64,000 nucleotides of DNA from Phormidesmis priestleyi Ana (GTDB lineage: Bacteria; Cyanobacteriota; Cyanobacteriia; Phormidesmidales; Phormidesmidaceae): assembly GCA_001314865.1 (NCBI GenBank), contig LJZR01000014.1, forward strand, positions 62,001 through 126,000, written 5' to 3'. Position numbers and translations under genes: made by a program. This document shows positions 1 to 64,000 of the stretch, piece by piece (positions within the stretch are counted from its first letter, which is position 1; each line of letters begins with the position of its first letter). The notes under the pieces were generated by a model. That model was not told where the DNA came from. It did no database searches and saw only the letters and a program-made list of their open reading frames with translations.

Positions 1-75
1 TGTGAATCCATCGAAGTCTTGCGGAGAAAAAGATGTCTTCACAGGCTATCTCATTTGAGGCCATGCCTGACGGCC

Positions 76-1626
76 TTAACTGAAGTTGTTGAATGTTGAA
101 CCCGTTAGGAAATGGTTGCTTGGTAACCCGGCGACAGTAGAATCGGTTAGCTCGCTGGAGAGAGGGTCGCGGTGCATCGTGGGTTCACCGGTTGTCCCGA
201 TTGGTTGCTGAGCCTCGGCTAGCTCTAGCGGGATTACTTCGGTGACTATAATGTTGTCGATAAAGCCACCGACGCTGTCGCTAGGCCCGATGGCCCGAAA
301 GGCTAAGGTACTCACGCTGCGATCGCCCCCTATCACCTCATAGTCAAAAGTTAACCATTCACCTTTGCCCCCGCCAGTCAGTGTATCTAGCTTCTTGCCC
401 TCCCAAAACACTTCCACTGCGGTGGTGCTGTCGGGCCGACCACCATTGCTAAAGTCTACCGATAGCTGATAGGTCTGGCCCGTTAGGGTATCAATGTTTT
501 GGCCAATCGTACTGTTTTGCCGGTAAATATCTAACTCTACCCAGGCGCTACCCTCAGCGGCTGCACCCGCGATCGCAGCTCGTTTATCAACCTGTAGCCC
601 AATACCCGAAATGGTAGACCAGCCAACAATTCGCTTGTACATGCCATATTCGCCAATGTCCAGCGGAATATCTTCAAAGCTGCCATTTATCACCAAGTTT
701 GGTGCCGGTGCTAGTGCTATGGGCTGTGTGTGGATATCAAGCGTCGTTACAGATCCCTCACCGCTGCCGTACAGGCTGCGAATGCCGTTGATGTCATCTT
801 CCAATAAGAAAGCGCTGCCCGACGAAAAGCGGTTACGCAGTGTCGAATTCATGATGGCATCTGTGTCATCCTCATGGTCTAGCCCTAGAGAATGACCTAT
901 CTCATGAACTGCTGTTTCTAAAAACCTATTGGCAGTCCAGTTCTCATCGGCGTCAAAGGTGATGTCGCCATTCTCTGGGAAAAAGGCATAGGCTAACGTA
1001 CCGCTAACGCCATCGATACTTTCAGCTGTCACGTAAATGTCTACGAGATCGCCCGCGCCCGGATCTGCCACTTCGACAAAATCTAAAGGCGAATGATTTG
1101 CCCAAGTTTGCAGCGCTGTTGCAAACAGCATTTTTGCCTGCAGTGTGCTGATACCGTTTAACTGAAAGTTATTATACGCAAATGTCACAGTTGTTGCTTT
1201 TCGTCCGTCCGCCTTGCCGTCGGTACGGAGCCACTTGCGCACATTAGGGGTGCTAGAGCTATCATCATTGTCAATCCGTTGCCCGCTTTGGCTCACGGTG
1301 GTAAATGCAGCGGCTTTTTCGGGGAGTCCCACAAGGTTGCTAAAAACAGAAGGTGTCTGTGAAAACCCCTGTGAAAACCCCTGTGAAAACTTTTGTGAAA
1401 AGTCGGTCTGCCGGGCGCCTGATAGGAATGTCAAAGAGTTGAGCAACGCTGCTGCTTCAGGCTCTACTGAGGTTTTAGAAAATAAAACATTGAGATCGGT
1501 AATTAAGCTTTGGCGTAATGCCGCCTGTTGTGCTCCTAACCCAAGTGGATCACCAAAGTGATCGGTAATTTGAGTCAAGGCGGTTAAAAAATTAGAATAT
1601 ATTGACGAATTTAGGGGCGAAGACAT
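76..1626 (-). CDS. Secreted matrixin-like zinc metalloprotease with C-terminal DUF642-like domain
   Basis: This 516-residue protein carries the full metzincin zinc motif HEIGHSLGLDH, with His241, Glu242, His245 and His251, followed by a Met-turn (AIMNS, Met259). That places it with the peptidase M10/matrixin group, which cleaves extracellular proteins using a single zinc. After the catalytic domain (about residues 130-290), residues about 308-462 begin NLVINGSFE and have the jelly-roll look of DUF642/carbohydrate-binding-like domains, so the protease may dock on cell-surface glycans; that is inference. No classical signal peptide is visible at the N-terminus, and export may use a type I or other route. 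Residues about 75-90 are four FSQ-type repeats coded by a 12-base tandem duplication. It stands alone on its strand with about 1 kb of empty DNA upstream. Confidence 0.8.
   Translation of the reverse strand: MSSPLNSSIYSNFLTALTQITDHFGDPLGLGAQQAALRQSLITDLNVLFSKTSVEPEAAALLNSLTFLSGARQTDFSQKFSQGFSQGFSQTPSVFSNLVGLPEKAAAFTTVSQSGQRIDNDDSSSTPNVRKWLRTDGKADGRKATTVTFAYNNFQLNGISTLQAKMLFATALQTWANHSPLDFVEVADPGAGDLVDIYVTAESIDGVSGTLAYAFFPENGDITFDADENWTANRFLETAVHEIGHSLGLDHEDDTDAIMNSTLRNRFSSGSAFLLEDDINGIRSLYGSGEGSVTTLDIHTQPIALAPAPNLVINGSFEDIPLDIGEYGMYKRIVGWSTISGIGLQVDKRAAIAGAAAEGSAWVELDIYRQNSTIGQNIDTLTGQTYQLSVDFSNGGRPDSTTAVEVFWEGKKLDTLTGGGKGEWLTFDYEVIGGDRSVSTLAFRAIGPSDSVGGFIDNIIVTEVIPLELAEAQQPIGTTGEPTMHRDPLSSELTDSTVAGLPSNHFLTGSTFNNFS
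1357..1404 (-). repeat. Four 12-base tandem repeats inside the metalloprotease gene
   Basis: The unit CTGTGAAAACCC occurs at 1357-1368 and 1369-1380, with diverged copies to 1404. On the coding strand it gives repeated FSQG/FSQK tetrapeptides. The unit is a multiple of three, so copy-number change would keep the frame. Confidence 0.85.
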
Positions 1627-2661
1627 CAGAGTTTAAGGACAAAGTTTGGGTAAAACGACTTGAAGAAATAAGGTACAGTCCCCTTAACTCTCTCCATTAA
1701 GTTGGAAAAATGACTCAGGTGAAGAAGCTTAAGAAAAAATGCTACTGATAAACGTAAGCGTTACAAATAGGTTGGCACGATATGTGTGATACGGTGCCAT
1801 CAACGGCGGTGTTCTTAATAAAGCGTGCATGAGTAATCACGGTGTTCGATTTTTTGCAGTGTCATTTTTTTTGCGGTGTTCAATTTTCTGCGGCCCGTTG
1901 GCTGTATATCCGCCAGTAAAGGGTATCCGAGATGAGCCTAAAACAGACTGCAAAACTAGTGGCTTTAGTGGATTAAGGCGTAGACGAGAGCCCACGTTTG
2001 CGAGTTTTTACTAGCTTGCTGGATTATTTTGTTGATAGTTTTATTTGTTGATGGTTTTACTTATTGTTGATAGTTTATTTTTTACCAAGACTAATTTTTA
2101 CCAAGAAGATTTTTCATAATGACCGTCTGACACTGACTATCTGGCACTGACTAGCTTTTGCGTCCTATCTGGCACTGACTAGCTTTTGCGTCATTCAATA
2201 TGGCGAGTAATTCAAGGCTAATCTAGATGCGAGGTTACTTGCCGGTACGATTCGCCGGTACGATGCGTGAGAGCGGTTGGCTTCTCTTTCTTCTGATTCT
2301 CATATCAACTATGGTAAATGCTTGGAGGATAGCTGCATTGTAGTGTGAAGCGATCTCAATATAAAGCCGTATTTCAATAAAGTTTTAGTGATGTGCTTCA
2401 TGTAGCCAAAGCTTGTTTTTAATCGTAATTTTCGTGATTTTCTCTTGTAAGAAATTGGTTTATGAAGATAAATAAGGGATTGTGTTTGATGCCTGATTTC
2501 TGTTTCATGTTTTTTCGCAATGGTTCGCAACCAATGGTTCGCAACAGAAGTTATGACCAGCTTTGATATTTTAGGTCAGCCTTAAATTGCTTTTTCGCAT
2601 GTAGCGGGCAACTCGTACTACCATAAGGCCATAACTGACGCTTCCGTAGAGATGAAAATCC
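1627..2661. other. 1-kb intergenic region between divergent genes
   Basis: No convincing gene is seen. The stretch is AT-rich and contains short direct repeats, notably a perfect tandem duplication at 2137-2192 and runs of related TTGTTGATAGTTT-like words around 2030-2080. Promoters for the protease (leftward) and the DUF3611 gene (rightward) must lie here, but no box is clear enough to call. Confidence 0.5.
2137..2192. repeat. Perfect 28-base tandem duplication
   Basis: Positions 2137-2164 are repeated exactly at 2165-2192; each copy starts CTATCTGGCACTGACTAG. A partial third copy (CTGACACTGACTATC) lies just before. There is no spacer between units, so it is not a CRISPR. Confidence 0.9.
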
Positions 2662-3222
2662 ATGACAGGTGAACTTGGTTACTCCTTACCTCCCGCCATT
2701 CGCCGTATTTCGACCAATTTTCGCATGGCCGGATGGATTAGCCTATGGGCACAGGCAATTATTGGCGTCACCTCTAGTCTGCTATTCATCATTGATGCAT
2801 TAGAGAGCGATACCCGTTTTTCTAATGCAGGGTCAGGGTTTTTTGCCGCATTGGGGTTGCTATCTGCTTTTATTAGTGCGTCTTGGGGATTTCGTTATGT
2901 ATTGCTCGGACGCAAGCTGCGCAAGAGTAATCCAGATCTTCGCCCTAAGCCCAAAGATGCCATCAGAGCCGTCCGGATTGGCATTATTATCAGCATGGTG
3001 GGTATGCTGTTGACTATTTTAGGTGGGTCTTCGGTGGTTGGCTCACTGTGGCTGCGATCGCTCCGACAGCTCTCTACCTCCAGCGTCATCGTTCAAGACA
3101 ACTCGGCTTTTATCAACGCTGCCGATATTGCGGTTGTCTTTTCGGTGGTTAACACGATGGTTGCCCACTATATTGGGCTGTGTGTTTCTCTGTGGTTGCA
3201 ATATGTTGTAGAGCGTCAGTAG
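2662..3222 (+). CDS. DUF3611 (Tic21/PIC1-like) inner-membrane protein
   Basis: The 186-residue protein has four likely membrane helices (about residues 27-47, 60-82, 108-130 and 155-180). Its sequence (SLPPAIRRISTNFRMAGW near the start, FRYVLLGRKLR, KPKDAIRAVRIG in the middle) fits the cyanobacterial/plastid DUF3611 family. As far as I recall, that family contains the chloroplast envelope protein Tic21/PIC1, linked to protein import or iron transport; the cyanobacterial role is not settled. The ATG at 2662 gives the family's usual N-terminus. It stands alone, convergent with the DUF924 gene. Confidence 0.75.
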   Translation: MTGELGYSLPPAIRRISTNFRMAGWISLWAQAIIGVTSSLLFIIDALESDTRFSNAGSGFFAALGLLSAFISASWGFRYVLLGRKLRKSNPDLRPKPKDAIRAVRIGIIISMVGMLLTILGGSSVVGSLWLRSLRQLSTSSVIVQDNSAFINAADIAVVFSVVNTMVAHYIGLCVSLWLQYVVERQ

Positions 3223-3242
3223 CGACCTGCTAGAGCCTTTGA

Positions 3243-3297
3243 AAGTTAGAAGTTACAAGCTATTACAAGCTAAAAGTTACAAGCTAAAAGCTAGAAC
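3243..3297. repeat. AAGTTACAAGCTA-type short direct repeats at the end of the DUF924 gene
   Basis: Several copies of AGTTACAAGCTA or TTACAAGCTAAAA follow one another. The stop codon of the leftward DUF924 gene (3284-3286) sits inside the last copy, so the repeat supplies the final codons of that gene. Confidence 0.7.
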
Positions 3298-3949
3298 CGG
3301 GCTGCTTTAAAAACTCAATTTCTGCTGGCGTGCTTTCTCGGCCCAGGGCTTTATTCCGGTGCGGAAAGCGGCCAAAGCGCTCAATCACCTCTCGATGACG
3401 AATGGCATAGTCCAAGCCGTTTTTGAATCCTTCATTGAGATTCGGCACAGATTCAATTAGCCCTTGCATCAGGTTAACACAGCGATTTTGGTGGGCCATT
3501 GCTTCGCTATGCTCGAACGGCACATAGATAAAGAAGCGATAGGCGGGGGGTAGGGATTTATCTGCGCCAGTCTCTACTAGGTACTCAGCGACCTTCAGGG
3601 CTTGAGGGTCAGTAGAAAAGCTGCGCGCGCTCCCCCGATACAAGTTACGCGGAAACTGATCGAGCAGCAGGAGGAGCGCCACGGCGCTTTGCGGTGCATT
3701 TTGCCAACCCTCGAATGCTCCGGCAGCAGCCTGTTCTACATCAGTCAAAAACTGCTGACGAATTTCCTCATCAAACGTGTCGTCCTTAAGGAACCAAGCT
3801 TTCCGATATGTTCCGCCGTCTATGTTTGATTTGTCTATGTCTGATGGATGGGTCGCTAGTTTACTGGATGTGCCAAACCAAAACTCTAAAATGCGCTGAG
3901 CACGGTTGCTCTCGGGAATGTGATGGGGTACTAAGGTGGGTAAGTTCAT
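3284..3949 (-). CDS. DUF924 family protein
   Basis: The 221-residue protein shows the DUF924 hallmarks: RILEFWFG near the N-terminus, LLLLDQFPRNLYRGS (about residues 93-107), FIYVPFEHSE (about 140-150) and RFGRFPHRNKALGRE near the end. The family is an all-helical, TPR-like fold of unknown function that is widespread in bacteria. It is soluble, with no signal peptide. The length is slightly above the usual ~180-200 residues. It converges with the DUF3611 gene, and its stop lies within short direct repeats. Confidence 0.85.
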   Translation of the reverse strand: MNLPTLVPHHIPESNRAQRILEFWFGTSSKLATHPSDIDKSNIDGGTYRKAWFLKDDTFDEEIRQQFLTDVEQAAAGAFEGWQNAPQSAVALLLLLDQFPRNLYRGSARSFSTDPQALKVAEYLVETGADKSLPPAYRFFIYVPFEHSEAMAHQNRCVNLMQGLIESVPNLNEGFKNGLDYAIRHREVIERFGRFPHRNKALGRESTPAEIEFLKQPGSSF

Positions 3950-4020
3950 ATAAATTTAAAGATGAATGGGAACGGTTTGCTACATTGGCGTAATAAAACC
4001 GGTATCTTGACTCGGCTGCT

Positions 4021-4320
4021 ATGTCTTTTCTTTCGATTATTATTGCGATCGCGCTTTTACTGGCCCTCATTAGCTGGCTCACTGGCTATCGATTGCCCAT
4101 TCAGCGACGTACCCAAAGCTTAGGCGGCGGCAGTTCGAGCATTCAGCGTGAGCGGGGCGTCGCCCGATCTACTCGCAAAAGGCTGGTGGGCTTGGTCGGT
4201 GGTAATGCCGCTGTGGCCCAACGTCTGGTCAGCGACGTACAACACCGCAACCCAGGTCGTACCGAACAGTGGTGCTGGGAAAAAGCCATTTACGATATTG
4301 AACGCGATCGCAGAGCGTGA
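4021..4320 (+). CDS. Small membrane-anchored cyanobacterial protein
   Basis: The 99-residue product has one hydrophobic helix at its N-terminus (about residues 2-20) followed by a basic soluble part with a VARSTRKRLVGLVGG stretch and a C-terminal helix ending in acidic and basic residues (WEKAIYDIERDR). I know such proteins as conserved hypotheticals in cyanobacteria but cannot assign a function. The ATG at 4021 is the first in frame; HIP1 octamers at both ends of the gene agree with chromosomal origin. It is divergent from the DUF924 gene, with about 70 bases between starts. Confidence 0.6.
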   Translation: MSFLSIIIAIALLLALISWLTGYRLPIQRRTQSLGGGSSSIQRERGVARSTRKRLVGLVGGNAAVAQRLVSDVQHRNPGRTEQWCWEKAIYDIERDRRA

Positions 4321-4729
4321 CTGATAGGACATTACCGATAGGACATTACCAATAGGACCTTATTTAAGCCGCACTACCCTCAGTTTATGTTGACTGTGCA
4401 AACCAGATGCCAGCAAATCATCTATTACATCACATAGTCTTGATGATCCAGATGGCTCATTAGATTTTTGTTTGTGTAGTCTTTTAGACACAGATCTCAA
4501 TTTTACTTGGGGTTTCCTTGGGTTAATTATATTCAGAGTCTTCAGATCTCAATCGGAATAACTTCCAGAACCCCGGAAAATCAACAGTAAGTAGATGTCT
4601 TATCAAATTTTCTTGACCTGTGAATACTTTTGGGAATTCTAAACTCAAGACAAGACAGCTGCCCTCTCCTCGTAGTTGTCTCCATATAGTTCTATCCATA
4701 TAAATATTTAGCTGAGGACTTCTAATAGA
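4321..4729. other. Intergenic region upstream of gmd
   Basis: This AT-rich gap begins with a 14-base tandem repeat (4323-4360) and ends with an AGGA-type ribosome site (GCTGAGGAC, about 4711-4719) before gmd. The gmd promoter should be here; no box is clear enough to call. No gene is convincing. Confidence 0.45.
4323..4360. repeat. 14-base tandem repeat after the small membrane protein gene
   Basis: GATAGGACATTACC occurs at 4323-4336 and 4337-4350, followed by a partial copy. It begins three bases after the stop codon. Confidence 0.85.
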
Positions 4730-5803
4730 ATGACTGATACGAAGCGCGCACTGATTACCGGCATCACCGGGCAAGATGGCTCTTACTTAGCAGAATTGCT
4801 GTTAGAAAAGGGTTACGAAGTCCACGGCATTATCCGACGGACCTCTACATTCAACACCGATCGGATTGACCATATCTACGTAGACCCTCATGCAGAAGAT
4901 GCCAAACTGTTCTTGCACTATGGCGATCTCAACGACGGCACAATGCTGCGTCGCATTTTAGAGCAGGTGCAGCCCCGAGAGGTTTACAACCTGGGCGCGC
5001 AATCCCATGTTCGGGTGAGCTTCGATTCGCCTGAATACACGGTAGATACAGTAGCGATGGGCGCACTCCGGCTGCTCGAAGCTATCCGCGACTATCAGCA
5101 GCGCACCAGCCAAGAAGTCCGCTTCTATCAGGCAGGCTCTTCCGAAATGTTCGGTAAAGTTCAACATGAGCTTCAGTCCGAAAAAACGCCTTTTTATCCG
5201 CGATCGCCCTATTCTTGCGCCAAGGTCTATGCCCACTGGCAAACCATCAACTACCGTGAGTCTTACGACATGTTTGCCACTAACGGTATTTTGTTTAACC
5301 ACGAGTCTCCTCGACGCGGCGAAACCTTCGTAACTCGCAAAATCACCCGCGCATTGGCTCGTATTATTGCTGGCCAGCAAAAAAAGCTTTACTTAGGCAA
5401 CCTTGACGCCAAACGCGACTGGGGATACGCCAAAGACTATGTCAAAGCCATGTGGCTAATGCTTCAGCACCACGAGCCTGATGACTTTGTCGTGGCTACC
5501 GGCGAAACCTACTCTATCAGAGAGTTTTTGACGGTGGCTTTTGAATATGCTGGCCTAGATTGGAACGACTATGTTGCCTTTGATGAGCGCTATTTGCGTC
5601 CTGCTGAAGTAGATGTGCTAATTGGCGATTCTAGCAAGGCTAAAAGAGTTCTCGGTTGGCAGCCTGAGGTGAGCTTTGAGGGCCTAGTCAAGCTAATGGT
5701 CGATTCGGACTTAGAAGCCATCGGGCTAAAGCCAATTGGCAATGCAGAAGGGAGCCTAGACATCGCCACTGTTCGGCGTCAAATGATCAGTTCAGTTGCC
5801 TAG
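4730..5803 (+). CDS. gmd: GDP-mannose 4,6-dehydratase
   Basis: The enzyme converts GDP-D-mannose to GDP-4-keto-6-deoxymannose, the first step to GDP-L-fucose. The 357-residue protein begins with the Rossmann motif [12 protein letters not shown] and continues with [16 protein letters not shown], the substrate loop GSSEMFGK, the catalytic Tyr-Lys pair in [12 protein letters not shown] (YxxxK) and [16 protein letters not shown], all diagnostic of GMD. The YSCAK form differs from the usual YAAAK but keeps Tyr and Lys. ATG 4730 follows GAGGA. The next enzyme of the pathway, fcl, lies 129 bases downstream in the same direction, so the two probably act together in making fucosylated surface polysaccharide. 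Confidence 0.96.
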
Positions 5804-5829
5804 CGCTTAAGCTGGCGACCCAAAGAGAT

Positions 5830-5869
5830 AGCCAGAAGACAGATAGGAGCGACCGGCTGTCTTCTGGCT
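5830..5869 (+). terminator. 13-bp-stem hairpin between gmd and fcl
   Basis: AGCCAGAAGACAG (5830-5842) pairs perfectly with CTGTCTTCTGGCT (5857-5869) around a 14-base loop. A short T-run (ATTTTTG) follows only about 12 bases later. It may be a terminator or an intercistronic mRNA-stability hairpin. Confidence 0.5.
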
Positions 5870-5932
5870 GAAGTCTATGTAATTTTTGTATTCATCAAAA
5901 CAACGCCGACTTTGAGGGTAAAACGATTGGCT

Positions 5933-6880
5933 ATGGAACTCGCGAATAAAAAGATTTTGGTAACCGGCGGTGCTGGTTTCCTGGGAAAACAGGTGGTCGA
6001 TCAGCTCAAACAGGCGGGAGCCCAGCCTGAAAATATTTTAGTGACCCGGTCGCGCGACTATGACCTCACTAAAATGGAAGCCTGCTATAGGGCAGTACAA
6101 GGCCAAGATATCGTCATTCATTTGGCTGCTCATGTGGGCGGGATTGGTCTCAATCGGGAAAAGCCTGCCGAGCTGTTTTACGACAATTTGATGATGGGTG
6201 CTCAGCTGATTCACGCTGCCTACGAGTCGGGCACCCAAAAATTTGTATGCGTCGGCACTATTTGTGCCTATCCCAAGTTTACCCCTGTCCCTTTTAAAGA
6301 AGATGACCTGTGGATCGGCTATCCCGAAGAAACCAATGCCCCTTACGGCATCGCCAAAAAAGCGTTGCTCGTTCAGCTCGAAGCCTATCGTCAGCAGTAC
6401 GGCTTTGACGGTATTTATCTGCTGCCGGTCAACCTCTATGGCCCCGAAGACAACTTTGACCCTCGCAGCTCGCATGTAATTCCGGCACTCATTCATAAAG
6501 TGCATGAGGCCCAACTGCGCGGTGACAAGGCGCTACCTGTATGGGGCGACGGTAGCCCAACCCGCGAATTTCTCTACTCTACCGATGCGGCTCGCGGCAT
6601 TGTCATGGCCACGCAGCAGTATTCCGACGCGGCCCCTGTGAATCTGGGAACCCATTCAGAAATTTCTATTCGCGACCTAGCAGAGCTTATTTGTGAGGTG
6701 ATGGGTTTTGAGGGCGAGCTGGTATGGCAGCCCGATCAGCCCAACGGTCAGCCTCGTCGCTGCTTAAGCACGGAGCGAGCTAAAAAGGCCTTTGGCTTTG
6801 AGGCGAAAGTTGATTTTCGCGAAGGGCTTAAAAATACCGTTGAATGGTATCGCCAAAACGCAGTTTTGCAACCTGCTTAG
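5933..6880 (+). CDS. fcl: GDP-L-fucose synthase (epimerase/reductase)
   Basis: This 315-residue short-chain dehydrogenase turns GDP-4-keto-6-deoxymannose into GDP-L-fucose with NADPH. Visible features are the Rossmann motif [41 protein letters not shown] and the catalytic [10 protein letters not shown] (YxxxK), then [11 protein letters not shown] and the [13 protein letters not shown] signature of WcaG/Fcl. I chose ATG 5933, which gives the family-typical [13 protein letters not shown] start; a TTG at 5912 would add seven residues with no support. GAGG at 5914-5917 may serve as the ribosome site. It pairs with gmd just upstream. Confidence 0.95.
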
Positions 6881-7078
6881 CCTAAGCCAGGCGATCTTTG
6901 GCTAAGGTTAAGATAGAACCCTGCTTAACGCAGAGGAAATTTAGACCTGAATCTTTCTATAACCTTCTATAATTGAGGCGCAGTATCTTTACTCAAATCT
7001 GTTCAATAGGTTTTACTGCGCTTGCAGGCTATGCAATGCATTTAGAGGTCTTTATAGAGGGCATTAAGCGGAAGAGTG

Positions 7079-7699
7079 ATGGCAGACCAAAATAAAACAG
7101 ATCAGGCCGCTGAAGGGATTATAGAAGGCGCTAAACCCGAAGATACGGTTGCTGAGACGGCGAAGCCTGACACAGATGCTAAGAGCTTGAAGGACGCAGA
7201 CGATAAAAAAGCTGGTCAACCGGCGGCAAAGGTAAGCGCCGATAAGGCTGCTGGTGCTGCTGGTGGTGCTGCCGCTTCTAAAAAGGCCGCGACGACGAAA
7301 AAAGAAAAACCCCCTAAGCCCGAAGATAAGCCCTTTAGCGAGTTTATGGAGCAGCACTATTTGCCTAGCCTCAAAGCAGCGATGGCTAAAGAAGGCATTG
7401 ACGAACTCACTGTTGAGTTTGCTAAGCGTAAGCTAGAGGTGATGGGTCAAAGCGATGGTGAGTCGTATTGGCAAGTGCAGGGCGGATGGGAAGAGCCTGG
7501 AGAAGGGCAGCGCCAGTTCAACATTGCCTTTATGGCAGAAGACATCACAGCTCAGAAAGTTTTTACGCTGACGACAAACGGCGCTACGCCTAGCACGATT
7601 GAACAATTTATGGGCGACGAACGCCGTATTACGTTGGATTTGATGGTGCTGTATACTTTGCAGCGCTTGAACGGCCAAAAGTGGCTAACCCGTAACTAG
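7079..7699 (+). CDS. DUF2996 family protein (LPA3-like)
   Basis: The protein of about 206 residues has a long disordered Ala/Lys/Asp-rich N-terminus (residues 1-85) followed by a compact domain (about 90-206) with FMEQHYLPSLKAAMAKEG, YWQVQGGW and a final RLNGQKWLTRN. This fits the cyanobacterial DUF2996 family. From memory, the plant relative is LPA3, which aids photosystem II assembly; I rate that link as probable. The start is either GTG 7076 or ATG 7079, one codon apart. The domain end is close to purH in a convergent arrangement. Confidence 0.75.
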   Translation: MADQNKTDQAAEGIIEGAKPEDTVAETAKPDTDAKSLKDADDKKAGQPAAKVSADKAAGAAGGAAASKKAATTKKEKPPKPEDKPFSEFMEQHYLPSLKAAMAKEGIDELTVEFAKRKLEVMGQSDGESYWQVQGGWEEPGEGQRQFNIAFMAEDITAQKVFTLTTNGATPSTIEQFMGDERRITLDLMVLYTLQRLNGQKWLTRN

Positions 7700-7810
7700 G
7701 ATTTTTTGCTTAGCCATGATGGCATTTATCATTTCAGCCGTTGCTGTAGAACTGGTTTTATCAGAACTGGTTTCATAGACGATGGCTGGATAGATGATGA
7801 CTGCATGGGC

Positions 7811-7848
7811 AATGACGGCGGCTTCTCTACTGAGAGGCCGCTGTCATT
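7811..7848. terminator. Long hairpin between convergent DUF2996 and purH genes
   Basis: Positions 7811-7827 (AATGACGGCGGCTTCTC) pair with 7832-7848 over 17 positions with two G-U-type mismatches and a 4-base loop. There is no strong T-run on either side. Its place between two convergent stops suggests a shared terminator. Confidence 0.55.
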
Positions 7849-7872
7849 GCGAGTGGACAAGTGGACCGACCG

Positions 7873-9441
7873 TTAATGTAAAAAATGTCGAGTGCCGGTG
7901 AAGGCCATGATTAGTCCTAGCTCATTGGCTGCTTTAATTGAATCCTCGTCACGAATGCTACCTCCTGGCTGCACGATGGCTTTAATGCCTGCCGCCGCTG
8001 CTGTTCGTACCGAATCGTCAAACGGAAAGAATCCATCGCTTGCTAATATTGCGCCTTGGGTTTTTGCGCCTGCTTGCTCTAGGGCAATTTTTACGGCGCC
8101 CACGCGGTTCATTTGTCCGGCGCCCACGCCGAGTGTTTGGTTGTCGCGAACGACCAAAATCGCGTTGGACTTTACATGCTTAACTACTCTCCAAGCAAAG
8201 AGCATTTCGGCTAGTTCAGCTTCGGTGGGCTTTAGCTCGCTCGGTATTGTCCATTGGCTGGCGTCTTGCCGCAAGTTGTCTGCCGTTTGGCTGAGGAATC
8301 CACCTGCGATGACGTTGACTGTTTGACTTGGCCCAGAGATTAAATCTGGCAGTACTAGAACCCTCAGGTTCTTTTTCTGGCTTAAAACAGCTTTGGCATC
8401 TTCATGACAGCCTGGGGCGACAACACATTCTAAAAACGTACCAGTTAAGGCTTCGGCTGTTGCTTTGTCAATGGGTTGATTGAGTGCCACAATGCCGCCA
8501 AAGGCGGAGGTACTGTCTGCATCGAATGCCTGCCGGTAGGCGCTTGATAGCGAATTGCTTATTGCAACGCCACAGGGGTTGGTGTGTTTGAGTACGGCGG
8601 CGGCGGGCTGACCGTCGCTAGGAAATTCGGCAATAATGCGTCGCGCGGCTTCGAGATCGACTAGGTTGTTGTAGCTTAAGGCTTTGCCTTGAAGCTGCTG
8701 AGCTGCTGCCCAACCGCTAGCGATCGCCCCACTTTGATACCAACTGGCTGCCTGATGAGGGTTTTCTCCGTAACGTAAGGTTTGCTTAAGCTGTCCGTTA
8801 ATGGCGTAGTTTACAGGCAGCGCTACCGACTCATTGGGTTGATCGGCGAGCGTTTGGGTTTGCGTGAGGTATTGCGCGATCGCACAGTCGTAATTAGCTG
8901 TATGCCAAAATGCCTGCTGCGCACAAGAGGCGCGAAAGGCCAAAGGCGGCACGCCCTGATTGGCCTTAGCGACCACTAAGTAATCGTCGTACTGGTTAGG
9001 ATCGCACAGCACCGTTACATACTGATGATTTTTGGCGGCTGCCCGAATCATGGTGGGCCCGCCAATGTCGATATTCTCTATGGCTTCAGCAAGGCCTACG
9101 CCTGCTTTGCTAATGGTTTGCTCAAAGGGATACAGATTGACCACCACTAAATCAAACGGGCGAATGCCGTTGTCTGTGAGATCTTTTTCATCGGCAGCCT
9201 GATCGGGACGAGCCAAGATGCCACCATGCACCTTAGGATGCAGCGTTTTCACCCGCCCGCCCAAAATTTCAGGGGAACCGGTGTACTCGGACACTTTGAT
9301 AACTGGAATGTCTGCCTCAATAAGGGCTTTGGCTGTACCGCCTGAGCTGACAATTTCAAAGTCGAGGTCTTGAGTGAGCGATCGCGCCAGCTCAACCAGA
9401 CCGTTTTTGTTGGAAACACTCAAAAGGGCAAGACGAGGCAT
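7873..9441 (-). CDS. purH: Bifunctional AICAR formyltransferase/IMP cyclohydrolase
   Basis: PurH performs the last two steps of IMP synthesis. The 522-residue protein has the MGS-like IMP cyclohydrolase domain at the N-terminus (LALLSVSNKNGLVELA, VSEYTGSPEILGGRVKTLHP, VVVNLYPFEQT, IDIGGPTMIRAAAKN) and the AICARFT domain from about residue 200 on (LRYGENPHQ, KALSYNNLVD, AAVLKHTNPCG, DSTSAFGGI, and a C-terminal SDGFFPFDD and QPGGSIRDED). The length is normal. ATG 9441 gives the standard N-terminus MPRLALLSV. It is divergent from the esterase gene, 65 bases away. Confidence 0.97.
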   Translation of the reverse strand: MPRLALLSVSNKNGLVELARSLTQDLDFEIVSSGGTAKALIEADIPVIKVSEYTGSPEILGGRVKTLHPKVHGGILARPDQAADEKDLTDNGIRPFDLVVVNLYPFEQTISKAGVGLAEAIENIDIGGPTMIRAAAKNHQYVTVLCDPNQYDDYLVVAKANQGVPPLAFRASCAQQAFWHTANYDCAIAQYLTQTQTLADQPNESVALPVNYAINGQLKQTLRYGENPHQAASWYQSGAIASGWAAAQQLQGKALSYNNLVDLEAARRIIAEFPSDGQPAAAVLKHTNPCGVAISNSLSSAYRQAFDADSTSAFGGIVALNQPIDKATAEALTGTFLECVVAPGCHEDAKAVLSQKKNLRVLVLPDLISGPSQTVNVIAGGFLSQTADNLRQDASQWTIPSELKPTEAELAEMLFAWRVVKHVKSNAILVVRDNQTLGVGAGQMNRVGAVKIALEQAGAKTQGAILASDGFFPFDDSVRTAAAAGIKAIVQPGGSIRDEDSIKAANELGLIMAFTGTRHFLH

Positions 9442-9506
9442 GGGCTTAAATAAAAAGGTAAGGGGCCAGAACCTAAAAGACTAGCAGGAAAAGATTACGA
9501 GGATCT

Positions 9507-10211
9507 ATGATGATATGGCCGTTTTCCCAGTCTAAAGGGTTCGCCCCAGGCAGGTATCTTTTGTCTTTAAATGCGATCGCCATCACTCCAAACATTTCAT
9601 CTAGCAGTAATGTCTCTGACCGGCTTTTAGTACTCCTACATGGCTGGGGCGCCAATGCTCAAAACGTCGCCGGACTCATTGAGGCAATCAACATGATTGC
9701 AATTCCCTTTAAAGGACTGCTTCCAGATGCGCCTTTCAACCATCCGATGGTTCCGGGTGGCAAGCAATGGTATGGATTTCCGCCCAACTATGACTTCCGC
9801 CGTCCTCATGACTTCGCCGCTCAACCTGACCTGATAGAGAGCCGCCAGCAGCTTAAAAACTGGATGGAATCGCTGCCTGCGCAAACCGGCATTCCGCTTG
9901 AGAAGACTATTATGGGTGGCTTTTCTCAAGGCGGCGCAATGACGTTAGATGTGGGACCCCAGCTGCCTTTAGCCGCCATGCTGATTTTGAGTAGCTACAG
10001 CCATGCGCCTATCCCAACCTGTGTAACTTCGCGCCCGGTCTTGGTAATTCACGGCAGACAAGATCCAGTGGTTCCACTCGCCAAAGCGCTAGACACTAAA
10101 GCCCAGCTAGAGCGGCAACAGCTGCCGGTCACCTATCGAGAATTTGATATGGGCCATGAAGTGTCGCTTGATGCACTGAGCGTCGCTAGCCAGTTTTGCC
10201 AAGATCTTTGA
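9507..10211 (+). CDS. Phospholipase/carboxylesterase family alpha/beta hydrolase
   Basis: The 234-residue protein belongs to the Abhydrolase_2 (phospholipase/carboxylesterase) group: an oxyanion-hole LLHGWGAN (about residues 47-54), the nucleophile elbow GGFSQGG with Ser140, an Asp in HGRQDPVVPL and a His in FDMGHEVS, completing the triad. The substrate cannot be told; the family hydrolyses acyl esters of small molecules or acyl-proteins. The first in-frame ATG (9507) leaves about 30 residues before the core, so an internal start is possible. A HIP1 site lies within the N-terminal part. Confidence 0.85.
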   Translation: MMIWPFSQSKGFAPGRYLLSLNAIAITPNISSSSNVSDRLLVLLHGWGANAQNVAGLIEAINMIAIPFKGLLPDAPFNHPMVPGGKQWYGFPPNYDFRRPHDFAAQPDLIESRQQLKNWMESLPAQTGIPLEKTIMGGFSQGGAMTLDVGPQLPLAAMLILSSYSHAPIPTCVTSRPVLVIHGRQDPVVPLAKALDTKAQLERQQLPVTYREFDMGHEVSLDALSVASQFCQDL

Positions 10212-10743
10212 AAAAGTTCGAAAATAACGAAAATAACATTGGATGACGTTGAATTACGCAGTTAGATCTCGTCCCACCTGGTCAAATTCGCTTTGAGCCA
10301 TTAATCCTTTGCTAATCGTTAAATATGATGTTGCTTTTGTTTTAAAAACTGCCGAAACATTCCTGTTTGTTTCGCTCTCTAAACATTTAATTCACAGCAT
10401 ATCAAGGAAGCATCTGATACCCTTTAAAATATAAAGAAGCCTAATGCTGTGTCTGGCATAAGCGTTGAGTGCAGCCACTTAGTCTAATTATCTAAGTAGA
10501 CTAAATTATCTAAGTAGACTAAGCCAGTCCAAACTAAGCTAGCCCAAACTAAGCCAGTCCAAACTAAGCCAGTCCAAACTAAAGTTAATCGAAACTAATT
10601 CCAATTAGCGCTAATTTAATTTAGCTAGTCCAAGATAATCCAAGATAATCCAAGATAATCCAAAGTAATTGCATTGCATTGCTTTGTCTGCCTTATTACT
10701 GCAACTTGTCACTGCGAATTTGTCACTGCGTAGGTAACCAGCC
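10212..10743. other. Repeat-filled intergenic region upstream of the DUF2555-like gene
   Basis: No gene is seen. Most of the second half is short tandem repeats (see 10484-10660), AT-rich with CTAA and CCAA words. The first half is AT-rich unique sequence with T-runs around 10310-10350. Confidence 0.5.
10484..10660. repeat. Mosaic of three tandem repeat families
   Basis: Two copies of a 17-18-base unit (CTAAATTATCTAAGTAGA, 10484-10518) are followed by four 15-base units CTAAGCCAGTCCAAA (10519-10578), one of them diverged, and three copies of CAAGATAATC (10631-10660). All share the phase CTAA or CCAA, suggesting stepwise slippage. Confidence 0.8.
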
Positions 10744-10962
10744 ATGCAATCAGCAACCACTCATATCTCCGCCCAAGAAATTGCTCAAATGACTCCGGAA
10801 GATGTAGCCCAGCTGGCCCAACGTCTGGAGCAAGACGCATACGCCAACGCTTTTGAAGGGCTCCAAGACTGGCATCGCCTTCGCGCCGTTGCCTTTCAGC
10901 GCTCCGAACTGGTCGAGCCCTACATGCATCTGCTCGATTTAGAAGCTTTTGATGAGTCGTAA
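10744..10962 (+). CDS. DUF2555-like small cyanobacterial protein
   Basis: The 72-residue acidic, helical protein contains ISAQEIAQMTPEDVAQLA, an RLEQDAYANAFEGLQDWH segment and a HLLDLEAFDES end. I believe this is the DUF2555 family, a small cyanobacterial family often found just before coaBC; the assignment is from memory of the family pattern. It has no membrane segment or signal. coaBC starts 35 bases after its stop, so the two are probably co-transcribed. Its function is unknown. Confidence 0.65.
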   Translation: MQSATTHISAQEIAQMTPEDVAQLAQRLEQDAYANAFEGLQDWHRLRAVAFQRSELVEPYMHLLDLEAFDES

Positions 10963-10997
10963 GGCACAGACCTGGAACGACGCATGACCGCTTTAAC

Positions 10998-12209
10998 ATG
11001 AATGTTTTAATTGGCGTGACGGGCGGCGTTGCGGCTTATAAGGTGTGTGAAGTCGTCTCGACGCTGGCCAAGGCAGGCGTTGATGTGCGGGTGATGATGA
11101 CCAAACAGGCCGAATGCTTTGTATCACCTTTAACCTTTGCTGCGCTTTCACGCCATTCGGTGTATACCGACGATCATTTTTGGTCGTCTACTCAGGCCAC
11201 GCCAGATTATCGCCCGCTGCATATCGCGCTTGGTGAGTGGGCTGATGTGTTTGTGATTGCGCCCCTCACTGCCAATACGCTGGGCAAACTTGCCCATGGT
11301 CTGGCAGACAATTTGCTCACCAATACGGTGCTTGCTTCAGTGTGTCCGGTGCTGCTTGCGCCTGCTATGAATACGGATATGTGGCAGCAACCGGCGGTAC
11401 AGCGTAATTGGCAACAGCTACTGACATACCCCCGATACCATGCAGTGGGGCCTGGTTTAGGAAGGCTCGCTTGCGATCGCATCGGCGCAGGCCGAGTGGC
11501 CGAAGCCGCCGAGATTGTTGCCTATGTGATGTCGCTGGTTCATACCCAGGGCTGTAAAGACTTAAGCGGCAAGCAGCTGCTCATTAGCACGGGTAGCACT
11601 CAAGAACATCTGGACCCAGTTCGCTACATTGGTAACCCTGCAACGGGACGAATGGGCATTGCCTTGGCAATGGCCGCACAGCATCGAGGCGCTCAGGTCA
11701 CGCTGGTTCATGGCCCGCTTTTAGCTGAAGTCGCAGCGACCATTCCGGCTGAAGTGCGTGCGATCGCCATTACGACCGCTGCCGAAATGGAGCAAGCGAT
11801 GCTAGCTCATCTGACCCAGGCAGACTGGGTGATAATGGCCGCTGCCGTAGCCGATGTGCGCCCTACTCGGTCGGCCACTAGCAAGCTGCCCAAAAGCGAT
11901 TTACCCACCCAACTGCCCTTAGAGTACGTACCGGATATCGTGGCTCAACTAGCAGCCCATAAGTTACCCTCGCAAAAAATTGTGGGCTTTGCGGCTCAAA
12001 CGGGGGACATTATTACCCCAGCGACGGCCAAGCTTAAGCGCAAGCATTTAGACGTGATTGTGGCCAATCCGATCGATCAGCCCGACAGCGGCTTTGGTAG
12101 CCAAAACAATGAAGCTGTACTTTTGTCTAGCGACGGTAGACAGCTCAAAATAGCGCATGGTAGCAAGCTGTTGCTTGCTCATCAGCTGTACGATTTTTTG
12201 CATAAGTAG
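10998..12209 (+). CDS. coaBC: Bifunctional phosphopantothenoylcysteine decarboxylase/synthetase
   Basis: CoaBC joins cysteine to 4'-phosphopantothenate and decarboxylates the product on the way to coenzyme A. The 403-residue protein has an FMN-binding CoaC half (residues 1-185: VLIGVTGGVAAYKV, the Asn motif APAMNTDMW and a substrate clamp around GLGRLACDRIGAGRVAE) and a CoaB half (about 190-400: STGSTQEHLDPVRYIGNPATGRMG, the AAAVADVRP motif, KIVGFAAQTG and a Lys-containing KRKHLDVIVAN). All catalytic motifs are in place. It follows the DUF2555-like gene. Confidence 0.96.
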   Translation: MNVLIGVTGGVAAYKVCEVVSTLAKAGVDVRVMMTKQAECFVSPLTFAALSRHSVYTDDHFWSSTQATPDYRPLHIALGEWADVFVIAPLTANTLGKLAHGLADNLLTNTVLASVCPVLLAPAMNTDMWQQPAVQRNWQQLLTYPRYHAVGPGLGRLACDRIGAGRVAEAAEIVAYVMSLVHTQGCKDLSGKQLLISTGSTQEHLDPVRYIGNPATGRMGIALAMAAQHRGAQVTLVHGPLLAEVAATIPAEVRAIAITTAAEMEQAMLAHLTQADWVIMAAAVADVRPTRSATSKLPKSDLPTQLPLEYVPDIVAQLAAHKLPSQKIVGFAAQTGDIITPATAKLKRKHLDVIVANPIDQPDSGFGSQNNEAVLLSSDGRQLKIAHGSKLLLAHQLYDFLHK

Positions 12210-12724
12210 TGGTCTACTGTGACGACTATTGTGGCGACTATAGCGTCGGCAAAGCTTTGCCTTTGGCGATATGTATGCATCCGCACGCCGCCCTACGCCG
12301 CCCTATATGGGGTGACTATATAGGGCAATAGGGCACTGAATAGGGCACTGATATTTTCAAGACAACGCTTTTTAAACAACGCTTTTTAAGGCGTTGTACT
12401 TTTTTTACATCAATAAAATTTTGTATCTGTGATTCTGCTCATAAATTTTTTGGTGTAAAAAATTGCCTAGTAACTAGTTAAATTACTGAGGCTTATTTTT
12501 TCTTCAGGATATTTCGTCGTCGTTTTACTATCGTTGTGACTGGAATCGCACTACTTTTTATAGTTACTGTTTCTTAGCTTCATAAGAAGGTGCTTCATTT
12601 CAAAGATTAGAAAAAATATCTCCGAGAAACTACGGATTATTTGCAGCCTGTTCATATGATGTGCATAGTTCTACTGATGGTCAGAACTCCTGAATAACGT
12701 CGTATAACCTTAAATAATAAAGCT
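12210..12724. other. Intergenic region between coaBC and the sugar transferase
   Basis: The left third holds direct repeats (CGCCGCCCTA twice near 12280-12305, ATAGGGCACTGA twice near 12330-12355) and a terminator hairpin at 12376-12406. The rest is AT-rich, probably the promoter and leader of the sugar transferase gene. No gene is seen. Confidence 0.5.
12376..12406 (+). terminator. Rho-independent terminator after coaBC
   Basis: ACAACGC (12376-12382) pairs with GCGTTGT (12391-12397), and a seven-T run follows at 12400-12406. A partial direct copy of the left arm (ACAACGCTTTTTAA) lies just upstream. Confidence 0.65.
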
Positions 12725-13471
12725 GTGGTCACTACCCTTTCTGTTAAAACCCCAAAATCATCAAATTCTGCTCAAATTCAAATAACGCCAGATAAAGTAA
12801 CGTCAGATAGAGACCAAGCTGCCAGGGTGGCTCATGTTGCTCGAAGCATTCAGTGGGGTGCTCCACTGCCTGCGGTTACGAGTTCTTTCAAACGCACTGT
12901 GGATATTACGGGCGCACTTGTCGGTCTAGCCATTGTTGCGGCGGCGGTTGTCCCCATTGCGATCGCCATCCGCATGGATAGCCCCGGCCCTATTTTGTTC
13001 CGTCAGCTGCGCTACGGATACAAAGGCCGTCCGTTCTACATCTGGAAGTTTCGCTCTATGGTTGTCAATGCAGCGGCCTACCAACACACCGTTAAGAACG
13101 AAGCTAGCGGCCTCATTTTTAAAAACGAAGCTGACCCCCGCATTACTCGCATAGGTCGTTTTTTACGTCGTACCAGCTTAGATGAGCTACCTCAATTCTT
13201 CAATGTGCTCAAAGGCGACATGAGCCTAGTCGGGACCCGCCCACCTGTTTTATCCGAAGTTGCTGGCTACAGCTCTCACCACTGGCAGCGCTTAGCGGTT
13301 AAGCCAGGAATGACCGGCAAATGGCAAACCAGCGGACGCTCTACCATAAAAGACTTTGAACAGATTGTAGAAATGGATCTGGACTATCAGGCAAAGTGGT
13401 CTGTATGGGGCGACTTCAAAATTATTTTCAAAACCATTTCTGTGGTCTTCGGTCGTAAAGATGCTTGCTAG
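12725..13471 (+). CDS. Sugar-1-phosphate transferase (polyprenyl-phosphate glycosylphosphotransferase)
   Basis: This 248-residue protein starts polysaccharide repeat-unit assembly by moving a sugar phosphate onto a lipid carrier. It has the short form of the WcaJ/WbaP family: one membrane helix (about residues 60-82), then the family signatures DSPGPILFRQLRYG, FYIWKFRSM, RRTSLDELPQFFNVLKGDMSLVGTRPP and KPGMTGKWQTSGRS. The N-terminal 55 residues are polar and probably cytosolic; there is no CoA-binding-like domain. The start is GTG 12725. The sugar is unknown. The nearby gmd-fcl pair suggests fucose-containing polymers, but there is no operon link. Confidence 0.9.
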   Translation: MVTTLSVKTPKSSNSAQIQITPDKVTSDRDQAARVAHVARSIQWGAPLPAVTSSFKRTVDITGALVGLAIVAAAVVPIAIAIRMDSPGPILFRQLRYGYKGRPFYIWKFRSMVVNAAAYQHTVKNEASGLIFKNEADPRITRIGRFLRRTSLDELPQFFNVLKGDMSLVGTRPPVLSEVAGYSSHHWQRLAVKPGMTGKWQTSGRSTIKDFEQIVEMDLDYQAKWSVWGDFKIIFKTISVVFGRKDAC

Positions 13472-13480
13472 AACAAAAAA

Positions 13481-13518
13481 GCGACTCAGAACAAGCATTA
13501 CCTGTCTGAGTCGCTTTT
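13481..13518. terminator. Bidirectional terminator between sugar transferase and Tic22 genes
   Basis: GCGACTCAGA (13481-13490) pairs with TCTGAGTCGC (13505-13514). On the plus strand TTTT follows; on the minus strand the run AAAAAA at 13475-13480 gives a T-run. It can therefore serve both convergent genes. Confidence 0.8.
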
Positions 13519-13610
13519 CTGAGTCACTTTTTAGTCTGGCGCTCGTCCCTGCCTAAAATTGAATCGCTCTTAAATTACAACCTAACTGCTGGATTTAAGA
13601 TGCTCAGGGT

Positions 13611-14369
13611 TTAAGGGTTGTTTTGCCGAATGTTGTTAATCGTTTCAGAATCGGGTAATAGCTCAATTCTTTGGAGCGTTTCGTAATCCTCATTTTGCAT
13701 TTCTAGCAGCATTGCCTCTAAAGGTAAAACGCCAATGGTGATGGCTGCGCGAGCTTCAGGATCGGTTTCGGCTAGATTGTCGAGCTGAGCTTGTAAATCT
13801 GCGCTTGAGAAAAACAGCGGATAGATAGCGCCGTCGCCTTGCGGCACAGGCACTAAGGAACCGTCTTCGAACTGGGCATAGAAAAGGGGAACGCCGCCTC
13901 TGTACTCAGTGTTGATAGCAGATGCCTGAGAGACTTCTTCGGCTTCCGGAAAATACGTGAGGCGCAATGTTCCGTTGTCGCCAGCCACCGACTCCTTGTA
14001 AAGGTTCTCTAAACTCGTCAGGGTCACCTCTGCATTCGGTGCAAACTCAGGATTATTTTCGTTAGCCCGGGTCAAAAAGTTATTGGCATCTTCTTCATTC
14101 ATGAACACAAAAAGGCTGGGCTCAGTAGGTTCCCCTTCTCGGTTGGCTGAGATCAGTACCAGACCTTGTTCACTGCCGATAACGTACACCGGAACTTGTG
14201 CGAGCTTTTCACTGACTTGCTCGGTGGTCAGTGCGATCGCCGGACGAGTTATTGTGCTAATTCCAACTAGGCCAGCGCCGATGGTGCCTAGAATAGCTGC
14301 TTTGAGTAAGGCTTTTACAGCCGTAGCGGTCACTTTTTTAGACATCTGATGGCGGATGAAAAAATTCAT
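13611..14369 (-). CDS. Tic22-family protein
   Basis: The 252-residue protein has a hydrophobic N-terminal segment (about residues 18-44, ending ITRPAIALT) that looks like a signal peptide or anchor, then the Tic22-like fold: VYVIGSEQGLVLI, PSLFVFMNEEDANNFL, VPLFYAQFEDG and YPLFFSSADLQAQL. In plastids Tic22 is an intermembrane-space import component; cyanobacterial homologues are periplasmic and linked to outer-membrane biogenesis. I chose ATG 14369 because AAGGAAG sits six bases upstream; an alternative GTG at 14393 has no such site. It converges with the sugar transferase, sharing a terminator. Confidence 0.85.
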   Translation of the reverse strand: MNFFIRHQMSKKVTATAVKALLKAAILGTIGAGLVGISTITRPAIALTTEQVSEKLAQVPVYVIGSEQGLVLISANREGEPTEPSLFVFMNEEDANNFLTRANENNPEFAPNAEVTLTSLENLYKESVAGDNGTLRLTYFPEAEEVSQASAINTEYRGGVPLFYAQFEDGSLVPVPQGDGAIYPLFFSSADLQAQLDNLAETDPEARAAITIGVLPLEAMLLEMQNEDYETLQRIELLPDSETINNIRQNNP

Positions 14370-14674
14370 AAATCTTCCTTGTGTTAAGTCCACAATGACT
14401 GTTGATGCACTTCTTAATGCAGCTTCATAATGTGAGTGTTCACCCCGTCGCTCAAGCCGCTGTGGACGATTAATAAATTGACCTGTATAAAATCTAACCT
14501 TTCCTTAGTAAGGTGGGTATCTACTAGGCTAGATATTCAGCCTAATTTAGCTAGATTTTAGCCTATGCGAAGGTCATATCAGCTTAATTCAGAGTCCACT
14601 GCATCATCTTGGCCAGGTTCGCTGGATGAGCCGCTCATGATTGAGTTTCAAGCGTTTTAATCAGGGTCTTTCAA
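14370..14674. other. Intergenic region between Tic22 and tRNA-Pro
   Basis: AT-rich, without a gene. It contains several copies of CTAG and TAGCCTA words around 14525-14565 and should carry the Tic22 promoter on the minus strand. Confidence 0.4.
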
Positions 14675-14748
14675 TCGGGATGACAGGATTCGAACCTGCG
14701 ACATCCTGCTCCCAAAGCAGGCGCGCTACCAAGCTGCGCTACATCCCG
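14675..14748 (-). tRNA. trnP: tRNA-Pro (UGG)
   Basis: Read on the minus strand, the 74 bases fold into a standard cloverleaf. The acceptor arm CGGGATG pairs with CATCCCG, the D-arm contains AGCTTGGTAGCGC, the anticodon stem CCTGC/GCAGG encloses TTTGGGA with anticodon TGG, and the T-arm contains GGTTCGAATCC. CCA is not encoded. The gene reads proline CCA and, by wobble, other CCN codons. Confidence 0.96.
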
Positions 14749-14781
14749 GCCCCCACTGTATCACGTTTAAATCGCTATTAA

Positions 14782-15246
14782 ATGTATGTTTCTTTATCAA
14801 CTAAGCTTGACATAGTGAAACTGCCAAAGGCTTACCTTGTGAAATCTGCCAATCATTCCGTTGCTCAGCTTCCTGGACTGAGTCAGTCACAGATAGAACA
14901 GCTCAAGGCTATAGGCATTGTGACGACTTTTGACTTACTGCGCCAAGGCAATAGCGTTGTTCAGCGGCAGCAGCTTTCTAAAAAACTCAGCACAAACATC
15001 AAACATATTCATAAGTGGGCCGCTTTGGCTAATCTGTCTCGTATTCCCTCTGTGGGCTGTCAGTACTGCGGGCTACTGCTGCATGCCGGGGTCAGTACGC
15101 CTCAACAGCTCGCGACAATGAGTGTTCAGCAGTTACATCCTCAGCTCCTACGGTTGCAAGTGCAGCTATTTAACCGGGTTGATAGGGCACCCGATACCGC
15201 GCAGGTGGCAGCTTGGATTCAGCAGGCGCAGCAGATATTGGCTTGA
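14782..15246 (+). CDS. DUF4332 helix-hairpin-helix-like protein
   Basis: The 154-residue protein fits DUF4332: two tandem helix-hairpin-helix-type units, PGLSQSQIEQLKAIGIVT (about residues 33-50) and IPSVGCQYCGLLLHAGVST (about 90-108), each followed by an LL or QL helix. Such units bind DNA backbone non-specifically in other proteins, but no activity is known for this family. It starts 33 bases from the tRNA gene, which is on the other strand. No signal or membrane segment is seen. The two Cys in CQYC are of interest but not a full metal site. Confidence 0.75.
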   Translation: MYVSLSTKLDIVKLPKAYLVKSANHSVAQLPGLSQSQIEQLKAIGIVTTFDLLRQGNSVVQRQQLSKKLSTNIKHIHKWAALANLSRIPSVGCQYCGLLLHAGVSTPQQLATMSVQQLHPQLLRLQVQLFNRVDRAPDTAQVAAWIQQAQQILA

Positions 15247-15334
15247 CGGTTGCTTTTTCGATCTGAGAAATTTGACGACCTGAATTTGACCTAAGAATTG
15301 ACCTGAGAACAGGAGTCGAAGGTTGGGTCGAGGT

Positions 15335-15856
15335 TTAGTCGGGATACCAAAACATGCCTTTAATGCCTTCAGGGTCCGGAATAAAGCCGAGTTGCCTATA
15401 AAAATTCACCACGTCAGGATCAGCAAATAGGGTAACGTTGCTAATATCTTCGCTGCGTAGCTTTTTGATCAGCTGTTTCATCAGGGCTTTGCCTAGCCCT
15501 TTGCCCTGAGAGTCTGGGTGGACAACGACGTCCCAAATGGTGGCGTTAAAGGCATGATCAGAGGTGGCGCGAGAAAACCCGATCAGGCGCTTGCGGTTAC
15601 CACGCTGTTCCCACATGGTAATGACCAAAAAGCTGTTTTGAATGGCTTTTCGCACTTTGCGGATGGGGCGGCGAGACCAGCCGACTGCATCGCAGAGTTC
15701 TTCTAGCTCGTAGAGGTCTATGGCGCGCTCGGTGCTAAAAAATATGCGTGTGTTACTATCGGCGCTGTTAGCTTCGGCAAGGTAACCGGCAGTGGCTGTT
15801 TGCTGGGAAGCTGAAGCGATTTCAGAGGGGGTGAATAAGCTTTTCCAGAAACCCAT
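15335..15856 (-). CDS. GNAT acetyltransferase (Ycf52/NSI-like)
   Basis: The 173-residue protein has a GNAT core with the acetyl-CoA loop [15 protein letters not shown] (about residues 117-131) and a C-terminal [18 protein letters not shown] (about 146-163). The N-terminal MGFWKSLF and the [14 protein letters not shown] segment are typical of cyanobacterial proteins related to red-algal Ycf52 and the plant plastid acetyltransferase NSI/SNAT, which acetylates lysines, N-termini and amines such as serotonin. The substrate here is unknown. ATG 15856 gives the usual N-terminus. Confidence 0.85.
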
Positions 15857-15990
15857 GCAGGCAAGTTGTTATTTTCGTCGTTGTGAGCTTATTTAGAAGT
15901 ATATCGTCTGGTTGTTCACTTCATGGGGGAGTTTATCTTTGACGGCATCTAGTAGTAGAGGGGGAAACCGGGCAAACTAAACTGTCAGTT

Positions 15991-16725
15991 ATGTCGATCG
16001 CCCTTATGCCAGCTGCCCTTGAACCCTCTACTTTGGATTTGCTCAAGCGGTTTAACCGAGCGTTTCCTCAGTTCTACGAGCAGTTTGTCGGTAGCGATAT
16101 TCAGCTGCAGAACCTGCGTTTGGCCTATCAGCTTTTTAGAACCCAAAAAGCGGTTATTGAGCTGACTGATGAGGGCGATCGCACGGCGATTCACTTTGCC
16201 TATCGCAACCAGTCTTTTTTACTCAGTGATATTTTTGGCGTGCTAGCCGCTTACGGCCTTACCATTCACAGTCTGAGTCTGTACGGCCAAATTTATCCGC
16301 CGATGTTGGTATTTGCCAAGCTGGTTGTGTCGCGTAGTGGCAAGGAGCTGACGCCCAAAACCGCCGATAACGTGAGGCGAGCCGTCCGAGAAGCGCTAGC
16401 TGGTCGGTTTGAGGTAGAGGATATGCTCAATGTGGAATTTAATTTGGATGCGGGCTTAGAACAGGTCGAAACAGAGTTTTATGTCGATCCGGTTTTTCAT
16501 TTGCCAGCGCTGCTGATTGAGGCTGACAATCAACCAGGCTTATTTTACAAAGTGATGTACACCATTTGGCAGGAAGATTTGCTGGTGGTCAATGCCAACT
16601 TGCTGGTGTGGCGAGGGCGAACCCGTTTGATTTTGTACTTGCTAGGGCCTAATGAAGGTGTCATTCCAGAGTATTTAGGGCAAAAAATAGCAGAAGGCGT
16701 TAGGTATCGTCTGTTGGGTAAGTAA
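15991..16725 (+). CDS. Double ACT-domain protein (GlnD-C-terminus-like)
   Basis: The 244-residue protein seems to hold two ACT modules: about residues 65-115 (IHFAYRNQSFLLSDIFGVLAAYGL) and about 165-225 (ALLIEADNQPGLFYKVMYTIW, then VVNANLLVWRGRTRLILYLL). The arrangement resembles the C-terminal tandem ACT pair of PII uridylyltransferase, but no nucleotidyltransferase or HD domain is present. ACT pairs bind amino acids, so it may sense one and regulate a partner; that is inference. It stands alone, 134 bases from the divergent acetyltransferase gene. Confidence 0.65.
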   Translation: MSIALMPAALEPSTLDLLKRFNRAFPQFYEQFVGSDIQLQNLRLAYQLFRTQKAVIELTDEGDRTAIHFAYRNQSFLLSDIFGVLAAYGLTIHSLSLYGQIYPPMLVFAKLVVSRSGKELTPKTADNVRRAVREALAGRFEVEDMLNVEFNLDAGLEQVETEFYVDPVFHLPALLIEADNQPGLFYKVMYTIWQEDLLVVNANLLVWRGRTRLILYLLGPNEGVIPEYLGQKIAEGVRYRLLGK

Positions 16726-16750
16726 AGGTGGGTAACTAAGGGGAGGAAGC

Positions 16751-16798
16751 CTTAGTAGGACGCTTAGTAGGGCGCTTAGTAGGACCCTTAGTAGGGCG
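16751..16798. repeat. Four 12-base tandem repeats
   Basis: CTTAGTAGGACG and its variant CTTAGTAGGGCG alternate across 16751-16798, four units in all, in the gap between the ACT-domain gene and the alpha/beta hydrolase gene. Confidence 0.85.
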
Positions 16799-16991
16799 CT
16801 CATCTGTTTTGCGGGCTGTTTGGTCTGGCTGTTTTGCGGTGTGAGTGACGCCTTCTAAAGCCGTCATCCTTAAGCTGTTTTAGAATGGGTTGCCCCTGGC
16901 CAAGTCTGGCTAAAGTTTTGGCTAAAAATTTACCTGGCAAAAAGTTACCTAGCAGCACCGATAAAATGAGCTGTCACGTTAGCATGGCTAT

Positions 16992-18026
16992 ATGCCAACT
17001 GTTGACATTTTGGGTGCTCCCCACGCTTATGAGCTGTTGCGATCGCCGACGGATTCGTCGGCCGAAACGCTGGTATTTATTCATGGCTGGTTGTTGAGTC
17101 AGGCGTACTGGCAGCCATTAGTTTCTGCGCTATTGCCTTCCCATTGCTGTCTTACGTATGATATGCGCGGATTTGGCGATTCGATTCATAGGCATCACGA
17201 AGCGGTCGAGGGCACCTTAGAAGCCCGTTTGCCTGCTTCATCTGTTTCCTCCGTTTCATTGCAAGCCAAGTCTCGTTGCGTTTCGCTACCGTCGCAATAT
17301 GCCTGGCAGCCAAAAGAATCTGTGGAAAAGGAATGTGTGGAAAAGGTTAGAGAGGGGAAAAAAGCTTCTGTCTACAAGGCCTCGGCGTTTAGTTTGGCGG
17401 CTTATGCTCAGGATTTGGGTGAACTGCTTGATCGCTTAGGTTTGGATCGCGTTTGGTTGGTGGGCCATTCTTTGGGCGGTAGCGTAGCGCTATGGGCGGC
17501 CTATTTACTTCCTGAGCGAGTGAAGGGGGTGATTTGCCTGAATGCGGGCGGTGGCATTTATATTCCCAAGGAGTTTGAAAAGTTTCGGGCAGCGGGCCAG
17601 CAGATGGTGAAGTTTAGACCACCGTGGCTGGCTGAGTTGCCGTTGTTGCCGAGGGTGTTTACGCGGGCAATGGTTCATAAGCCGCTGGAGATTCGTTGGG
17701 GGCAGCAGCGCCTGCGAGATTTTGTACAGGCTGACGGTACTGCGGCTAAAGGTGCTTTGCTGGAGTCTACGACTTGCGATGAGGTGCATCAGCTGCCTCA
17801 GCTAATAGGTCAGTTGAGGCAGCCGGTTCGTTTTATTACGGCGAGTCAGGACACCATCATGCCACCGCGCTATGTTCACTATTTAGCAAGCTTTCATCCT
17901 CAGTTTGAGGCGGTGGAGATGGTTGCGGAGATTCCAGATTGCGGCCATATGTCGATGGTGGAGCAGCCTCAGGCGGTGGCTGCGGCGGTGCTAAAGGCTT
18001 TGTCCTCGGCCTTGCCGTCGGTATAG
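16992..18026 (+). CDS. Alpha/beta hydrolase with a long cap insertion
   Basis: The 344-residue protein has the alpha/beta hydrolase fold: [15 protein letters not shown] (about residues 29-43), YDMRGFGDS, the nucleophile elbow GHSLGG with Ser160, a late Asp in [11 protein letters not shown] and the His in [13 protein letters not shown]. Between YDMRGFGDS and SLAAYAQDL lies an insertion of about 50 residues, Ser/Lys/Glu-rich and partly coded by a 15-base duplication, where relatives usually have a short loop. The substrate is unknown. The stop lies 58 bases inside the 3' end of the convergent tsaD gene. Confidence 0.85.
17316..17345 (+). repeat. 15-base tandem duplication in the hydrolase insertion
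   Basis: GAATCTGTGGAAAAG (17316-17330) is followed by GAATGTGTGGAAAAG (17331-17345), coding [10 protein letters not shown]. Confidence 0.8.
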
Positions 18027-19150
18027 AGCTGGGCTATTTCGGTGAGGCAGAGTTTGGACTGGCCGCCGAGGGTGAGAGGCGAGGTCTCTCCTTGCGCAAA
18101 GTGTTCTGCCGCTGCGCAGGCAATCATGGCGGCGTTGTCAGTGCAGTATTTCATCGGAGGGAAAATGACTTTGAGACCTTGCGGTGCAGCGGCGAGCTGG
18201 AGCTGCTTGCGGAGTTCGCTGTTGGCTGCGACGCCGCCGCCGACTACCAATGTGGAGAGTTGATGATCGCTAGCGCAGGCGATCGCTCTTTTTACCAGCG
18301 CCCGTACAACGGTTGCCTGAAAGCTAGCCGCAATATCGGCGATCGGCAACTGTTCTGCTTGAGCGTCTTTATCTAACGGGCTCTGAAGATCCAACTGGTT
18401 CTGGAGCTTTTCAATCAGGCGTAGCACTGCTGTTTTGAGTCCGCTAAAGCTAGCATCATAGGGATGAAAACCGCCTTCAGGCAGGGAAATTTTTCCTTCG
18501 GGTAGCGGAAATGCCTTTGGGTTTCCCTGCTGTGCGAGCCGATCAATAATAGGTCCGCCTGGGTAGCCAAGGTCTAGCAATCGGGCCACTTTATCAAAGG
18601 CTTCTCCGGCTGCATCGTCACGAGTTTTACCCAAAATGACGTAATCACCTGCGCCTTTTACTTGGACAAAGCTAGTGTGGCCACCTGAGACCAATAGGCA
18701 TAAAAACGGCGGCTGAAGCTGGGTGTCAGTTAAATAAGAGGCATAGATATGACCCTCTAAATGGTGAACACCTAGAAAGGGCTTGTGGTGGACCATGGCT
18801 AGCGTTTTAGCAGCGGTGATACCGACCATAAGTGCGCCGACGAGGCCGGGGGCACAAGTAGTGGCGATCGCATCAATATCGTTCCAGCCCACAGGTGGCT
18901 GAGCTTCGTCAAATGCCTGCGCGATCACCGTACTCACCGCACTCACATGCTCTCGCGAAGCCACTTCTGGAACAACACCGCCATAGCGCTTGTGAATTTC
19001 GATTTGGGAAGCGACGACGCTGCTAATCACCGTACGGCCTCTGACGATTGCCACCGCTGTTTCATCGCAGCTAGTTTCTATCGCTAAAACCGTTGGACTA
19101 GAAACAGGTTGAGAAAGGCTGGTCGAAGACACATTAGCGGCTGTATTCAT
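17969..19150 (-). CDS. tsaD: tRNA N6-adenosine threonylcarbamoyltransferase
   Basis: TsaD transfers threonylcarbamoyl to A37 of ANN-decoding tRNAs. The 393-residue protein shows the ASKHA/Kae1 motifs: [15 protein letters not shown] (about residues 22-36), the metal-binding HHLEGHIYA (about 121-129), [36 protein letters not shown] and a C-terminal [15 protein letters not shown]. It is slightly long because of a Ser-rich N-terminal lead and an Ala-rich tail. The 3' end overlaps the convergent hydrolase gene by 58 bases, so the last codons of both genes lie on opposite strands of the same DNA. ATG 19150 lies in a 14-base duplication. Confidence 0.96.
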
Positions 19151-19164
19151 GCGGCTGTATTCAT
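19137..19164. repeat. 14-base duplication over the tsaD start codon
   Basis: GCGGCTGTATTCAT is present at 19137-19150 and again at 19151-19164. Each copy ends with CAT, the complement of ATG, but the two ATGs are 14 bases apart and out of frame. Confidence 0.85.
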
Positions 19165-19631
19165 GCGGGTGTGGTAGGACGGCTTGAAGGTCTTTGAGTG
19201 CTGTTTGATTATCTGCTGTTTGATTGGTGTTTTGGTTTGATTGGTGTTTTGGTTTGATTGGGTCTCGGTTTGATATTGTCCTAGCTAGACTTAATATTTC
19301 TTAAGGCATCTTTTAAGCTACTCCTCAAAATATTTCAAAATATTTTCAAAATATTTCAAAGAGAGAAAATAAACAGAACTTACTTATAGATTAGCTTTTA
19401 GATTAACTTTTCTAGGTGTTTTCGCTAACGCTTTTGCCTTCTTGGCTTTGAGCCTCGTTTCGAGTAAGTGTTTCGGGATGTAAAGCCTTACCATAGCTTT
19501 CTTTACGCGGTTTCCAACCGGAGAGTATGATGACCTGAAAGCTGGGCTAAGCCTGTAGATTTTAGTTGGTAAAACTTAATCAAAAGAGGCAGGTTTGCCT
19601 GAGCCTTTTAGTAATGAGAGGAAACTAATTT
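19165..19631. other. Divergent intergenic region between tsaD and psaF
   Basis: No gene is seen. It holds a 17-base repeat TTTGATTGGTGTTTTGG (19219-19235, 19236-19252, then a diverged copy to 19274) and three AAAATATTTC-type units near 19327-19360. The psaF promoter and leader must be in the right half; AGGAAAC before the psaF ATG serves as ribosome site. Confidence 0.5.
19219..19274. repeat. 17-base tandem repeat, three units
   Basis: Two perfect copies of TTTGATTGGTGTTTTGG are followed by TTTGATTGGGTCTCGG and a further TTTGAT. Confidence 0.85.
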
Positions 19632-20132
19632 ATGAAACGGTTGTTTGCTCTGGCTTTAGTCCTATGCATTTCATTCGGTTTTGCCGCTCCGGCGACCGCA
19701 GGGATTGCAGGTGACGATGTGGCAGGTCTGGTACCTTGCAACGAGTCAGCCGCTTTTCAAAAGCGTGCCGCTGCGGCGACTACTGAGTCGGCAAAAGCTC
19801 GCTTCGAGTTCTATGGCAACACTAGCCTTCTGTGTGGCCCTGAAGGACTGCCTCACCTCATCGTGGATGGTGATTTGGCTCATGCTGGCGAATTCTTAAT
19901 TCCTAGCGCTTTGTTCTTGCTGATTGCTGGCTGGATCGGCTGGGCTGGTCGCTCTTACGTAATCGCAGTTCGCGCAGATAAGTCTCCTGAAGAAAAAGAG
20001 ATCATCATTGATGTGCCACTGGCAATTAAGTGCTCATTGGGCGCAGCTGCTTGGCCTCTACTTGCCTTCAAGGAGATAACGACAGGTGAAATGTTCGCTA
20101 AGAAGGACGAGATTACCGTCTCCCCTCGATAG
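19632..20132 (+). CDS. psaF: Photosystem I reaction centre subunit III
   Basis: PsaF sits at the outer edge of photosystem I and in some species helps dock plastocyanin or cytochrome c6. The 166-residue precursor has a cleavable signal peptide (residues 1-23, ending PATA), then a lumenal domain with the conserved VPCNES and [16 protein letters not shown], a transmembrane helix (about 88-110, [20 protein letters not shown]) and a C-terminal part [13 protein letters not shown]. The length is normal. It starts the psaF-psaJ-psaL cluster; psaJ follows after 111 bases. Confidence 0.97.
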
Positions 20133-20243
20133 GACTATTTTGCTGATTTTGTCGGTTATGCAAAAGGCTCGCTTCGGCAGCTCTTTTTCATGGCCGATCC
20201 GTTTTTACCACTTGTTATCCCTGAGGCTCCAAGGAGGAGTGCT

Positions 20244-20369
20244 ATGAGCAGTAATCTTTTGAAGTATCTTTCAACAGCCCCTGTAGTTGCCACCGTTTGG
20301 ATGGTGATTACGGCTGGCATTTTGATTGAGTTCAATCGGTTCTTTCCTGACTTGCTGCTACACCCTTAG
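20244..20369 (+). CDS. psaJ: Photosystem I subunit IX
   Basis: This 41-codon gene encodes [13 protein letters not shown], one membrane helix ([17 protein letters not shown]) and [11 protein letters not shown], the standard PsaJ layout: a single-helix subunit that binds chlorophyll and carotenoid next to PsaF. A strong ribosome site AAGGAGG lies seven bases before the ATG. It is between psaF and psaL on the same strand. Confidence 0.95.
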
Positions 20370-20481
20370 TTTGGGGTGGTTGGAGAATCGCTGACTTTTG
20401 CCCGAGCTCTTTTCTATCTGTTTGGAGAGGCTTTTGGGTAAGCCTTTGTGTTTGAGTAAGTTTGGAGAACCACGTATAGAT

Positions 20482-20973
20482 ATGCCTACATCATCGAAGT
20501 TCATTAAGCCCTATGCGGGCGACCCTCAGATTGGCAACCTAGAGACCCCTTTGAATTCATCGGCGCTCTCTCAAGCCTTTTTGAGTAATTTGCCTGCCTA
20601 CCGACAGGGCATTTCTGCTCAGCGTCGCGGTTTAGAAGTGGGTATGGCTCATGGCTATTTGCTATATGGTCCGTTCGCGCTGCTAGGCCCTTTGAGAGAT
20701 TCTAATGTACCTGCGATCGCCGGTCTCATTGGCGCGGTGGGTCTGGTGCTAATTTTGACCATTTGTCTGTCGCTGTACAGCGGTGCGAACATTAGCCCTG
20801 AAGTTTCACGTAATACCTTGCCCTATACTCCACCTGAAGGTCTTAGTACCGATGAAGGCTGGAGTGAGTTTGCTGGCAGTTTTTTAGTCGGTGGTATTGG
20901 CGGCGCAGCCTTTGCCTATTTACTAACCGCTAACCTTCCTCTGCTTTCTTCTTTGGTAGCAGGCGCTCAATAG
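20482..20973 (+). CDS. psaL: Photosystem I reaction centre subunit XI
   Basis: PsaL holds photosystem I oligomers together. The 163-residue protein has the family core FIKPYAGDPQIGNLETP, FLSNLPAYRQGISAQRRGLEVGMAHGYLL, LGPLRDS and two further membrane helices (about residues 79-98 and 132-155). Between the second and third helices is a proline-containing loop (TLPYTPPEGLSTDEGW), longer by my recollection than in trimer-forming species. I chose ATG 20482, which gives MPTSSKFIKPYAG and has GGAGAA upstream; an earlier in-frame TTG at 20398 would add 28 unlikely residues. It is the last gene of psaF-psaJ-psaL. No psaI follows; a terminator does. Confidence 0.96.
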   Translation: MPTSSKFIKPYAGDPQIGNLETPLNSSALSQAFLSNLPAYRQGISAQRRGLEVGMAHGYLLYGPFALLGPLRDSNVPAIAGLIGAVGLVLILTICLSLYSGANISPEVSRNTLPYTPPEGLSTDEGWSEFAGSFLVGGIGGAAFAYLLTANLPLLSSLVAGAQ

Positions 20974-21280
20974 GCGTTGGCTTGGCACTGAGTTGAGTGC
21001 TGGGTTGATGATCGCGTTGAGTGTTGGGTTTTACTGTTAAGAGCCCCCCTTTTTGCCTCTCTGTTGTGGATGGCTAGGAAGGGGGGCTTTGTTATGTCTT
21101 CGGTTATGCCTTGGAGTATGTCTTTTTTTGTGTATTTCGCGTGTGTTCTTTAGAGGCGCTTTTCAATCTTTTTGATCGCAATACTGCTTGAACGGATTAA
21201 TAAAGATAGTTCTGAAGATACAATTTTCATTCCTATGATGTATTTAATATGTTTTTGTTGTTCTGCTCGGTGAGTGTTTT
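20974..21280. other. Intergenic region between psaL and ald
   Basis: It contains the psa terminator (21042-21091) and an AT-rich leader to ald. I looked for a psaI-like short membrane peptide here and found none. Confidence 0.55.
21042..21091 (+). terminator. Rho-independent terminator of the psaF-psaJ-psaL cluster
   Basis: AGCCCCCCTT (21042-21051) pairs with AAGGGGGGCT (21079-21088), followed by TTG/TTATG. The stem is G/C-strong and the loop is 27 bases. Confidence 0.75.
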
Positions 21281-22375
21281 ATGGATGTCGGTGTCCCCAA
21301 GGAAATAAAGGATCAGGAATTTCGAGTGGGATTGAGTCCTGCTAGCGTTAAGGAACTGTGCGATCGCAATCATCATGTTGTGGTCGAAACACAGGCAGGC
21401 GTGGGCGCGGGCTTTAGCGACGAAGATTACCAGGCGGCTGGTGCAACGATTGCGACGAGCGCTCAGGAGCCTTGGGCGCAAGACATGGTGGTGAAGGTAA
21501 AAGAGCCGCTGAGTGCCGAGTACGACTACTTAAGGCCGGATCTACTTCTGTTCACTTACCTTCATTTGGCGGCAGGACGGCAACTCACCGAACGGCTGAT
21601 AGAGAGTGGCGTGAGTGCGATCGCATACGAAAATGTGGAAAAGAACGGCGCTTTTCCCCTCTTGGCACCTATGAGTGTCATCGCTGGGCGGCTGTCGGTT
21701 CAGTTTGGTGCCAGATTTTTAGAAAAACAGCAGGGCGGACGGGGTGTGCTGCTAGGCGGGGTGCCAGGCGTAATGCCTGGGCATGTCACTATTTTAGGGG
21801 GCGGCGTTGTGGGGACCGAGGCTGCGAAAATGGCAGTCGGTCTTGGTGCTCAAGTGACGATGATTGATATCAGTATTGATCGGCTCTCTTACTTAGAAAC
21901 GCTCTTTGGTTCTCGGGTAAATTTCCTCTACAGCAACAGCACCCAGATTTCGGCGGCAGTTGCAGCAGCGGATTTACTGGTTGGGGCAGTATTAGTGCCG
22001 GGGCGCAAGGCACCCACACTTGTGACTCGCGAAATGGTGGAAACCATGCGAGCCGGATCGGTCATTGTCGATGTCGCGGTGGATCAGGGCGGCTGTATTG
22101 AAACTGTAAAGGTGACCTCACACAGTGAACCCGTCTACACAGAAGCCGGTGTGGTTCACTACGGAGTGCCTAATATGCCAGGGGCAGTGCCTTGGACGGC
22201 GACCCAAGCACTAAACAACAGCACGCTGCCCTATGTTTTGCAGCTTGCTGACAAGGGAATGGCCGCACTCGAAGGGGAGAGTGCAATGAGCCATGAGCTA
22301 TCGAAGGGCCTAAATACGCATGATCACAAGCTAATACATCCTGCTGTCCGCAGTGGTTTTCCGGATTTAGCTTGA
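21281..22375 (+). CDS. ald: Alanine dehydrogenase
   Basis: The NAD-dependent enzyme interconverts L-alanine and pyruvate plus ammonia. The 364-residue protein has the family N-terminus [18 protein letters not shown] with the substrate-binding Arg15, [27 protein letters not shown] with Lys and His residues of the active site, the NAD-binding [17 protein letters not shown] (about residues 168-184) and [13 protein letters not shown] with the catalytic Asp. The length is typical. A T-rich leader precedes ATG 21281. Ald often balances nitrogen and carbon in cyanobacteria; no NtcA site is clear here. Confidence 0.96.
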
Positions 22376-22378
22376 CGA

Positions 22379-22453
22379 TAAAGCGCTACCAAATAAAGCG
22401 CTGCCAAAAAAAGCGCTGCTAAGTAAAGCGCTGCCAAATAAAGCGCTACAAAA
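22379..22453. repeat. Five 15-base tandem repeats between ald and the Rof-like gene
   Basis: The unit TAAAGCGCTGCCAAA occurs five times at 22379-22453 with one or two changes per copy. Each holds the palindrome AGCGCT. The stop codon of the leftward Rof-like gene (22446-22448) lies in the last unit. Confidence 0.9.
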
Positions 22454-22685
22454 CCTTTTCGCCGCCTGCTGTGATGGCTTCTAGGTGGTCGAGCCTGATG
22501 ATGGTATCGTCTGCTAGCTTGCAGTAGTCTGCGCCGTCTTTGGCATAGACATCAACGATTTGGCTCTCGACGTTGATAGGGTTACCGGCCTCGTTGCGAT
22601 AGGTAATTTGGCTAGTGCGGTGGAGCGTTGCGATCGCCTCTAATTTGTCATACAGTTCACAGCTGACGGGCGTGTAGTTAGTCAT
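22446..22685 (-). CDS. Rof-like (Rho-binding antiterminator family) small protein
   Basis: The 79-residue protein reads YTPVSCELYDKLEAIATL at its start, then a beta-rich middle (SQITYRNEAG, VDVYAKDGADYCKL) and IIRLDHLEAI near the end. This layout matches the ROF family, a seven-stranded Sm-like fold first known as an inhibitor of Rho in enterobacteria. Cyanobacteria are generally reported to lack Rho, so a different partner or RNA is likely; that is inference. The gene stands alone; its 3' end is inside a tandem repeat array, converging on ald. Confidence 0.7.
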   Translation of the reverse strand: MTNYTPVSCELYDKLEAIATLHRTSQITYRNEAGNPINVESQIVDVYAKDGADYCKLADDTIIRLDHLEAITAGGEKVL

Positions 22686-22796
22686 AGTGATTGACAGAAG
22701 TTTCTAATGATACAGCTTATACATGTATCACTGGGATGACTGATATGGCCTCTATCGGCGTATAGAGTTCGGCGTAAGAGTATTGGCCCGCTGCAT

Positions 22797-22838
22797 ATCT
22801 GCATACAAATATCTGCATACAAATATCTGCATACAAAG
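22797..22838. repeat. Three 14-base tandem repeats
   Basis: ATCTGCATACAAAT occurs at 22797-22810 and 22811-22824, with ATCTGCATACAAAG at 22825-22838, in the gap between the Rof-like and DUF3370 genes. Confidence 0.9.
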
Positions 22839-22915
22839 CAGTGAGCCTTTAATCGGATGATCTAGCGACGCGTCTACTCCATGTGACGATCTGCTCATGA
22901 CCTGCTGAGCGCTTT

Positions 22916-24451
22916 CTACTGGGTGCTAATAGTCAGCACTTGAGGCGGCGTTGCATCGGGCGGATAGAGAAACTGAACGTTAACGTTTCGCTGTTCGCCC
23001 GGTTGAAGCGTCATTTCTATCAGTGGCTGGCCTTGTTCGCCCCTATTTTGTTCTAGGTAGGTATAGGCGGCTCTGGATCTGCCGTCATCTTCTTTGTATA
23101 TGAACAGAACCGTGCCTCGGAAAAAGACGCGGGGTTCGGGAGATCGGTAGAACTGAAGGGCGTTGTTAAGGCTCTCATTTTGGAGGGGTGTTTGTACCGT
23201 GAGTGAAACGGTTTTGGGGCTATCGGTAGGGTTGGTCAGGGGCAAATCGAGATTGTATTCGATGCCATAATTGCCGTTTGCGACATAAGCTGTATCGCTA
23301 TACCGCTGTGTGATTGGGGCGCTTTGAATTTGATTTGTGCCGAATGTGTTGCGCTCTAATGTGCTCAAGGCGTAGGAGATATGTTCTCCGGGGGCTGGAA
23401 TGGCGAGCTGATCGCTTTTGCCATCTGTAAGTTTGGCTTTCCATTGGGAGCCTATAGCGATGCCTGAAACACGGCCATAGCGAAAGGGGTTTTCACGGCT
23501 ACCGGGTCTGCTAGGGCTGAGGTCGCGAGGGGTTGATAACTTTCCTTGAAACAAAAGCTGCTTCCAGTCTTCAAGGCTAGGGACAACCTCTTGACCGTTG
23601 GTCTGAGGCGCGTGCATGCCCAAACTAGCGACATATACCGGGCCGCTGCTGTTGAGGCGAATCAGGGTCGAGCGAGCGTTGAGCCGGGGACCTTCTCCGG
23701 AGGGGGCATTGCTAGGGGGCGGGCTAATGGGACTGCCAGGGGCAAGGGTGCCGTCGGTCGCGACATTAAGACGGCGTAAGGGAATAGGGGCGTTGAGCAG
23801 GAGGTGGCTTTGGCCGGGCGCGATGGTGACTTGGTCGGGGAATGTGGCTTGACGGCGATCGCGCAGCACATCATTCATTACCCGGCTACCGGGGCCTGAA
23901 AAACTGTTGCTGTATAGGTTAGAAGTTCCTGAAGCGATTTCGTTCCAGGGCGACTCTTGACTAATGTAGGATGCGCCATCGCGGATGGTAAGAGTAACGG
24001 GGCGATTAGATGGGTTATGCACCATAATCGCTTCGTATACGGTGCGCGTGTCGGTATCGCTTTGGCCGCGGGCAACATGGTGCGAAAAAATGTCAAAACG
24101 TCCGTTAAAGGCATAGTTGAGGTGGGCGCTAGGGTCGCTTTTGCCTCGGTTGGGAAAGGTGGATAGCAAAATGCCGTCAGATTCGATGATTTCGGGGCTG
24201 TTGCTGTTGAAAACAGGCACATTGTCTAAGCCGCCAGGGAGCGATCGCACCGTCTGCGGAATGGTAATGATATTGCCTTCTGCCTGGGCTACCTGGGCTA
24301 CCTGGGCCAATATTGGCGGATGTTCTGCCTTAAGGAAGGCTCCCTGCGTGAGTTCGGTGTTGTGTATAGCCTTAGCAGCTACTGGGACCTCGGCCAACCC
24401 GATATTGCTCAGCAGGTTGGTGACAGAGATAAAAGAGAGGAGGGAGAACAT
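22916..24451 (-). CDS. Secreted DUF3370 family protein
   Basis: The 511-residue protein has a signal-peptide-like N-terminus (MFSLLSFISVTNLLSNIGLAEV, hydrophobic to about residue 20) and the DUF3370 body: IIESDGILLSTFPNRGKSDPSAHLNYAFNGRFDIFSHHVA, YEAIMVHNPSNRPVTLTI, and a beta-rich C-terminus ending in PGEQRNVNVQFLYPPDATPPQVLTI. The family is cyanobacterial and thought to be exported; the function is not known. I chose ATG 24451 because the only longer start is a TTG (24490) that would place 13 residues before the signal peptide. Codons at 24283-24309 are a 9-base triplicate (VAQ repeats). Confidence 0.8.
   Translation of the reverse strand: MFSLLSFISVTNLLSNIGLAEVPVAAKAIHNTELTQGAFLKAEHPPILAQVAQVAQAEGNIITIPQTVRSLPGGLDNVPVFNSNSPEIIESDGILLSTFPNRGKSDPSAHLNYAFNGRFDIFSHHVARGQSDTDTRTVYEAIMVHNPSNRPVTLTIRDGASYISQESPWNEIASGTSNLYSNSFSGPGSRVMNDVLRDRRQATFPDQVTIAPGQSHLLLNAPIPLRRLNVATDGTLAPGSPISPPPSNAPSGEGPRLNARSTLIRLNSSGPVYVASLGMHAPQTNGQEVVPSLEDWKQLLFQGKLSTPRDLSPSRPGSRENPFRYGRVSGIAIGSQWKAKLTDGKSDQLAIPAPGEHISYALSTLERNTFGTNQIQSAPITQRYSDTAYVANGNYGIEYNLDLPLTNPTDSPKTVSLTVQTPLQNESLNNALQFYRSPEPRVFFRGTVLFIYKEDDGRSRAAYTYLEQNRGEQGQPLIEMTLQPGEQRNVNVQFLYPPDATPPQVLTISTQ
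24283..24309 (-). repeat. Three 9-base tandem repeats in the DUF3370 gene
   Basis: CCTGGGCTA is present three times (last copy CCTGGGCCA), giving AQV/AQA tripeptide repeats. Confidence 0.8.
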
Positions 24452-24882
24452 CAATTCGATACCTAAATTTAGGTAGCTCAACTTCAACAAGGTGTTTGAT
24501 TCAATCTGCGTATCGTTGAGCGATCGCAGTCATAAAACGAACGGCTAAGAACATATCACCGTAAGTAGACGACTCGCAATCAAGAGTGGACAGTTACCAT
24601 TTGCCATTCTCATTTGCCATTTGCCGGTATTTCAAAAACCCCCTCTGAAAAAACACGGAATGCTGCTTTGTCAGGAAAATAAGGGCCCTAAAGATCGCTA
24701 TTTTTACGGAGAACCTTTTATGCGGAGGGTCTATTTTTCAACAGAAGAAATAAACACTCATACCCAGTTCAAACCATCGGCTTGTGTTTGTTTCATTGCG
24801 CTGTAGTCCTTGGGTATGTTCGTTATACAGTACGAGATTTTGTGTCGCTACTCTCTTGCTGGCCTCAAGGTATAAAAACATC
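24452..24882. other. Divergent intergenic region between DUF3370 and the CHAT exoprotein
   Basis: No gene is seen. It includes a repeated ATTTGCCATT word near 24597-24625. Promoters for both genes, which both encode exported proteins, must lie here. Confidence 0.45.
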
Positions 24883-27800
24883 ATGAAACAGAAGTATCTA
24901 CGTTGTTTATGGGTTACACCCTGTGTTTGGTCAGTGGGCCTTTTTGCGTCGTCCTCTTCAGTGCAAGCGGGGGTTGTCGCAACTCCAGGGGATGCCGGGA
25001 CAACGGTGATCTTTTCGGGTAACCGCTTTGATATTGAAGGGGGGACACAGGCTGGCGGCAACTTATTTCATAAGTTTGATGCGTTCAACGTGGATACCGG
25101 ACAAGCCGCTAACTTTGTTGGCGATGCAAGTGTTCTTAATATTGTTGGTCAGATATCAGGCCGCAATTCTTCCTACATTGATGGGCAGGTGCAGGTGCAG
25201 GGCAGCGATGCCAATTTGTATCTGATCAATCCAGCGGGCGTACTGTTTGGCCCTCATGCTCAGCTGTCTCTTCAGGGATCTTTTACGGCGATCGCGGCAG
25301 ACCAAGTTGGGTTTAATGACGATTGGCTAGATGTTTATCAGACCAATCCTGACTATTCGAGCCTCACCGCTGATCCTTCCGCTTTTCGCTTTACCGGTAG
25401 TGAGGCCAGTGCGGTTGTTAACCGAGGTAATTTGGCGGTCGCGGCAGGCGAGTCGATTTCGCTCATTGGCGGAACTGTTTTGAGCACTGGGACGCTAGAA
25501 GCTGCCGGGGGTGAAATTGGCTTGGTCGCCGTCGAGGGTGAGAGCACGGTGCGTTTTACCCAGCCGGGTAGCCTGCTGAGCTTAGAGATGACTCAGGGCG
25601 ATATTCCGATAAATGTCGGCGGTGGCTTTGCAGTCACTGATTTGCCCGCTTTATTAACAGGAGACCCTAGGCGGCAGGCGAACGACCTGCAAATAATTGC
25701 TGATACTGAGGGCGCTCTGGTGTCTCTTGATGGCAATGGGGTAGAGGCTGGGGAGGTAGCGATTTCAGGTGCGCTCTCTACCCGATCTACCACCGCTAAC
25801 GGCGGTACGATTAGCCTGCTGGGCCGCTCTGTTAATGTGCTCAGCGCGGTGGTCGATGCTTCTGGTGTTAACGGTGGTACGATTCGCATCGGTGGCGGAA
25901 TGGGTGACTCATCGGACTTGGGAGACAGCGCAGCCACGCTTCCCGAGTCTGACGGGGTGCTGTTTGAGACGCTTTCGTTTAGCAGCAATGCGCCAGTCAT
26001 CCGAGCAGATGGATTGGCAGGCGCCGGGGGTGATGTTTTTGTGGGAGGTCAGCTGGCTGCAATCCTAAATGGCGTGATTTCAGCGCGGGGCACAGCACAG
26101 GGTGGATTGGTTGAAACTTCATCAGATAATTTGAGTTTATCGGAGACTTTGACGGTACTGACAGAGGGGTCAACCGACAACGGCCGCTGGCTGATTAGTT
26201 CAGATGCTATGGAGATTGTGGCGGCGGGGTCAACCTATGGCACGATCGCGCACGGCCTGATTGAGCGGACATTAGATGCCGGTACGGATGTCGAGATTTT
26301 CACTAATCCAGCGGCTGACGCGCTTAACGATATTACGCTCTCTAGCAGTATTCAACAAACCGGTAGCAGCACAGCTGGCCTAACGCTGACAGGCCAACAG
26401 TTTGCGGTGCAAAATGGTTCGACTATTGATCTGGCCAGCACGGGTGGGCTGACGTTCAATATTGACGTAGGTAGTACAGATGTCACAAAAGCGCAAAGTA
26501 GCCGTTCGGTTGAAGATGCGATCGCTGCAATTGGCAACATCACTGGTGAGAGCACCCTTAACTTAGGTGCGGGAACCTATGACTTTTCAGCCCCTGTGTC
26601 GCTAGATACCCAAGTCAATATCTACGGTTCTACGATAGGTTCTACGCTTTTAAGAAGTTTCGGCGGCGACCACCGCATTTTGTCTGTCACTGCCGACGGA
26701 GATGTGCAGCTACGCGATCTTATTTTAGGGGGGGGCAGTGGATTTGGTGGCGGTATTCGCAATTTCGGGGATCTCAGTGTAGAAAGCAGTCGGTTCATCG
26801 GCAACATAGATGAATTAGGCGGAGCTATTTTTAGTGGAGACAACAGCAATCTAACGGTACTGAATAGTGATTTTGTCAGCAATGGCAGTCAGGACATTGC
26901 GATTGGCGGATCGGGTGGGGCGATCGCGCTGTTAGGTGCAACCGCCACAATCGAAGGCAGCACATTTTTCAACAACATAGCCGCTGACGACGGCGGCGCG
27001 CTTTTCATCAGAAATTCCAATGCGAGGATTTCCAACACCAACTTTACCAACAACACTTCTGTTGACGACGGTGCAGGTGCCGCTGTGAATGGATCAGGCC
27101 AAACCCATTTTGTAGGGGTTACTTTTGCGGGCAATAACGCTAACGACGGTGGCGCCATCGCAATGTGGGACGGGGGACAGGCGACTTTTGATGACGTTAC
27201 GTTTACGGGCAATACGGCTATTCAAGCCGGTGGGGCCGTCAATCTCTTCAGTAGCACGGCTACTTTTATCAATTCTCGTTTTCAGGACAATACAGCACTC
27301 AGTGGTGGCGGTATCTCCGCAGTGAATTCTACAGCGGTCATTCAGGAGAGTGAGTTTGAGCGAAATATAGCTAGCAATAGCGGTGGTGCGCTCCGGGCGA
27401 TCAATACAGACTTTTCCCTGACAGACTCTACTTTTGTTGACAATTCTGCTAGGCAGGGTGGCGGCGTGGCTGCCGTTACGCCAGTTAACGCCATGATTAC
27501 CAATACGCTCTTTAAGAACAACCGCGCCCAGCAAGAGGGCGGCGCTATTTATGCGCTCTCTGGTACAACGACTATCACGGATACAACGCTTACCGGTAAT
27601 GAATCTGATGGCAGCGGCGGCGGACTTGCATTGACAGGGGGTTTAACTGAGATAAAAAATTCTCGAATTGAAGGGAATATTGCTGGCGGCGGCGGCGGCG
27701 GCCTTTACGTGATCAACGGAACCGCTCGCCTAGAGGCCAGTGAGGTTGACGGTAATCAGGCTCAGGATGGGGCCGGTTTAGCGGTGAGTACAGGTGGTGC

Positions 27801-30072
27801 TGGGATAGCAGTAGATACGACCTTTAGTAACAACGAGGCTGCTGCTCAAGGCGGGGGCATTCAAATACAGTCTGGGGCGAGCCTGGATGCTACGCGCATC
27901 ACCATGCAAGGGAACCGAGCACTTTTGGGCGGTGGGCTAGCCAACAGAGGGACGACTACGCTGACGAACACCACGCTGAGTGGTAACAGTGCTGCTGATC
28001 AAGGCGGTGCTATTTACTCCTTTGACTCGAATACGCAGCTTACCCTGAGCAGCAGCACCATTAGTAACAACAGCGCAGGTGTTTCAGGCGGGGGGATTGT
28101 TGAGCGTAATACTCAATCATTAGACGTGCAAAATACCCTCGTGGCTGCTAATACGAGCGTTTCTGCTGCTGATGTCAGTGGCACTTTTGAAGATCAGGGC
28201 AACAACCTGATTGGTTCAGCAGAGGGTTCGGTTGGATTTACTCGTAGTCTGTTGGTGGGGAGTGCAGCCACGCCGCTCGATCCTGAACTCGCGCCCTTAG
28301 CGGATAATGGCGGGCTTACTAGAACTCATCTACTCCAGTCTGATAGTCCGGCGATCAACGCTGCTAGTCCCGATCAGACATTAGGGATGGATCAGCGAGG
28401 ATTGGCACGGGTGGTGGGTGCTGCAATGGATATTGGCGCGGTGGAGGTGACGGCGGGTGAGGTATCTGCTGATATTTTGGCTGCGATCGCGCCTAATCAA
28501 CCGCCCACCGCTACTCCTGGCTCGTCCGTTCCCAACAGCAATCCTTCCGAGACTTCCACCCAGCCCATTATTGAAACTTCCACCCAGCCCATTATTGAAA
28601 CTTCCAATCAACCTGTTATTGAAACTTCAGAACACTCTCCGGTGACTGTCAGCTCTGCCCTCTCTGATCTTTTATTACAGCAAATATCGGCTGCTGAAGC
28701 TGCTGAAACACTTGATATAGAGCAGAATATAGAGCAGAGCTTTCAGCCCCAAACAACGTTTGAAGAGAGCGCCGATAACACTGCTATTCGTCAGCTAGAA
28801 CAAACCTTTAGCCAAAGCTTTGCAGACTACTGGGATCTTTCTCTTGGGCCAGATTTAACCTTTGATGAGGTGCAGGCTATTTTGCGTCGCGCTCAATCAG
28901 AGTACACCGTCAATTCAGCTGTCATTTACGCCATGTTTGCCTCAAGTGATAGCGACGCCTCTGATAGCGAAGATTCCGCCAGTTCACAGTCCGACATTTT
29001 ACAGTCCGACATTTTACAGATAGAGGCCCAACCCTCTCCAAGCGATTTGTTAAATCTGTCGCTAGTGATGCCAGATGGTGAGCTAGTAAGCTACGAGCTA
29101 CCGGTGACTCGGCAAGAAGTCACCCAGCAAATCAGCCTGTTTCGCACCATGGTCTCCGATCCTGAAGATTCGTTTGGCTATCGCCCGTTAGCGCAGCAGC
29201 TATACCAGTGGCTATTAGAGCCCTTAGAAGACGTGTTAGCTGCTCAAAATATCCAAAACCTGATGTATGCCTTAGATGCTGGCCTGCGAACAGCCCCGGT
29301 GGCTGCGATGAGTGACTCTTCTGGTGGTTTCGCATTAGAGCGATACGGCATTTCTGTGGTGCCCAGCATTGGGTTAATGCAGGCAGATTTTCCCATGCCA
29401 GTCAGGCGCTCTACTATTGCTATGGGCGTTTCTGAGTTTGCGCAGGAGAGCCCACTGCCCGCGGTGCCGATTGAGCTGGGCATGATTAAATCCTTTGTGC
29501 CTGCTTCTGAAACAGTGCTCAACGAATTTACTACGCTAGATGCGTTGCAGCAGGTTCAATCGTTAGACCAACCCGGTGTGCTGCATTTAGCCACGCATGC
29601 GATGTTCGATCCGTATTCTCCTGAAAGCTCCTCTATTTTGCTATGGGAAGAGCCGCTCAGCATGGCCGCGTTTAGCGATCAAGACTGGCATGGGGCTGAT
29701 TTAGAACTCTTGATCTTAAGTGCCTGTTCTACCGCGCTGAGCAGTGCTAACGCCGAGCTGGGCTTTGCCGGGCTTGCGGCTGCCTCTGGGGTAGATGCGA
29801 CTATCGGTAGCCTATGGCAGGTCTCAGATGTCGGCACATTGGCTTTAATGAGCGAATTTTACGCCCAACTCGAATCTCACGACCTGCGGTTTGAAGCGCT
29901 CAGGCAGGCGCAACTCTCACTGCTCAATGGCAAAACCCGAATTGAAAACAATCAGCTAATCACCAGTCGAGGCAGAATTCCCCTGCCTGAAGACTGGAAC
30001 CTCCCCAATAAAGCGATGTTAGATCACCCGTTTTTCTGGTCGGCCTTTACTATGGTGGGCAATCCCTGGTAA
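24883..30072 (+). CDS. Two-partner-secretion exoprotein with beta-helix and C-terminal CHAT protease domain
   Basis: The 1729-residue protein combines four parts. Residues 1-29 are a signal peptide ending SSVQA. About 30-260 is a filamentous-haemagglutinin-type TPS export domain with NLYLINPAGVLFGP at about 111-124. About 560-1080 is a right-handed beta-helix of polymorphic-outer-membrane-protein-like repeats (GGAI, GGGI and FxNN turns), followed by a choice-of-anchor-Q-like segment (about 1127-1190: PLADNGGL, DSPAINAA, DQRGLAR, DIGAVEV). After a repeat-rich linker (about 1220-1250) comes a CHAT caspase-like domain (about 1400-1729) with His1572 in LHLATHAMF and Cys1615 in LSACSTALS. ATG 24883 fits the signal peptide better than upstream GTG 24784. 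No TpsB-type outer-membrane partner is nearby. Confidence 0.88.
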   Translation: MKQKYLRCLWVTPCVWSVGLFASSSSVQAGVVATPGDAGTTVIFSGNRFDIEGGTQAGGNLFHKFDAFNVDTGQAANFVGDASVLNIVGQISGRNSSYIDGQVQVQGSDANLYLINPAGVLFGPHAQLSLQGSFTAIAADQVGFNDDWLDVYQTNPDYSSLTADPSAFRFTGSEASAVVNRGNLAVAAGESISLIGGTVLSTGTLEAAGGEIGLVAVEGESTVRFTQPGSLLSLEMTQGDIPINVGGGFAVTDLPALLTGDPRRQANDLQIIADTEGALVSLDGNGVEAGEVAISGALSTRSTTANGGTISLLGRSVNVLSAVVDASGVNGGTIRIGGGMGDSSDLGDSAATLPESDGVLFETLSFSSNAPVIRADGLAGAGGDVFVGGQLAAILNGVISARGTAQGGLVETSSDNLSLSETLTVLTEGSTDNGRWLISSDAMEIVAAGSTYGTIAHGLIERTLDAGTDVEIFTNPAADALNDITLSSSIQQTGSSTAGLTLTGQQFAVQNGSTIDLASTGGLTFNIDVGSTDVTKAQSSRSVEDAIAAIGNITGESTLNLGAGTYDFSAPVSLDTQVNIYGSTIGSTLLRSFGGDHRILSVTADGDVQLRDLILGGGSGFGGGIRNFGDLSVESSRFIGNIDELGGAIFSGDNSNLTVLNSDFVSNGSQDIAIGGSGGAIALLGATATIEGSTFFNNIAADDGGALFIRNSNARISNTNFTNNTSVDDGAGAAVNGSGQTHFVGVTFAGNNANDGGAIAMWDGGQATFDDVTFTGNTAIQAGGAVNLFSSTATFINSRFQDNTALSGGGISAVNSTAVIQESEFERNIASNSGGALRAINTDFSLTDSTFVDNSARQGGGVAAVTPVNAMITNTLFKNNRAQQEGGAIYALSGTTTITDTTLTGNESDGSGGGLALTGGLTEIKNSRIEGNIAGGGGGGLYVINGTARLEASEVDGNQAQDGAGLAVSTGGAGIAVDTTFSNNEAAAQGGGIQIQSGASLDATRITMQGNRALLGGGLANRGTTTLTNTTLSGNSAADQGGAIYSFDSNTQLTLSSSTISNNSAGVSGGGIVERNTQSLDVQNTLVAANTSVSAADVSGTFEDQGNNLIGSAEGSVGFTRSLLVGSAATPLDPELAPLADNGGLTRTHLLQSDSPAINAASPDQTLGMDQRGLARVVGAAMDIGAVEVTAGEVSADILAAIAPNQPPTATPGSSVPNSNPSETSTQPIIETSTQPIIETSNQPVIETSEHSPVTVSSALSDLLLQQISAAEAAETLDIEQNIEQSFQPQTTFEESADNTAIRQLEQTFSQSFADYWDLSLGPDLTFDEVQAILRRAQSEYTVNSAVIYAMFASSDSDASDSEDSASSQSDILQSDILQIEAQPSPSDLLNLSLVMPDGELVSYELPVTRQEVTQQISLFRTMVSDPEDSFGYRPLAQQLYQWLLEPLEDVLAAQNIQNLMYALDAGLRTAPVAAMSDSSGGFALERYGISVVPSIGLMQADFPMPVRRSTIAMGVSEFAQESPLPAVPIELGMIKSFVPASETVLNEFTTLDALQQVQSLDQPGVLHLATHAMFDPYSPESSSILLWEEPLSMAAFSDQDWHGADLELLILSACSTALSSANAELGFAGLAAASGVDATIGSLWQVSDVGTLALMSEFYAQLESHDLRFEALRQAQLSLLNGKTRIENNQLITSRGRIPLPEDWNLPNKAMLDHPFFWSAFTMVGNPW
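28552..28629 (+). repeat. Three 24-base tandem repeats in the linker of the CHAT exoprotein
   Basis: Units at 28552-28575 and 28576-28599 are identical; 28600-28623 is diverged. Each codes the octapeptide TSTQPIIE or TSNQPVIE. The linker separates the beta-helix from the CHAT half. Confidence 0.9.
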
Positions 30073-30084
30073 TTGTAGAAATTT

Positions 30085-31674
30085 ATGCGAGATTTTCATC
30101 TGCCTGGTCGCTCTCCTGCCTATGGTCACCGTGGAATGGCTGCAACTTCCCATTCTTTGGCGACGCTCACAGCGATCGATATATTGCGAGCGGGTGGTAA
30201 TGCGGTGGATGCGGCGATCGCTGCCTCTGCAGTTTTATGTGTTGTCGAACCTCAAGCGACCGGCATTGGCGGCGACTGCTTTGTGCTCTATGCGCCTGCG
30301 AACCAAGGCAGCGTGGTTGCGCTGAACGGTTCAGGCAAGGCCCCAGGCAAAGCCAATCTCAGCTGGTTTGTCGATCAGGGGATGAAGCAAATTTCCCTAC
30401 AAAGCCCGCATTCTGTGACGGTGCCGGGCGCGATAGATGCCTGGTGTAAGCTGCATGATGACTATGGACGCAAGACCTTTAGCGAACTGCTAGCACCGGC
30501 GATTCGTTTAGCGATAGAAGGCTATACAGTGCATCCGCGCGTGGCTTATGACTGGGCACAGCTCGCCAAAAAACTGAAGGCTACCGAAAATGCGACACAA
30601 ACGCTGCTGGTTGATGGCGAGGCTCCGAAGGCGGGCGATCGCCACCGGCAACCCAAGCTAGGCCACACGCTTCAAACCATTGCCGATCAAGGCCGTGACG
30701 GTTTCTATGCCGGGCCAGTGGCAGAAGATATTGTCAGCTATTTACAGTCTATCGGTGGGCTACATACGCTAGAAGATTTTGCTGCACCTCAGGCGGAGTA
30801 TGTCACGCCGATTTCGACTCAGTATCGAGGGTATGACGTATTTGAGTGCCCGCCCAATGGTCAAGGTTTGACGGCGCTGATTATGCTCAATATTCTCTCA
30901 GGGTTCGACCTTACTGACTTTTCGCCGATGAGTGCGCAGCGGCTGCATTTGGAATGTGAGGCGGCAAGGCTAGCGTATGGGGTGCGCGATCGCTACATTG
31001 CTGATCCTAATCAGGCCGATATCCCGTTGGCGTTTTTGCTGTCGCCAGACTACGCCGATCAGCTGAGATCCAAAATCAGCCTAGATAAAGCCATGCCACC
31101 TTTGGCTGACTCAGACTTTCCCGTTCATCCGGACACTGTTTATTTATGCGTTGTCGATCAAGAAGGGAATGCGGTTAGCTTTATCAATTCGGTGTTTCAT
31201 GGCTTTGGCAGTGGATTGGTGAGTCCAAAAACAGGTGTTTTGTTGCAGAACCGAGGCGCAGGGTTTGTTTTAGAAGCCGGACATCGAAATGCGATCGCTC
31301 CTTACAAACGCCCTCTACATACGATTATTCCTGGAATGCTCATGAAAGCAGGCCGCGTTGTGATGCCGTTTGGTGTGATGGGTGGTCAGTACCAGCCCAC
31401 TGGTCAGACTCACTTTCTGACCAATCTGTTGGACTACCGGATGGATGTACAAACCGCGCTAGATTTTCCCCGTGTGTTTCACGATGGCAAAGTCTGCCAG
31501 ATAGAGCGGGGTATTCCTGATCAAATCAAGCATGGATTAGAGGCTATAGGCCACAAAGTCGTTCCAGCCGTTTTACCCCATGGTGGCGGACAAGCGATTT
31601 GGATAGAAGAAACTGGCAGCCTAGTGGGGGGATCTGATCCGCGTAAAGACGGCTGCGCACTAGGTTACGAGTGA
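30085..31674 (+). CDS. Gamma-glutamyltransferase family protein (YwrD-like glutathione hydrolase)
   Basis: The 529-residue protein is an Ntn hydrolase of the gamma-glutamyltranspeptidase family: AATSHSLATLTAIDILRAGGNAVDAAIA near the N-terminus, ATGIGGDCFVLYA, GSGKAP, SVTVPGAIDAW, and the self-processing site where Thr351 (in HPDTVYLCVVDQEGNAVS) should become the N-terminal nucleophile of the small subunit. The later FGSGLVSPKTGVLLQNRGAGF and GVMGGQYQPTGQ agree. No signal peptide is seen, so it is probably cytosolic, unlike E. coli Ggt. It starts 12 bases after the CHAT exoprotein gene, so the two are likely co-transcribed. The true substrate is unknown. Confidence 0.88.
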   Translation: MRDFHLPGRSPAYGHRGMAATSHSLATLTAIDILRAGGNAVDAAIAASAVLCVVEPQATGIGGDCFVLYAPANQGSVVALNGSGKAPGKANLSWFVDQGMKQISLQSPHSVTVPGAIDAWCKLHDDYGRKTFSELLAPAIRLAIEGYTVHPRVAYDWAQLAKKLKATENATQTLLVDGEAPKAGDRHRQPKLGHTLQTIADQGRDGFYAGPVAEDIVSYLQSIGGLHTLEDFAAPQAEYVTPISTQYRGYDVFECPPNGQGLTALIMLNILSGFDLTDFSPMSAQRLHLECEAARLAYGVRDRYIADPNQADIPLAFLLSPDYADQLRSKISLDKAMPPLADSDFPVHPDTVYLCVVDQEGNAVSFINSVFHGFGSGLVSPKTGVLLQNRGAGFVLEAGHRNAIAPYKRPLHTIIPGMLMKAGRVVMPFGVMGGQYQPTGQTHFLTNLLDYRMDVQTALDFPRVFHDGKVCQIERGIPDQIKHGLEAIGHKVVPAVLPHGGGQAIWIEETGSLVGGSDPRKDGCALGYE

Positions 31675-31727
31675 GGGGAGTGTCAATTTAAGGAGAGTGA
31701 TTTTAAGGAGAGATAATCTTAAAAAGA

Positions 31728-33107
31728 TTATTTCAACTGAGTGCGTCGCCACCGTGAGTACAGTAATGAGTACAGCAATAAGTGATTCCGCTGCTTCAAA
31801 AAAAAGTAAATATAAACGCTAATAATGGCCAGCAAACACAACCCACTCAGGCTGTTGTAGCTATCAATAATGCGCTGATCATTCCATCCATGGCCTACTA
31901 GGCGGTTCATATCGCCGCCTGCATCACCAGAGCCAAACAGCATGGTTCCCCAAGGAATTGATTGCAGGCCGCTTTGAATTTGTCGCCAACGCATGGTTGA
32001 TCCGACAAAGGTAAAGCCTGCCAGCAGCAGGACGGGGTAGCGGTAAAAGTCCCAGCGCCATTTTTCAGGCATTGGAAAGTAAAAGCTGATAATTAGCAAG
32101 CTAGATAGATAAAATTCACCACCTACGCCCCCAAACGAAAGTAGTAGATCGTAGGTATTTTCTGAGATGAGCCAAGTGAGATAAAACTGAAGGATAGCCA
32201 GTGCGATCGCTAGCACCATCGGCCAACGCTTTTGTTCTTTTTTTCCTGTCCAAAACAACAACAACAACAGCGTTAGCACACCAAAGTACACAAACAAAGA
32301 CTTGTGCAGTCCTGTGTTCGTCCAACCAAAAGGCAGCGGAAGCGCCCGGTATCCACATAGCCAAGCAACCGTCGCATGCCCGCACTCATGAATCCAAATG
32401 GTGACTCCACCAAGTAAAAATTGGATTACTGGCATACTATTTAGCAGCGCTGCTATCAACATGAACCCTGGGAAAAATAGGGTATTGCTAAAGCGATTAT
32501 TAAACGAGTACAAATCTTGATCGTCTGCGGTGGCTTGAATCTTGGGCATTGGAAACGACTGTTTCCATAGGGTTTTATGGTTGTTTTCTAATCCATATAG
32601 CCGGACAATATCTACTCGGCTCAACCCATAGTCGGCAGGGTTACAGGCGCTGAGCAAGTTATAAACCTCTGCGGCTATTGTCTGCTGGCTCGTATCCGGC
32701 TCAATCGCAATACCCAAATGTAAAATTTGCCCGCGTAGGCTGGCTCGTCCGACTATCCCTTGATGGGCTAAAGCCTCTGTCAGACTTTCCGGTCGGCTCC
32801 CTGTTTGGCTCTCTGTTTGGCTCTCGGCTGGGCTCTCTGTTCGACCCTTCTCTACAAGCAGCGTTCTGGCTTCAGTTGCGCTGCTTGTCGCTGAAGTCGT
32901 GGGTGAGAGTTGTTGTTCACCTCGCGTTGTTAGCAGATGCCGTTTTACTTGATCGCGAGCCGTTTTCAGCGCTGGTATTGCCTCTCTGTTTCCGGCGCAT
33001 ATCATCTGTCCACGCAGTTGAAAATAAGCATCGTCTAAGTCTTTGAGGTTGGCATTATCAGGCAGTCCTAAATGCTGATAACAGGCCTGTAGTTTGTCAG
33101 TTCTCAT
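31728..33107 (-). CDS. Multipass membrane HExxH protein with degenerate J-like N-terminus
   Basis: The 459-residue protein has three parts. Residues 1-65 (LQACYQHLGLPDNANLKDLDDAYFQLRGQ) resemble a J-domain helix pair but lack the HPD tripeptide. Residues about 75-130 are Ser/Thr/Glu-rich, partly coded by a 12-base repeat. From about 205 on are roughly six membrane helices, the first pair carrying TIWIHECGHATVAWL with His240, Glu241 and His244, a zinc-protease HExxH in the membrane as in site-2 proteases (M50). I do not see a clear second S2P motif (NPxxDG). It may be an intramembrane protease or a relative that lost or altered activity. The DUF1361 gene lies upstream on the same strand. Confidence 0.65.
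   Translation of the reverse strand: MRTDKLQACYQHLGLPDNANLKDLDDAYFQLRGQMICAGNREAIPALKTARDQVKRHLLTTRGEQQLSPTTSATSSATEARTLLVEKGRTESPAESQTESQTGSRPESLTEALAHQGIVGRASLRGQILHLGIAIEPDTSQQTIAAEVYNLLSACNPADYGLSRVDIVRLYGLENNHKTLWKQSFPMPKIQATADDQDLYSFNNRFSNTLFFPGFMLIAALLNSMPVIQFLLGGVTIWIHECGHATVAWLCGYRALPLPFGWTNTGLHKSLFVYFGVLTLLLLLFWTGKKEQKRWPMVLAIALAILQFYLTWLISENTYDLLLSFGGVGGEFYLSSLLIISFYFPMPEKWRWDFYRYPVLLLAGFTFVGSTMRWRQIQSGLQSIPWGTMLFGSGDAGGDMNRLVGHGWNDQRIIDSYNSLSGLCLLAIISVYIYFFLKQRNHLLLYSLLYSRWRRTQLK
32795..32842 (-). repeat. Four 12-base tandem repeats in the HExxH protein gene
   Basis: GGCTCTCTGTTT and variants fill 32795-32842 in four units, coding ESQT/GSRP-like tetrapeptides in the linker. Confidence 0.85.
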
Positions 33108-33244
33108 CTCTACTTAGCGCCCCATCAAGTTCGCGATCGCTTGATGTCAGCATTCCCAGTCTATGCTCTATTCACAAGTGGCTGAGACAAGTGGCTGATA
33201 GTAATTGACTGATAGCCAGTCGCTGATAGCAAGTGACTGGCAAG

Positions 33245-34114
33245 TTACAAGTCGAGTGCATCAACGCCTTGCTTGCTGTAGTGAATACGTAGCTTAATGC
33301 CTAAGGTGATTTGTTTCATAACCCAATACAGCACAGCCAAAATAATAAATGTCACAAATACAACGGTGGCTGGGCGTTTTGTTGTCAGCGTATTGAGTGT
33401 CGTAACCAGTACGCTGGTCGGATCGGTTGCCAAATCCCAGCTATTTAGTCGGACAAAGCGTCCTAAATAAATACCAATCGCGCTCAGTGCATGAAGGAGC
33501 AGCTCGGTCGGTAAAATAAATTGCTCGCTGCCTTTTTGTTTGAGATAGGCAGCCAGGTTGATGATCGAGAGGGTATAGGCTTCAAAGCTGAGAATAATAG
33601 CGATCGCATGAAGCGGAATAAAGACCAGTGCAACGACCCATACTCGCAGTACTCCCGAGCTAATGCCTCGAATTAAATGCACAATATCGGTCAGCACATA
33701 GGGCGCATTGGGCAAAAAGGCGATAAAGGCGACTAAGCTAATCCACCATAGGATCGTGCGTCTACTTTTTTCCCGCTTAAATAAAAAAATGCTCATCGCC
33801 AGCGAAATGCCCATCAGTAAGACCCACCAGCCTAGCTTCATTTGCACAGTGCGATCGCCCGTTGAAAGCGCCCCCATGATTCGCATTTGTGCCTGCATAA
33901 TCCGAGGCAGTCGAGGCCAAAGTCCGACGACGCCCACGGCGGTCATCAGCGCAAACGCGCCCCATACCTTTGTTTTAGAAAGTTCGTTGCGCCGAAATAG
34001 CAAAAAGCTCAAAAATAAAGGCACGGCGGCCAAAAACAGGTTCCATAAAATCCAACCACTGTATACGTTGGAAAATGCGGTGAGAACATCTGCCAGGGCT
34101 GAGCGCAAAATCAT
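33245..34114 (-). CDS. DUF1361 multipass membrane protein
   Basis: The 289-residue protein has about seven to eight membrane helices and the DUF1361 core AFIAFLPNAPYVLTDIVHLI (about residues 130-149), with SFEAYTLSII and SAIGIYLGRFVRLNSWDL later on. The family is found in many bacteria; its function is unknown. It lies 137 bases upstream of the membrane HExxH gene in the same direction, so the pair could be one transcription unit. Its start is the first ATG (34114), which places the first helix close to the N-terminus. Confidence 0.85.
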   Translation of the reverse strand: MILRSALADVLTAFSNVYSGWILWNLFLAAVPLFLSFLLFRRNELSKTKVWGAFALMTAVGVVGLWPRLPRIMQAQMRIMGALSTGDRTVQMKLGWWVLLMGISLAMSIFLFKREKSRRTILWWISLVAFIAFLPNAPYVLTDIVHLIRGISSGVLRVWVVALVFIPLHAIAIILSFEAYTLSIINLAAYLKQKGSEQFILPTELLLHALSAIGIYLGRFVRLNSWDLATDPTSVLVTTLNTLTTKRPATVVFVTFIILAVLYWVMKQITLGIKLRIHYSKQGVDALDL

Positions 34115-34236
34115 AAGAGCTTACGGATAAGTAAATTATTTCTACTCACATTAACTCGAAGACCCAGGACTGTTTCTTGAAATGTCCCACTTTTCCGACT
34201 TTTTCTAAGCCAGCCCACAACGGTCACTGCCGTCGG

Positions 34237-34270
34237 AAAAACGTCCCAATTTCGCTGCAAATTGGGACGT
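34237..34270 (-). terminator. Terminator of the glutamate synthase gene
   Basis: ACGTCCCAATTT (34241-34252) and AAATTGGGACGT (34259-34270) form a perfect 12-bp stem with a 6-base loop. On the minus strand TTTT follows the stem. It lies about 80 bases after the glutamate synthase stop. Confidence 0.8.
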
Positions 34271-34351
34271 TGAAGCTGTTTTCTGTTGAGGGGTTATGCT
34301 GGGCGTGTTTTGCCCGGTGTTTTGTCCGGCGTTTTACCCATTGGACAACCG

Positions 34352-37300
34352 TTAAACAACTGTGCTGGCAGTTTTGTCTTTTTGTACGCCTTGTACGCCT
34401 TGTACGCCAGCTTCCGGACTATCTGCCTCGGAAGGCGGCACTACCTGCCAAAACTGAGAAAGATAGTGAGGCCAATCAGACAAAATTTGCTTGGCTTTGG
34501 CGCTATTGGTGCGGTTGGCATGGGCTTCAATGAGCGACTTAAGCTGCTGCTCACCTGCGGCTGTTAGCACCCGCTGCACCTGAACAATCTCAGGATTTAC
34601 GCGCGTTTGAAAGTCGCCTGCTTCATCTAGGAAGTAGCCCAGGCCGCCAGTCATGCCTGCGCCTACGTTGCGGCCTACCTTGCCAAGGACAACGACCACA
34701 CCGCCCGTCATATACTCACAGCAGTGGTCACCTGCTCCCTCAATGACCGCTTTGCCTTTAGAGTTGCGCACGGCAAATCGTTCGCCTGCAATCCCGCTGG
34801 CATACAGCGTGCCGCCCGTGGCTCCGTAAAGACAAGTGTTGCCAACGATCACGTTGTCAGCAGCTTGATAGGTGGCTTGCTCAAACGGCTTAATGACAAT
34901 TTCACCGCCGTTCATGCCTTTACCGACATAGTCGTTGGCTTCGCCCACGAGGGTAAGGCGCATGCCGCCGATGTTAAACGCGCCAAAGCTTTGACCAATG
35001 CTGCCTTTAAACGTGAGGTTGAGCTGACCGCTAAAGCCGGTGTTGCCATATTTTTGAGCGATCGCACCCGCAATCCGAGCGCCGACCGTTCGATCGGTAT
35101 TAATCACGTTCCAGTGTTTGGTGACGGTGCCTTGCTGGGCGATCGCGGCGGCCACATCAGCATCTGCCAATATGTCATCGTCTAGGACGGGGCCATTGCT
35201 ATGGATATCGCCATGTGTCAGCCAAGCTCTGTCGCTTTTTACATCGGGGAGCTTCACCAGTGATGACAAGTCTAGCGCTTTCGTTTTGGTTAGCGACACG
35301 TCATCGCGAGCGACTAGCAAGTCAGCTCGACCCACAATTTCATCCAGTGAGCGATAGCCCAGTTTTGCTAGCAAAGATCTCACTTCTTCGGCAATGAAGT
35401 AAAAGAAATTGACTACCTTACCCGGTGTGCCTGAAAATCGCTTGCGCAGTACCTCTTGCTGCGTGGCGACACCGACCGGACATTGATTGGTATGGCACAC
35501 CCGAGCCATGATGCAGCCTTCTGCAATCATCGCAATCGAGCCAAAGCCATATTCCTCAGCGCCCATCAGTGCGCCCATAATGACATCCCAGCCTGTTTTA
35601 AGGCCGCCATCTACTCGGAGCGTGACGCGATCGCGAAGCTGATTGTCCATCAACGCCCGATGCACTTCAGTGAGTCCTAGCTCCCAGGGCAAGCCAGCAT
35701 GCTTGATCGAACTCAGCGGTGAAGCGCCCGTGCCGCCGTCATGACCCGAAATTTGGATCACATCAGCATTCGCCTTCGCGACGCCCGCTGCAATAGTCCC
35801 AATGCCTACTTCAGCCACGAGCTTAACCGATACACCTGCGCGAGGATTGATCTGATGCAAATCAAAAATTAGCTGTGCGAGATCTTCAATTGAATAGATA
35901 TCGTGATGAGGCGGTGGTGAAATCAGGGTGACACCCGGCTTAGAATTGCGCAGCGAAGCGATGTATTCGCTCACCTTTTTGCCGGGGAGCTGACCGCCTT
36001 CTCCAGGCTTAGCGCCCTGTGCCATCTTAATTTCAATTTGCTGGGCACTCATCAGATACTCAGGGGTCACCCCAAATCGACCTGAGGCTACCTGTTTAAT
36101 TGCCGAAGAAGCGGTATCTCCGTTTTGCAGCCCTTTGAGGTGAGGCAGCGTGGCCGAGAAGCCATTGCTATCAACGTCATCCAACACTTCAAATCGAACG
36201 GCATCTTCCCCGCCCTCTCCTGAGTTAGACTTGCCGCCAATGCGGTTCATGGCAATTCCGAGGGTTTCATGCGCCTCTCGCGAGAGAGATCCTAGCGACA
36301 TTCCGCCTGTACAGAATCGCTTCATAATCGACTCAACAGATTCTACTTCGGTAAGCGCAATGGCCTCTCTGTCGCTCTTAAAGTCCAGCAGATCGCGCAA
36401 CGCTGCAACCGGGCGACCGCTGAGCTGCTCGCGATAAACCTCGTAGTGATCATATTGCTGGGTTTCAACTGCCTTGTGCAGCAGCTTGGTCATGGCGGGG
36501 TTGTTCATGTGGTATTCACCCGATGGCCGCGACTGTACGAAGCCCATATTTTCTAGCCGCTTGCGCGTTAGCTCTGGAAAAGCCTTTTGGTGGAAAGACA
36601 TGGTTTCTTGAGCGAGTTCTGAAATGCTTAAGCCACCTAGTCGGGAGACGCTGCCTTTGAAGGCAATTTCCCTGAGATCTGTGCCGATTCCAACAGCTTC
36701 AAAAATCTGTGCGCCTCGATAGCTGCTCAGCAGGGAAATGCCCATTTTTGAGAGAATTTTGAGCAACCCGTTCTCAACTGCCTTGCGATAGTTGGTCTGG
36801 GCACCGTTAAGGGTAGAAACAGGCAGCTTGCCAGTCTCCATTTGCTTTTGGGTTTTTTTGTCAGCCCACCAGTGACGCACGCTCTCTAGGGCGAGATACG
36901 GGCAAATAGCGGTGGCACCATAGCCCAGTAGGCAAGCAAAGTGATGGGTACTCCAGCACTGCGCGGTATCGACAATCAGCGAGGTTTCCATCCGCAGGCC
37001 TTGGGCGATCAGGTGGTGATGCACTGCGCCAACGGCGACGAGCGGTGGAATGTAGGTTTGCTGGCCCGAAAGCGTTGTGGTTTCGCCGGTCGAACTGATG
37101 CGATCGCTCAAAATCAAAATCTGACTGCCCGTGCTAACCGCTTTTGCCGCGTTATCACACAGGGCTTTAATCGCCGCTTCTAGTCCAAGCGGCCCCCCTT
37201 CTACTGCATATAGCGTAGAAATATCGCTGACCGGAAAGTCCGACTTGCGAATCATCGCCATCTCGGTGTCGTTAATAACCGGCGACTCCAGCTTCATCAG

Positions 37301-39019
37301 CCTGGCCTGATCAGGATGCTCCTCTAGCAGGTTGCCTTGAGCCCCTAGCTGGGTTGAGAGCGACATCACCAGACGCTCACGCAGCGGGTCAATAGGGGGA
37401 TTGGTTACCTGAGCAAATCGCTGCTTGAAGTAGTCGTACAGGAGATGAGGCTTCTCGGAGAGCACGGCTAGCGGCGTATCGTTTCCCATGCAAAAAGTCG
37501 GCTCTTTGCCCTGGGCGGCCATGTCCTGAATGATCATATCCACGTCTTCGGCGGTAAAGCCAAAGGCGGTTTGCTGGGTAAGCAGCGTTTGCTCATCTAG
37601 GCGGGTTTGCTCGCTAAACAGCTGCGGTGAAATCTCTACTCGGCGCTCAGCCAGCCACTGTCCATAGGGTTGTGCTTGGGCAATGCGCTGCTTAATCTCC
37701 CAATTGTGCAAAATTTCATGGCTGTCTTCAAAGTTCACCGCTAGCATTTGGCCAGGGCCAAGTCTGCCTTTTTCAACAATGTCTTCTACTGGAATGTCAA
37801 CGACACCTGCTTCTGACGAAACAATCACATAGCCGTCTCGGGTGATGACGTAGCGAGCCGGTCGGAGACCGTTACGGTCTAGCGTTGCGCCAACCTGTTT
37901 GCCATCGCAAAATACAATGAGTGCTGGGCCATCCCAAGGTTCCTGAATGCTGCTGTAATATTCGTAGTAGTCAACAATTTCGGGATAGTCGGCCAGTTCT
38001 GGCTGGTTGTTGTAAGCCTCAGGCACCATCATGGTCAAGGCTTGAGCAGGCGATCGCCCGGTCCTCACCAGCAGTTCCATCACATTGTCTAAGTTTGCTG
38101 AGTCGCTGTTCTCTACGTTGACCACGGGCTTGAGCAGGGCTAAGTCTTCGCCCCAGCTGGGATGGGCCAAGTTGGCTTCACGCGCACTCATCCAGTTGAT
38201 GTTGCCAATGAGCGTATTGATTTCACCATTGTGTCCGAGCAATCTCATGGGATGTGCAAGCGGCCACTTAGGCAAAGTGTTCGTGCTAAATCTCCGGTGA
38301 TAAATGGCAAAAGCGCTCTTATAAGCTTCGTTTTGTAGGTCTGTGTAGAACTGACCAAGCACGGCTGATTTCACCATGCCTTTGTATACAATGGTGCGAG
38401 CCGAAAAAGAGCACACATAGGCATTGGCCAGCGCTGGACTGTCGGTTTCTTTCGCTTTTTGGGCAATCAGCTGCTCAAATCGACGACGCGCTAAAAAGAG
38501 CGATCGCTCAAGTTCATCTCCCTTGCTTTCAGCTGAAGTCACTAATGCCTGAGCAATCTGTGGCTGAAACTTAAGCGCTAAAGGCCCTAGCGTTTCAGGC
38601 GCCACAGGCACTTCTCTCCATCCTAAAAAGGTCAAACCTGTTGCACTCACCGCCTGTTCAAAAAGCGTTTGAGCCACTTTTAGGTCACTCGCTTGCTGAG
38701 GCAAAAAGACCATCGCTACGCCCGTTTGCTGAGGCGTGAATGCTTGGATTCCCGATTCGCTGGCCCATTCTTGCAGCAGCTCCCATGGAATCGCCGTCAT
38801 AATACCTGCACCATCGCCCGATGACTGGTCGGCACACAGTCCGCCCCGGTGCTCCATACAGTCCAATGCGGTTAGCGTGTCTACAACCAGGCGATGGCTG
38901 GCTCGACCTTTTTGATCGGCAATAAATCCGACGCCGCAAGCATCACGTTCTTCAACTAGCCAGCTTGGCCCCAAGGATTCCAATACATCTGTCTGAAAAG
39001 TTGTTGGGTTGAGAGTCAC
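34352..39019 (-). CDS. gltS: Ferredoxin-dependent glutamate synthase
   Basis: The enzyme makes two glutamates from glutamine and 2-oxoglutarate with photosynthetic electrons. The 1555-residue single chain has the Ntn glutaminase domain (Cys28 in ERDACGVGF becomes the N-terminal nucleophile after removal of 27 residues), the central domain, the FMN/2-oxoglutarate barrel ([57 protein letters not shown]), the 3Fe-4S cysteines in [19 protein letters not shown] and the C-terminal GXGXG-type beta-helix. No ATG precedes the nucleophile; I chose GTG 39019 because AGGTAA lies seven bases upstream (a TTG at 39043 is the alternative). The extreme C-terminus has a 9-base triplicate. Confidence 0.96.
34382..34408 (-). 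repeat. Three 9-base tandem repeats near the gltS 3' end
   Basis: TTGTACGCC is repeated exactly three times, coding GVQ tripeptides near the protein C-terminus, ten or so residues before the stop. Confidence 0.9.
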
Positions 39020-39526
39020 GTATGTGTTACCTGAATTGCACAATCTTATATAGAAATATTAAGTGATCTTGAAGCGAGCTGTGAAGAAAAAATGCGATCG
39101 CCTTTGCCTGTCCTGCTCTTGTGTCAGTCGAGGCAACCTTCGTGAAGCCTTGTCAAGCAGGGCTGAACTCCGTGTTATTACGGCTTTATTTGTCTGGTTT
39201 GTGCGAGATTATGCGGAGAGCATAGAAGTCAGCAATTATAGACAATCGAAACACTGTCAGCACCCGGCTTTACTCGTCCGTCCACAAGGGCAAGATGAGG
39301 GAGAATTCAAACGGACTTTACGGTAGGTTCCACAGAAGCGTGCTTTTGCGGCGATCTTTTAAAAGACTGACTAGAGAAAAGACTGAAAGCTTCTTGGGCC
39401 TAGCTCTTGAGAAGTTTCTGGGAAACGCCCGTAGAAAAGCTGTCTTAAGAACTATCGCGATCGCTTAAATAAATTCTTCTTTAAGTAAATTTCTGAAAAG
39501 ATTTACCGGGCTCGCCCCTATTTCAG
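39020..39526. other. Divergent intergenic region between gltS and the glycosidase-family gene
   Basis: An AT-rich block next to gltS (39040-39060; minus-strand TATATAAGAT) could be its -10 region, at low confidence. No GTA-N8-TAC NtcA box is clear. The plus-strand reading frame at 39063-39326 looks like chance. Short repeats (GAAAAGACTGA) occur near 39360-39385. Confidence 0.4.
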
Positions 39527-41815
39527 GTGAATCTTACAAAACATCATCTAGCATCTCTGACGCTACTTGGCCCTTATCTTCTGAGCCCATTATCTGCGCT
39601 CTTTTTAACCTTGGCTATTTCCTTTAAGGACGCTATCAAAGCGCTGCTTCATGATTCTTCAGCACGCTCAGCTCAAGCGACATCTGCTCGCATTCGCCCG
39701 TCTGCGGCTAAGCGACTCACCAATGAGCGACTCACTCATGAGCGACTCACTCATGAGCGACTCACGAAGCTAACTCGGCTAACTCGGCTAACTAGGGCGC
39801 AGATCGTCTCGCTGCGACTTGTTTCGCTTGCTGTGCTAACAGGGCTGGGTTGGGCGGTTTTCAATATGGTAGAGATACGGTCTGCTACGCAGCTAGTTTC
39901 TTCTTCTGGATCTGATTTGCTGCTGCCGGGTGATGTTGCCCCTAATGCGTTGCAGGCGGTGGGTGGTATGGAAACGGCCCCAGAGGTCGCGATGGATAGG
40001 GCGTCCCACACTGTGACTGCGACCACAAATGCTCAGAGTTCTGCTGCTCAGAGTTCTGCTGCTCAGAGTTCTGCTCCGGAGCCTAGTGCAGAGGCTTTAT
40101 CTTTTCATCTGCCCTCTTTTGAGCTGCACACAGCGCAGTCAGTTGCTAAGGCGGATGATGGGGCTCGTGTGTCGGGTAATCGCATCCAGCTCAATTCTCA
40201 GGCGATCGCAGGTCGTTGGCAGCAAAGGAATGGTCGTATCGGCATTGCTAGCAGCGCGCTCACAGGGGTACTGGGGGTAGAGTTACTCAATACTCAAGAT
40301 CCTTCTGTCCAACCCGTTCGCTGGTTTTCTGCGACTGGAGACGACATTCTGACGCTGCCAGCTTGGTGGGATGCGACCGAGCGCTACATTGATATTGCTG
40401 ATCTGGTTGCAAGATCTAGATGGAGCCAGCAAGTTGTCGGCAGTACGCTACAGCTGAATATGCCTGCTAGCCAAGTGAACGGCATTCGTCAGGGCAGGCA
40501 AACCTGGGGCGATCGCATCGTGGTCGATCTCTCCGCACCCGCCACCTGGCAGCTAGAAGACGCCGATACCTACACCGTCACCATCAATGGCACCATCACC
40601 CCTCAAATGGTGCGCTCCTTTCGCGCCGCTTCCTCAACCCTAATCACTCAGCTCCATGTAGCGCCGCTCAGCGGTCGCACAGTGCTCAAAATTAAAACCC
40701 GAGAGGGCGCACAGCCGCAAATTTGGTCTACGGGTAATCCTGCTCGCATCGTGATCGACATTCGTCGCGACGCCATGATTGAGCGAGACGTGGCTTGGGC
40801 TCCAGGATTACGCTGGCGGCAGCAGTATGTCAGCGTGGGCTCGCATCGCTTTCCGGTGTATATGTTCATTGCTCGCCCCAACCCCGCTACCTTGGCGCTT
40901 AGACCGATTCACGCTCGTGCTGGCAGCGCCATTGGCATTGAACCTCTCGTGACTCAGGCACAGCGTCAGCAGGTAGCGGGCGCTGTCAATGCAGGCTTTT
41001 TCAATCGCAATAATCAGCTGCCATTGGGCGCTGTTCGCAACAATGGCCAATGGGTTTCTGGCCCTATTTTAGGACGGGGCGCGATGGCCTGGAACGAACA
41101 GGGCGACTTGTTCATGGATCGTTTTGTGCTCTCTGAAGTGGTTAGAACCCAATCAGGGGCAGCGCTGCCCGTGCTAGCGCTCAACAGTGGCTATGTGCAG
41201 GCGGGGATCGGTCGCTACACTAGCGGCTGGGGCACTACCTATGCGCCAATTGTCGATAATGAAGTGGTCGTTGCCGTGCAAGGCGATCGCATCCTCTCTC
41301 GTCAGACGCTAGGCAAAGCTGGTAGTGGCAGTGTTGCTATCCCTGCCAATGGCTACTTATTGACCTTGCGTAGCAACAATAGCGCTGCTGACAAATTTGT
41401 CCCAGGGGAGCAAATTACGGTAGAGAGCCAAAGTCAGCCTGCTCTGTTTGACCAGTATCCCAATGTTATGGGCGGCGGCCCGCTGCTGATTCGCGATCGC
41501 AATATCGTGCTTAATCCGCAGCTAGAAGGCTTCAGCACTAACTTTATTCAAGGTGTTGCCCCGCGAACAGCCGTTGGTAAAACTGCTGATGGCACCTGGA
41601 TTATTGCAACGATGCACGACCGAGTGGGCGGACGAGGGCCTACGCTGAGTGAAACCGCTCAAATAATGCAGCAGCTGGGCGCGGTTGACGCGCTTAACTT
41701 AGACGGCGGCAGTTCTTCGAGTCTGTATTTGGGTGGGCAGCTGCTCAATCGTTCACCTCGCACGGCAGCAAGAGTCAACAATGGTATTGGCTTATTCGTG
41801 ACTGGCGGGGAATAA
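39527..41815 (+). CDS. Membrane-anchored phosphodiester glycosidase (NAGPA/DUF2233) family exoprotein
   Basis: The 762-residue protein has a hydrophobic stretch near the start (about residues 10-28) and a clearer membrane helix at about 97-115, then a linker with AAQSS repeats, an AMIN-like beta region (about 215-420), and a C-terminal phosphodiester glycosidase domain (about 470-760). The latter shows GAVNAGFFN, MGGGPLLI, PRTAVGKTADGTWIIATMHDR and NLDGGSSSSLYLGG. The family includes the enzyme that uncovers mannose-6-phosphate; bacterial members are linked to exopolysaccharide or wall glycans. The start is GTG 39527; no ATG lies before the first helix. The substrate is unknown. Confidence 0.82.
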   Translation: MNLTKHHLASLTLLGPYLLSPLSALFLTLAISFKDAIKALLHDSSARSAQATSARIRPSAAKRLTNERLTHERLTHERLTKLTRLTRLTRAQIVSLRLVSLAVLTGLGWAVFNMVEIRSATQLVSSSGSDLLLPGDVAPNALQAVGGMETAPEVAMDRASHTVTATTNAQSSAAQSSAAQSSAPEPSAEALSFHLPSFELHTAQSVAKADDGARVSGNRIQLNSQAIAGRWQQRNGRIGIASSALTGVLGVELLNTQDPSVQPVRWFSATGDDILTLPAWWDATERYIDIADLVARSRWSQQVVGSTLQLNMPASQVNGIRQGRQTWGDRIVVDLSAPATWQLEDADTYTVTINGTITPQMVRSFRAASSTLITQLHVAPLSGRTVLKIKTREGAQPQIWSTGNPARIVIDIRRDAMIERDVAWAPGLRWRQQYVSVGSHRFPVYMFIARPNPATLALRPIHARAGSAIGIEPLVTQAQRQQVAGAVNAGFFNRNNQLPLGAVRNNGQWVSGPILGRGAMAWNEQGDLFMDRFVLSEVVRTQSGAALPVLALNSGYVQAGIGRYTSGWGTTYAPIVDNEVVVAVQGDRILSRQTLGKAGSGSVAIPANGYLLTLRSNNSAADKFVPGEQITVESQSQPALFDQYPNVMGGGPLLIRDRNIVLNPQLEGFSTNFIQGVAPRTAVGKTADGTWIIATMHDRVGGRGPTLSETAQIMQQLGAVDALNLDGGSSSSLYLGGQLLNRSPRTAARVNNGIGLFVTGGE
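39711..39797 (+). repeat. 15-base and 9-base tandem repeats in the glycosidase-family gene
   Basis: Four units of AGCGACTCACTCATG (39711-39770; outer copies diverged) are followed by three units of TAACTCGGC (39771-39797). They code RLTHE and LTR repeats on the cytosolic side of the membrane helix. Confidence 0.9.
40031..40075 (+). repeat. Three 15-base tandem repeats in the glycosidase-family gene
   Basis: GCTCAGAGTTCTGCT is present three times without change, coding AQSSA pentapeptides in the linker after the membrane helix. Confidence 0.9.
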
Positions 41816-42239
41816 TATACATGAAGCAATCCCCTGCACCGCGTATTTTGTGATTTTGATGCGTTGTTTAATCCCAAAGGATGAAGAGTCTGTAGAGAAG
41901 CTGCTTTATTAGCCGGTGGACGCTACACCTTTTTTAAGGGTCTTGCTAAGATCAACCAGCTGATAGCTTGGCATATGAGCCTAATTCATATGAGCCAATT
42001 ATTATGAAGCCATAGTTGAGCAGTTGAGCCAACAATGAGTTGAGCCGAGAGTTAGCCGAGAGTTGAGCCGACATTTAATTGAGTTGAGCCAACATTTCTT
42101 TTTGAAAAGGCCTGAAAAAAGGCCTGAAAAAATCAGAATCCTCTGTTGTCATCAGAAGTTTCTATCGCCATAAGTTTCTATGGCTTAACTGCCTGTTCAA
42201 AGACCCAATCAGAACACCGTAAGAGGAGATCATTCCAAC
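41816..42239. other. Intergenic region with GTTGAGCC repeats upstream of the cupin gene
   Basis: Irregular copies of GTTGAGCC and GAGCCAA fill about 41975-42095, and AAAAGGCCTGAAAA occurs twice at about 42104-42130. No gene is seen. AAGAGGAGAT just before 42240 is the cupin ribosome site. Confidence 0.5.
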
Positions 42240-42656
42240 ATGGTTCAAACTCAAGAGTTACTACCCACCGTTAAGCCAGAAGAATCTAAGAGCTTTGCAG
42301 GTGTCGCTGCAACTGAGCTGAGGCCTTGGGGCTCGTTCACAGTTTTGGAAGAGGGCGCTGGTTACAAAATTAAGCGGATTGAGGTTAAGCCCGGTCATCG
42401 TCTGAGCTTGCAGATGCATCACCATCGTAGTGAGCATTGGATCGTTGTTTCTGGTACCGCTAAAGTAACCTGCGGCGAGCAGGAGATTATGCTCTGCACG
42501 AATCAGTCTACCTATGTGCCTGCCTGCACTAACCATCGCCTAGAAAACTCTGGCGTAATTCCGCTAGTACTCATCGAAGTTCAAAACGGTGAGTACTTAG
42601 GTGAAGATGACATTACTCGCTTCCAGGATGACTACGCCCGCAGTTCTGACCGGTAG
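42240..42656 (+). CDS. Cupin of the mannose-6-phosphate isomerase type II family
   Basis: The 138-residue protein is a single cupin barrel: RPWGSFTVLEEG, YKIKRIEVKPGHRLSLQMHHHRSEHWIVVSGTA (metal ligands His and Glu in the HHHRSEHW motif) and TYVPACTNHRLEN, exactly as in the C-terminal isomerase domain of bifunctional ManC/AlgA enzymes. Free-standing forms are annotated as mannose-6-phosphate isomerases or related sugar isomerases. It could feed mannose-6-phosphate to the GDP-mannose/fucose route of gmd and fcl; that is inference. A strong ribosome site (AAGAGGAGAT) precedes ATG 42240, and a terminator follows. Confidence 0.85.
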   Translation: MVQTQELLPTVKPEESKSFAGVAATELRPWGSFTVLEEGAGYKIKRIEVKPGHRLSLQMHHHRSEHWIVVSGTAKVTCGEQEIMLCTNQSTYVPACTNHRLENSGVIPLVLIEVQNGEYLGEDDITRFQDDYARSSDR

Positions 42657-42728
42657 GTAGTTCTGCTCAACAGGCAGTTCTAACCAGTAGGTTCAAAGTT
42701 GGGTATTACTGAGCATCTGTTAAAAAAA

Positions 42729-42752
42729 GGAGCACTACAGTGCTCCTTTTTT
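42729..42752 (+). terminator. Terminator of the cupin gene
   Basis: GGAGCAC (42729-42735) pairs with GTGCTCC (42740-42746) around a 4-base loop, followed by a T-run to 42752. The run of A before the stem makes it partly bidirectional. Confidence 0.9.
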
Positions 42753-42832
42753 AGTTGAGTGGAACCTAACAGCAGTTAAAGTTATTCTGTGGCTTATCTA
42801 TCTACTGTTGGCTTCTATTGTTGGCTTCTATA

Positions 42833-42922
42833 GCCAATCAACTCGTGGCCAATCAACTCGTGGCCAATCAACTCGTGGCCAATCAACTCGTGGCCATGCA
42901 ACCTCTGGCCATGAAACCTCTG
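42833..42922. repeat. Six 15-base tandem repeats
   Basis: GCCAATCAACTCGTG occurs four times exactly (42833-42892), followed by GCCATGCAACCTCTG and GCCATGAAACCTCTG. Units are contiguous with no spacers. The open minus-strand frame across it (WPRVD repeats) is a by-product. Confidence 0.92.
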
Positions 42923-42980
42923 GCCAAATCAATGCAATGCTTATCGATTTAGCTTGATCCCTCTGGCTACTCATATCTTC

Positions 42981-43322
42981 ATGATTCAGCTTACGTCTGC
43001 TGCCTACCAAGAAATCAACCGTTTGCGCATCAGGGCAAATCAGCCAAGCGCGCTGTGCCGATTGGATTTGCAGCCTAGCAGCTGTGCTCAGTGGTCATAT
43101 TTGCTCTCCTTGGATACCGTTGTCGCCGAGGATGACGAGGCATATTGTTATGAAGGCGATCAGGGCTGCGAACTAAGGCTGTTGGTAAAGCGCGATCGCC
43201 TCGACTACATCCGCAATCTCAAAATCGATTTTTCCGAAGATTTGATGGGGGGAGCCTTTCGTTTCGATAATCCTTTAGCGACTGAAAGCTGTCGCTGTGG
43301 ATATGCATTTGCCATCCGCTAG
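42981..43322 (+). CDS. IscA/HesB-family iron-sulfur protein
   Basis: The 113-residue protein has the A-type carrier layout: IQLTSAAYQEINRL at the start and three cysteines in the canonical places, Cys35 and the C-terminal pair Cys104 and Cys106 in ESCRCGYAF. A-type carriers bind or deliver Fe-S clusters. The middle is diverged from classical IscA (extra Cys in YCYEGDQGC), so it belongs to a side branch seen in cyanobacteria near rpsL. I chose ATG 42981; an earlier in-frame start at 42954 would add nine residues outside the family. It precedes rpsL by 188 bases. Confidence 0.8.
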   Translation: MIQLTSAAYQEINRLRIRANQPSALCRLDLQPSSCAQWSYLLSLDTVVAEDDEAYCYEGDQGCELRLLVKRDRLDYIRNLKIDFSEDLMGGAFRFDNPLATESCRCGYAFAIR

Positions 43323-43432
43323 TCCCTGCTAGTCTCTATTTTTCCTGATTCGATCAAGTTTTGCCGACTCTATTTACTGCTCCCCTCCTCAGTTCCTCAC
43401 TTGGCAATTTCAATAACCTTCTTAAAATAAGT

Positions 43433-43462
43433 TTGACAAGGTCAAAAATAACTTGATAGTAT
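43433..43462 (+). promoter_or_regulatory. Probable sigma-70-type promoter of the str operon
   Basis: TTGACA (43433-43438), an 18-base spacer and TAGTAT (43457-43462) match the housekeeping consensus, about 50 bases before the rpsL ATG. Confidence 0.55.
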
Positions 43463-43510
43463 CGGAACTCATGAAAACTTATTTTGCGGAGTAATTACCC
43501 CCCGCCCTAT

Positions 43511-43885
43511 ATGCCTACGATTCAACAGCTCATTCGCACTGAGCGCTCAAAAGCCACTAAAAAGACGAAGTCTCCGGCGCTGAAAAGCTGCCCTCAGCGT
43601 CGTGGCGTCTGCACTCGTGTATACACCACAACGCCTAAAAAGCCCAACTCAGCTTTGAGAAAGGTTGCTAGGGTTCGATTGACATCAGGGTTCGAGGTAA
43701 CCGCCTACATTCCTGGTATTGGTCACAACTTACAGGAGCATTCTGTGGTTATGATTCGTGGAGGCCGTGTCAAAGACCTCCCTGGCGTTCGTTACCACAT
43801 TATTCGCGGTACCCTCGACACAGCGGGCGTTAAAGACCGCCGTCAGGGTCGCTCCAAATATGGCGCCAAAAGGCCCAAAGAATAG
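43511..43885 (+). CDS. rpsL: 30S ribosomal protein S12
   Basis: The 124-residue S12 lies at the decoding centre. It begins [15 protein letters not shown] and has the conserved [28 protein letters not shown] (with the Lys that changes in streptomycin resistance) and the second loop [20 protein letters not shown] chose ATG 43511; an earlier in-frame start at 43484 would add nine unlikely residues. GCGGAG lies about 19 bases upstream. It opens the str operon. Confidence 0.97.
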
Positions 43886-44283
43886 CCCCACAAACGAATA
43901 GGTCAATAGACCTGAAACAAAAGACCTAAGACAATAGACCTAAGAAAAAGCCGTTTGGTTAAATCCATACAGCCTGAAGTCATACATTCTGACAGTTCTG
44001 GTGTAGCCTAACTGATCCATAGTCCAGTCGAGTAATGCTGATACTCCTGGTCAACATCTTTTAGGTTCGTTGCGCTTTACACCCCCAAGTCATGGTTAGC
44101 AATTCACAGGGTTAATCGTCCCGATTAATCCGGGGGCTTAAGTCATCGCTGCCAACCTTTGGGGTTGTGGCAGTTAGTGATTGCCAAGCCCTATGAAGAG
44201 AGCAAGCCACAGACTTAAAGACAAGCTAATCTTTTTGTCACTCATCCATTTCTCAAACATCACTCGCACAAGGTTAAAGCCTA
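43886..44283. other. 398-base gap between rpsL and rpsG
   Basis: No gene is seen. It starts with repeated AGACCTAAGA-type words (43900-43945) and contains a short hairpin (TTAATCG 44112-44118 with CGATTAA 44122-44128) flanked by ACCCCCAAGTC and CGGGGGCTTA that extend it partly. A structured leader or internal processing site is possible. Confidence 0.45.
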
Positions 44284-44754
44284 ATGTCACGCCGTTCAGC
44301 TGCGCAAAAGCGCACGGTTCCCGCCGATTCTGTCTATAACAGCCGTTTAGTGAGCATGATGTCTCGTCGCATTATGCTCAGTGGTAAAAAGTCTGTCGCC
44401 AACAAAATTCTCTATGGTGCCTTCAAGATTATTGAAGAGCGCACGGGTAGTGAGCCCCTTGAAATATTTGAGCAGGCTGTTCGTAATACAACGCCCCTTG
44501 TAGAGGTCAAAGCCCGCCGAGTAGGGGGTGCTACCTATCAGGTGCCAATGGAAGTTCGCTCTGAGCGGGGTACGGCCCTATCTCTTCGTTGGTTGACTCA
44601 GTTTTCTCGTTCTCGCGGCGGGCGCACCATGGCAATGAAATTGGCCAATGAGCTCATTGACGCTGCTAACGAGACGGGTGGCGCGGTCCGTAAGCGCGAA
44701 GAAACCCATCGGATGGCTGAAGCGAACAAAGCCTTTGCTCACTATCGTTACTAG
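44284..44754 (+). CDS. rpsG: 30S ribosomal protein S7
   Basis: S7 starts assembly of the 30S head and contacts mRNA and E-site tRNA. The 156-residue protein begins [19 protein letters not shown] and contains [39 protein letters not shown] and the C-terminal [21 protein letters not shown]. Length and all conserved blocks are normal. It is second in the str operon. Confidence 0.97.
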
Positions 44755-44885
44755 AATCGGTCTCAACCTTGTCTTAAATCGGCTTCTTAAATCGGCTTAA
44801 GCTTTAGTGGTGTGTTATCCGAACTAGCGCACCACTAAACGGGCGAGTAATTTTTCGAATTATCTTTTTATAATAGTTAGGCTTG

Positions 44886-44917
44886 TAGGATCTGTTGTCA
44901 CTAGGATCTGTTGTCAC
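44886..44917. repeat. 16-base tandem duplication ahead of fusA
   Basis: TAGGATCTGTTGTCAC occurs at 44886-44901 and 44902-44917, about 17 bases before the fusA ribosome site AGGAGG. Confidence 0.9.
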
Positions 44918-44942
44918 TGCGGCTAGCTAACAGGAGGTCATT

Positions 44943-47018
44943 GTGGCCCGTAACATTCCCATAGAAAAGATCAGAAATATTGGGATTGCTGCGCATATTG
45001 ATGCTGGCAAAACCACAACGACTGAGCGAATTTTGTTCTACTCAGGTGTTGTCCATAAAATCGGTGAAGTCCACGACGGAAATGCTGTGACCGATTGGAT
45101 GGAGCAAGAGAAAGAGCGGGGCATTACAATTACAGCTGCTGCAATTTCTACGACGTGGAACGACCATCAAATCAATATTATTGATACCCCTGGTCACGTA
45201 GACTTCACTATTGAGGTGGAGCGCTCAATGCGTGTGCTGGATGGCGTTGTTGCTGTTTTTTGTTCGGTAGGCGGTGTGCAGCCTCAGTCTGAGACGGTCT
45301 GGCGACAAGCAGACCGATACAAGGTGCCGCGTATCGCCTTTGTTAACAAGATGGATCGGACTGGCGCGAACTTTTTTAAAGTTTATGAGCAGGTGCGGGA
45401 TCGATTGAGGGCCAAAGCTGTCCCCCTCCAGATTCCTATTGGCGCTGAAGATAAGTTCGAAGGCGTGATTGATTTGGTGCAGATGAAGGCGCACATTTAC
45501 ACCAACGACTTAGGGACAGACATTAAAGTCTCTGATATTCCTGAGGGGATGATGGCAGTGGCGCAGGAGTATCGCACTATTTTGGTGGAGGCGATCGCTG
45601 AAGCGGACGATGCTCTGATGGAGCGCTACCTCGAAGGCGAAGAAATATCTTCCGAAGCTCTGATGGCAGGCATTCGAAAAGCTACTATTCATGACAAAAT
45701 GGTGCCAATGCTGTGTGGCTCAGCCTTCAAGAACAAGGGTGTACAGCTCTTGCTAGATGCTGTGGTAGACTACCTGCCCTCACCACCCGAAGTTCCTGCT
45801 ATTCAAGGCATTCTGCCAAATGGGGAAACGGGTACTCGTCAGGCCAGAGACGATGAGCCAGCCGCCGCGCTGGCGTTTAAAATCATGGCTGATCCCTATG
45901 GTCGTCTTACCTTTATTCGTGTGTACTCAGGTGTTTTAAAAAAAGGCAGCTATGTTTACAACGCCACTAAAGACAAGAAAGAGCGCATTTCGCGGCTGAT
46001 TATCTTAAAGGCTGACGACCGCATTGAAGTGGACGAGATGCGAGCAGGTGACTTGGGCGCTGCACTAGGCTTTAAAGATACCTTTACAGGTGATACCATT
46101 TGCGATGCCGATGCACCCATTGTGCTGGAGTCGCTCTACATTCCTGAGCCAGTTATCTCGGTAGCGGTTGAGCCTAAGACCAAGCAAGACATGGAGAAGC
46201 TTTCAAAGGCACTCCAGTCGCTTTCTGAAGAAGATCCTACCTTCCGGGTGAGTATCAACCCAGAAACCAATCAAACCGTGATTGCGGGCATGGGTGAGCT
46301 TCATTTGGATATACTGGTCAATCGCATGCTACGCGAGTTTAAGGTAGAGGCAAACATTGGTGCCCCTCAAGTTGCCTATCGCGAAACGGTGCTCAAGTCT
46401 GCGAATGCAGAAGGCAAATTCATTCGGCAAAGTGGCGGCAAGGGCCAGTTTGGCCATGTCGTTATTGAGCTAGAGCCTGCTGAAGAGGGCTCAGGTTTTG
46501 AGTTTGTCAGTAAAATTGTAGGAGGAGCCATTCCAAAAGAATTTATTAGCCCAGCTGAGCAAGGCATGAAAGAGGCTTGCGAATCTGGTATTCTAGCCGG
46601 ATATCCATTAATTGATGTAAAGGTTACATTGGTGGATGGTTCTTATCACGACGTTGACTCCTCGGAGATGGCATTCAAAATTGCTGGCTCTATGGCAGTC
46701 AAGGAAGCAGTGATGAAAGCTTCTCCGGTTCTTTTGGAACCCATGATGAAGGTCGAAGTGGAGGCTCCAGAAGACTTCCTCGGTGACGTGATGGGAGATC
46801 TTAACTCTCGTCGTGGTCAAATCGAGGGGATGGGCTCAGAGGAGGGTGTCACCAAAGTTACCGCTAAGGTGCCTTTGGCTGAGATGTTCGGTTACGCAAC
46901 CGACATTCGCTCAAAGACCCAGGGAAGAGGCTCCTTCTCTATGGAGTTCAGTCAGTACGAGGAAGTTCCGCGTAACGTGGCTGAGGCGATAATCGCCAGA
47001 AACAAAGGGAACGCATAG
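44943..47018 (+). CDS. fusA: Elongation factor G
   Basis: EF-G drives translocation with GTP. The 691-residue protein has the G-domain motifs AHIDAGKTT, the switch region [16 protein letters not shown] and NKMDR, then domains II-V ([14 protein letters not shown] and the C-terminal [22 protein letters not shown]). The start is GTG 44943, preceded at good distance by AGGAGG. It is third in the str operon; tuf follows after 29 bases. Confidence 0.97.
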
Positions 47019-47047
47019 TTAGTTTTAGGAACACACAAGAAAAATTC

Positions 47048-48277
47048 ATGGCACGCGAAAAATTTGAAAGAAGCAAACCCCACGTTAACATTGGCACAAT
47101 TGGCCATGTTGACCACGGTAAGACCACTTTGACGGCGGCTATCACCATGACCCTTGCGGCGAGTGGTAGTGGTAAAGCTCAGCGCTACGATGAAATCGAC
47201 GCAGCGCCTGAAGAAAAAGCTCGCGGTATTACTATCAATACGGCTCACGTAGAGTATGAGACCGAAGCTCGTCACTACGCTCACGTGGATTGCCCTGGCC
47301 ATGCTGACTATGTGAAGAACATGATCACGGGCGCGGCGCAAATGGATGGCGCGATTTTGGTGGTCTCTGCGGCTGACGGTCCTATGCCCCAAACGCGTGA
47401 GCATATTTTGCTAGCGGGTCAGGTCGGCGTTCCTAACATCGTTGTGTTTTTGAACAAGCAGGATCAGGTAGACGACGAAGAACTGCTTGAGCTAGTCGAA
47501 CTAGAGGTTCGTGAATTACTCAGTTCTTACGATTTCCCAGGTGATGATATTCCGATCACAGCGGGTTCTGCACTCAAAGCGGTTGAAAAGCTGATTGCTG
47601 ATCCTAAAACTGCTCGGGGTTCTGATGAGTGGGTGGATAAAATCCATGCGCTCATGGATGAAGTAGATGCTTATATCCCCACGCCTGAGCGTGAGGTAGA
47701 CAAGCCCTTCTTGATGGCAGTTGAAGATGTATTTTCGATTACGGGTCGAGGTACGGTTGCGACTGGTCGGATTGAGCGGGGTGTAGTTAAGGTCGGCGAA
47801 ACTGTTGAACTAGTCGGTATTCGTGATACTAAGAGCACTACGGTAACGGGTGTGGAGATGTTCCAAAAGACTTTGGACTCTGGTATGGCAGGGGATAACG
47901 TGGGCGTATTGCTTCGCGGTCTTCAAAAAGAAGACATTGAGCGTGGCATGGTGCTGGCTAAGCCCAAGAGCATCACGCCCCATACTGAGTTTGAGTCTGA
48001 GGTGTATGTGCTGAACAAGGAAGAAGGTGGCCGTCATACGCCGTTTTTCCCTGGCTACAAGCCTCAGTTCTACGTGCGTACAACTGATGTAACTGGTTCT
48101 ATTGAGAGCTTTACGGCTGATGACGGTAGCGAAGCTGAAATGGTGATGCCGGGCGATCGCATCAAAATGAACGTTAAGCTCATCAACCCGATTGCGATTG
48201 AGCAAGGCATGCGCTTTGCAATTCGTGAAGGTGGCCGCACAGTGGGTGCGGGCGTTGTTTCTAAAATCACTAAATAG
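47048..48277 (+). CDS. tuf: Elongation factor Tu
   Basis: EF-Tu delivers aminoacyl-tRNA. The 409-residue protein has [31 protein letters not shown] and the domain II/III blocks [32 protein letters not shown] and [17 protein letters not shown]. The [13 protein letters not shown] stretch and the roughly ten-residue insertion near [23 protein letters not shown] are usual for the cyanobacterial and plastid form. It is fourth in the str operon. Confidence 0.97.
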
Positions 48278-48306
48278 GTGATGGGTAAATAACGATAGAT
48301 TCTATA

Positions 48307-48344
48307 GGTCCGTAAGTACATGGCACACTATGCACTTACGGACC
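48307..48344 (+). other. 11-bp-stem hairpin between tuf and rpsJ
   Basis: GGTCCGTAAGT (48307-48317) pairs perfectly with ACTTACGGACC (48334-48344) around a 16-base loop. A-rich rather than T-rich sequence follows, so this looks more like a processing or stability hairpin than a terminator. Confidence 0.6.
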
Positions 48345-48448
48345 CTTGAAATCAAAAAAAAGAAATCAAAAAACATAGCCTGAAGGCCATGTTTGCTTGA
48401 ACCTAGAAAACTAAACATTCGCGCCTAAATCAGAGCGCTTAATTCTCA

Positions 48449-48769
48449 ATGGCTACTACTATTCAACAGCAGAAGATCCGCATCCGCCTCAAAGCATTTG
48501 ATCGCCGCTTACTGGATACCTCTTGCGAAAAAATTGTCGATACTGCCAACCGCACGAACGCCACAGCCGTTGGCCCAATTCCTTTGCCGACTAAGCGTAA
48601 AATTTACTGTGTGTTGCGATCGCCCCACGTAGACAAAGACTCTCGTGAGCATTTTGAAACCCGCACACATCGCCGCATCATCGATATCTATCAGCCTTCT
48701 TCTAAAACCATTGATGCCCTAATGAAGCTTGATTTGCCTGCTGGTGTAGACATTGAAGTTAAGCTCTAG
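48449..48769 (+). CDS. rpsJ: 30S ribosomal protein S10
   Basis: The 106-residue S10 is a 30S head protein that also acts in antitermination with NusB. It has [54 protein letters not shown] and the C-terminal [14 protein letters not shown]. It closes the str operon, as usual in cyanobacteria. Confidence 0.97.
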
Positions 48770-48795
48770 TCAATAGATTTTGGTTTTGAGATTTT

Positions 48796-48822
48796 AAGGC
48801 TCTCCATGAGGAGGGCCTTTGT
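48796..48822 (+). terminator. Weak terminator after rpsJ
   Basis: AAGGCTCTCC (48796-48805) pairs with GGAGGGCCTT (48810-48819) with one G-U pair and a 4-base loop. Only a short T-run follows. Confidence 0.5.
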
Positions 48823-48979
48823 CGTTAGCGACTTAGAGAGGCTGGTGTTTGTGTAAACGCTTGATCCCAGCCTGGTTTCTTCGCTAGCAGGTGATAGAAA
48901 GGGTGCGTTAGAATATAAGCAGCATCTAAGAACCTGAGCCTTTCAACTGCGCAGATGCTTTAGCCTTACTCTGGACATA

Positions 48980-49621
48980 ATGGATTTCTACTCTTCGGTT
49001 GCCGTTCGCGAACTTCCCCTATTTCCGTTGCCCGAACTCGTACTCTTTCCAGGACGGCGGCTACCTCTCAATATCTTTGAGCTTCGCTATCGGATGATGA
49101 TGAATACCATTCTTCAAGGCGATCGCCGCTTCGGAGTGCTGATGGTTGATCCGACATCGGGCGAAGTTGCCAAAGTCGGATGCTGTGCGGAAGTCCTTCA
49201 CTATCAACGAATGTCCGATGACCGTATGAAAATTACGACGCTCGGCCAACAGCGTTTTCGAGTGCTGGACTATGTTCGTGAGACGCCCTACCATGTTGGC
49301 CTAGTTGAGTGGATTGAAGACGAGCCGGTTGAGGAAAGCCTAGAGCCCTTGGCTAGTCAGGTAGATAGCCTGCTAAGAGATGTGGTTAGACTCTCTGCTA
49401 AGCTCACCAGCCAGAATATTGACTTTCCTGAAAATATCCCAGAGCTGCCTTTAGAGCTTTCATATTGGGTGGCTAGCACGCTATACGGCGTTTCGCTTGA
49501 ACAACAGTCACTGTTAGAGATGCAAAATACATCCAGTCGGCTAGAGCGCGAGGCTGAGATTTTGACCTCTACTCGTAATAATTTAGCTGCTAGAACCGCG
49601 CTTAAAGATGTTTTGGAATAG
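48980..49621 (+). CDS. Lon substrate-binding (LonN/PUA-like) domain protein
   Basis: The 213-residue protein is a stand-alone copy of the Lon protease N-terminal domain: LPLFPLPELVLFPGRRLPLNIFELRYRMM (about residues 13-41), GEVAKVGCCAEVLHYQRMSDDRMKITTLGQQRFRVL and a C-terminal helical bundle ending LLEMQNTSSRLEREAEIL. It lacks AAA+ and protease domains. Such proteins are common in bacteria and may act as substrate-recognition adaptors; the partner is unknown. Its position just after rpsJ is conserved in cyanobacteria as I recall. Confidence 0.88.
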   Translation: MDFYSSVAVRELPLFPLPELVLFPGRRLPLNIFELRYRMMMNTILQGDRRFGVLMVDPTSGEVAKVGCCAEVLHYQRMSDDRMKITTLGQQRFRVLDYVRETPYHVGLVEWIEDEPVEESLEPLASQVDSLLRDVVRLSAKLTSQNIDFPENIPELPLELSYWVASTLYGVSLEQQSLLEMQNTSSRLEREAEILTSTRNNLAARTALKDVLE

Positions 49622-49658
49622 CTGCTGTCTGTACTGGGATCGCAAGATTTATCAGGAT

Positions 49659-50501
49659 TTATAGCACCTTTTCAATAGTCGTTAGATTGTAGCTGCCGAA
49701 GAGTTTCAATTTTTGGGTGTGTATTTGCAGCAACTCTAAGGCCGTTTGGGTGGTTTGTTCATCGGCGCTTGCTTCGATATCGACAAAGAAAATATATTCG
49801 CCGAGTAGCCGCTTCGTGGGGCGTGATTCAATCCGGCTCATATTGATGTTAAGGGCTGAAAAGAGCTGTAATGGCTTGAGTAGGGCGCCTGGCTCGTTGC
49901 TATTTAGGCTAAAGGCAAGCGAGGTGTATTGGCCGCTAGTGGCGGCGGCTTGCCCTAGCACCCAGAATCGGGTGTAGTTATCTGGATAGTCATTGATCGG
50001 ATGTGCCAGCACAGGTAGGTTATACATTTTGGCTCCCCAGTTAGAGGCGATCGCGCCAACGGCCGAATTTTCTTTCACATAGGGCAGCGGTTCTGCTGTG
50101 GAGCTGGTATTTACCAGATTGACATTGGGTAGATGCTCGGCGAGCCAACGCTGGCATTGGGACAGCGCCTGCGGGTGAGAGTAGACTGTTTTAATCTCGC
50201 TAAGCTGGCTGGCTTTGGAAATGAGTGCGTGCTGTACGGGTAGCGTAAACGCCTGCTGAATTTGAAGCTTTTCGCTCTCCCACAGTGTGTCTAAGGTGAA
50301 GGTAACGCCGCCGCCAATCGAATTTTCGACAGGAACCACACAAAAGTCTGCTTCTTGCTGGGCGATCGCATTGATCGCCTGCGTAATTGTAGAATATCCC
50401 TTGAGCTCCGTAGACTGCGTCTTTAAACTGTCTGCATAAGTAGCTGCCGCAAATTCTGAAAAGGTGCCGCTAGGGCCTAAATGAGCAATTAAAACTGACA
50501 T
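49659..50501 (-). CDS. pheA: Prephenate dehydratase
   Basis: The enzyme makes phenylpyruvate from prephenate for phenylalanine synthesis. The 280-residue protein has a type-2 periplasmic-binding-like catalytic domain (AHLGPSGTFSEFAA, FCVVPVENSIGGGVTFTLDTLW with the catalytic Thr region, YSHPQALSQCQRWL) and a C-terminal ACT domain (SLAFSLNSNEPGALLKPLQLF, NMSRIESRPTKRLLGEYIFFVD) that gives feedback control by Phe. It has no chorismate mutase domain, as usual in cyanobacteria. It converges on the Lon-domain gene. Confidence 0.96.
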   Translation of the reverse strand: MSVLIAHLGPSGTFSEFAAATYADSLKTQSTELKGYSTITQAINAIAQQEADFCVVPVENSIGGGVTFTLDTLWESEKLQIQQAFTLPVQHALISKASQLSEIKTVYSHPQALSQCQRWLAEHLPNVNLVNTSSTAEPLPYVKENSAVGAIASNWGAKMYNLPVLAHPINDYPDNYTRFWVLGQAAATSGQYTSLAFSLNSNEPGALLKPLQLFSALNINMSRIESRPTKRLLGEYIFFVDIEASADEQTTQTALELLQIHTQKLKLFGSYNLTTIEKVL

Positions 50502-50616
50502 AAAAATACGAACCCAGTTTTACGAATATATCGTTGAACAAACCGATATGTAAGCAAATCGATATAAGAATGCTAGGGTTAGCTTATACGCTTTTCATTT
50601 CATTTCACCTGCCGCT

Positions 50617-51168
50617 ATGCTTCGCTTCAGCGCTTCTCAATCGGTGACTATTTCGGTCCCACCTCAGCCGCTGTCTATTCAATCCTATTTAAGTGAAGTC
50701 AACCGTCTGGTCTATGCCTTGGTGGATGAGCAGCAAGTAGAAGTGCTTAATCCTAACCTATTTAGAGTGAAAGTCCGGCCTATTAGGTTTGTGGGGCTAT
50801 CACTACAGCCAGTATGTGATATTAAAGTCTGGCTAGACGAAGGAACCGTTCGGCTCAGTTCCGATCAGTGCTACCTAGAAGGGCATAAATCGTTTAACGA
50901 TAAGTTTTCGATCAATATGCAGGGCTATTTAGTGGTTCAGCCAACTTCAAAAGGATCGCAGCTGCGAGGACAGGCTAATTTAGGACTCGGCGTAGATTTG
51001 CCTCAGGCAATGCGTTTTACTCCTAAACCGCTGCTAGAAAAAACAGGCAATAGTTTGCTTAACGGAATTTTGATCACCTTAAAACAGCGAATGATGCGTC
51101 AGCTGATCAAAAACTATTCTGCCTGGGCTACCTCTTCTTCTGCTGTTCAGCTTTCTCGCTTGCCTTAA
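50617..51168 (+). CDS. DUF1997 family protein
   Basis: The 183-residue protein has a beta-rich START-like pattern (LFRVKVRPIRFVGLSLQPVCDIKVW, INMQGYLVVQP) and a C-terminal helix ending in LKQRMMRQLIKNYSAW. This is the cyanobacterial/plastid DUF1997 family. The function is unknown; lipid or pigment binding is conceivable from the fold, but this is speculation. ATG 50617 is the first start. It converges on rnhB, with a 13-base repeat between. Confidence 0.82.
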   Translation: MLRFSASQSVTISVPPQPLSIQSYLSEVNRLVYALVDEQQVEVLNPNLFRVKVRPIRFVGLSLQPVCDIKVWLDEGTVRLSSDQCYLEGHKSFNDKFSINMQGYLVVQPTSKGSQLRGQANLGLGVDLPQAMRFTPKPLLEKTGNSLLNGILITLKQRMMRQLIKNYSAWATSSSAVQLSRLP

Positions 51169-51197
51169 GCGAGGTCTTGCGGTTCAGCGTTCTAAGG

Positions 51198-51240
51198 TGA
51201 TTTTTTGACTGATTTTTTTGACTGATTTTTTTGACTGATA
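51198..51240. repeat. GACTGATTTTTTT tandem repeats between DUF1997 and rnhB
   Basis: Three contiguous units of about 13 bases with long T-runs follow the DUF1997 gene. The T-runs may also help terminate transcription. Confidence 0.75.
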
Positions 51241-51267
51241 CGGCCTAGTAGATACTGACTGATTGTT

Positions 51268-51310
51268 AGGTTTCACTACTTATAGGTTTTACTACTTATA
51301 GGTTTCACTT
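51268..51310. repeat. 16-base tandem repeat forming the rnhB stop region
   Basis: AGGTTTCACTACTTAT occurs at 51268-51283, with one change at 51284-51299 and a partial third copy after. The rnhB stop (51276-51278) and its last codons lie within the array. Confidence 0.85.
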
Positions 51311-51896
51311 GGCAGCTCCGAAAAGATTTTCTATGCTGCCGGCATATGCCTAAATGGGTGATGCCAGCTAAATGTTTGGCACTGCCATAGCCCTTATTAG
51401 AGGCAAGATCGTAACCCGGATATCGGTTATCCAGTCGGACGATGAGGGCGTCGCGCCACACTTTGGCAACAATGCTGGCCGCTGCGATCGCCAGCTCTTT
51501 TTGGTCGCCTTTGATTATAGTTTGTTGGGCGATTACTAGCCCTGGCACCCGTTGATTGCCATCTACCAAGCATAGCTGTGGCACAGGTCGTAGCTGTGCC
51601 ACAGCCCGACGCATGGCTAGTAAAGATGCCTGAAGAATATTGATCCTATCAATTTCGTAAACCGAAGCTAACCCAAGCGAACAGTAAGAAACCTGACGAA
51701 TCTGATGTGCTAGCTGCTGACGTTTCACAGGCGATAGCTTTTTGCTGTCAGTGACGCCAGCGGCTGCTAGTGATGCGATCGCTGATGCTGGCAAAATAAT
51801 AGCAGCTGCTACAACCGGCCCAAACAGGGCTCCTCTCCCCACCTCGTCAACGCCAGCAACTTGCTCGGAGCACAAGCTGCTGTATAAATTGTTCAC
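51276..51896 (-). CDS. rnhB: Ribonuclease HII
   Basis: RNase HII removes ribonucleotides from DNA and RNA-DNA hybrids. The 206-residue protein has the catalytic block VAGVDEVGRGALFGPVVAAA (two acidic residues), TDSKKLSP, LCLVDGNQRVPGL and IVAKVWRDALIVRLDNRYPGYDLASNKGYG. All catalytic acids (Asp-Glu, Asp, Asp) appear present. It starts 27 bases after the rne stop, the standard cyanobacterial rne-rnhB operon. Its C-terminal codons come from a 16-base tandem repeat. Confidence 0.96.
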   Translation of the reverse strand: MNNLYSSLCSEQVAGVDEVGRGALFGPVVAAAIILPASAIASLAAAGVTDSKKLSPVKRQQLAHQIRQVSYCSLGLASVYEIDRINILQASLLAMRRAVAQLRPVPQLCLVDGNQRVPGLVIAQQTIIKGDQKELAIAAASIVAKVWRDALIVRLDNRYPGYDLASNKGYGSAKHLAGITHLGICRQHRKSFRSCQVKPISSKTYK

Positions 51897-51923
51897 TTCA
51901 ATCTATTTACTTAAGTTTATAGT

Positions 51924-54377
51924 CTAATCACTGGCTGAGGAGCGACGACGGCGGCGGCGGACGACAGGCGCTTCTGGCTCAACTTCTGGCTCAACTTCTG
52001 TCGCTGACTTCGCTGATGCCTCTGTCTCTGAAGTGCCTTTACTGGAAGTACTTACAGCACCTCTACTGGATTGATTCATCACAGGCTTAGAGAAGCCAAC
52101 CGCGGGCTCCTCGTCCGTCAGCGGGTTCGAAGAAGACATCGGCGATCCTATTGGGTCTACTGCGGAAGATACGGACCCTGTTAGGGTCTCTTCTGTCTTC
52201 ACAGCACGGTGATTACTAGAACGTCTACGTCTTCGTATGGGCGCAGCTCTGCCACTAGCGTTATCGTTGGGTTGCCCACTGGCTATCCCATTGGCTGAAT
52301 TATGTACGGAATCTACCTCTTCTGAAGCCACTGTCTGACTTGAGGTGTCTGCATAGTGGTCTACATCATCGTCATCTTCGTTTCCTTCAGCGTCATCCGA
52401 CTCGTCTTTTAGCCCAGCGCGCTTAGCTTCTGTCTGTACAGGCGTTTGGATAATGCGCTTATTTGAAACCTCTGCCTCCGCCTGAGCCTTCAACGATGCC
52501 ATAAAGGTTTCAGCTTCTCCCGGTAAGACAACCGAAACAATCGTATTTTGAGGATTTTCAGCGGTTTTCTCGCTATACACTAGCGGAGAAAGTCCCATAA
52601 CCGCGTAAATGCGCTGCTCTTCTGGCGGCATTTCGACGGCAATCATTTCAGGCGGTTCTTCTGGCTTGCGGCGACCACTGCGAGTCCGTTTATTGCGAGT
52701 CGTCGGTTCTGTATTGGCGGTATCCTTTTCATCTGACTGGAGAACCACTTTTTCTTCGGTGTCGGGAAGATCAAGGCGATTATCTACAACAGACCTATTT
52801 ACATCGCCTCTCTCAGTCCGCTCATGTCGATTTCGACGCTGGCTATGACCTAAATCATCTACTTCTTTTAGGTTAGGCACCGGGCTTACTGGGCCTGTTT
52901 TAATGCTTCGTGAAGGCTGCTTTTCTGTGCCTCGACGACGACGACGGCGATTGCCTCTACCGTTTTTATCCTGATAGTTAGGATGATTTAACAGATCTAA
53001 CTCTTGTAGCTCTGAAGGGGCATCAAAACTAGCCGCCCTATCTTCTTTTGCCAGAGGACGACTAGAGAAGCTTTGCACAGGAGAACTGTATCCCTGCGGA
53101 CGGATTGTGCCGCCCGACAGGGCTTCTGCATGACCAGGAGCTTCCGATGGTAAATGGGCTAAGTGGCCTAGTCCACCGCAGGTAGGGCAGGTTTGGCCAA
53201 ATAGCTCATAGATATTTTGGCCCTGCCGCTTGCGGGTGAGTTCCACGAGTCCCAACTCAGAGAGCTGCGAAATTTGTGGGCGGGATTTATCGGAGCGCAG
53301 GGACATGCCAAATTGCTCTAGAACCTGCATCTGATCGCGACGCGATTCCATATCGATAAAATCGACAACAATAACCCCCGCGATATTTCGCAGTTTCAAC
53401 TGCCTCGCAATTTCGATAGCGGCTTCACAGTTCGTCCACAGTACTGTTTCTCGGGCGGTAGATGAGCGAGTGAACGAGCCGGAGTTTACGTCAATGACTG
53501 TTAACGCTTCGGTTGGCTCAATGATGATATATCCACCAGAAGGCAAATCTACTCTAGGCTTGAGTGCTTCGCGAATCGCAGCGTTGACGCGAAAATACTC
53601 AAGAATATGCGTTGATTCACGGTGATGATCGATTAAAATTCCAACTGGAATACGTCCATCGCTCCAACTAGATAGATGCTGTTTGGTTCTTTCATAACCG
53701 CCTGCGGTGTCAGTTACAATCCGATTGACGTCGTCACTGTACACATCTCGCAACACCCGCTGAATAAAGTCGTCATCCCGGTTTAGTAGGGAGGGAGGAC
53801 GCGTATTCATGGCCTCTTGCTGAATACTCTCCCAGCGCTTTTGCAAGGCTTCCAAATCTTCGATGATGGCATCTTCAGAAACGCTTTCGGCTTCTGTTCT
53901 GATAAGCAGGCCCATGCCAGGTGGCTTAATTAAGATGCCTAAGGCTCTGAGTCGGTTGCGCTCTGCTTCGTTACGAATTCGTCGCGATAGGTTAACTCCT
54001 TTGCTGTAGGGCATGAGCACTAAATATCGCCCAGGCAGTGTGACCTTACCAGTGAGCCTTGGCCCTTTGTTGCCAGTTGGCTCTTTCATAATTTGAACGA
54101 GCACTTTTTGGCGAGGCGCTAACAGCTCAGTTATCGAACCTGCCATGCGCTTTAGCCTGAGCGGCCCTAAATCATCAGCATGCATGAAGCCATTTTTATC
54201 ACTGTCGCCAATGTTTACAAAGGCGGCGTTGATACCCGGTAAAATGTTCTCCACCGTGCCGAGATAAATATCTCCGACTTGATGGCTACCGGTGGCAACG
54301 ATAATTTCTTGGATCTGATCTTCTGAGAAGACGGCAGCAATACGATGCTGCTCTGCAATAACAATCTGCTTAGGCAT
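51924..54377 (-). CDS. rne: Ribonuclease E/G
   Basis: RNase E is the main endonuclease of mRNA decay. The 817-residue protein has an S1 domain (about residues 35-120), the 5'-sensor and DNase-I-like catalytic region (catalytic Asp in VIDVNSGSFT near 295 and VVDFIDME near 338) and the zinc link CPTCGG (near 395). The rest is a disordered tail with several polyarginine stretches. It ends VVRRRRRRSSASD; the cyanobacterial nonapeptide RRRRRRSSA there binds polynucleotide phosphorylase. A near-copy RRRRRRSSN occurs about 95 residues earlier. It heads an operon with rnhB and has about 1.2 kb of non-coding DNA upstream. Confidence 0.96.
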   Translation of the reverse strand: MPKQIVIAEQHRIAAVFSEDQIQEIIVATGSHQVGDIYLGTVENILPGINAAFVNIGDSDKNGFMHADDLGPLRLKRMAGSITELLAPRQKVLVQIMKEPTGNKGPRLTGKVTLPGRYLVLMPYSKGVNLSRRIRNEAERNRLRALGILIKPPGMGLLIRTEAESVSEDAIIEDLEALQKRWESIQQEAMNTRPPSLLNRDDDFIQRVLRDVYSDDVNRIVTDTAGGYERTKQHLSSWSDGRIPVGILIDHHRESTHILEYFRVNAAIREALKPRVDLPSGGYIIIEPTEALTVIDVNSGSFTRSSTARETVLWTNCEAAIEIARQLKLRNIAGVIVVDFIDMESRRDQMQVLEQFGMSLRSDKSRPQISQLSELGLVELTRKRQGQNIYELFGQTCPTCGGLGHLAHLPSEAPGHAEALSGGTIRPQGYSSPVQSFSSRPLAKEDRAASFDAPSELQELDLLNHPNYQDKNGRGNRRRRRRGTEKQPSRSIKTGPVSPVPNLKEVDDLGHSQRRNRHERTERGDVNRSVVDNRLDLPDTEEKVVLQSDEKDTANTEPTTRNKRTRSGRRKPEEPPEMIAVEMPPEEQRIYAVMGLSPLVYSEKTAENPQNTIVSVVLPGEAETFMASLKAQAEAEVSNKRIIQTPVQTEAKRAGLKDESDDAEGNEDDDDVDHYADTSSQTVASEEVDSVHNSANGIASGQPNDNASGRAAPIRRRRRSSNHRAVKTEETLTGSVSSAVDPIGSPMSSSNPLTDEEPAVGFSKPVMNQSSRGAVSTSSKGTSETEASAKSATEVEPEVEPEAPVVRRRRRRSSASD

Positions 54378-55569
54378 TCAATATTCCTCTGAAGCTCGCC
54401 CGCAACTGCCTTTGTTTTAAGGCTTGGCTGCTAACGAGTCCTTGAGTCGTAGGTAAAAAAAGTAACAAAAAAACGAATGTCGCGAAAATGAGTGTTTTGA
54501 AAAGTCCTGGCCGTGGAACTGGTAAGGGACTGTAATTTTGGCTGCAATCTTGTAGTCGGGAGCTGGCGCCCTCAATTGGGGTTGCTATCAACAAAGGTAA
54601 ACCCTTAGTGAACGATTCATAAAAATGTCAAAAGCACCGTCTTCAGCACCGAACCTATCAATAACGCCTGTAAATAGTTATTCAGGCTAGGAGTGTCCGG
54701 GCAGTTTGCTAGAAGGCCCGAATTTTGGGTGTGAGTTTGAAAGGTCTAGGCAATACAGAGCATTTGAGTAAACCATGACAAGGGGAATAATCTCTCCCAA
54801 ATTTAGGTTTGCCAACCGGCTCATCGGTTTGTTCATTACAAGATAACGAGAGAGTTGAGAGGGCGTTGAGTATGTTCAAAACAAAAAGCTGTGGTCGTGG
54901 AATCCCTCAACAATTTATCAAGAACTATTCGAACTGTTAAACTCAAACCTTTAGCTAGAACTAGCTCAGAATAATATTCACAAAAAGCTGGCTGTAAATA
55001 TTTTCGTTGCTAGAAACCGGTACGCTGAACTAGGCCAGACGTTATTGCTCAAACATATTGCTTTAGAGATTTGTCTCAAAACTTCTAATGCAACAGCTTG
55101 ATCTAACTAATTTTCGTTAGTTCTTTGCTGTTCTTGGCTCTTTCTTAGCTTTTAATGAACTAGCCTTTTGTGAAGCGTAGCTTCCTCTCGATACTGGCTT
55201 CTTGCCAGTACTGGCTTTCTCGTGAAATAGCTTCCTTTGGAATGCTTCCGCAGGCTGCTTTTCTTAAGCCTTACACACTGGCTGACTTCTAGGCAAGGTG
55301 TGATTGCCGAACCGTAACCGCCTAACTCCTTATAAAGCCTGATGGTAAGCCCTATTTGGCGCTATGACAAGTTCAATAGTGAGCTGTCACTAACATCTAC
55401 GCTAATAATCAGCGCGGATGCTGGCTTGCCTTATAAAAGTAGCTTTCTGTGGCTGTATTATAACGCCAGAAGAGCTTTTAACATGGTTGCCTATACAAAA
55501 TTTTAATTTGACTAATAATTGAACCGATAGTTTGCTTTAGTTTGCTTTGGGTTTCATGCCAAAAAGGCC
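54378..55569. other. 1.2-kb non-coding region upstream of rne
   Basis: No gene is convincing; the frame at 54370-54594 on the minus strand overlaps the rne start and has no known family. The region has small perfect hairpins such as TACTGGC (55192-55198) with GCCAGTA (55204-55210) and GAAGC-GTA-GCTTC near 55172-55184. Long leaders that RNase E uses to control its own mRNA are known in other bacteria, so a long rne leader is likely here. Confidence 0.5.
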
Positions 55570-55610
55570 ACAAATGCAAACCCCCAGCGTTAGAAAAAGG
55601 CTGGGGGTTA
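55570..55610 (-). terminator. Terminator of rnj
   Basis: AACCCCCAGC (55579-55588) pairs with GCTGGGGGTT (55600-55609). On the minus strand TTTGCATTTG follows the stem. It lies about 22 bases after the rnj stop. Confidence 0.8.
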
Positions 55611-55631
55611 CTTGTTGGATGTTGTTGGGTT

Positions 55632-57602
55632 TTAAGAGGCAGAGGCTGTAGACAGAGAGCGTTTGCGCCGAACTGGACTCTGCTTAGCGCTGTTGCCGTT
55701 GTCGTCAGGGCTGTCAGTGACTGAACTTCCTTCTCTCAATGCGCTGCTTGCTGCACTAGCGGCGGTTCCGTCAAAATGCTGGAGCATCAGAACGGTCACG
55801 GGATACTGTTTGGGCAGTTCGCGGCGGACAAAGCGGCGCATGTCTTCTTCTAGTCTGGACTGTAGTCCTTCCCAGTTTACGCTGGGGCGATCGCTATTAG
55901 GATTTTCAACCACCTCTTTCCATCGTTCGCTCAGCGATTTTTTCACTGTAATAATTGCACCGCGCTCCCACTGTTCTTGGGTTTTGACGGTCACTACGCC
56001 ACGTAAATTAATCGCAGGATCGCCTAGTAGTTTGCCCTTCCCATCTACTGTGGCCGAAACGGTAATAATCCCATCTTCAGCCAGTTGCTGACGCTCTTTG
56101 AGAACCCCGCGCTCTACAATACCGGTGCGCGAAGCATCGACTAGCTCAATGCCTGCGGTCACTTTACCGTCCACCTGCATACTGGTAGACGTGAGCTTAA
56201 TGACATCGCCATTATTGACAATCGCTGCATTACCTTCTGCAACGCCTAGCTGGTGGGCCATCTCAGCATGCTTAACTAGCATGCGGTGCTCACCGTGGAC
56301 TGGAATAAAGAACTTAGGCCGAGTTAGCGCCAGCATGAGTTTGTGATCTTCTTGATAGCCATGACCCGACACGTGAAGGCCTTTCTGCTTGCCGTACATT
56401 ACTCGGGCACCTTGCTGCATCAGCTTGTCAATGGTGCCAACAACGCTGATGGTGTTACCCGGAATGGGGTTAGAGGAGAAGATAACTGTGTCACCCTGCT
56501 GGATTTTGATTTGACGATGAGAACGATTGGCAATTCGGGTTAGGGCTGCCATAGGCTCCCCTTGAGAGCCTGTCGTGAGGATCATTGCTTTTTCGTCAGG
56601 GCACTGTTTAAGCATGTTGAGTGGCTTAAATAGGCTATCAGGTGCGTTGATATAGCCTAAGTTGCGAGCATGGGAGATCACATTGAGCATGGATCTACCC
56701 ACAACGAACACATCGCGTTTGTGCTTTTGTGCTAGCTCTAGCAGCATGCTGACTCGATGAACTGAGGAGGCAAAGGTCGTGACAAATAGGCGTCCTTTGG
56801 CGTCGTTGAATTCCCGATCTAAGTTGGGAAATACCGCCCGCTCGGAAGGAGTGTTTCCTGGAATTTCGGCATTAGTGGAGTCGCTAATTAGGCACAGTAC
56901 GCCTTTTTCTCCATATTCAGCGATTTTTTGAAAGTCAAAGAACTCGCCGTCTACAGGGGTGTGATCGACTTTAAAGTCGCCACTATGAATGATAGTCCCC
57001 ACGGGTGTTTCAATCGCCATGGTGAAGCTGTCGGCCATGGAGTGCGTGTTGCGGATGTATTGGGCTTTGAAATGCTTGCCAAACTGAACGATATCGCGAG
57101 GGCCTACGCTGTGGAGTTTTGTGCGATCGCTCACGCCTGCTTCTTCGAGCTTGCCCTGTAGCAGCGCCATAGCTAAGCGGGGGCCATGAATCACCGGAAT
57201 ATTGAACTGTTTGAGGTGAAAGGCAATTCCACCGATGTGGTCTTCATGACCATGCGTGACGATCATGCCTTTGATTTTGTGCTGGTTTTGTTTGAGGTAG
57301 GTAATATCTGGTAGGACGATATTGACCCCATGCATGCCCTCTGTCGGGAATGAAAGCCCAGCATCTAGCAAAACGATTTCGTCGTCATACTCAAAAACGC
57401 AGGTATTTTTTCCGATTTCATGCAGTCCACCCAATGGAATAATTTTGAGTGCTTTTTCTTGCTGACTTGCGCTGCTGCTTTGAGTGCCTCTCGCACTTCT
57501 AGCTTGGCTCGTTCTGCTTCTGCTAGGGCCATTGTTCTGGCTGTCTTTAGTGCTGTTTCTGGGGGTGGGATTGCTGTTGTTGTCGGTTGTACTTCTACTC
57601 AT
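55632..57602 (-). CDS. rnj: Ribonuclease J
   Basis: RNase J is a 5'-3' exonuclease and endonuclease. The 656-residue protein has a Ser/Thr/Asn/Arg-rich N-terminus of about 50 residues, then the metallo-beta-lactamase core: GGLHEIGKNTCVFEYDDEIVLLDAG, the zinc motif THGHEDHIGG, NTHSMADSF, HSGDFKVDHTP, and the beta-CASP region (SDSTNAEIPG, TTGSQGEPMAALTRI, HVSGHGYQEDHKLML, IPVHGEHRML). The C-terminal domain and a basic tail follow (RRKRSLSTASAS). GGAATCTAC precedes ATG 57602. In many cyanobacteria it follows dapA closely; here about 1 kb separates them. Confidence 0.96.
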   Translation of the reverse strand: MSRSTTDNNSNPTPRNSTKDSQNNGPSRSRTSQARSARGTQSSSASQQEKALKIIPLGGLHEIGKNTCVFEYDDEIVLLDAGLSFPTEGMHGVNIVLPDITYLKQNQHKIKGMIVTHGHEDHIGGIAFHLKQFNIPVIHGPRLAMALLQGKLEEAGVSDRTKLHSVGPRDIVQFGKHFKAQYIRNTHSMADSFTMAIETPVGTIIHSGDFKVDHTPVDGEFFDFQKIAEYGEKGVLCLISDSTNAEIPGNTPSERAVFPNLDREFNDAKGRLFVTTFASSVHRVSMLLELAQKHKRDVFVVGRSMLNVISHARNLGYINAPDSLFKPLNMLKQCPDEKAMILTTGSQGEPMAALTRIANRSHRQIKIQQGDTVIFSSNPIPGNTISVVGTIDKLMQQGARVMYGKQKGLHVSGHGYQEDHKLMLALTRPKFFIPVHGEHRMLVKHAEMAHQLGVAEGNAAIVNNGDVIKLTSTSMQVDGKVTAGIELVDASRTGIVERGVLKERQQLAEDGIITVSATVDGKGKLLGDPAINLRGVVTVKTQEQWERGAIITVKKSLSERWKEVVENPNSDRPSVNWEGLQSRLEEDMRRFVRRELPKQYPVTVLMLQHFDGTAASAASSALREGSSVTDSPDDNGNSAKQSPVRRKRSLSTASAS

Positions 57603-58593
57603 GTAGATTCCTTTTTATACGAGTTGTAATGTTGAAAAACTTGAATGTGAAAACTTAAATTTGAATTTAAGAAAGCTTGGCATCGGAGCATTTTTCTGGC
57701 TCAAGACGGTCTGTATCGGTTGACCGCTTTTGATGGCCGCTCTGAACGTAATCGATCCGTGTCAAACGATTTTTATGCTGCAACTTTTATGCGGCGAGGA
57801 TGCCTGTGATGTAGTTTTGGGGGACTGCTCATAAAGGGTGATATAGACAATTTAAGTGGAGATAGGCCTACTTTTTCTTAACCTACTTTTCCTCAATTTA
57901 TTGGCTCAATTTATTAGATAGATAGGTTAAACCCACTTATAAAAGGACAGCCCAAGGGACAGTAGAGGTAAAAGAATAGTAGAGGAATAGATTTGGTTAG
58001 AGAGATAGAGGTCTGGGGAAAGGTTAGATTTTATAAATTTTATAGAGGGAATAGGTTTTGGTAATGGGTTTCTTGATTTTGGGTAAATAGATTTCTTGAC
58101 GGAGCCCTGAATGAACAACTGATCTAACTAAACAGCCTGGTTTTACAAAGAAGTTAAAAAAGCAGTATGTCATCTGCCTATATAGCTATTTCAAGCGATT
58201 GCGGTAGGTTTGGTTTGTGTGGGCTTAGCGATTGTGCGGCTATTGAGAGCCCTGGAAAACGCTTTGAACGTTGAGACTTCTCAGGAGAAGGGTTTCTCTG
58301 AAAATAAAATGCACTGACTCTATCATCTCGTCTATGAAGGTTAAGTCTAGTGACCTCGTTGCCTCTTTGTGTCCTGGCGGTGTTTCTTCTTTCAGTGTTT
58401 CTTCTTTCAGTGTTTCTTTAGTTTGTTTCCTTTCAGCGACTGATAAGTAATAGATATTAGTTTCGGCGGGCTTAGAATCTAAGGGCAGCCAGTCATGTTA
58501 TAGAAGACTGTTGCGGCATCGAAACTATCTTTATATATATATCTTTCAGCTATATATATTTTCAGCTAGGCCTGCTTAAAGCCAGTTATCACT
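57603..58593. other. 1-kb gap between dapA and rnj
   Basis: No gene is supported; the minus-strand frame at 57927-58118 is low complexity with a Lys/Pro/Ser/Ile bias. The stretch is AT-rich with a 15-base repeat TGTTTCTTCTTTCAG (58381-58410, plus a partial copy) and TATATATA runs near 58533-58560. Confidence 0.5.
58381..58420. repeat. 15-base tandem repeat downstream of dapA
   Basis: TGTTTCTTCTTTCAG occurs at 58381-58395 and 58396-58410, followed by a partial copy TGTTTCTTTA. Confidence 0.85.
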
Positions 58594-59559
58594 CTAGTCT
58601 ACTGTCAGCATACCTAATTCTAACAGTGTGGTTCTTACCCTCTGTTTTAGTTCAGACGATCCTTCGCATAGTGGTGGCCGGCAGTTACCGACTTTCCAAC
58701 CCTGAAGTTCTAGTGCAATCTTTAAAGGAATGGGGCTAGTGACTGAAAACAGAACCTTAAACAGAGGAACCAATCGAAGGTGTAAGGCAGTGGCCTCACC
58801 GACTTGACCAGTTTGGTAGGCGCGAACCATTTTTTGTAGCAAGTTCCCTGCCAAATGACTTGTTACGCTCACAACTCCTACAGCGCCTATTGATAGCATC
58901 GGGAGTGTTAGAGAATCGTCTCCAGAGTAAATCTCGAAGTCGTTAGGACATAGCCTGCTAATTTCGCTGACTTGATCAAGATTCCCACTTGCTTCTTTGA
59001 TAGCGACGATATTGGGGATGGCTGCTAGCTGGACGACGGTCTCAGGCAGCAGGTTACAGCTAGTACGCCCAGGTACATTGTAGAGCATGATGGGTAAATC
59101 AGGGACGGCTTTGGCGATCGCGCTAAAGTGACCAGCCAATCCTGCCTGAGGGGGCTTGTTGTAATAAGGGACAACCTGCAAAGACCCATCTAGTCCTAAT
59201 TTCGCAGCCTTTTGAGTCGCTTCAATGGCCTCTTGTGTACTGTTAGAGCCTGTCCCTGCCAAAATTTTTGCCTTTCCACCGACAGCACTTTTCACGGCTT
59301 TAAAGAGGTCGTACTCTTCATCCCAGGTGAGGGCGGGCGATTCACCTGTTGTCCCACATACTGCGATCGTGTCTGTACCATGATCCGTTAGGTAGTTCGC
59401 CAGCTTCTCAGCCTCTGGATAGTTGACCCCTCCAGAGGGTAGAAAAGGGGTTGCCATCGCGGTCAATACTCGGCCAAATCTAGGCTCGGTTTCTAACCCA
59501 TCTGCCTTTTGAAATCCATCTAAGGTAGACGTGGGAATATCAGCGCTAGTCATACTCAT
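58594..59559 (-). CDS. dapA: 4-hydroxy-tetrahydrodipicolinate synthase
   Basis: DapA condenses aspartate semialdehyde with pyruvate, the first committed step to lysine and diaminopimelate. The 321-residue TIM barrel has [30 protein letters not shown], the catalytic Tyr in [16 protein letters not shown] and the Schiff-base Lys in [10 protein letters not shown]. The ~25-residue N-terminal lead is longer than in E. coli but common in cyanobacteria. Start ATG 59559 or 59553 (two codons later) cannot be separated. asd lies 62 bases upstream, so the substrate maker and user are co-transcribed. Confidence 0.96.
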
Positions 59560-59621
59560 TGCCTGCTAATTTCGGCCTTTTGGTTTCCGGACTGGTCATA
59601 GTTTGATTCCCAATTATCGAC

Positions 59622-60671
59622 CTATGCAGCGACGGGCGACTTGAGCTTAAGCCATTGCTTACTGACGACAAGCTCTGCGATTTGGACTGCATTGAGTGCA
59701 GCCCCTTTGCGAATCTGGTCACCGCACAACCATAGCTCCAGCCCAGATGGATGAGATAGATCTTGCCGAATTCGGCCAACTAATACATCGTTTTCTCCGC
59801 TGGCATCTATTGGCATCGGAAAATAGTTGGCATTCCAGTCTTCTACGAGCTGAACGCCCTGTGCCTGTTCAATGGCTTCTCTGGCTTCGGCCACATCGAA
59901 CGGCTGTTCAAACTCTATATTGATAGCTTCCGAATGAGCTCTGAGAACGGGAACCCGAATGCAGGTCGCTGAAATTCTAAGATCGGGCAGGTTGAAAATT
60001 TTGCGGGTCTCGTTGACCATTTTCATTTCTTCCTCGCAGTAGCCCTGTTCGTTAATGGGCGTGTTGTGCGGGAATAAGTTGAAAGCTAGTGGATATGGAA
60101 AGCTCTCGGTCAGTGGTTTCTCCCCGTTTAAAATGGCTTGGGCCTGCTGTTTAACCTCTGCCATGGCCCTTGCCCCAGCGCCGCTAGCGGACTGATAAGT
60201 CGCGACAATGATTCGCTTGATGGGCTGAACTCGCTGAAGGGGCCATAGCGCCACGCTCATCAAAATAGTGGTGCAATTTGGATTAGCAATAATGCCCTGA
60301 TGACTTTCGGCGGCTTCAGGGTTAACTTCTGGCACGACTAGCGGAACTCGGCTATCCATTCTAAAGGCGCTGGAGTTATCGATCATTAATGCGCCCGCTT
60401 CAATGATGGTGGTTGCCCATTGTTTAGAGGTTGAGCCCCCTGCCGAAGCGAGGACGATATCAATTCCTTTGAAGGCTTCTGCGCTGACGGCTTCGACTGC
60501 GATCGCCTGTCCCTTAAAGTTAATTTTACTCCCCGCTGAACGAGGAGACGCCAATAACTTCAACGACTTCAGCGGGAAATCGCGTTCTTCTAGCAGCTGA
60601 AGAAGCTCAGTCCCCACTGCTCCAGTCGCCCCTAAAATGGCCACGTTGTAAGAATCAGGCAAGTTAAACAT
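59622..60671 (-). CDS. asd: Aspartate-semialdehyde dehydrogenase
   Basis: Asd reduces aspartyl phosphate to the semialdehyde shared by lysine, threonine and methionine synthesis. The 349-residue protein has the NADP-binding VAILGATGAVGTELLQLLEERDFP, ASAGGSTSK, DNSSAFRMD, the catalytic Cys in GIIANPNCTTI, TYQSASGAGARAM and the His/Arg-containing RVPVLRAHSEAINIEF. All are typical. It is first in an asd-dapA operon and divergent from tig. Confidence 0.97.
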   Translation of the reverse strand: MFNLPDSYNVAILGATGAVGTELLQLLEERDFPLKSLKLLASPRSAGSKINFKGQAIAVEAVSAEAFKGIDIVLASAGGSTSKQWATTIIEAGALMIDNSSAFRMDSRVPLVVPEVNPEAAESHQGIIANPNCTTILMSVALWPLQRVQPIKRIIVATYQSASGAGARAMAEVKQQAQAILNGEKPLTESFPYPLAFNLFPHNTPINEQGYCEEEMKMVNETRKIFNLPDLRISATCIRVPVLRAHSEAINIEFEQPFDVAEAREAIEQAQGVQLVEDWNANYFPMPIDASGENDVLVGRIRQDLSHPSGLELWLCGDQIRKGAALNAVQIAELVVSKQWLKLKSPVAA

Positions 60672-61024
60672 CCTCCTGCTTAAGTCACACAGCTTAAAAT
60701 TACATAACGATGAAAATTATATAGTTTCTGCTTCTGCAATCACTATACATCAAGTGAAACGGCCCCTTTGGGGGGACTTCGCTGTTTTCTTTCCGATTTC
60801 GTTGAGAGAGATAAATTCCAGTAGAGATCTTGAGTTTATTTAGAATCAATATAATGGGGTGTATGATGTCTTACTGCAATGCATGACTCACTTTATCGTC
60901 TTATCCGTACCAGCTAGACGTTGTCCCAATTGTCTTGAAATTCTGATCGGATTTGGTTTATGTCAGCAGTGTGTGGCACTGTGAGATCTGATCACCAAAG
61001 TATTTGTCCAAACCAGATTTGTAT
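60672..61024. other. Divergent promoter region between asd and tig
   Basis: The 350-base gap has no gene. It carries AT-rich tracts (60690-60725) and a TATAATG at about 60850-60856, either of which may be part of promoters for the two divergent operons. Confidence 0.45.
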
Positions 61025-62473
61025 ATGAAAGTTACCCAGGAAAATTTGCCCGATAGTCAAGTCGGACTGGAAATAGAAGTTCCCGCAGAACTCACTAAGC
61101 AGAGTTATGAGAAGGTTTTGCGCGACTATATGAAGTCGGCTAATGTCCCTGGATTTCGTAAAGGCAAAGTCCCGCGTCAGATTTTGGTTCAGCGCATCGG
61201 AGCTCTACAGCTTAAAGCCGCCGCACTAGAGGACCTCCTGCAAAAAACGATCGAGCAGGCGGTGAAGCAGGAAAAAATAGAAGCACTAGGAAACTATCAG
61301 CTGCGTTCAGATTTTGAAAAACTGCTAGGCGAATACGAGCCAGGTGCCGCAATTACAATTTCTGCCTCCGTAGATGTCCCGCCTAGAGTGACGGTGAGCG
61401 AGTACAAAGGGCTATCCGTAAAAGCTGAAGAGATCAAGCCTGTTGAAGGTCGAGTCGATGAAACGCTAGAGAGCTACCGCGAGAATTTAGCGACTCTGGT
61501 GCCAGTAGAAGACAGAGCCGCTCAGGAAGGTGATGTGGCCGTCGTTGACTTTGTCGGTAAGGCTGAAAATGCGGAAGGGGAGCTAGAAGCCTTTGAAGGT
61601 GGTAGCGCCGAAGATTTTCAAGTTGAAATTAAGACGGGGCGCTTTATTCCTGGCTTTGTCGAAGGCATCATTGGCATGGCGCTAGAGGAGCAAAAAGAGG
61701 TAGAAGTCACTTTCCCTAAAGACTATCCTCAGGCAGAGCTAGCCGGTAAACCCTCCACCTTTAGCATCACGCTTAAAGAGCTAAAGGAAAAAGAGCTGCC
61801 TGATATTGACGATGACTTTGCTGAAGAGGTGAGCGAATTTGAAACGCTTGAGGAACTGCGAAAATCGCTAGAAGAGCGTTACCAAAAGGAAGCGGCTGAC
61901 GCTACCGAGAGCAACATTGAGCAGGCATTGCTTGATGAACTTGTCACCCATGTTCAAGCCGAAATCCCAGATACGTTAGTGAAGCGTGAGGTTGACTTTA
62001 TCGTGAACCAAACGGCGATGCAGCTGAGTCGGCAGGGTATTGACTTGAGTAAAATCCTGACGAAGGAACTGGTCGATGGTATGCGCAGCAATGCTCGGCC
62101 AGAGGCGATTGAGCGACTAAAACGAACCCTGGCCCTAGGCGAGATTGCCAAGCAAGAAGCAATTGGGGTGGAAGAAGCTGAGATTAAGGCGCGCGCCGAA
62201 GAAATGATGGCTAAGGTGGAGAATCCTAGTCAGGTCGATCCGGGTCGTCTGAATGAGGTGGTCAAGGAAGATCTGATGAAAGAGAAGATTTTGACCTGGC
62301 TGAAGGAAAATTCGGAGGTTGAACTGGTGCCTGAAGGATCGCTTGCGCCTGCGGAGCCTGAGGCGTCTGAAGAATCTTTAGAGGAATCAGAATTCTCAGA
62401 GGAATCTGAAGTTTTAGAAGACGATGATGAGGCTACGGCAGTTGAGGTTGAGGTGGTCAGCGACGGCAAGTAG
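61025..62473 (+). CDS. tig: Trigger factor
   Basis: Trigger factor is the ribosome-bound chaperone and prolyl isomerase. The 482-residue protein has the ribosome-binding domain (PGFRKGKVPRQIL signature, about residues 42-54), the FKBP-type PPIase (EGDVAVVDFVGKAENAEGELEAF, then GRFIPGFVEGIIGM) and the long helical C-terminal domain. It ends with an acidic tail of about 45 residues (Glu/Ser-rich). I chose ATG 61025; an upstream TTG at 61004 would add seven residues. It is followed by clpP and clpX, the usual tig-clpP-clpX order. Confidence 0.95.
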   Translation: MKVTQENLPDSQVGLEIEVPAELTKQSYEKVLRDYMKSANVPGFRKGKVPRQILVQRIGALQLKAAALEDLLQKTIEQAVKQEKIEALGNYQLRSDFEKLLGEYEPGAAITISASVDVPPRVTVSEYKGLSVKAEEIKPVEGRVDETLESYRENLATLVPVEDRAAQEGDVAVVDFVGKAENAEGELEAFEGGSAEDFQVEIKTGRFIPGFVEGIIGMALEEQKEVEVTFPKDYPQAELAGKPSTFSITLKELKEKELPDIDDDFAEEVSEFETLEELRKSLEERYQKEAADATESNIEQALLDELVTHVQAEIPDTLVKREVDFIVNQTAMQLSRQGIDLSKILTKELVDGMRSNARPEAIERLKRTLALGEIAKQEAIGVEEAEIKARAEEMMAKVENPSQVDPGRLNEVVKEDLMKEKILTWLKENSEVELVPEGSLAPAEPEASEESLEESEFSEESEVLEDDDEATAVEVEVVSDGK

Positions 62474-62732
62474 TCGTTAATCTTTCTTCGAGAGGGGCTC
62501 TGATGCTATATCAAAGGCGATGCCTTTGCATGTTTGTCTCTTCATGTCGGGCTTTTCATGGTCTGCTCTAAAGGCTTCCTGAAAGGACAGGGCATTGCTC
62601 TTGGAGGGAAAGCTTATGGTTAAGGAATGTCGAAAATAGATTGATTCGTTACAGTGGTATCGCATCTTTGCGCTTGAGTTCGGGCTCGGATGCGGTACAT
62701 TAAGCACGTATATAGGCAGCTGTTTCATTTTT

Positions 62733-63377
62733 ATGGATACATCGATTTTTCAGGGAAGTGCTCAAAACGTAGTTCCTATGGTGATTGAGCAGTCAGGACG
62801 AGGTGAACGGGCCTTTGATATTTACTCTCGGCTACTGCGCGAGCGCATCATCTTTTTGGGGACGCCTGTGATGGATGATGTGGCCGATTCTATTGTGGCC
62901 CAACTGCTGTTTTTAGATGCTGAGGATCCCGAAAAGGATGTGCAGCTGTACATTAACTCTCCCGGTGGGTCAGTAACTGCAGGCATGGCTATTTATGACA
63001 CCATGCAGCAGATTCGTCCGGATGTGGTGACGATTTGCTTTGGGTTAGCAGCAAGCATGGGCGCGTTTTTGCTCTCGGGTGGCGCTAAGGGAAAGCGGAT
63101 GTCTTTACCTAGCTCCAGAATTATGATCCATCAGCCTTCAGGTGGCGCACAAGGGCAGTCGGCTGATATCGAAATTCAAGCTAAAGAAATTTTGTATCTG
63201 AAGAAGCGTTTGAATGAAATGCTCGCAGAGCACACAGGTCAGGACTTGGCGCGGATTGAGGCAGATACGGAGCGAGACTTCTTTATGTCTGCTGAGGAAG
63301 CCATGACCTACGGCTTAATCGATCAAGTGGTGACCAGAGAAAAGCTGGCTGAAACTAAGCTGACTGCAGTAGGGTAA
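62733..63377 (+). CDS. clpP: ATP-dependent Clp protease proteolytic subunit
   Basis: ClpP forms the barrel protease fed by ClpX. The 214-residue protein has the full triad: Ser108 in GLAASMGAF, His133 in IMIHQPSGG and Asp182 in ERDFFMS. It also has the N-terminal [19 protein letters not shown] and [20 protein letters not shown]. In cyanobacteria, this clpX-linked copy is the ClpP that pairs with ClpX. clpX starts five bases after its stop. Confidence 0.97.
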
Positions 63378-63382
63378 GGGTT

Positions 63383-64000
63383 ATGTCTAAGTATGACTCG
63401 CATTTGAAGTGTTCTTTTTGTGGTAAGTCACAGGAGCAGGTTCGTAAGCTCATTGCAGGCCCTGGCGTTTATGTCTGTGATGAGTGCGTTGATCTCTGCA
63501 ATGAAATCTTAGACGAGGAGTTGTTTGACTCTAATTCCTCTGTGGCTGCGCCGGCTCCTCGCCGTGAGCAGTCGCCAGAGCGTCGGCGCAAGTCGCCTTC
63601 GCCGATTTCACTGAATCAAATTCCTAAGCCACGCGAGATTAAAGCTTATTTAGACGAACATGTGATTGGCCAAGATGAGGCTAAGAAGGTGTTGTCGGTA
63701 GCGGTGTATAACCACTACAAACGTTTGAGCTTTATCAATGCCGATACGGTTGATGGTGAAGATGAAGATATTGAGCTGCAAAAGTCGAATATTTTGCTAA
63801 TTGGGCCGACGGGCTGTGGTAAAACGCTGCTAGCGCAGACGCTGGCGACCATTTTAGAAGTGCCGTTTGCGGTTGCAGATGCGACGACGTTGACCGAAGC
63901 CGGCTATGTGGGTGAGGATGTTGAAAATATTTTGCTGCGATTGCTACAGGTCGCGGATTTAGATGTAGACGAAGCCCAGCGCGGCATTATTTATATTGAC
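63383..64000 (+). CDS. clpX: ATP-dependent Clp protease ATP-binding subunit (partial, cut by window end)
   Basis: ClpX unfolds substrates for ClpP. The 206 codons present begin [20 protein letters not shown]; the zinc-binding Cys10, Cys13, Cys32 and Cys35 are all there. A linker with PEPR-type basic residues follows, then [22 protein letters not shown], the Walker [34 protein letters not shown] and the start of Walker B (GIIYID) at the window edge. It is in an operon with clpP (5-base gap). The rest lies beyond the window. Confidence 0.96.

Follow-up and report, generated by a model that had tools for sequence, protein, structure and literature searches.

A single intact open reading frame on the plus strand of the window, i.e., of the whole 64-kb stretch of DNA analysed here, encodes a predicted exported protein of 1729 residues in which a TPS secretion domain and a long repeat region are followed by a caspase-like CHAT domain. 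TPS proteins and CHAT proteases are already known kinds of protein. Fusions of the two recur across cyanobacteria and form a widespread, apparently undescribed family, and a second CHAT lineage is tied to TPS genes by gene order and is often accompanied by genes for DUF928 and CHASE2 proteins. There is a fair chance that this TPS/CHAT/DUF928/CHASE2 set represents a signalling system of a new type. As for the window protein itself, we see an even chance that it is a TpsA-type fibre with the CHAT domain at its periplasmic end, a one-chain version of the TPS/CHAT/DUF928/CHASE2 module that relays to a receptor.

Architecture of the fusion protein and predicted fold of its CHAT domain

The fusion gene occupies positions 24883 to 30072, and all coordinates given here refer to the plus strand. 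An in-frame GTG at 24784 would extend the protein by 33 residues if used as the start; by inspection, we read the ATG at 24883 as the start that fits the signal peptide. The latter (residues 1 to about 29, 24883 to 24969) was recognized by eye and would be cut after VQA. It is followed by the TPS domain (residues 42–230, 25006 to 25572; Pfam PF05860, 109.5 bits; TIGR01901, 64.6 bits), which contains an adhes_NPXG match of NCBIfam (residues 62–139) and an NPAG motif at residues 116–119 (25228 to 25239), inside the interval of about 111–124 named in a first-pass annotation made from the sequence alone. GGAI/GGGI and FxxN repeats of the PMP type suggest a beta-helix with approximate limits at residues 560 and 1132 (26560 to 28278); 16 of the 18 GG[AGL][ILVF] motifs of the protein lie within residues 622–1069, and five stretches match Chlam_PMP in Pfam and four POMP_repeat in NCBIfam. 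A choice-of-anchor Q segment (residues 1133–1189, 28279 to 28449; NCBIfam NF041518, choice_anch_Q, 77.3 bits), a pre-CHAT segment (residues 1301–1434, 28783 to 29184), delimited by alignments with fused and short exported CHAT proteins (A2 and A3) and by the structural model, and the CHAT domain (residues 1435–1727, 29185 to 30063; Pfam PF12770, 200.1 bits, E 7e-59, cut-off 24) complete the chain. The open frame, the Pfam and NCBIfam matches and the motif positions thus bear out the order of signal peptide, TPS domain, presumed GGAI/GGGI beta-helix, choice-of-anchor Q segment and CHAT domain in one chain of 1729 residues that the annotation had described. Only three cysteines are present. As Cys8 and Cys14 belong to the signal peptide, the mature chain should hold a single one, the predicted nucleophile Cys1615.

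We modelled residues 1301–1729 (429 residues) with AlphaFold2 on the basis of a 67-row alignment that contained 66 homologues from named records, and obtained a mean pLDDT of 90.2 and a pTM of 0.91. In a Foldseek search with this model, chains of Craspase TPR-CHAT/Csx29 ranked first (best E 3.2e-14), followed by separases. VIA-align superimposed the model on Craspase TPR-CHAT with Z 28.5 (320 residues, 3.0 A, 12% identity), on separase with Z 25.8, on gingipain R with Z 19.2 and on the anti-sigma factor DdvA with Z 19.1. According to the model, the CHAT region therefore has the fold common to caspases, separases, Craspase and gingipains, which is the caspase-like fold that had been expected of the C-terminal region. 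In sequence comparisons with the PDB, phmmer with the CHAT region returned nothing at E <= 1, and a profile search found three entries, the best at E 0.0045. In the profile search, His1572 (codon 29596 to 29598) and Cys1615 (codon 29725 to 29727) align with the histidine and the cysteine of Craspase TPR-CHAT (7zoq). Both residues, whose positions and context the first-pass annotation had given correctly, are invariant in all 67 rows of A3, and a histidine and a cysteine occupy these positions in 209 of 210 CHAT domains each. The dyad is intact, and the domain is a predicted caspase-like peptidase. In Csx29, the double exchange H615A/C658A abolishes Csx30 cleavage (PMC10028731). Taken together, the domain matches and the predicted fold lie far beyond chance, and the Pfam matches, AlphaFold2 and VIA-align agree with the original reading of a predicted exported TPS protein with a CHAT protease domain.

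Two known protein classes were considered for the window protein and rejected. It shares PMP repeats with chlamydial Pmp proteins and classical autotransporters, but a C-terminal autotransporter beta-barrel is absent from its Pfam matches and the C-terminus is the CHAT domain. With Craspase TPR-CHAT/Csx29 of type III-E CRISPR it has the C-terminal fold and the aligned His/Cys pair in common; however, it is predicted to be exported, is fused to a TPS domain and repeats, lacks TPR according to Pfam, unlike the exported CHAT paralogues of the same genome that do have TPR repeats, and no CRISPR partner was seen in the part of the window that was covered by domain scans (the fusion protein and its DUF3370 neighbour) or by reading open reading frames by eye (between 9 and 24.8 kb and between 31.7 and 48.3 kb). 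We keep Craspase as an analogue of mechanism.

Occurrence, lineages and gene neighbourhood

Within the class, 115 of 146 genomes encode relatives of the window CHAT domain at E <= 1e-30, judged by the best matches listed. From the matches listed, we took the first long-frame match (at least 1100 residues) in each of 40 genomes (L090–L129; for genome G010 the second, as the first lay near a contig end), and TPS and CHAT are encoded in one frame at 36 of these 40 loci, a fraction biased upward by this choice; at the remaining four, TPS was not called. That two genes were misread as one, or that the fusion is a sequencing artefact, was rejected in view of these same-layout single frames in other genomes. 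A fused frame is present at 46 of the 79 loci of the named set, the fused ones including records of Leptolyngbya, Nostoc, Microcoleus, Oscillatoria, Okeania and Symploca. The genome under study has 24 CHAT, 10 TPS, 5 POTRA_2, 14 DUF928 and 17 CHASE2 matches. Besides the window gene, it encodes two further TPS-CHAT fusions, one on contig C51 immediately after a TpsB-like gene and one on contig C128. A set of separate TPS, TPR-CHAT and DUF928 genes (L043) is located on the contig of the window but beyond its limits, some 48 kb upstream of the fusion gene. The gene next to the window fusion, a gamma-glutamyltransferase gene by eye, is present in all six congeners (82–83% identity), and a window-like fusion frame was not found next to this orthologue in any of the six (flank up to 1.5 kb), so that the window fusion looks like an accessory gene here. 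Of the 146 genomes, 115 have a window-like CHAT domain and 115 have DUF928; 111 have both and 27 neither. Many small genomes are among those without them, and genome size therefore confounds this co-occurrence.

A tree calculated for 125 CHAT domains separates two groups, one containing fused and short CHATs (76 rows, SH-aLRT 99) and the other the exported TPR-CHATs (46 rows, SH-aLRT 99); the method was quick, the root is weak, outgroup branches are long, and partial CHAT rows were left out. What connects the fused and short lineage with TPS is fusion (36 of 40 loci); for the TPR-CHAT lineage it is gene order, a separate TPS gene lying on the CHAT strand at 26 of 40 loci. In all 21 pairs of TPS and TPR-CHAT genes less than 1 kb apart, TPS precedes CHAT, which is the domain order of the fusions. 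That two CHAT lineages are both tied to TPS is our main argument that fibre and protease function jointly.

The neighbourhood of the TPR-CHAT genes was evaluated at one locus per genome (L229–L268, the first TPR-CHAT match in each of 40 other genomes, among the matches listed). Domains at fetched loci were called with profiles built from proteins of this genome and not with Pfam, and the TpsB profile was trained on five POTRA_2 proteins including a probable BamA, so that 'TpsB-like' may include other Omp85 proteins. TPS was found at 27 of the 40 loci, DUF928 and CHASE2 at 25 each (both together at 22) and TpsB-like genes at nine, compared with expectations from per-genome counts of at least 1.12 for TPS (a slightly low value, as TPS was counted up to 16 per genome) and 0.89 for DUF928. 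The TPS count is probably an undercount, as a tail profile (see below) reveals a TPS-type gene beside CHAT at L247 and L253 as well. Of 20 arbitrary control regions drawn, one did not exist. Among the other 19, TPS, DUF928 and CHASE2 were each found in one, in every case L284, which itself holds a complete set, and TpsB-like genes in none; another control region, L273, contains a CHAT gene. For CHASE2, comparison with the controls gives a Fisher P of 2e-5. At the mostly fused long-frame loci, association is looser: DUF928 was found at seven of 40 (0.96 expected), CHASE2 at nine and TpsB-like genes at five, and these numbers do not differ significantly from the controls (1, 1 and 0; Fisher P 0.19, 0.10 and 0.13, respectively), such that the DUF928 excess is clear only against the genome-count expectation. 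In the named set of 79 loci, the corresponding numbers are 16, 18 and 9. Among twenty short CHAT loci (L130–L149, short-frame matches, two of them from one genome), TPS is present at one, DUF928 and CHASE2 at four each and a TpsB-like gene at none. In the genome under study, AAA_35, NB-ARC or NACHT genes adjoin some of the sets. DUF928 was predicted to form an Ig-like beta-sandwich with additional helices (pLDDT 72.3); its best structural match, Z 8.4, is near the level common without kinship, and we therefore infer no function from it.

The window gene stands apart from such sets. FHA, HMW1A and CdiA are TpsA exoproteins, and the window protein resembles them in its signal peptide, its N-terminal TPS domain with an NPxG-type motif and its long presumed beta-helix repeats. 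It differs from them in ending with a caspase-like peptidase, in its closest fused relatives, which adjoin DUF928 and CHASE2 genes, and in lacking an adjoining TpsB gene, which is usual for TpsA proteins but not strictly required. Neither the profiles built here nor the five POTRA_2 matches of the genome placed a TpsB-like gene in the 64-kb window, as the first-pass annotation had noted for the immediate neighbourhood when it predicted a partner encoded elsewhere. The five POTRA_2 loci are indeed all elsewhere. One of them (L057 on contig C14) is followed by lpxC- and lpxA-like genes, read by eye; its protein is probably BamA, which leaves at most four TpsB candidates. DUF928 and CHASE2 were not called in the window either, the 17 CHASE2 matches of the genome all lying outside it, and the window copy is therefore an orphan without the adjoining DUF928 and CHASE2 genes by which we define the set. 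All five of its closest relatives in the tree (L090, L091, L092, L150 and L151) do adjoin both; L150 is the fused gene of Leptolyngbya sp. Heron Island J. In Calothrix sp. PCC 7103, a short CHAT gene (L209) also has both as neighbours. Being an orphan that is absent beside the congeners' orthologues, the window copy may act alone. The window also encodes a DUF3370 protein as a neighbour.

Location of the CHAT domain and a candidate signalling relay

CHASE2 receptors are inner-membrane proteins with an extracytoplasmic sensor. With the CHAT domain at the periplasmic end of the fibre, the window protein would be a TpsA-type exoprotein that is exported via Sec and then passes the outer membrane with the help of a TpsB protein encoded elsewhere; the fibre would be threaded to the surface N-terminus first, and the C-terminal CHAT domain would remain in the periplasm. 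Engagement or displacement of the fibre would free or activate the CHAT domain, which would then cut a target in the periplasm, with the end of the fibre itself, DUF928 and the sensor of CHASE2 as candidates. CHASE2 would convert cleavage into c-di-GMP, cAMP, phosphorylation or the action of a cytosolic CHAT or TIR domain. The orphan window copy would have to use unlinked partners. Generalized to all sets, this would amount to modular outside-in signalling with the TPS fibre as antenna, the exported CHAT protein as periplasmic switch, DUF928 as accessory and CHASE2 as transducer, i.e., to a proteolytic relay across two membranes, a proposal that we put forward tentatively and at somewhat less than an even chance.

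Signal-like N-termini, counted by a heuristic rule of this analysis and not by SignalP, were found in 36 of 40 TPR-CHATs, 16 of 20 short CHATs and 22 of 35 and 36 of 51 fused proteins, compared with 53 of 196 control frames. The first-pass annotation had regarded CHAT domains as normally cytosolic. That an exported one is exceptional is not supported, since many cyanobacterial relatives have signal-like N-termini and the fusions recur (36 of 40), whereas the TPS-CHAT architecture and the presence of TpsB candidates elsewhere stand. It had also proposed a surface-displayed or released protease. The whole chain including CHAT would then cross the outer membrane and act on neighbours, on the matrix or on its own stalk, and this would agree with the signal peptide and the N-terminal TPS domain, with a mature chain that is devoid of cysteines except for the nucleophile, as befits an exported chain, and with the fold match to gingipain R, the secreted gingipains being a functional analogue. 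A TPS domain was, however, not found in the separately encoded TPR-CHATs. With signal-like N-termini and no TPS domain, these TPS-linked proteins would be expected to go no further than the periplasm, and the CHASE2 proteins encoded nearby are receptors of the inner membrane. The presumed periplasmic location of the TPR-CHATs and the extracytoplasmic CHASE2 sensor favour a CHAT domain at the periplasmic end of the fibre; its placement at the outer tip is less likely, and we regard passage of the entire chain to the surface as rather unlikely.

The C-termini of unfused TPS proteins bear on a further explanation. A tail motif, G[RK]GG[LIVMF][PA], is located 75 to 130 residues from the C-terminus in 33 of 48 separate TPS proteins, in none of 93 fused TPS-CHAT proteins and in eight of 2083 other frames, three of which match the tail profile and probably represent truncated TPS genes. 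All but one of the 33 tails have a cysteine no more than 32 residues before the motif and another one among the final 25 residues. Of the 15 separate TPS proteins that lack the motif, several are open-ended or resemble halves of broken fused genes. Neither Pfam nor NCBIfam matched a family to the tail region in scans of three TPS proteins per library. As the tail is also present on eight of nine closed-ended TPS genes that have no CHAT gene within 2 kb, it is not specific for CHAT partners and is a general C-terminal element. HMW1A is anchored through a C-terminal two-cysteine element. Judged by these counts, the CHAT domain of the fused proteins stands in the place of the two-cysteine tail of unfused TPS proteins; that the arginine in GRGG might be a cleavage site is a guess. 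CHAT could accordingly be a maturation protease or plug that, during secretion, trims the C-terminal end of the fibre or anchors it, much as the tail may do in unfused proteins. It would then take no part in signalling, with DUF928 and CHASE2 merely sharing surface regulons. The substitution of the tail (33 of 48 versus none of 93), the operon order of TPS followed by CHAT and the absence of linked partners from the window would all be in line with such a role. The linkage of TPR-CHAT to both DUF928 and CHASE2 (22 of 40), on the other hand, goes beyond what a secretion accessory needs, and we consider this explanation improbable.

The cysteine content fits a CHAT domain outside the cytosol. 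Counted from the start of the TPS domain, 84 of the 93 fused proteins, which are related and hence not independent, have an odd number of cysteines (one in 46 and three in 32 cases), as would be expected for a free nucleophile plus structural disulphide pairs in an oxidizing compartment. The TPR-CHATs break this rule: 31 of 58 have two cysteines, and 51 of 58 rows share a second cysteine ahead of the CHAT domain.

On the cytosolic side of the presumed relay, the output domains vary. For this comparison, we used 64 CHASE2 proteins (67 of more than 300 residues minus three that run off an end, two shorter pieces not being used), nine of them from the genome under study and one from control region L284. 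Pfam assigned HATPase_c to 19, GGDEF to 15 (EAL to seven), CHAT to 13, Pkinase, AAA_35 and Guanylate_cyc to three each and TIR_2 to two, classes that may overlap. Across these partners, the sensor remains the same and the output domain changes. CHAT domains occur on both sides, in exported proteins and at the N-terminal end of CHASE2 proteins, where they are taken to be cytosolic. A self/non-self or phage-defence relay, in which engagement of the fibre triggers a suicide output by cytosolic CHAT or TIR, could draw on these CHAT, AAA_35 and TIR_2 outputs and on the AAA_35, NB-ARC or NACHT genes mentioned above, but ordinary signalling enzymes, HATPase_c and GGDEF, are the commoner outputs, and we think such a defence role very unlikely.

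Earlier reports and related proteins

Work on caspase-like CHAT proteases has dealt mainly with their part in cytosolic immunity. In many cyanobacteria, by contrast, two lineages of CHAT proteins appear to be exported and connected with adhesin-like fibres, and a wide range of cytosolic outputs is combined with an extracytoplasmic set. Should the relay from the periplasmic CHAT domain to CHASE2 hold true, it would provide a function for DUF928 and an input for CHASE2 receptors, and it would allow a test of whether relatives of caspases serve contact sensing in bacteria. For an activity test, the single-chain version encoded in the window would be a simple construct.

In open-licence PMC text, we found no report of TPS-CHAT fusions or of the TPS/CHAT/DUF928/CHASE2 set. 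The closest precedents concern parts of it. For the genomic island Syn_GI122 of marine picocyanobacteria, secreted CHAT proteins are listed together with uncharacterized cell-surface proteins and cAMP genes (PMC7522525); CHASE, two-partner and TPR are absent from the main text of that article, and the passage in question offers no mechanism. A CHASE2-DUF928 neighbourhood with WD40 genes has been described for one of seven cyanobacteria, and a signalling role has been suggested (PMC5587647). It has CHASE2 and DUF928 side by side, as in the sets described here, whereas CHAT does not occur in the main text. The main text of eLife 52696 contains none of the terms CHASE2, CHAT, DUF928, DUF1822, hemagglutinin and two-partner.

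Relatives by fold are found among well-known peptidases and in one membrane protein. Separase and the gingipains are clan CD peptidases, and gingipains are secreted. Their fold is shared by the window CHAT domain, whereas its export route and its partners are different and the phmmer comparison with PDB sequences gave no match. The CHAT domain of the anti-sigma factor DdvA is extracytoplasmic. DdvA (PDB 8rot/8rw5) provides an example of a membrane-linked CHAT protein with a fold similar to that modelled here; it is a single transmembrane protein, whereas the window protein is a TPS exoprotein by its predicted architecture.

Extensions ahead of the TPS domain

In 14 of the 93 proteins that unite a TPS secretion domain and a caspase-like CHAT domain in one reading frame, more than 180 residues precede the TPS domain (L118:5408-10315, L125:9547-14301, L197:6134-11257, L105:9569-16012, L104:4371-9239 and nine more; coordinates count within loci fetched around CHAT matches). 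The extension is a family-2 glycosyltransferase domain in all five of these 14 proteins that were scanned, and in most extended proteins a signal-peptide-like stretch follows it, immediately N-terminal of TPS. A single chain would cross cytosol, periplasm and surface, and the glycosyltransferase may possibly glycosylate the fibre in cis.

Cysteines of separate TPS and TPR-CHAT proteins

TPS proteins lacking CHAT in the chain often end in a conserved two-cysteine tail with GRGGLP and EAxGW motifs (e.g., L238:5932-8418 and L246:5151-8363), which matched no Pfam or NCBIfam family among those proteins scanned. Exported members of the TPR-CHAT clade possess a second cysteine N-terminal of the CHAT domain, kept in 51 of 58 rows (e.g., L045:11204-14011), and this residue may be a redox latch.

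Neighbouring genes

Several CHAT loci of the P. priestleyi Ana genome are adjoined by AAA_35, NB-ARC/DUF1822, AAA_16 or NACHT genes (L044:888-2264, L045:3798-5156, L046:17088-19733, L042:17169-18650 and L048:2014-3420; Pfam, some matches below the cut-off). CHASE2 receptors with TIR domains adjoin TPS-CHAT genes at L211:2342-4255 and, with three TIR stretches, at L221:11346-14468. Upstream of the window fusion, and divergent from it, lies a DUF3370 gene (22916-24490, minus strand; 566.7 bits).
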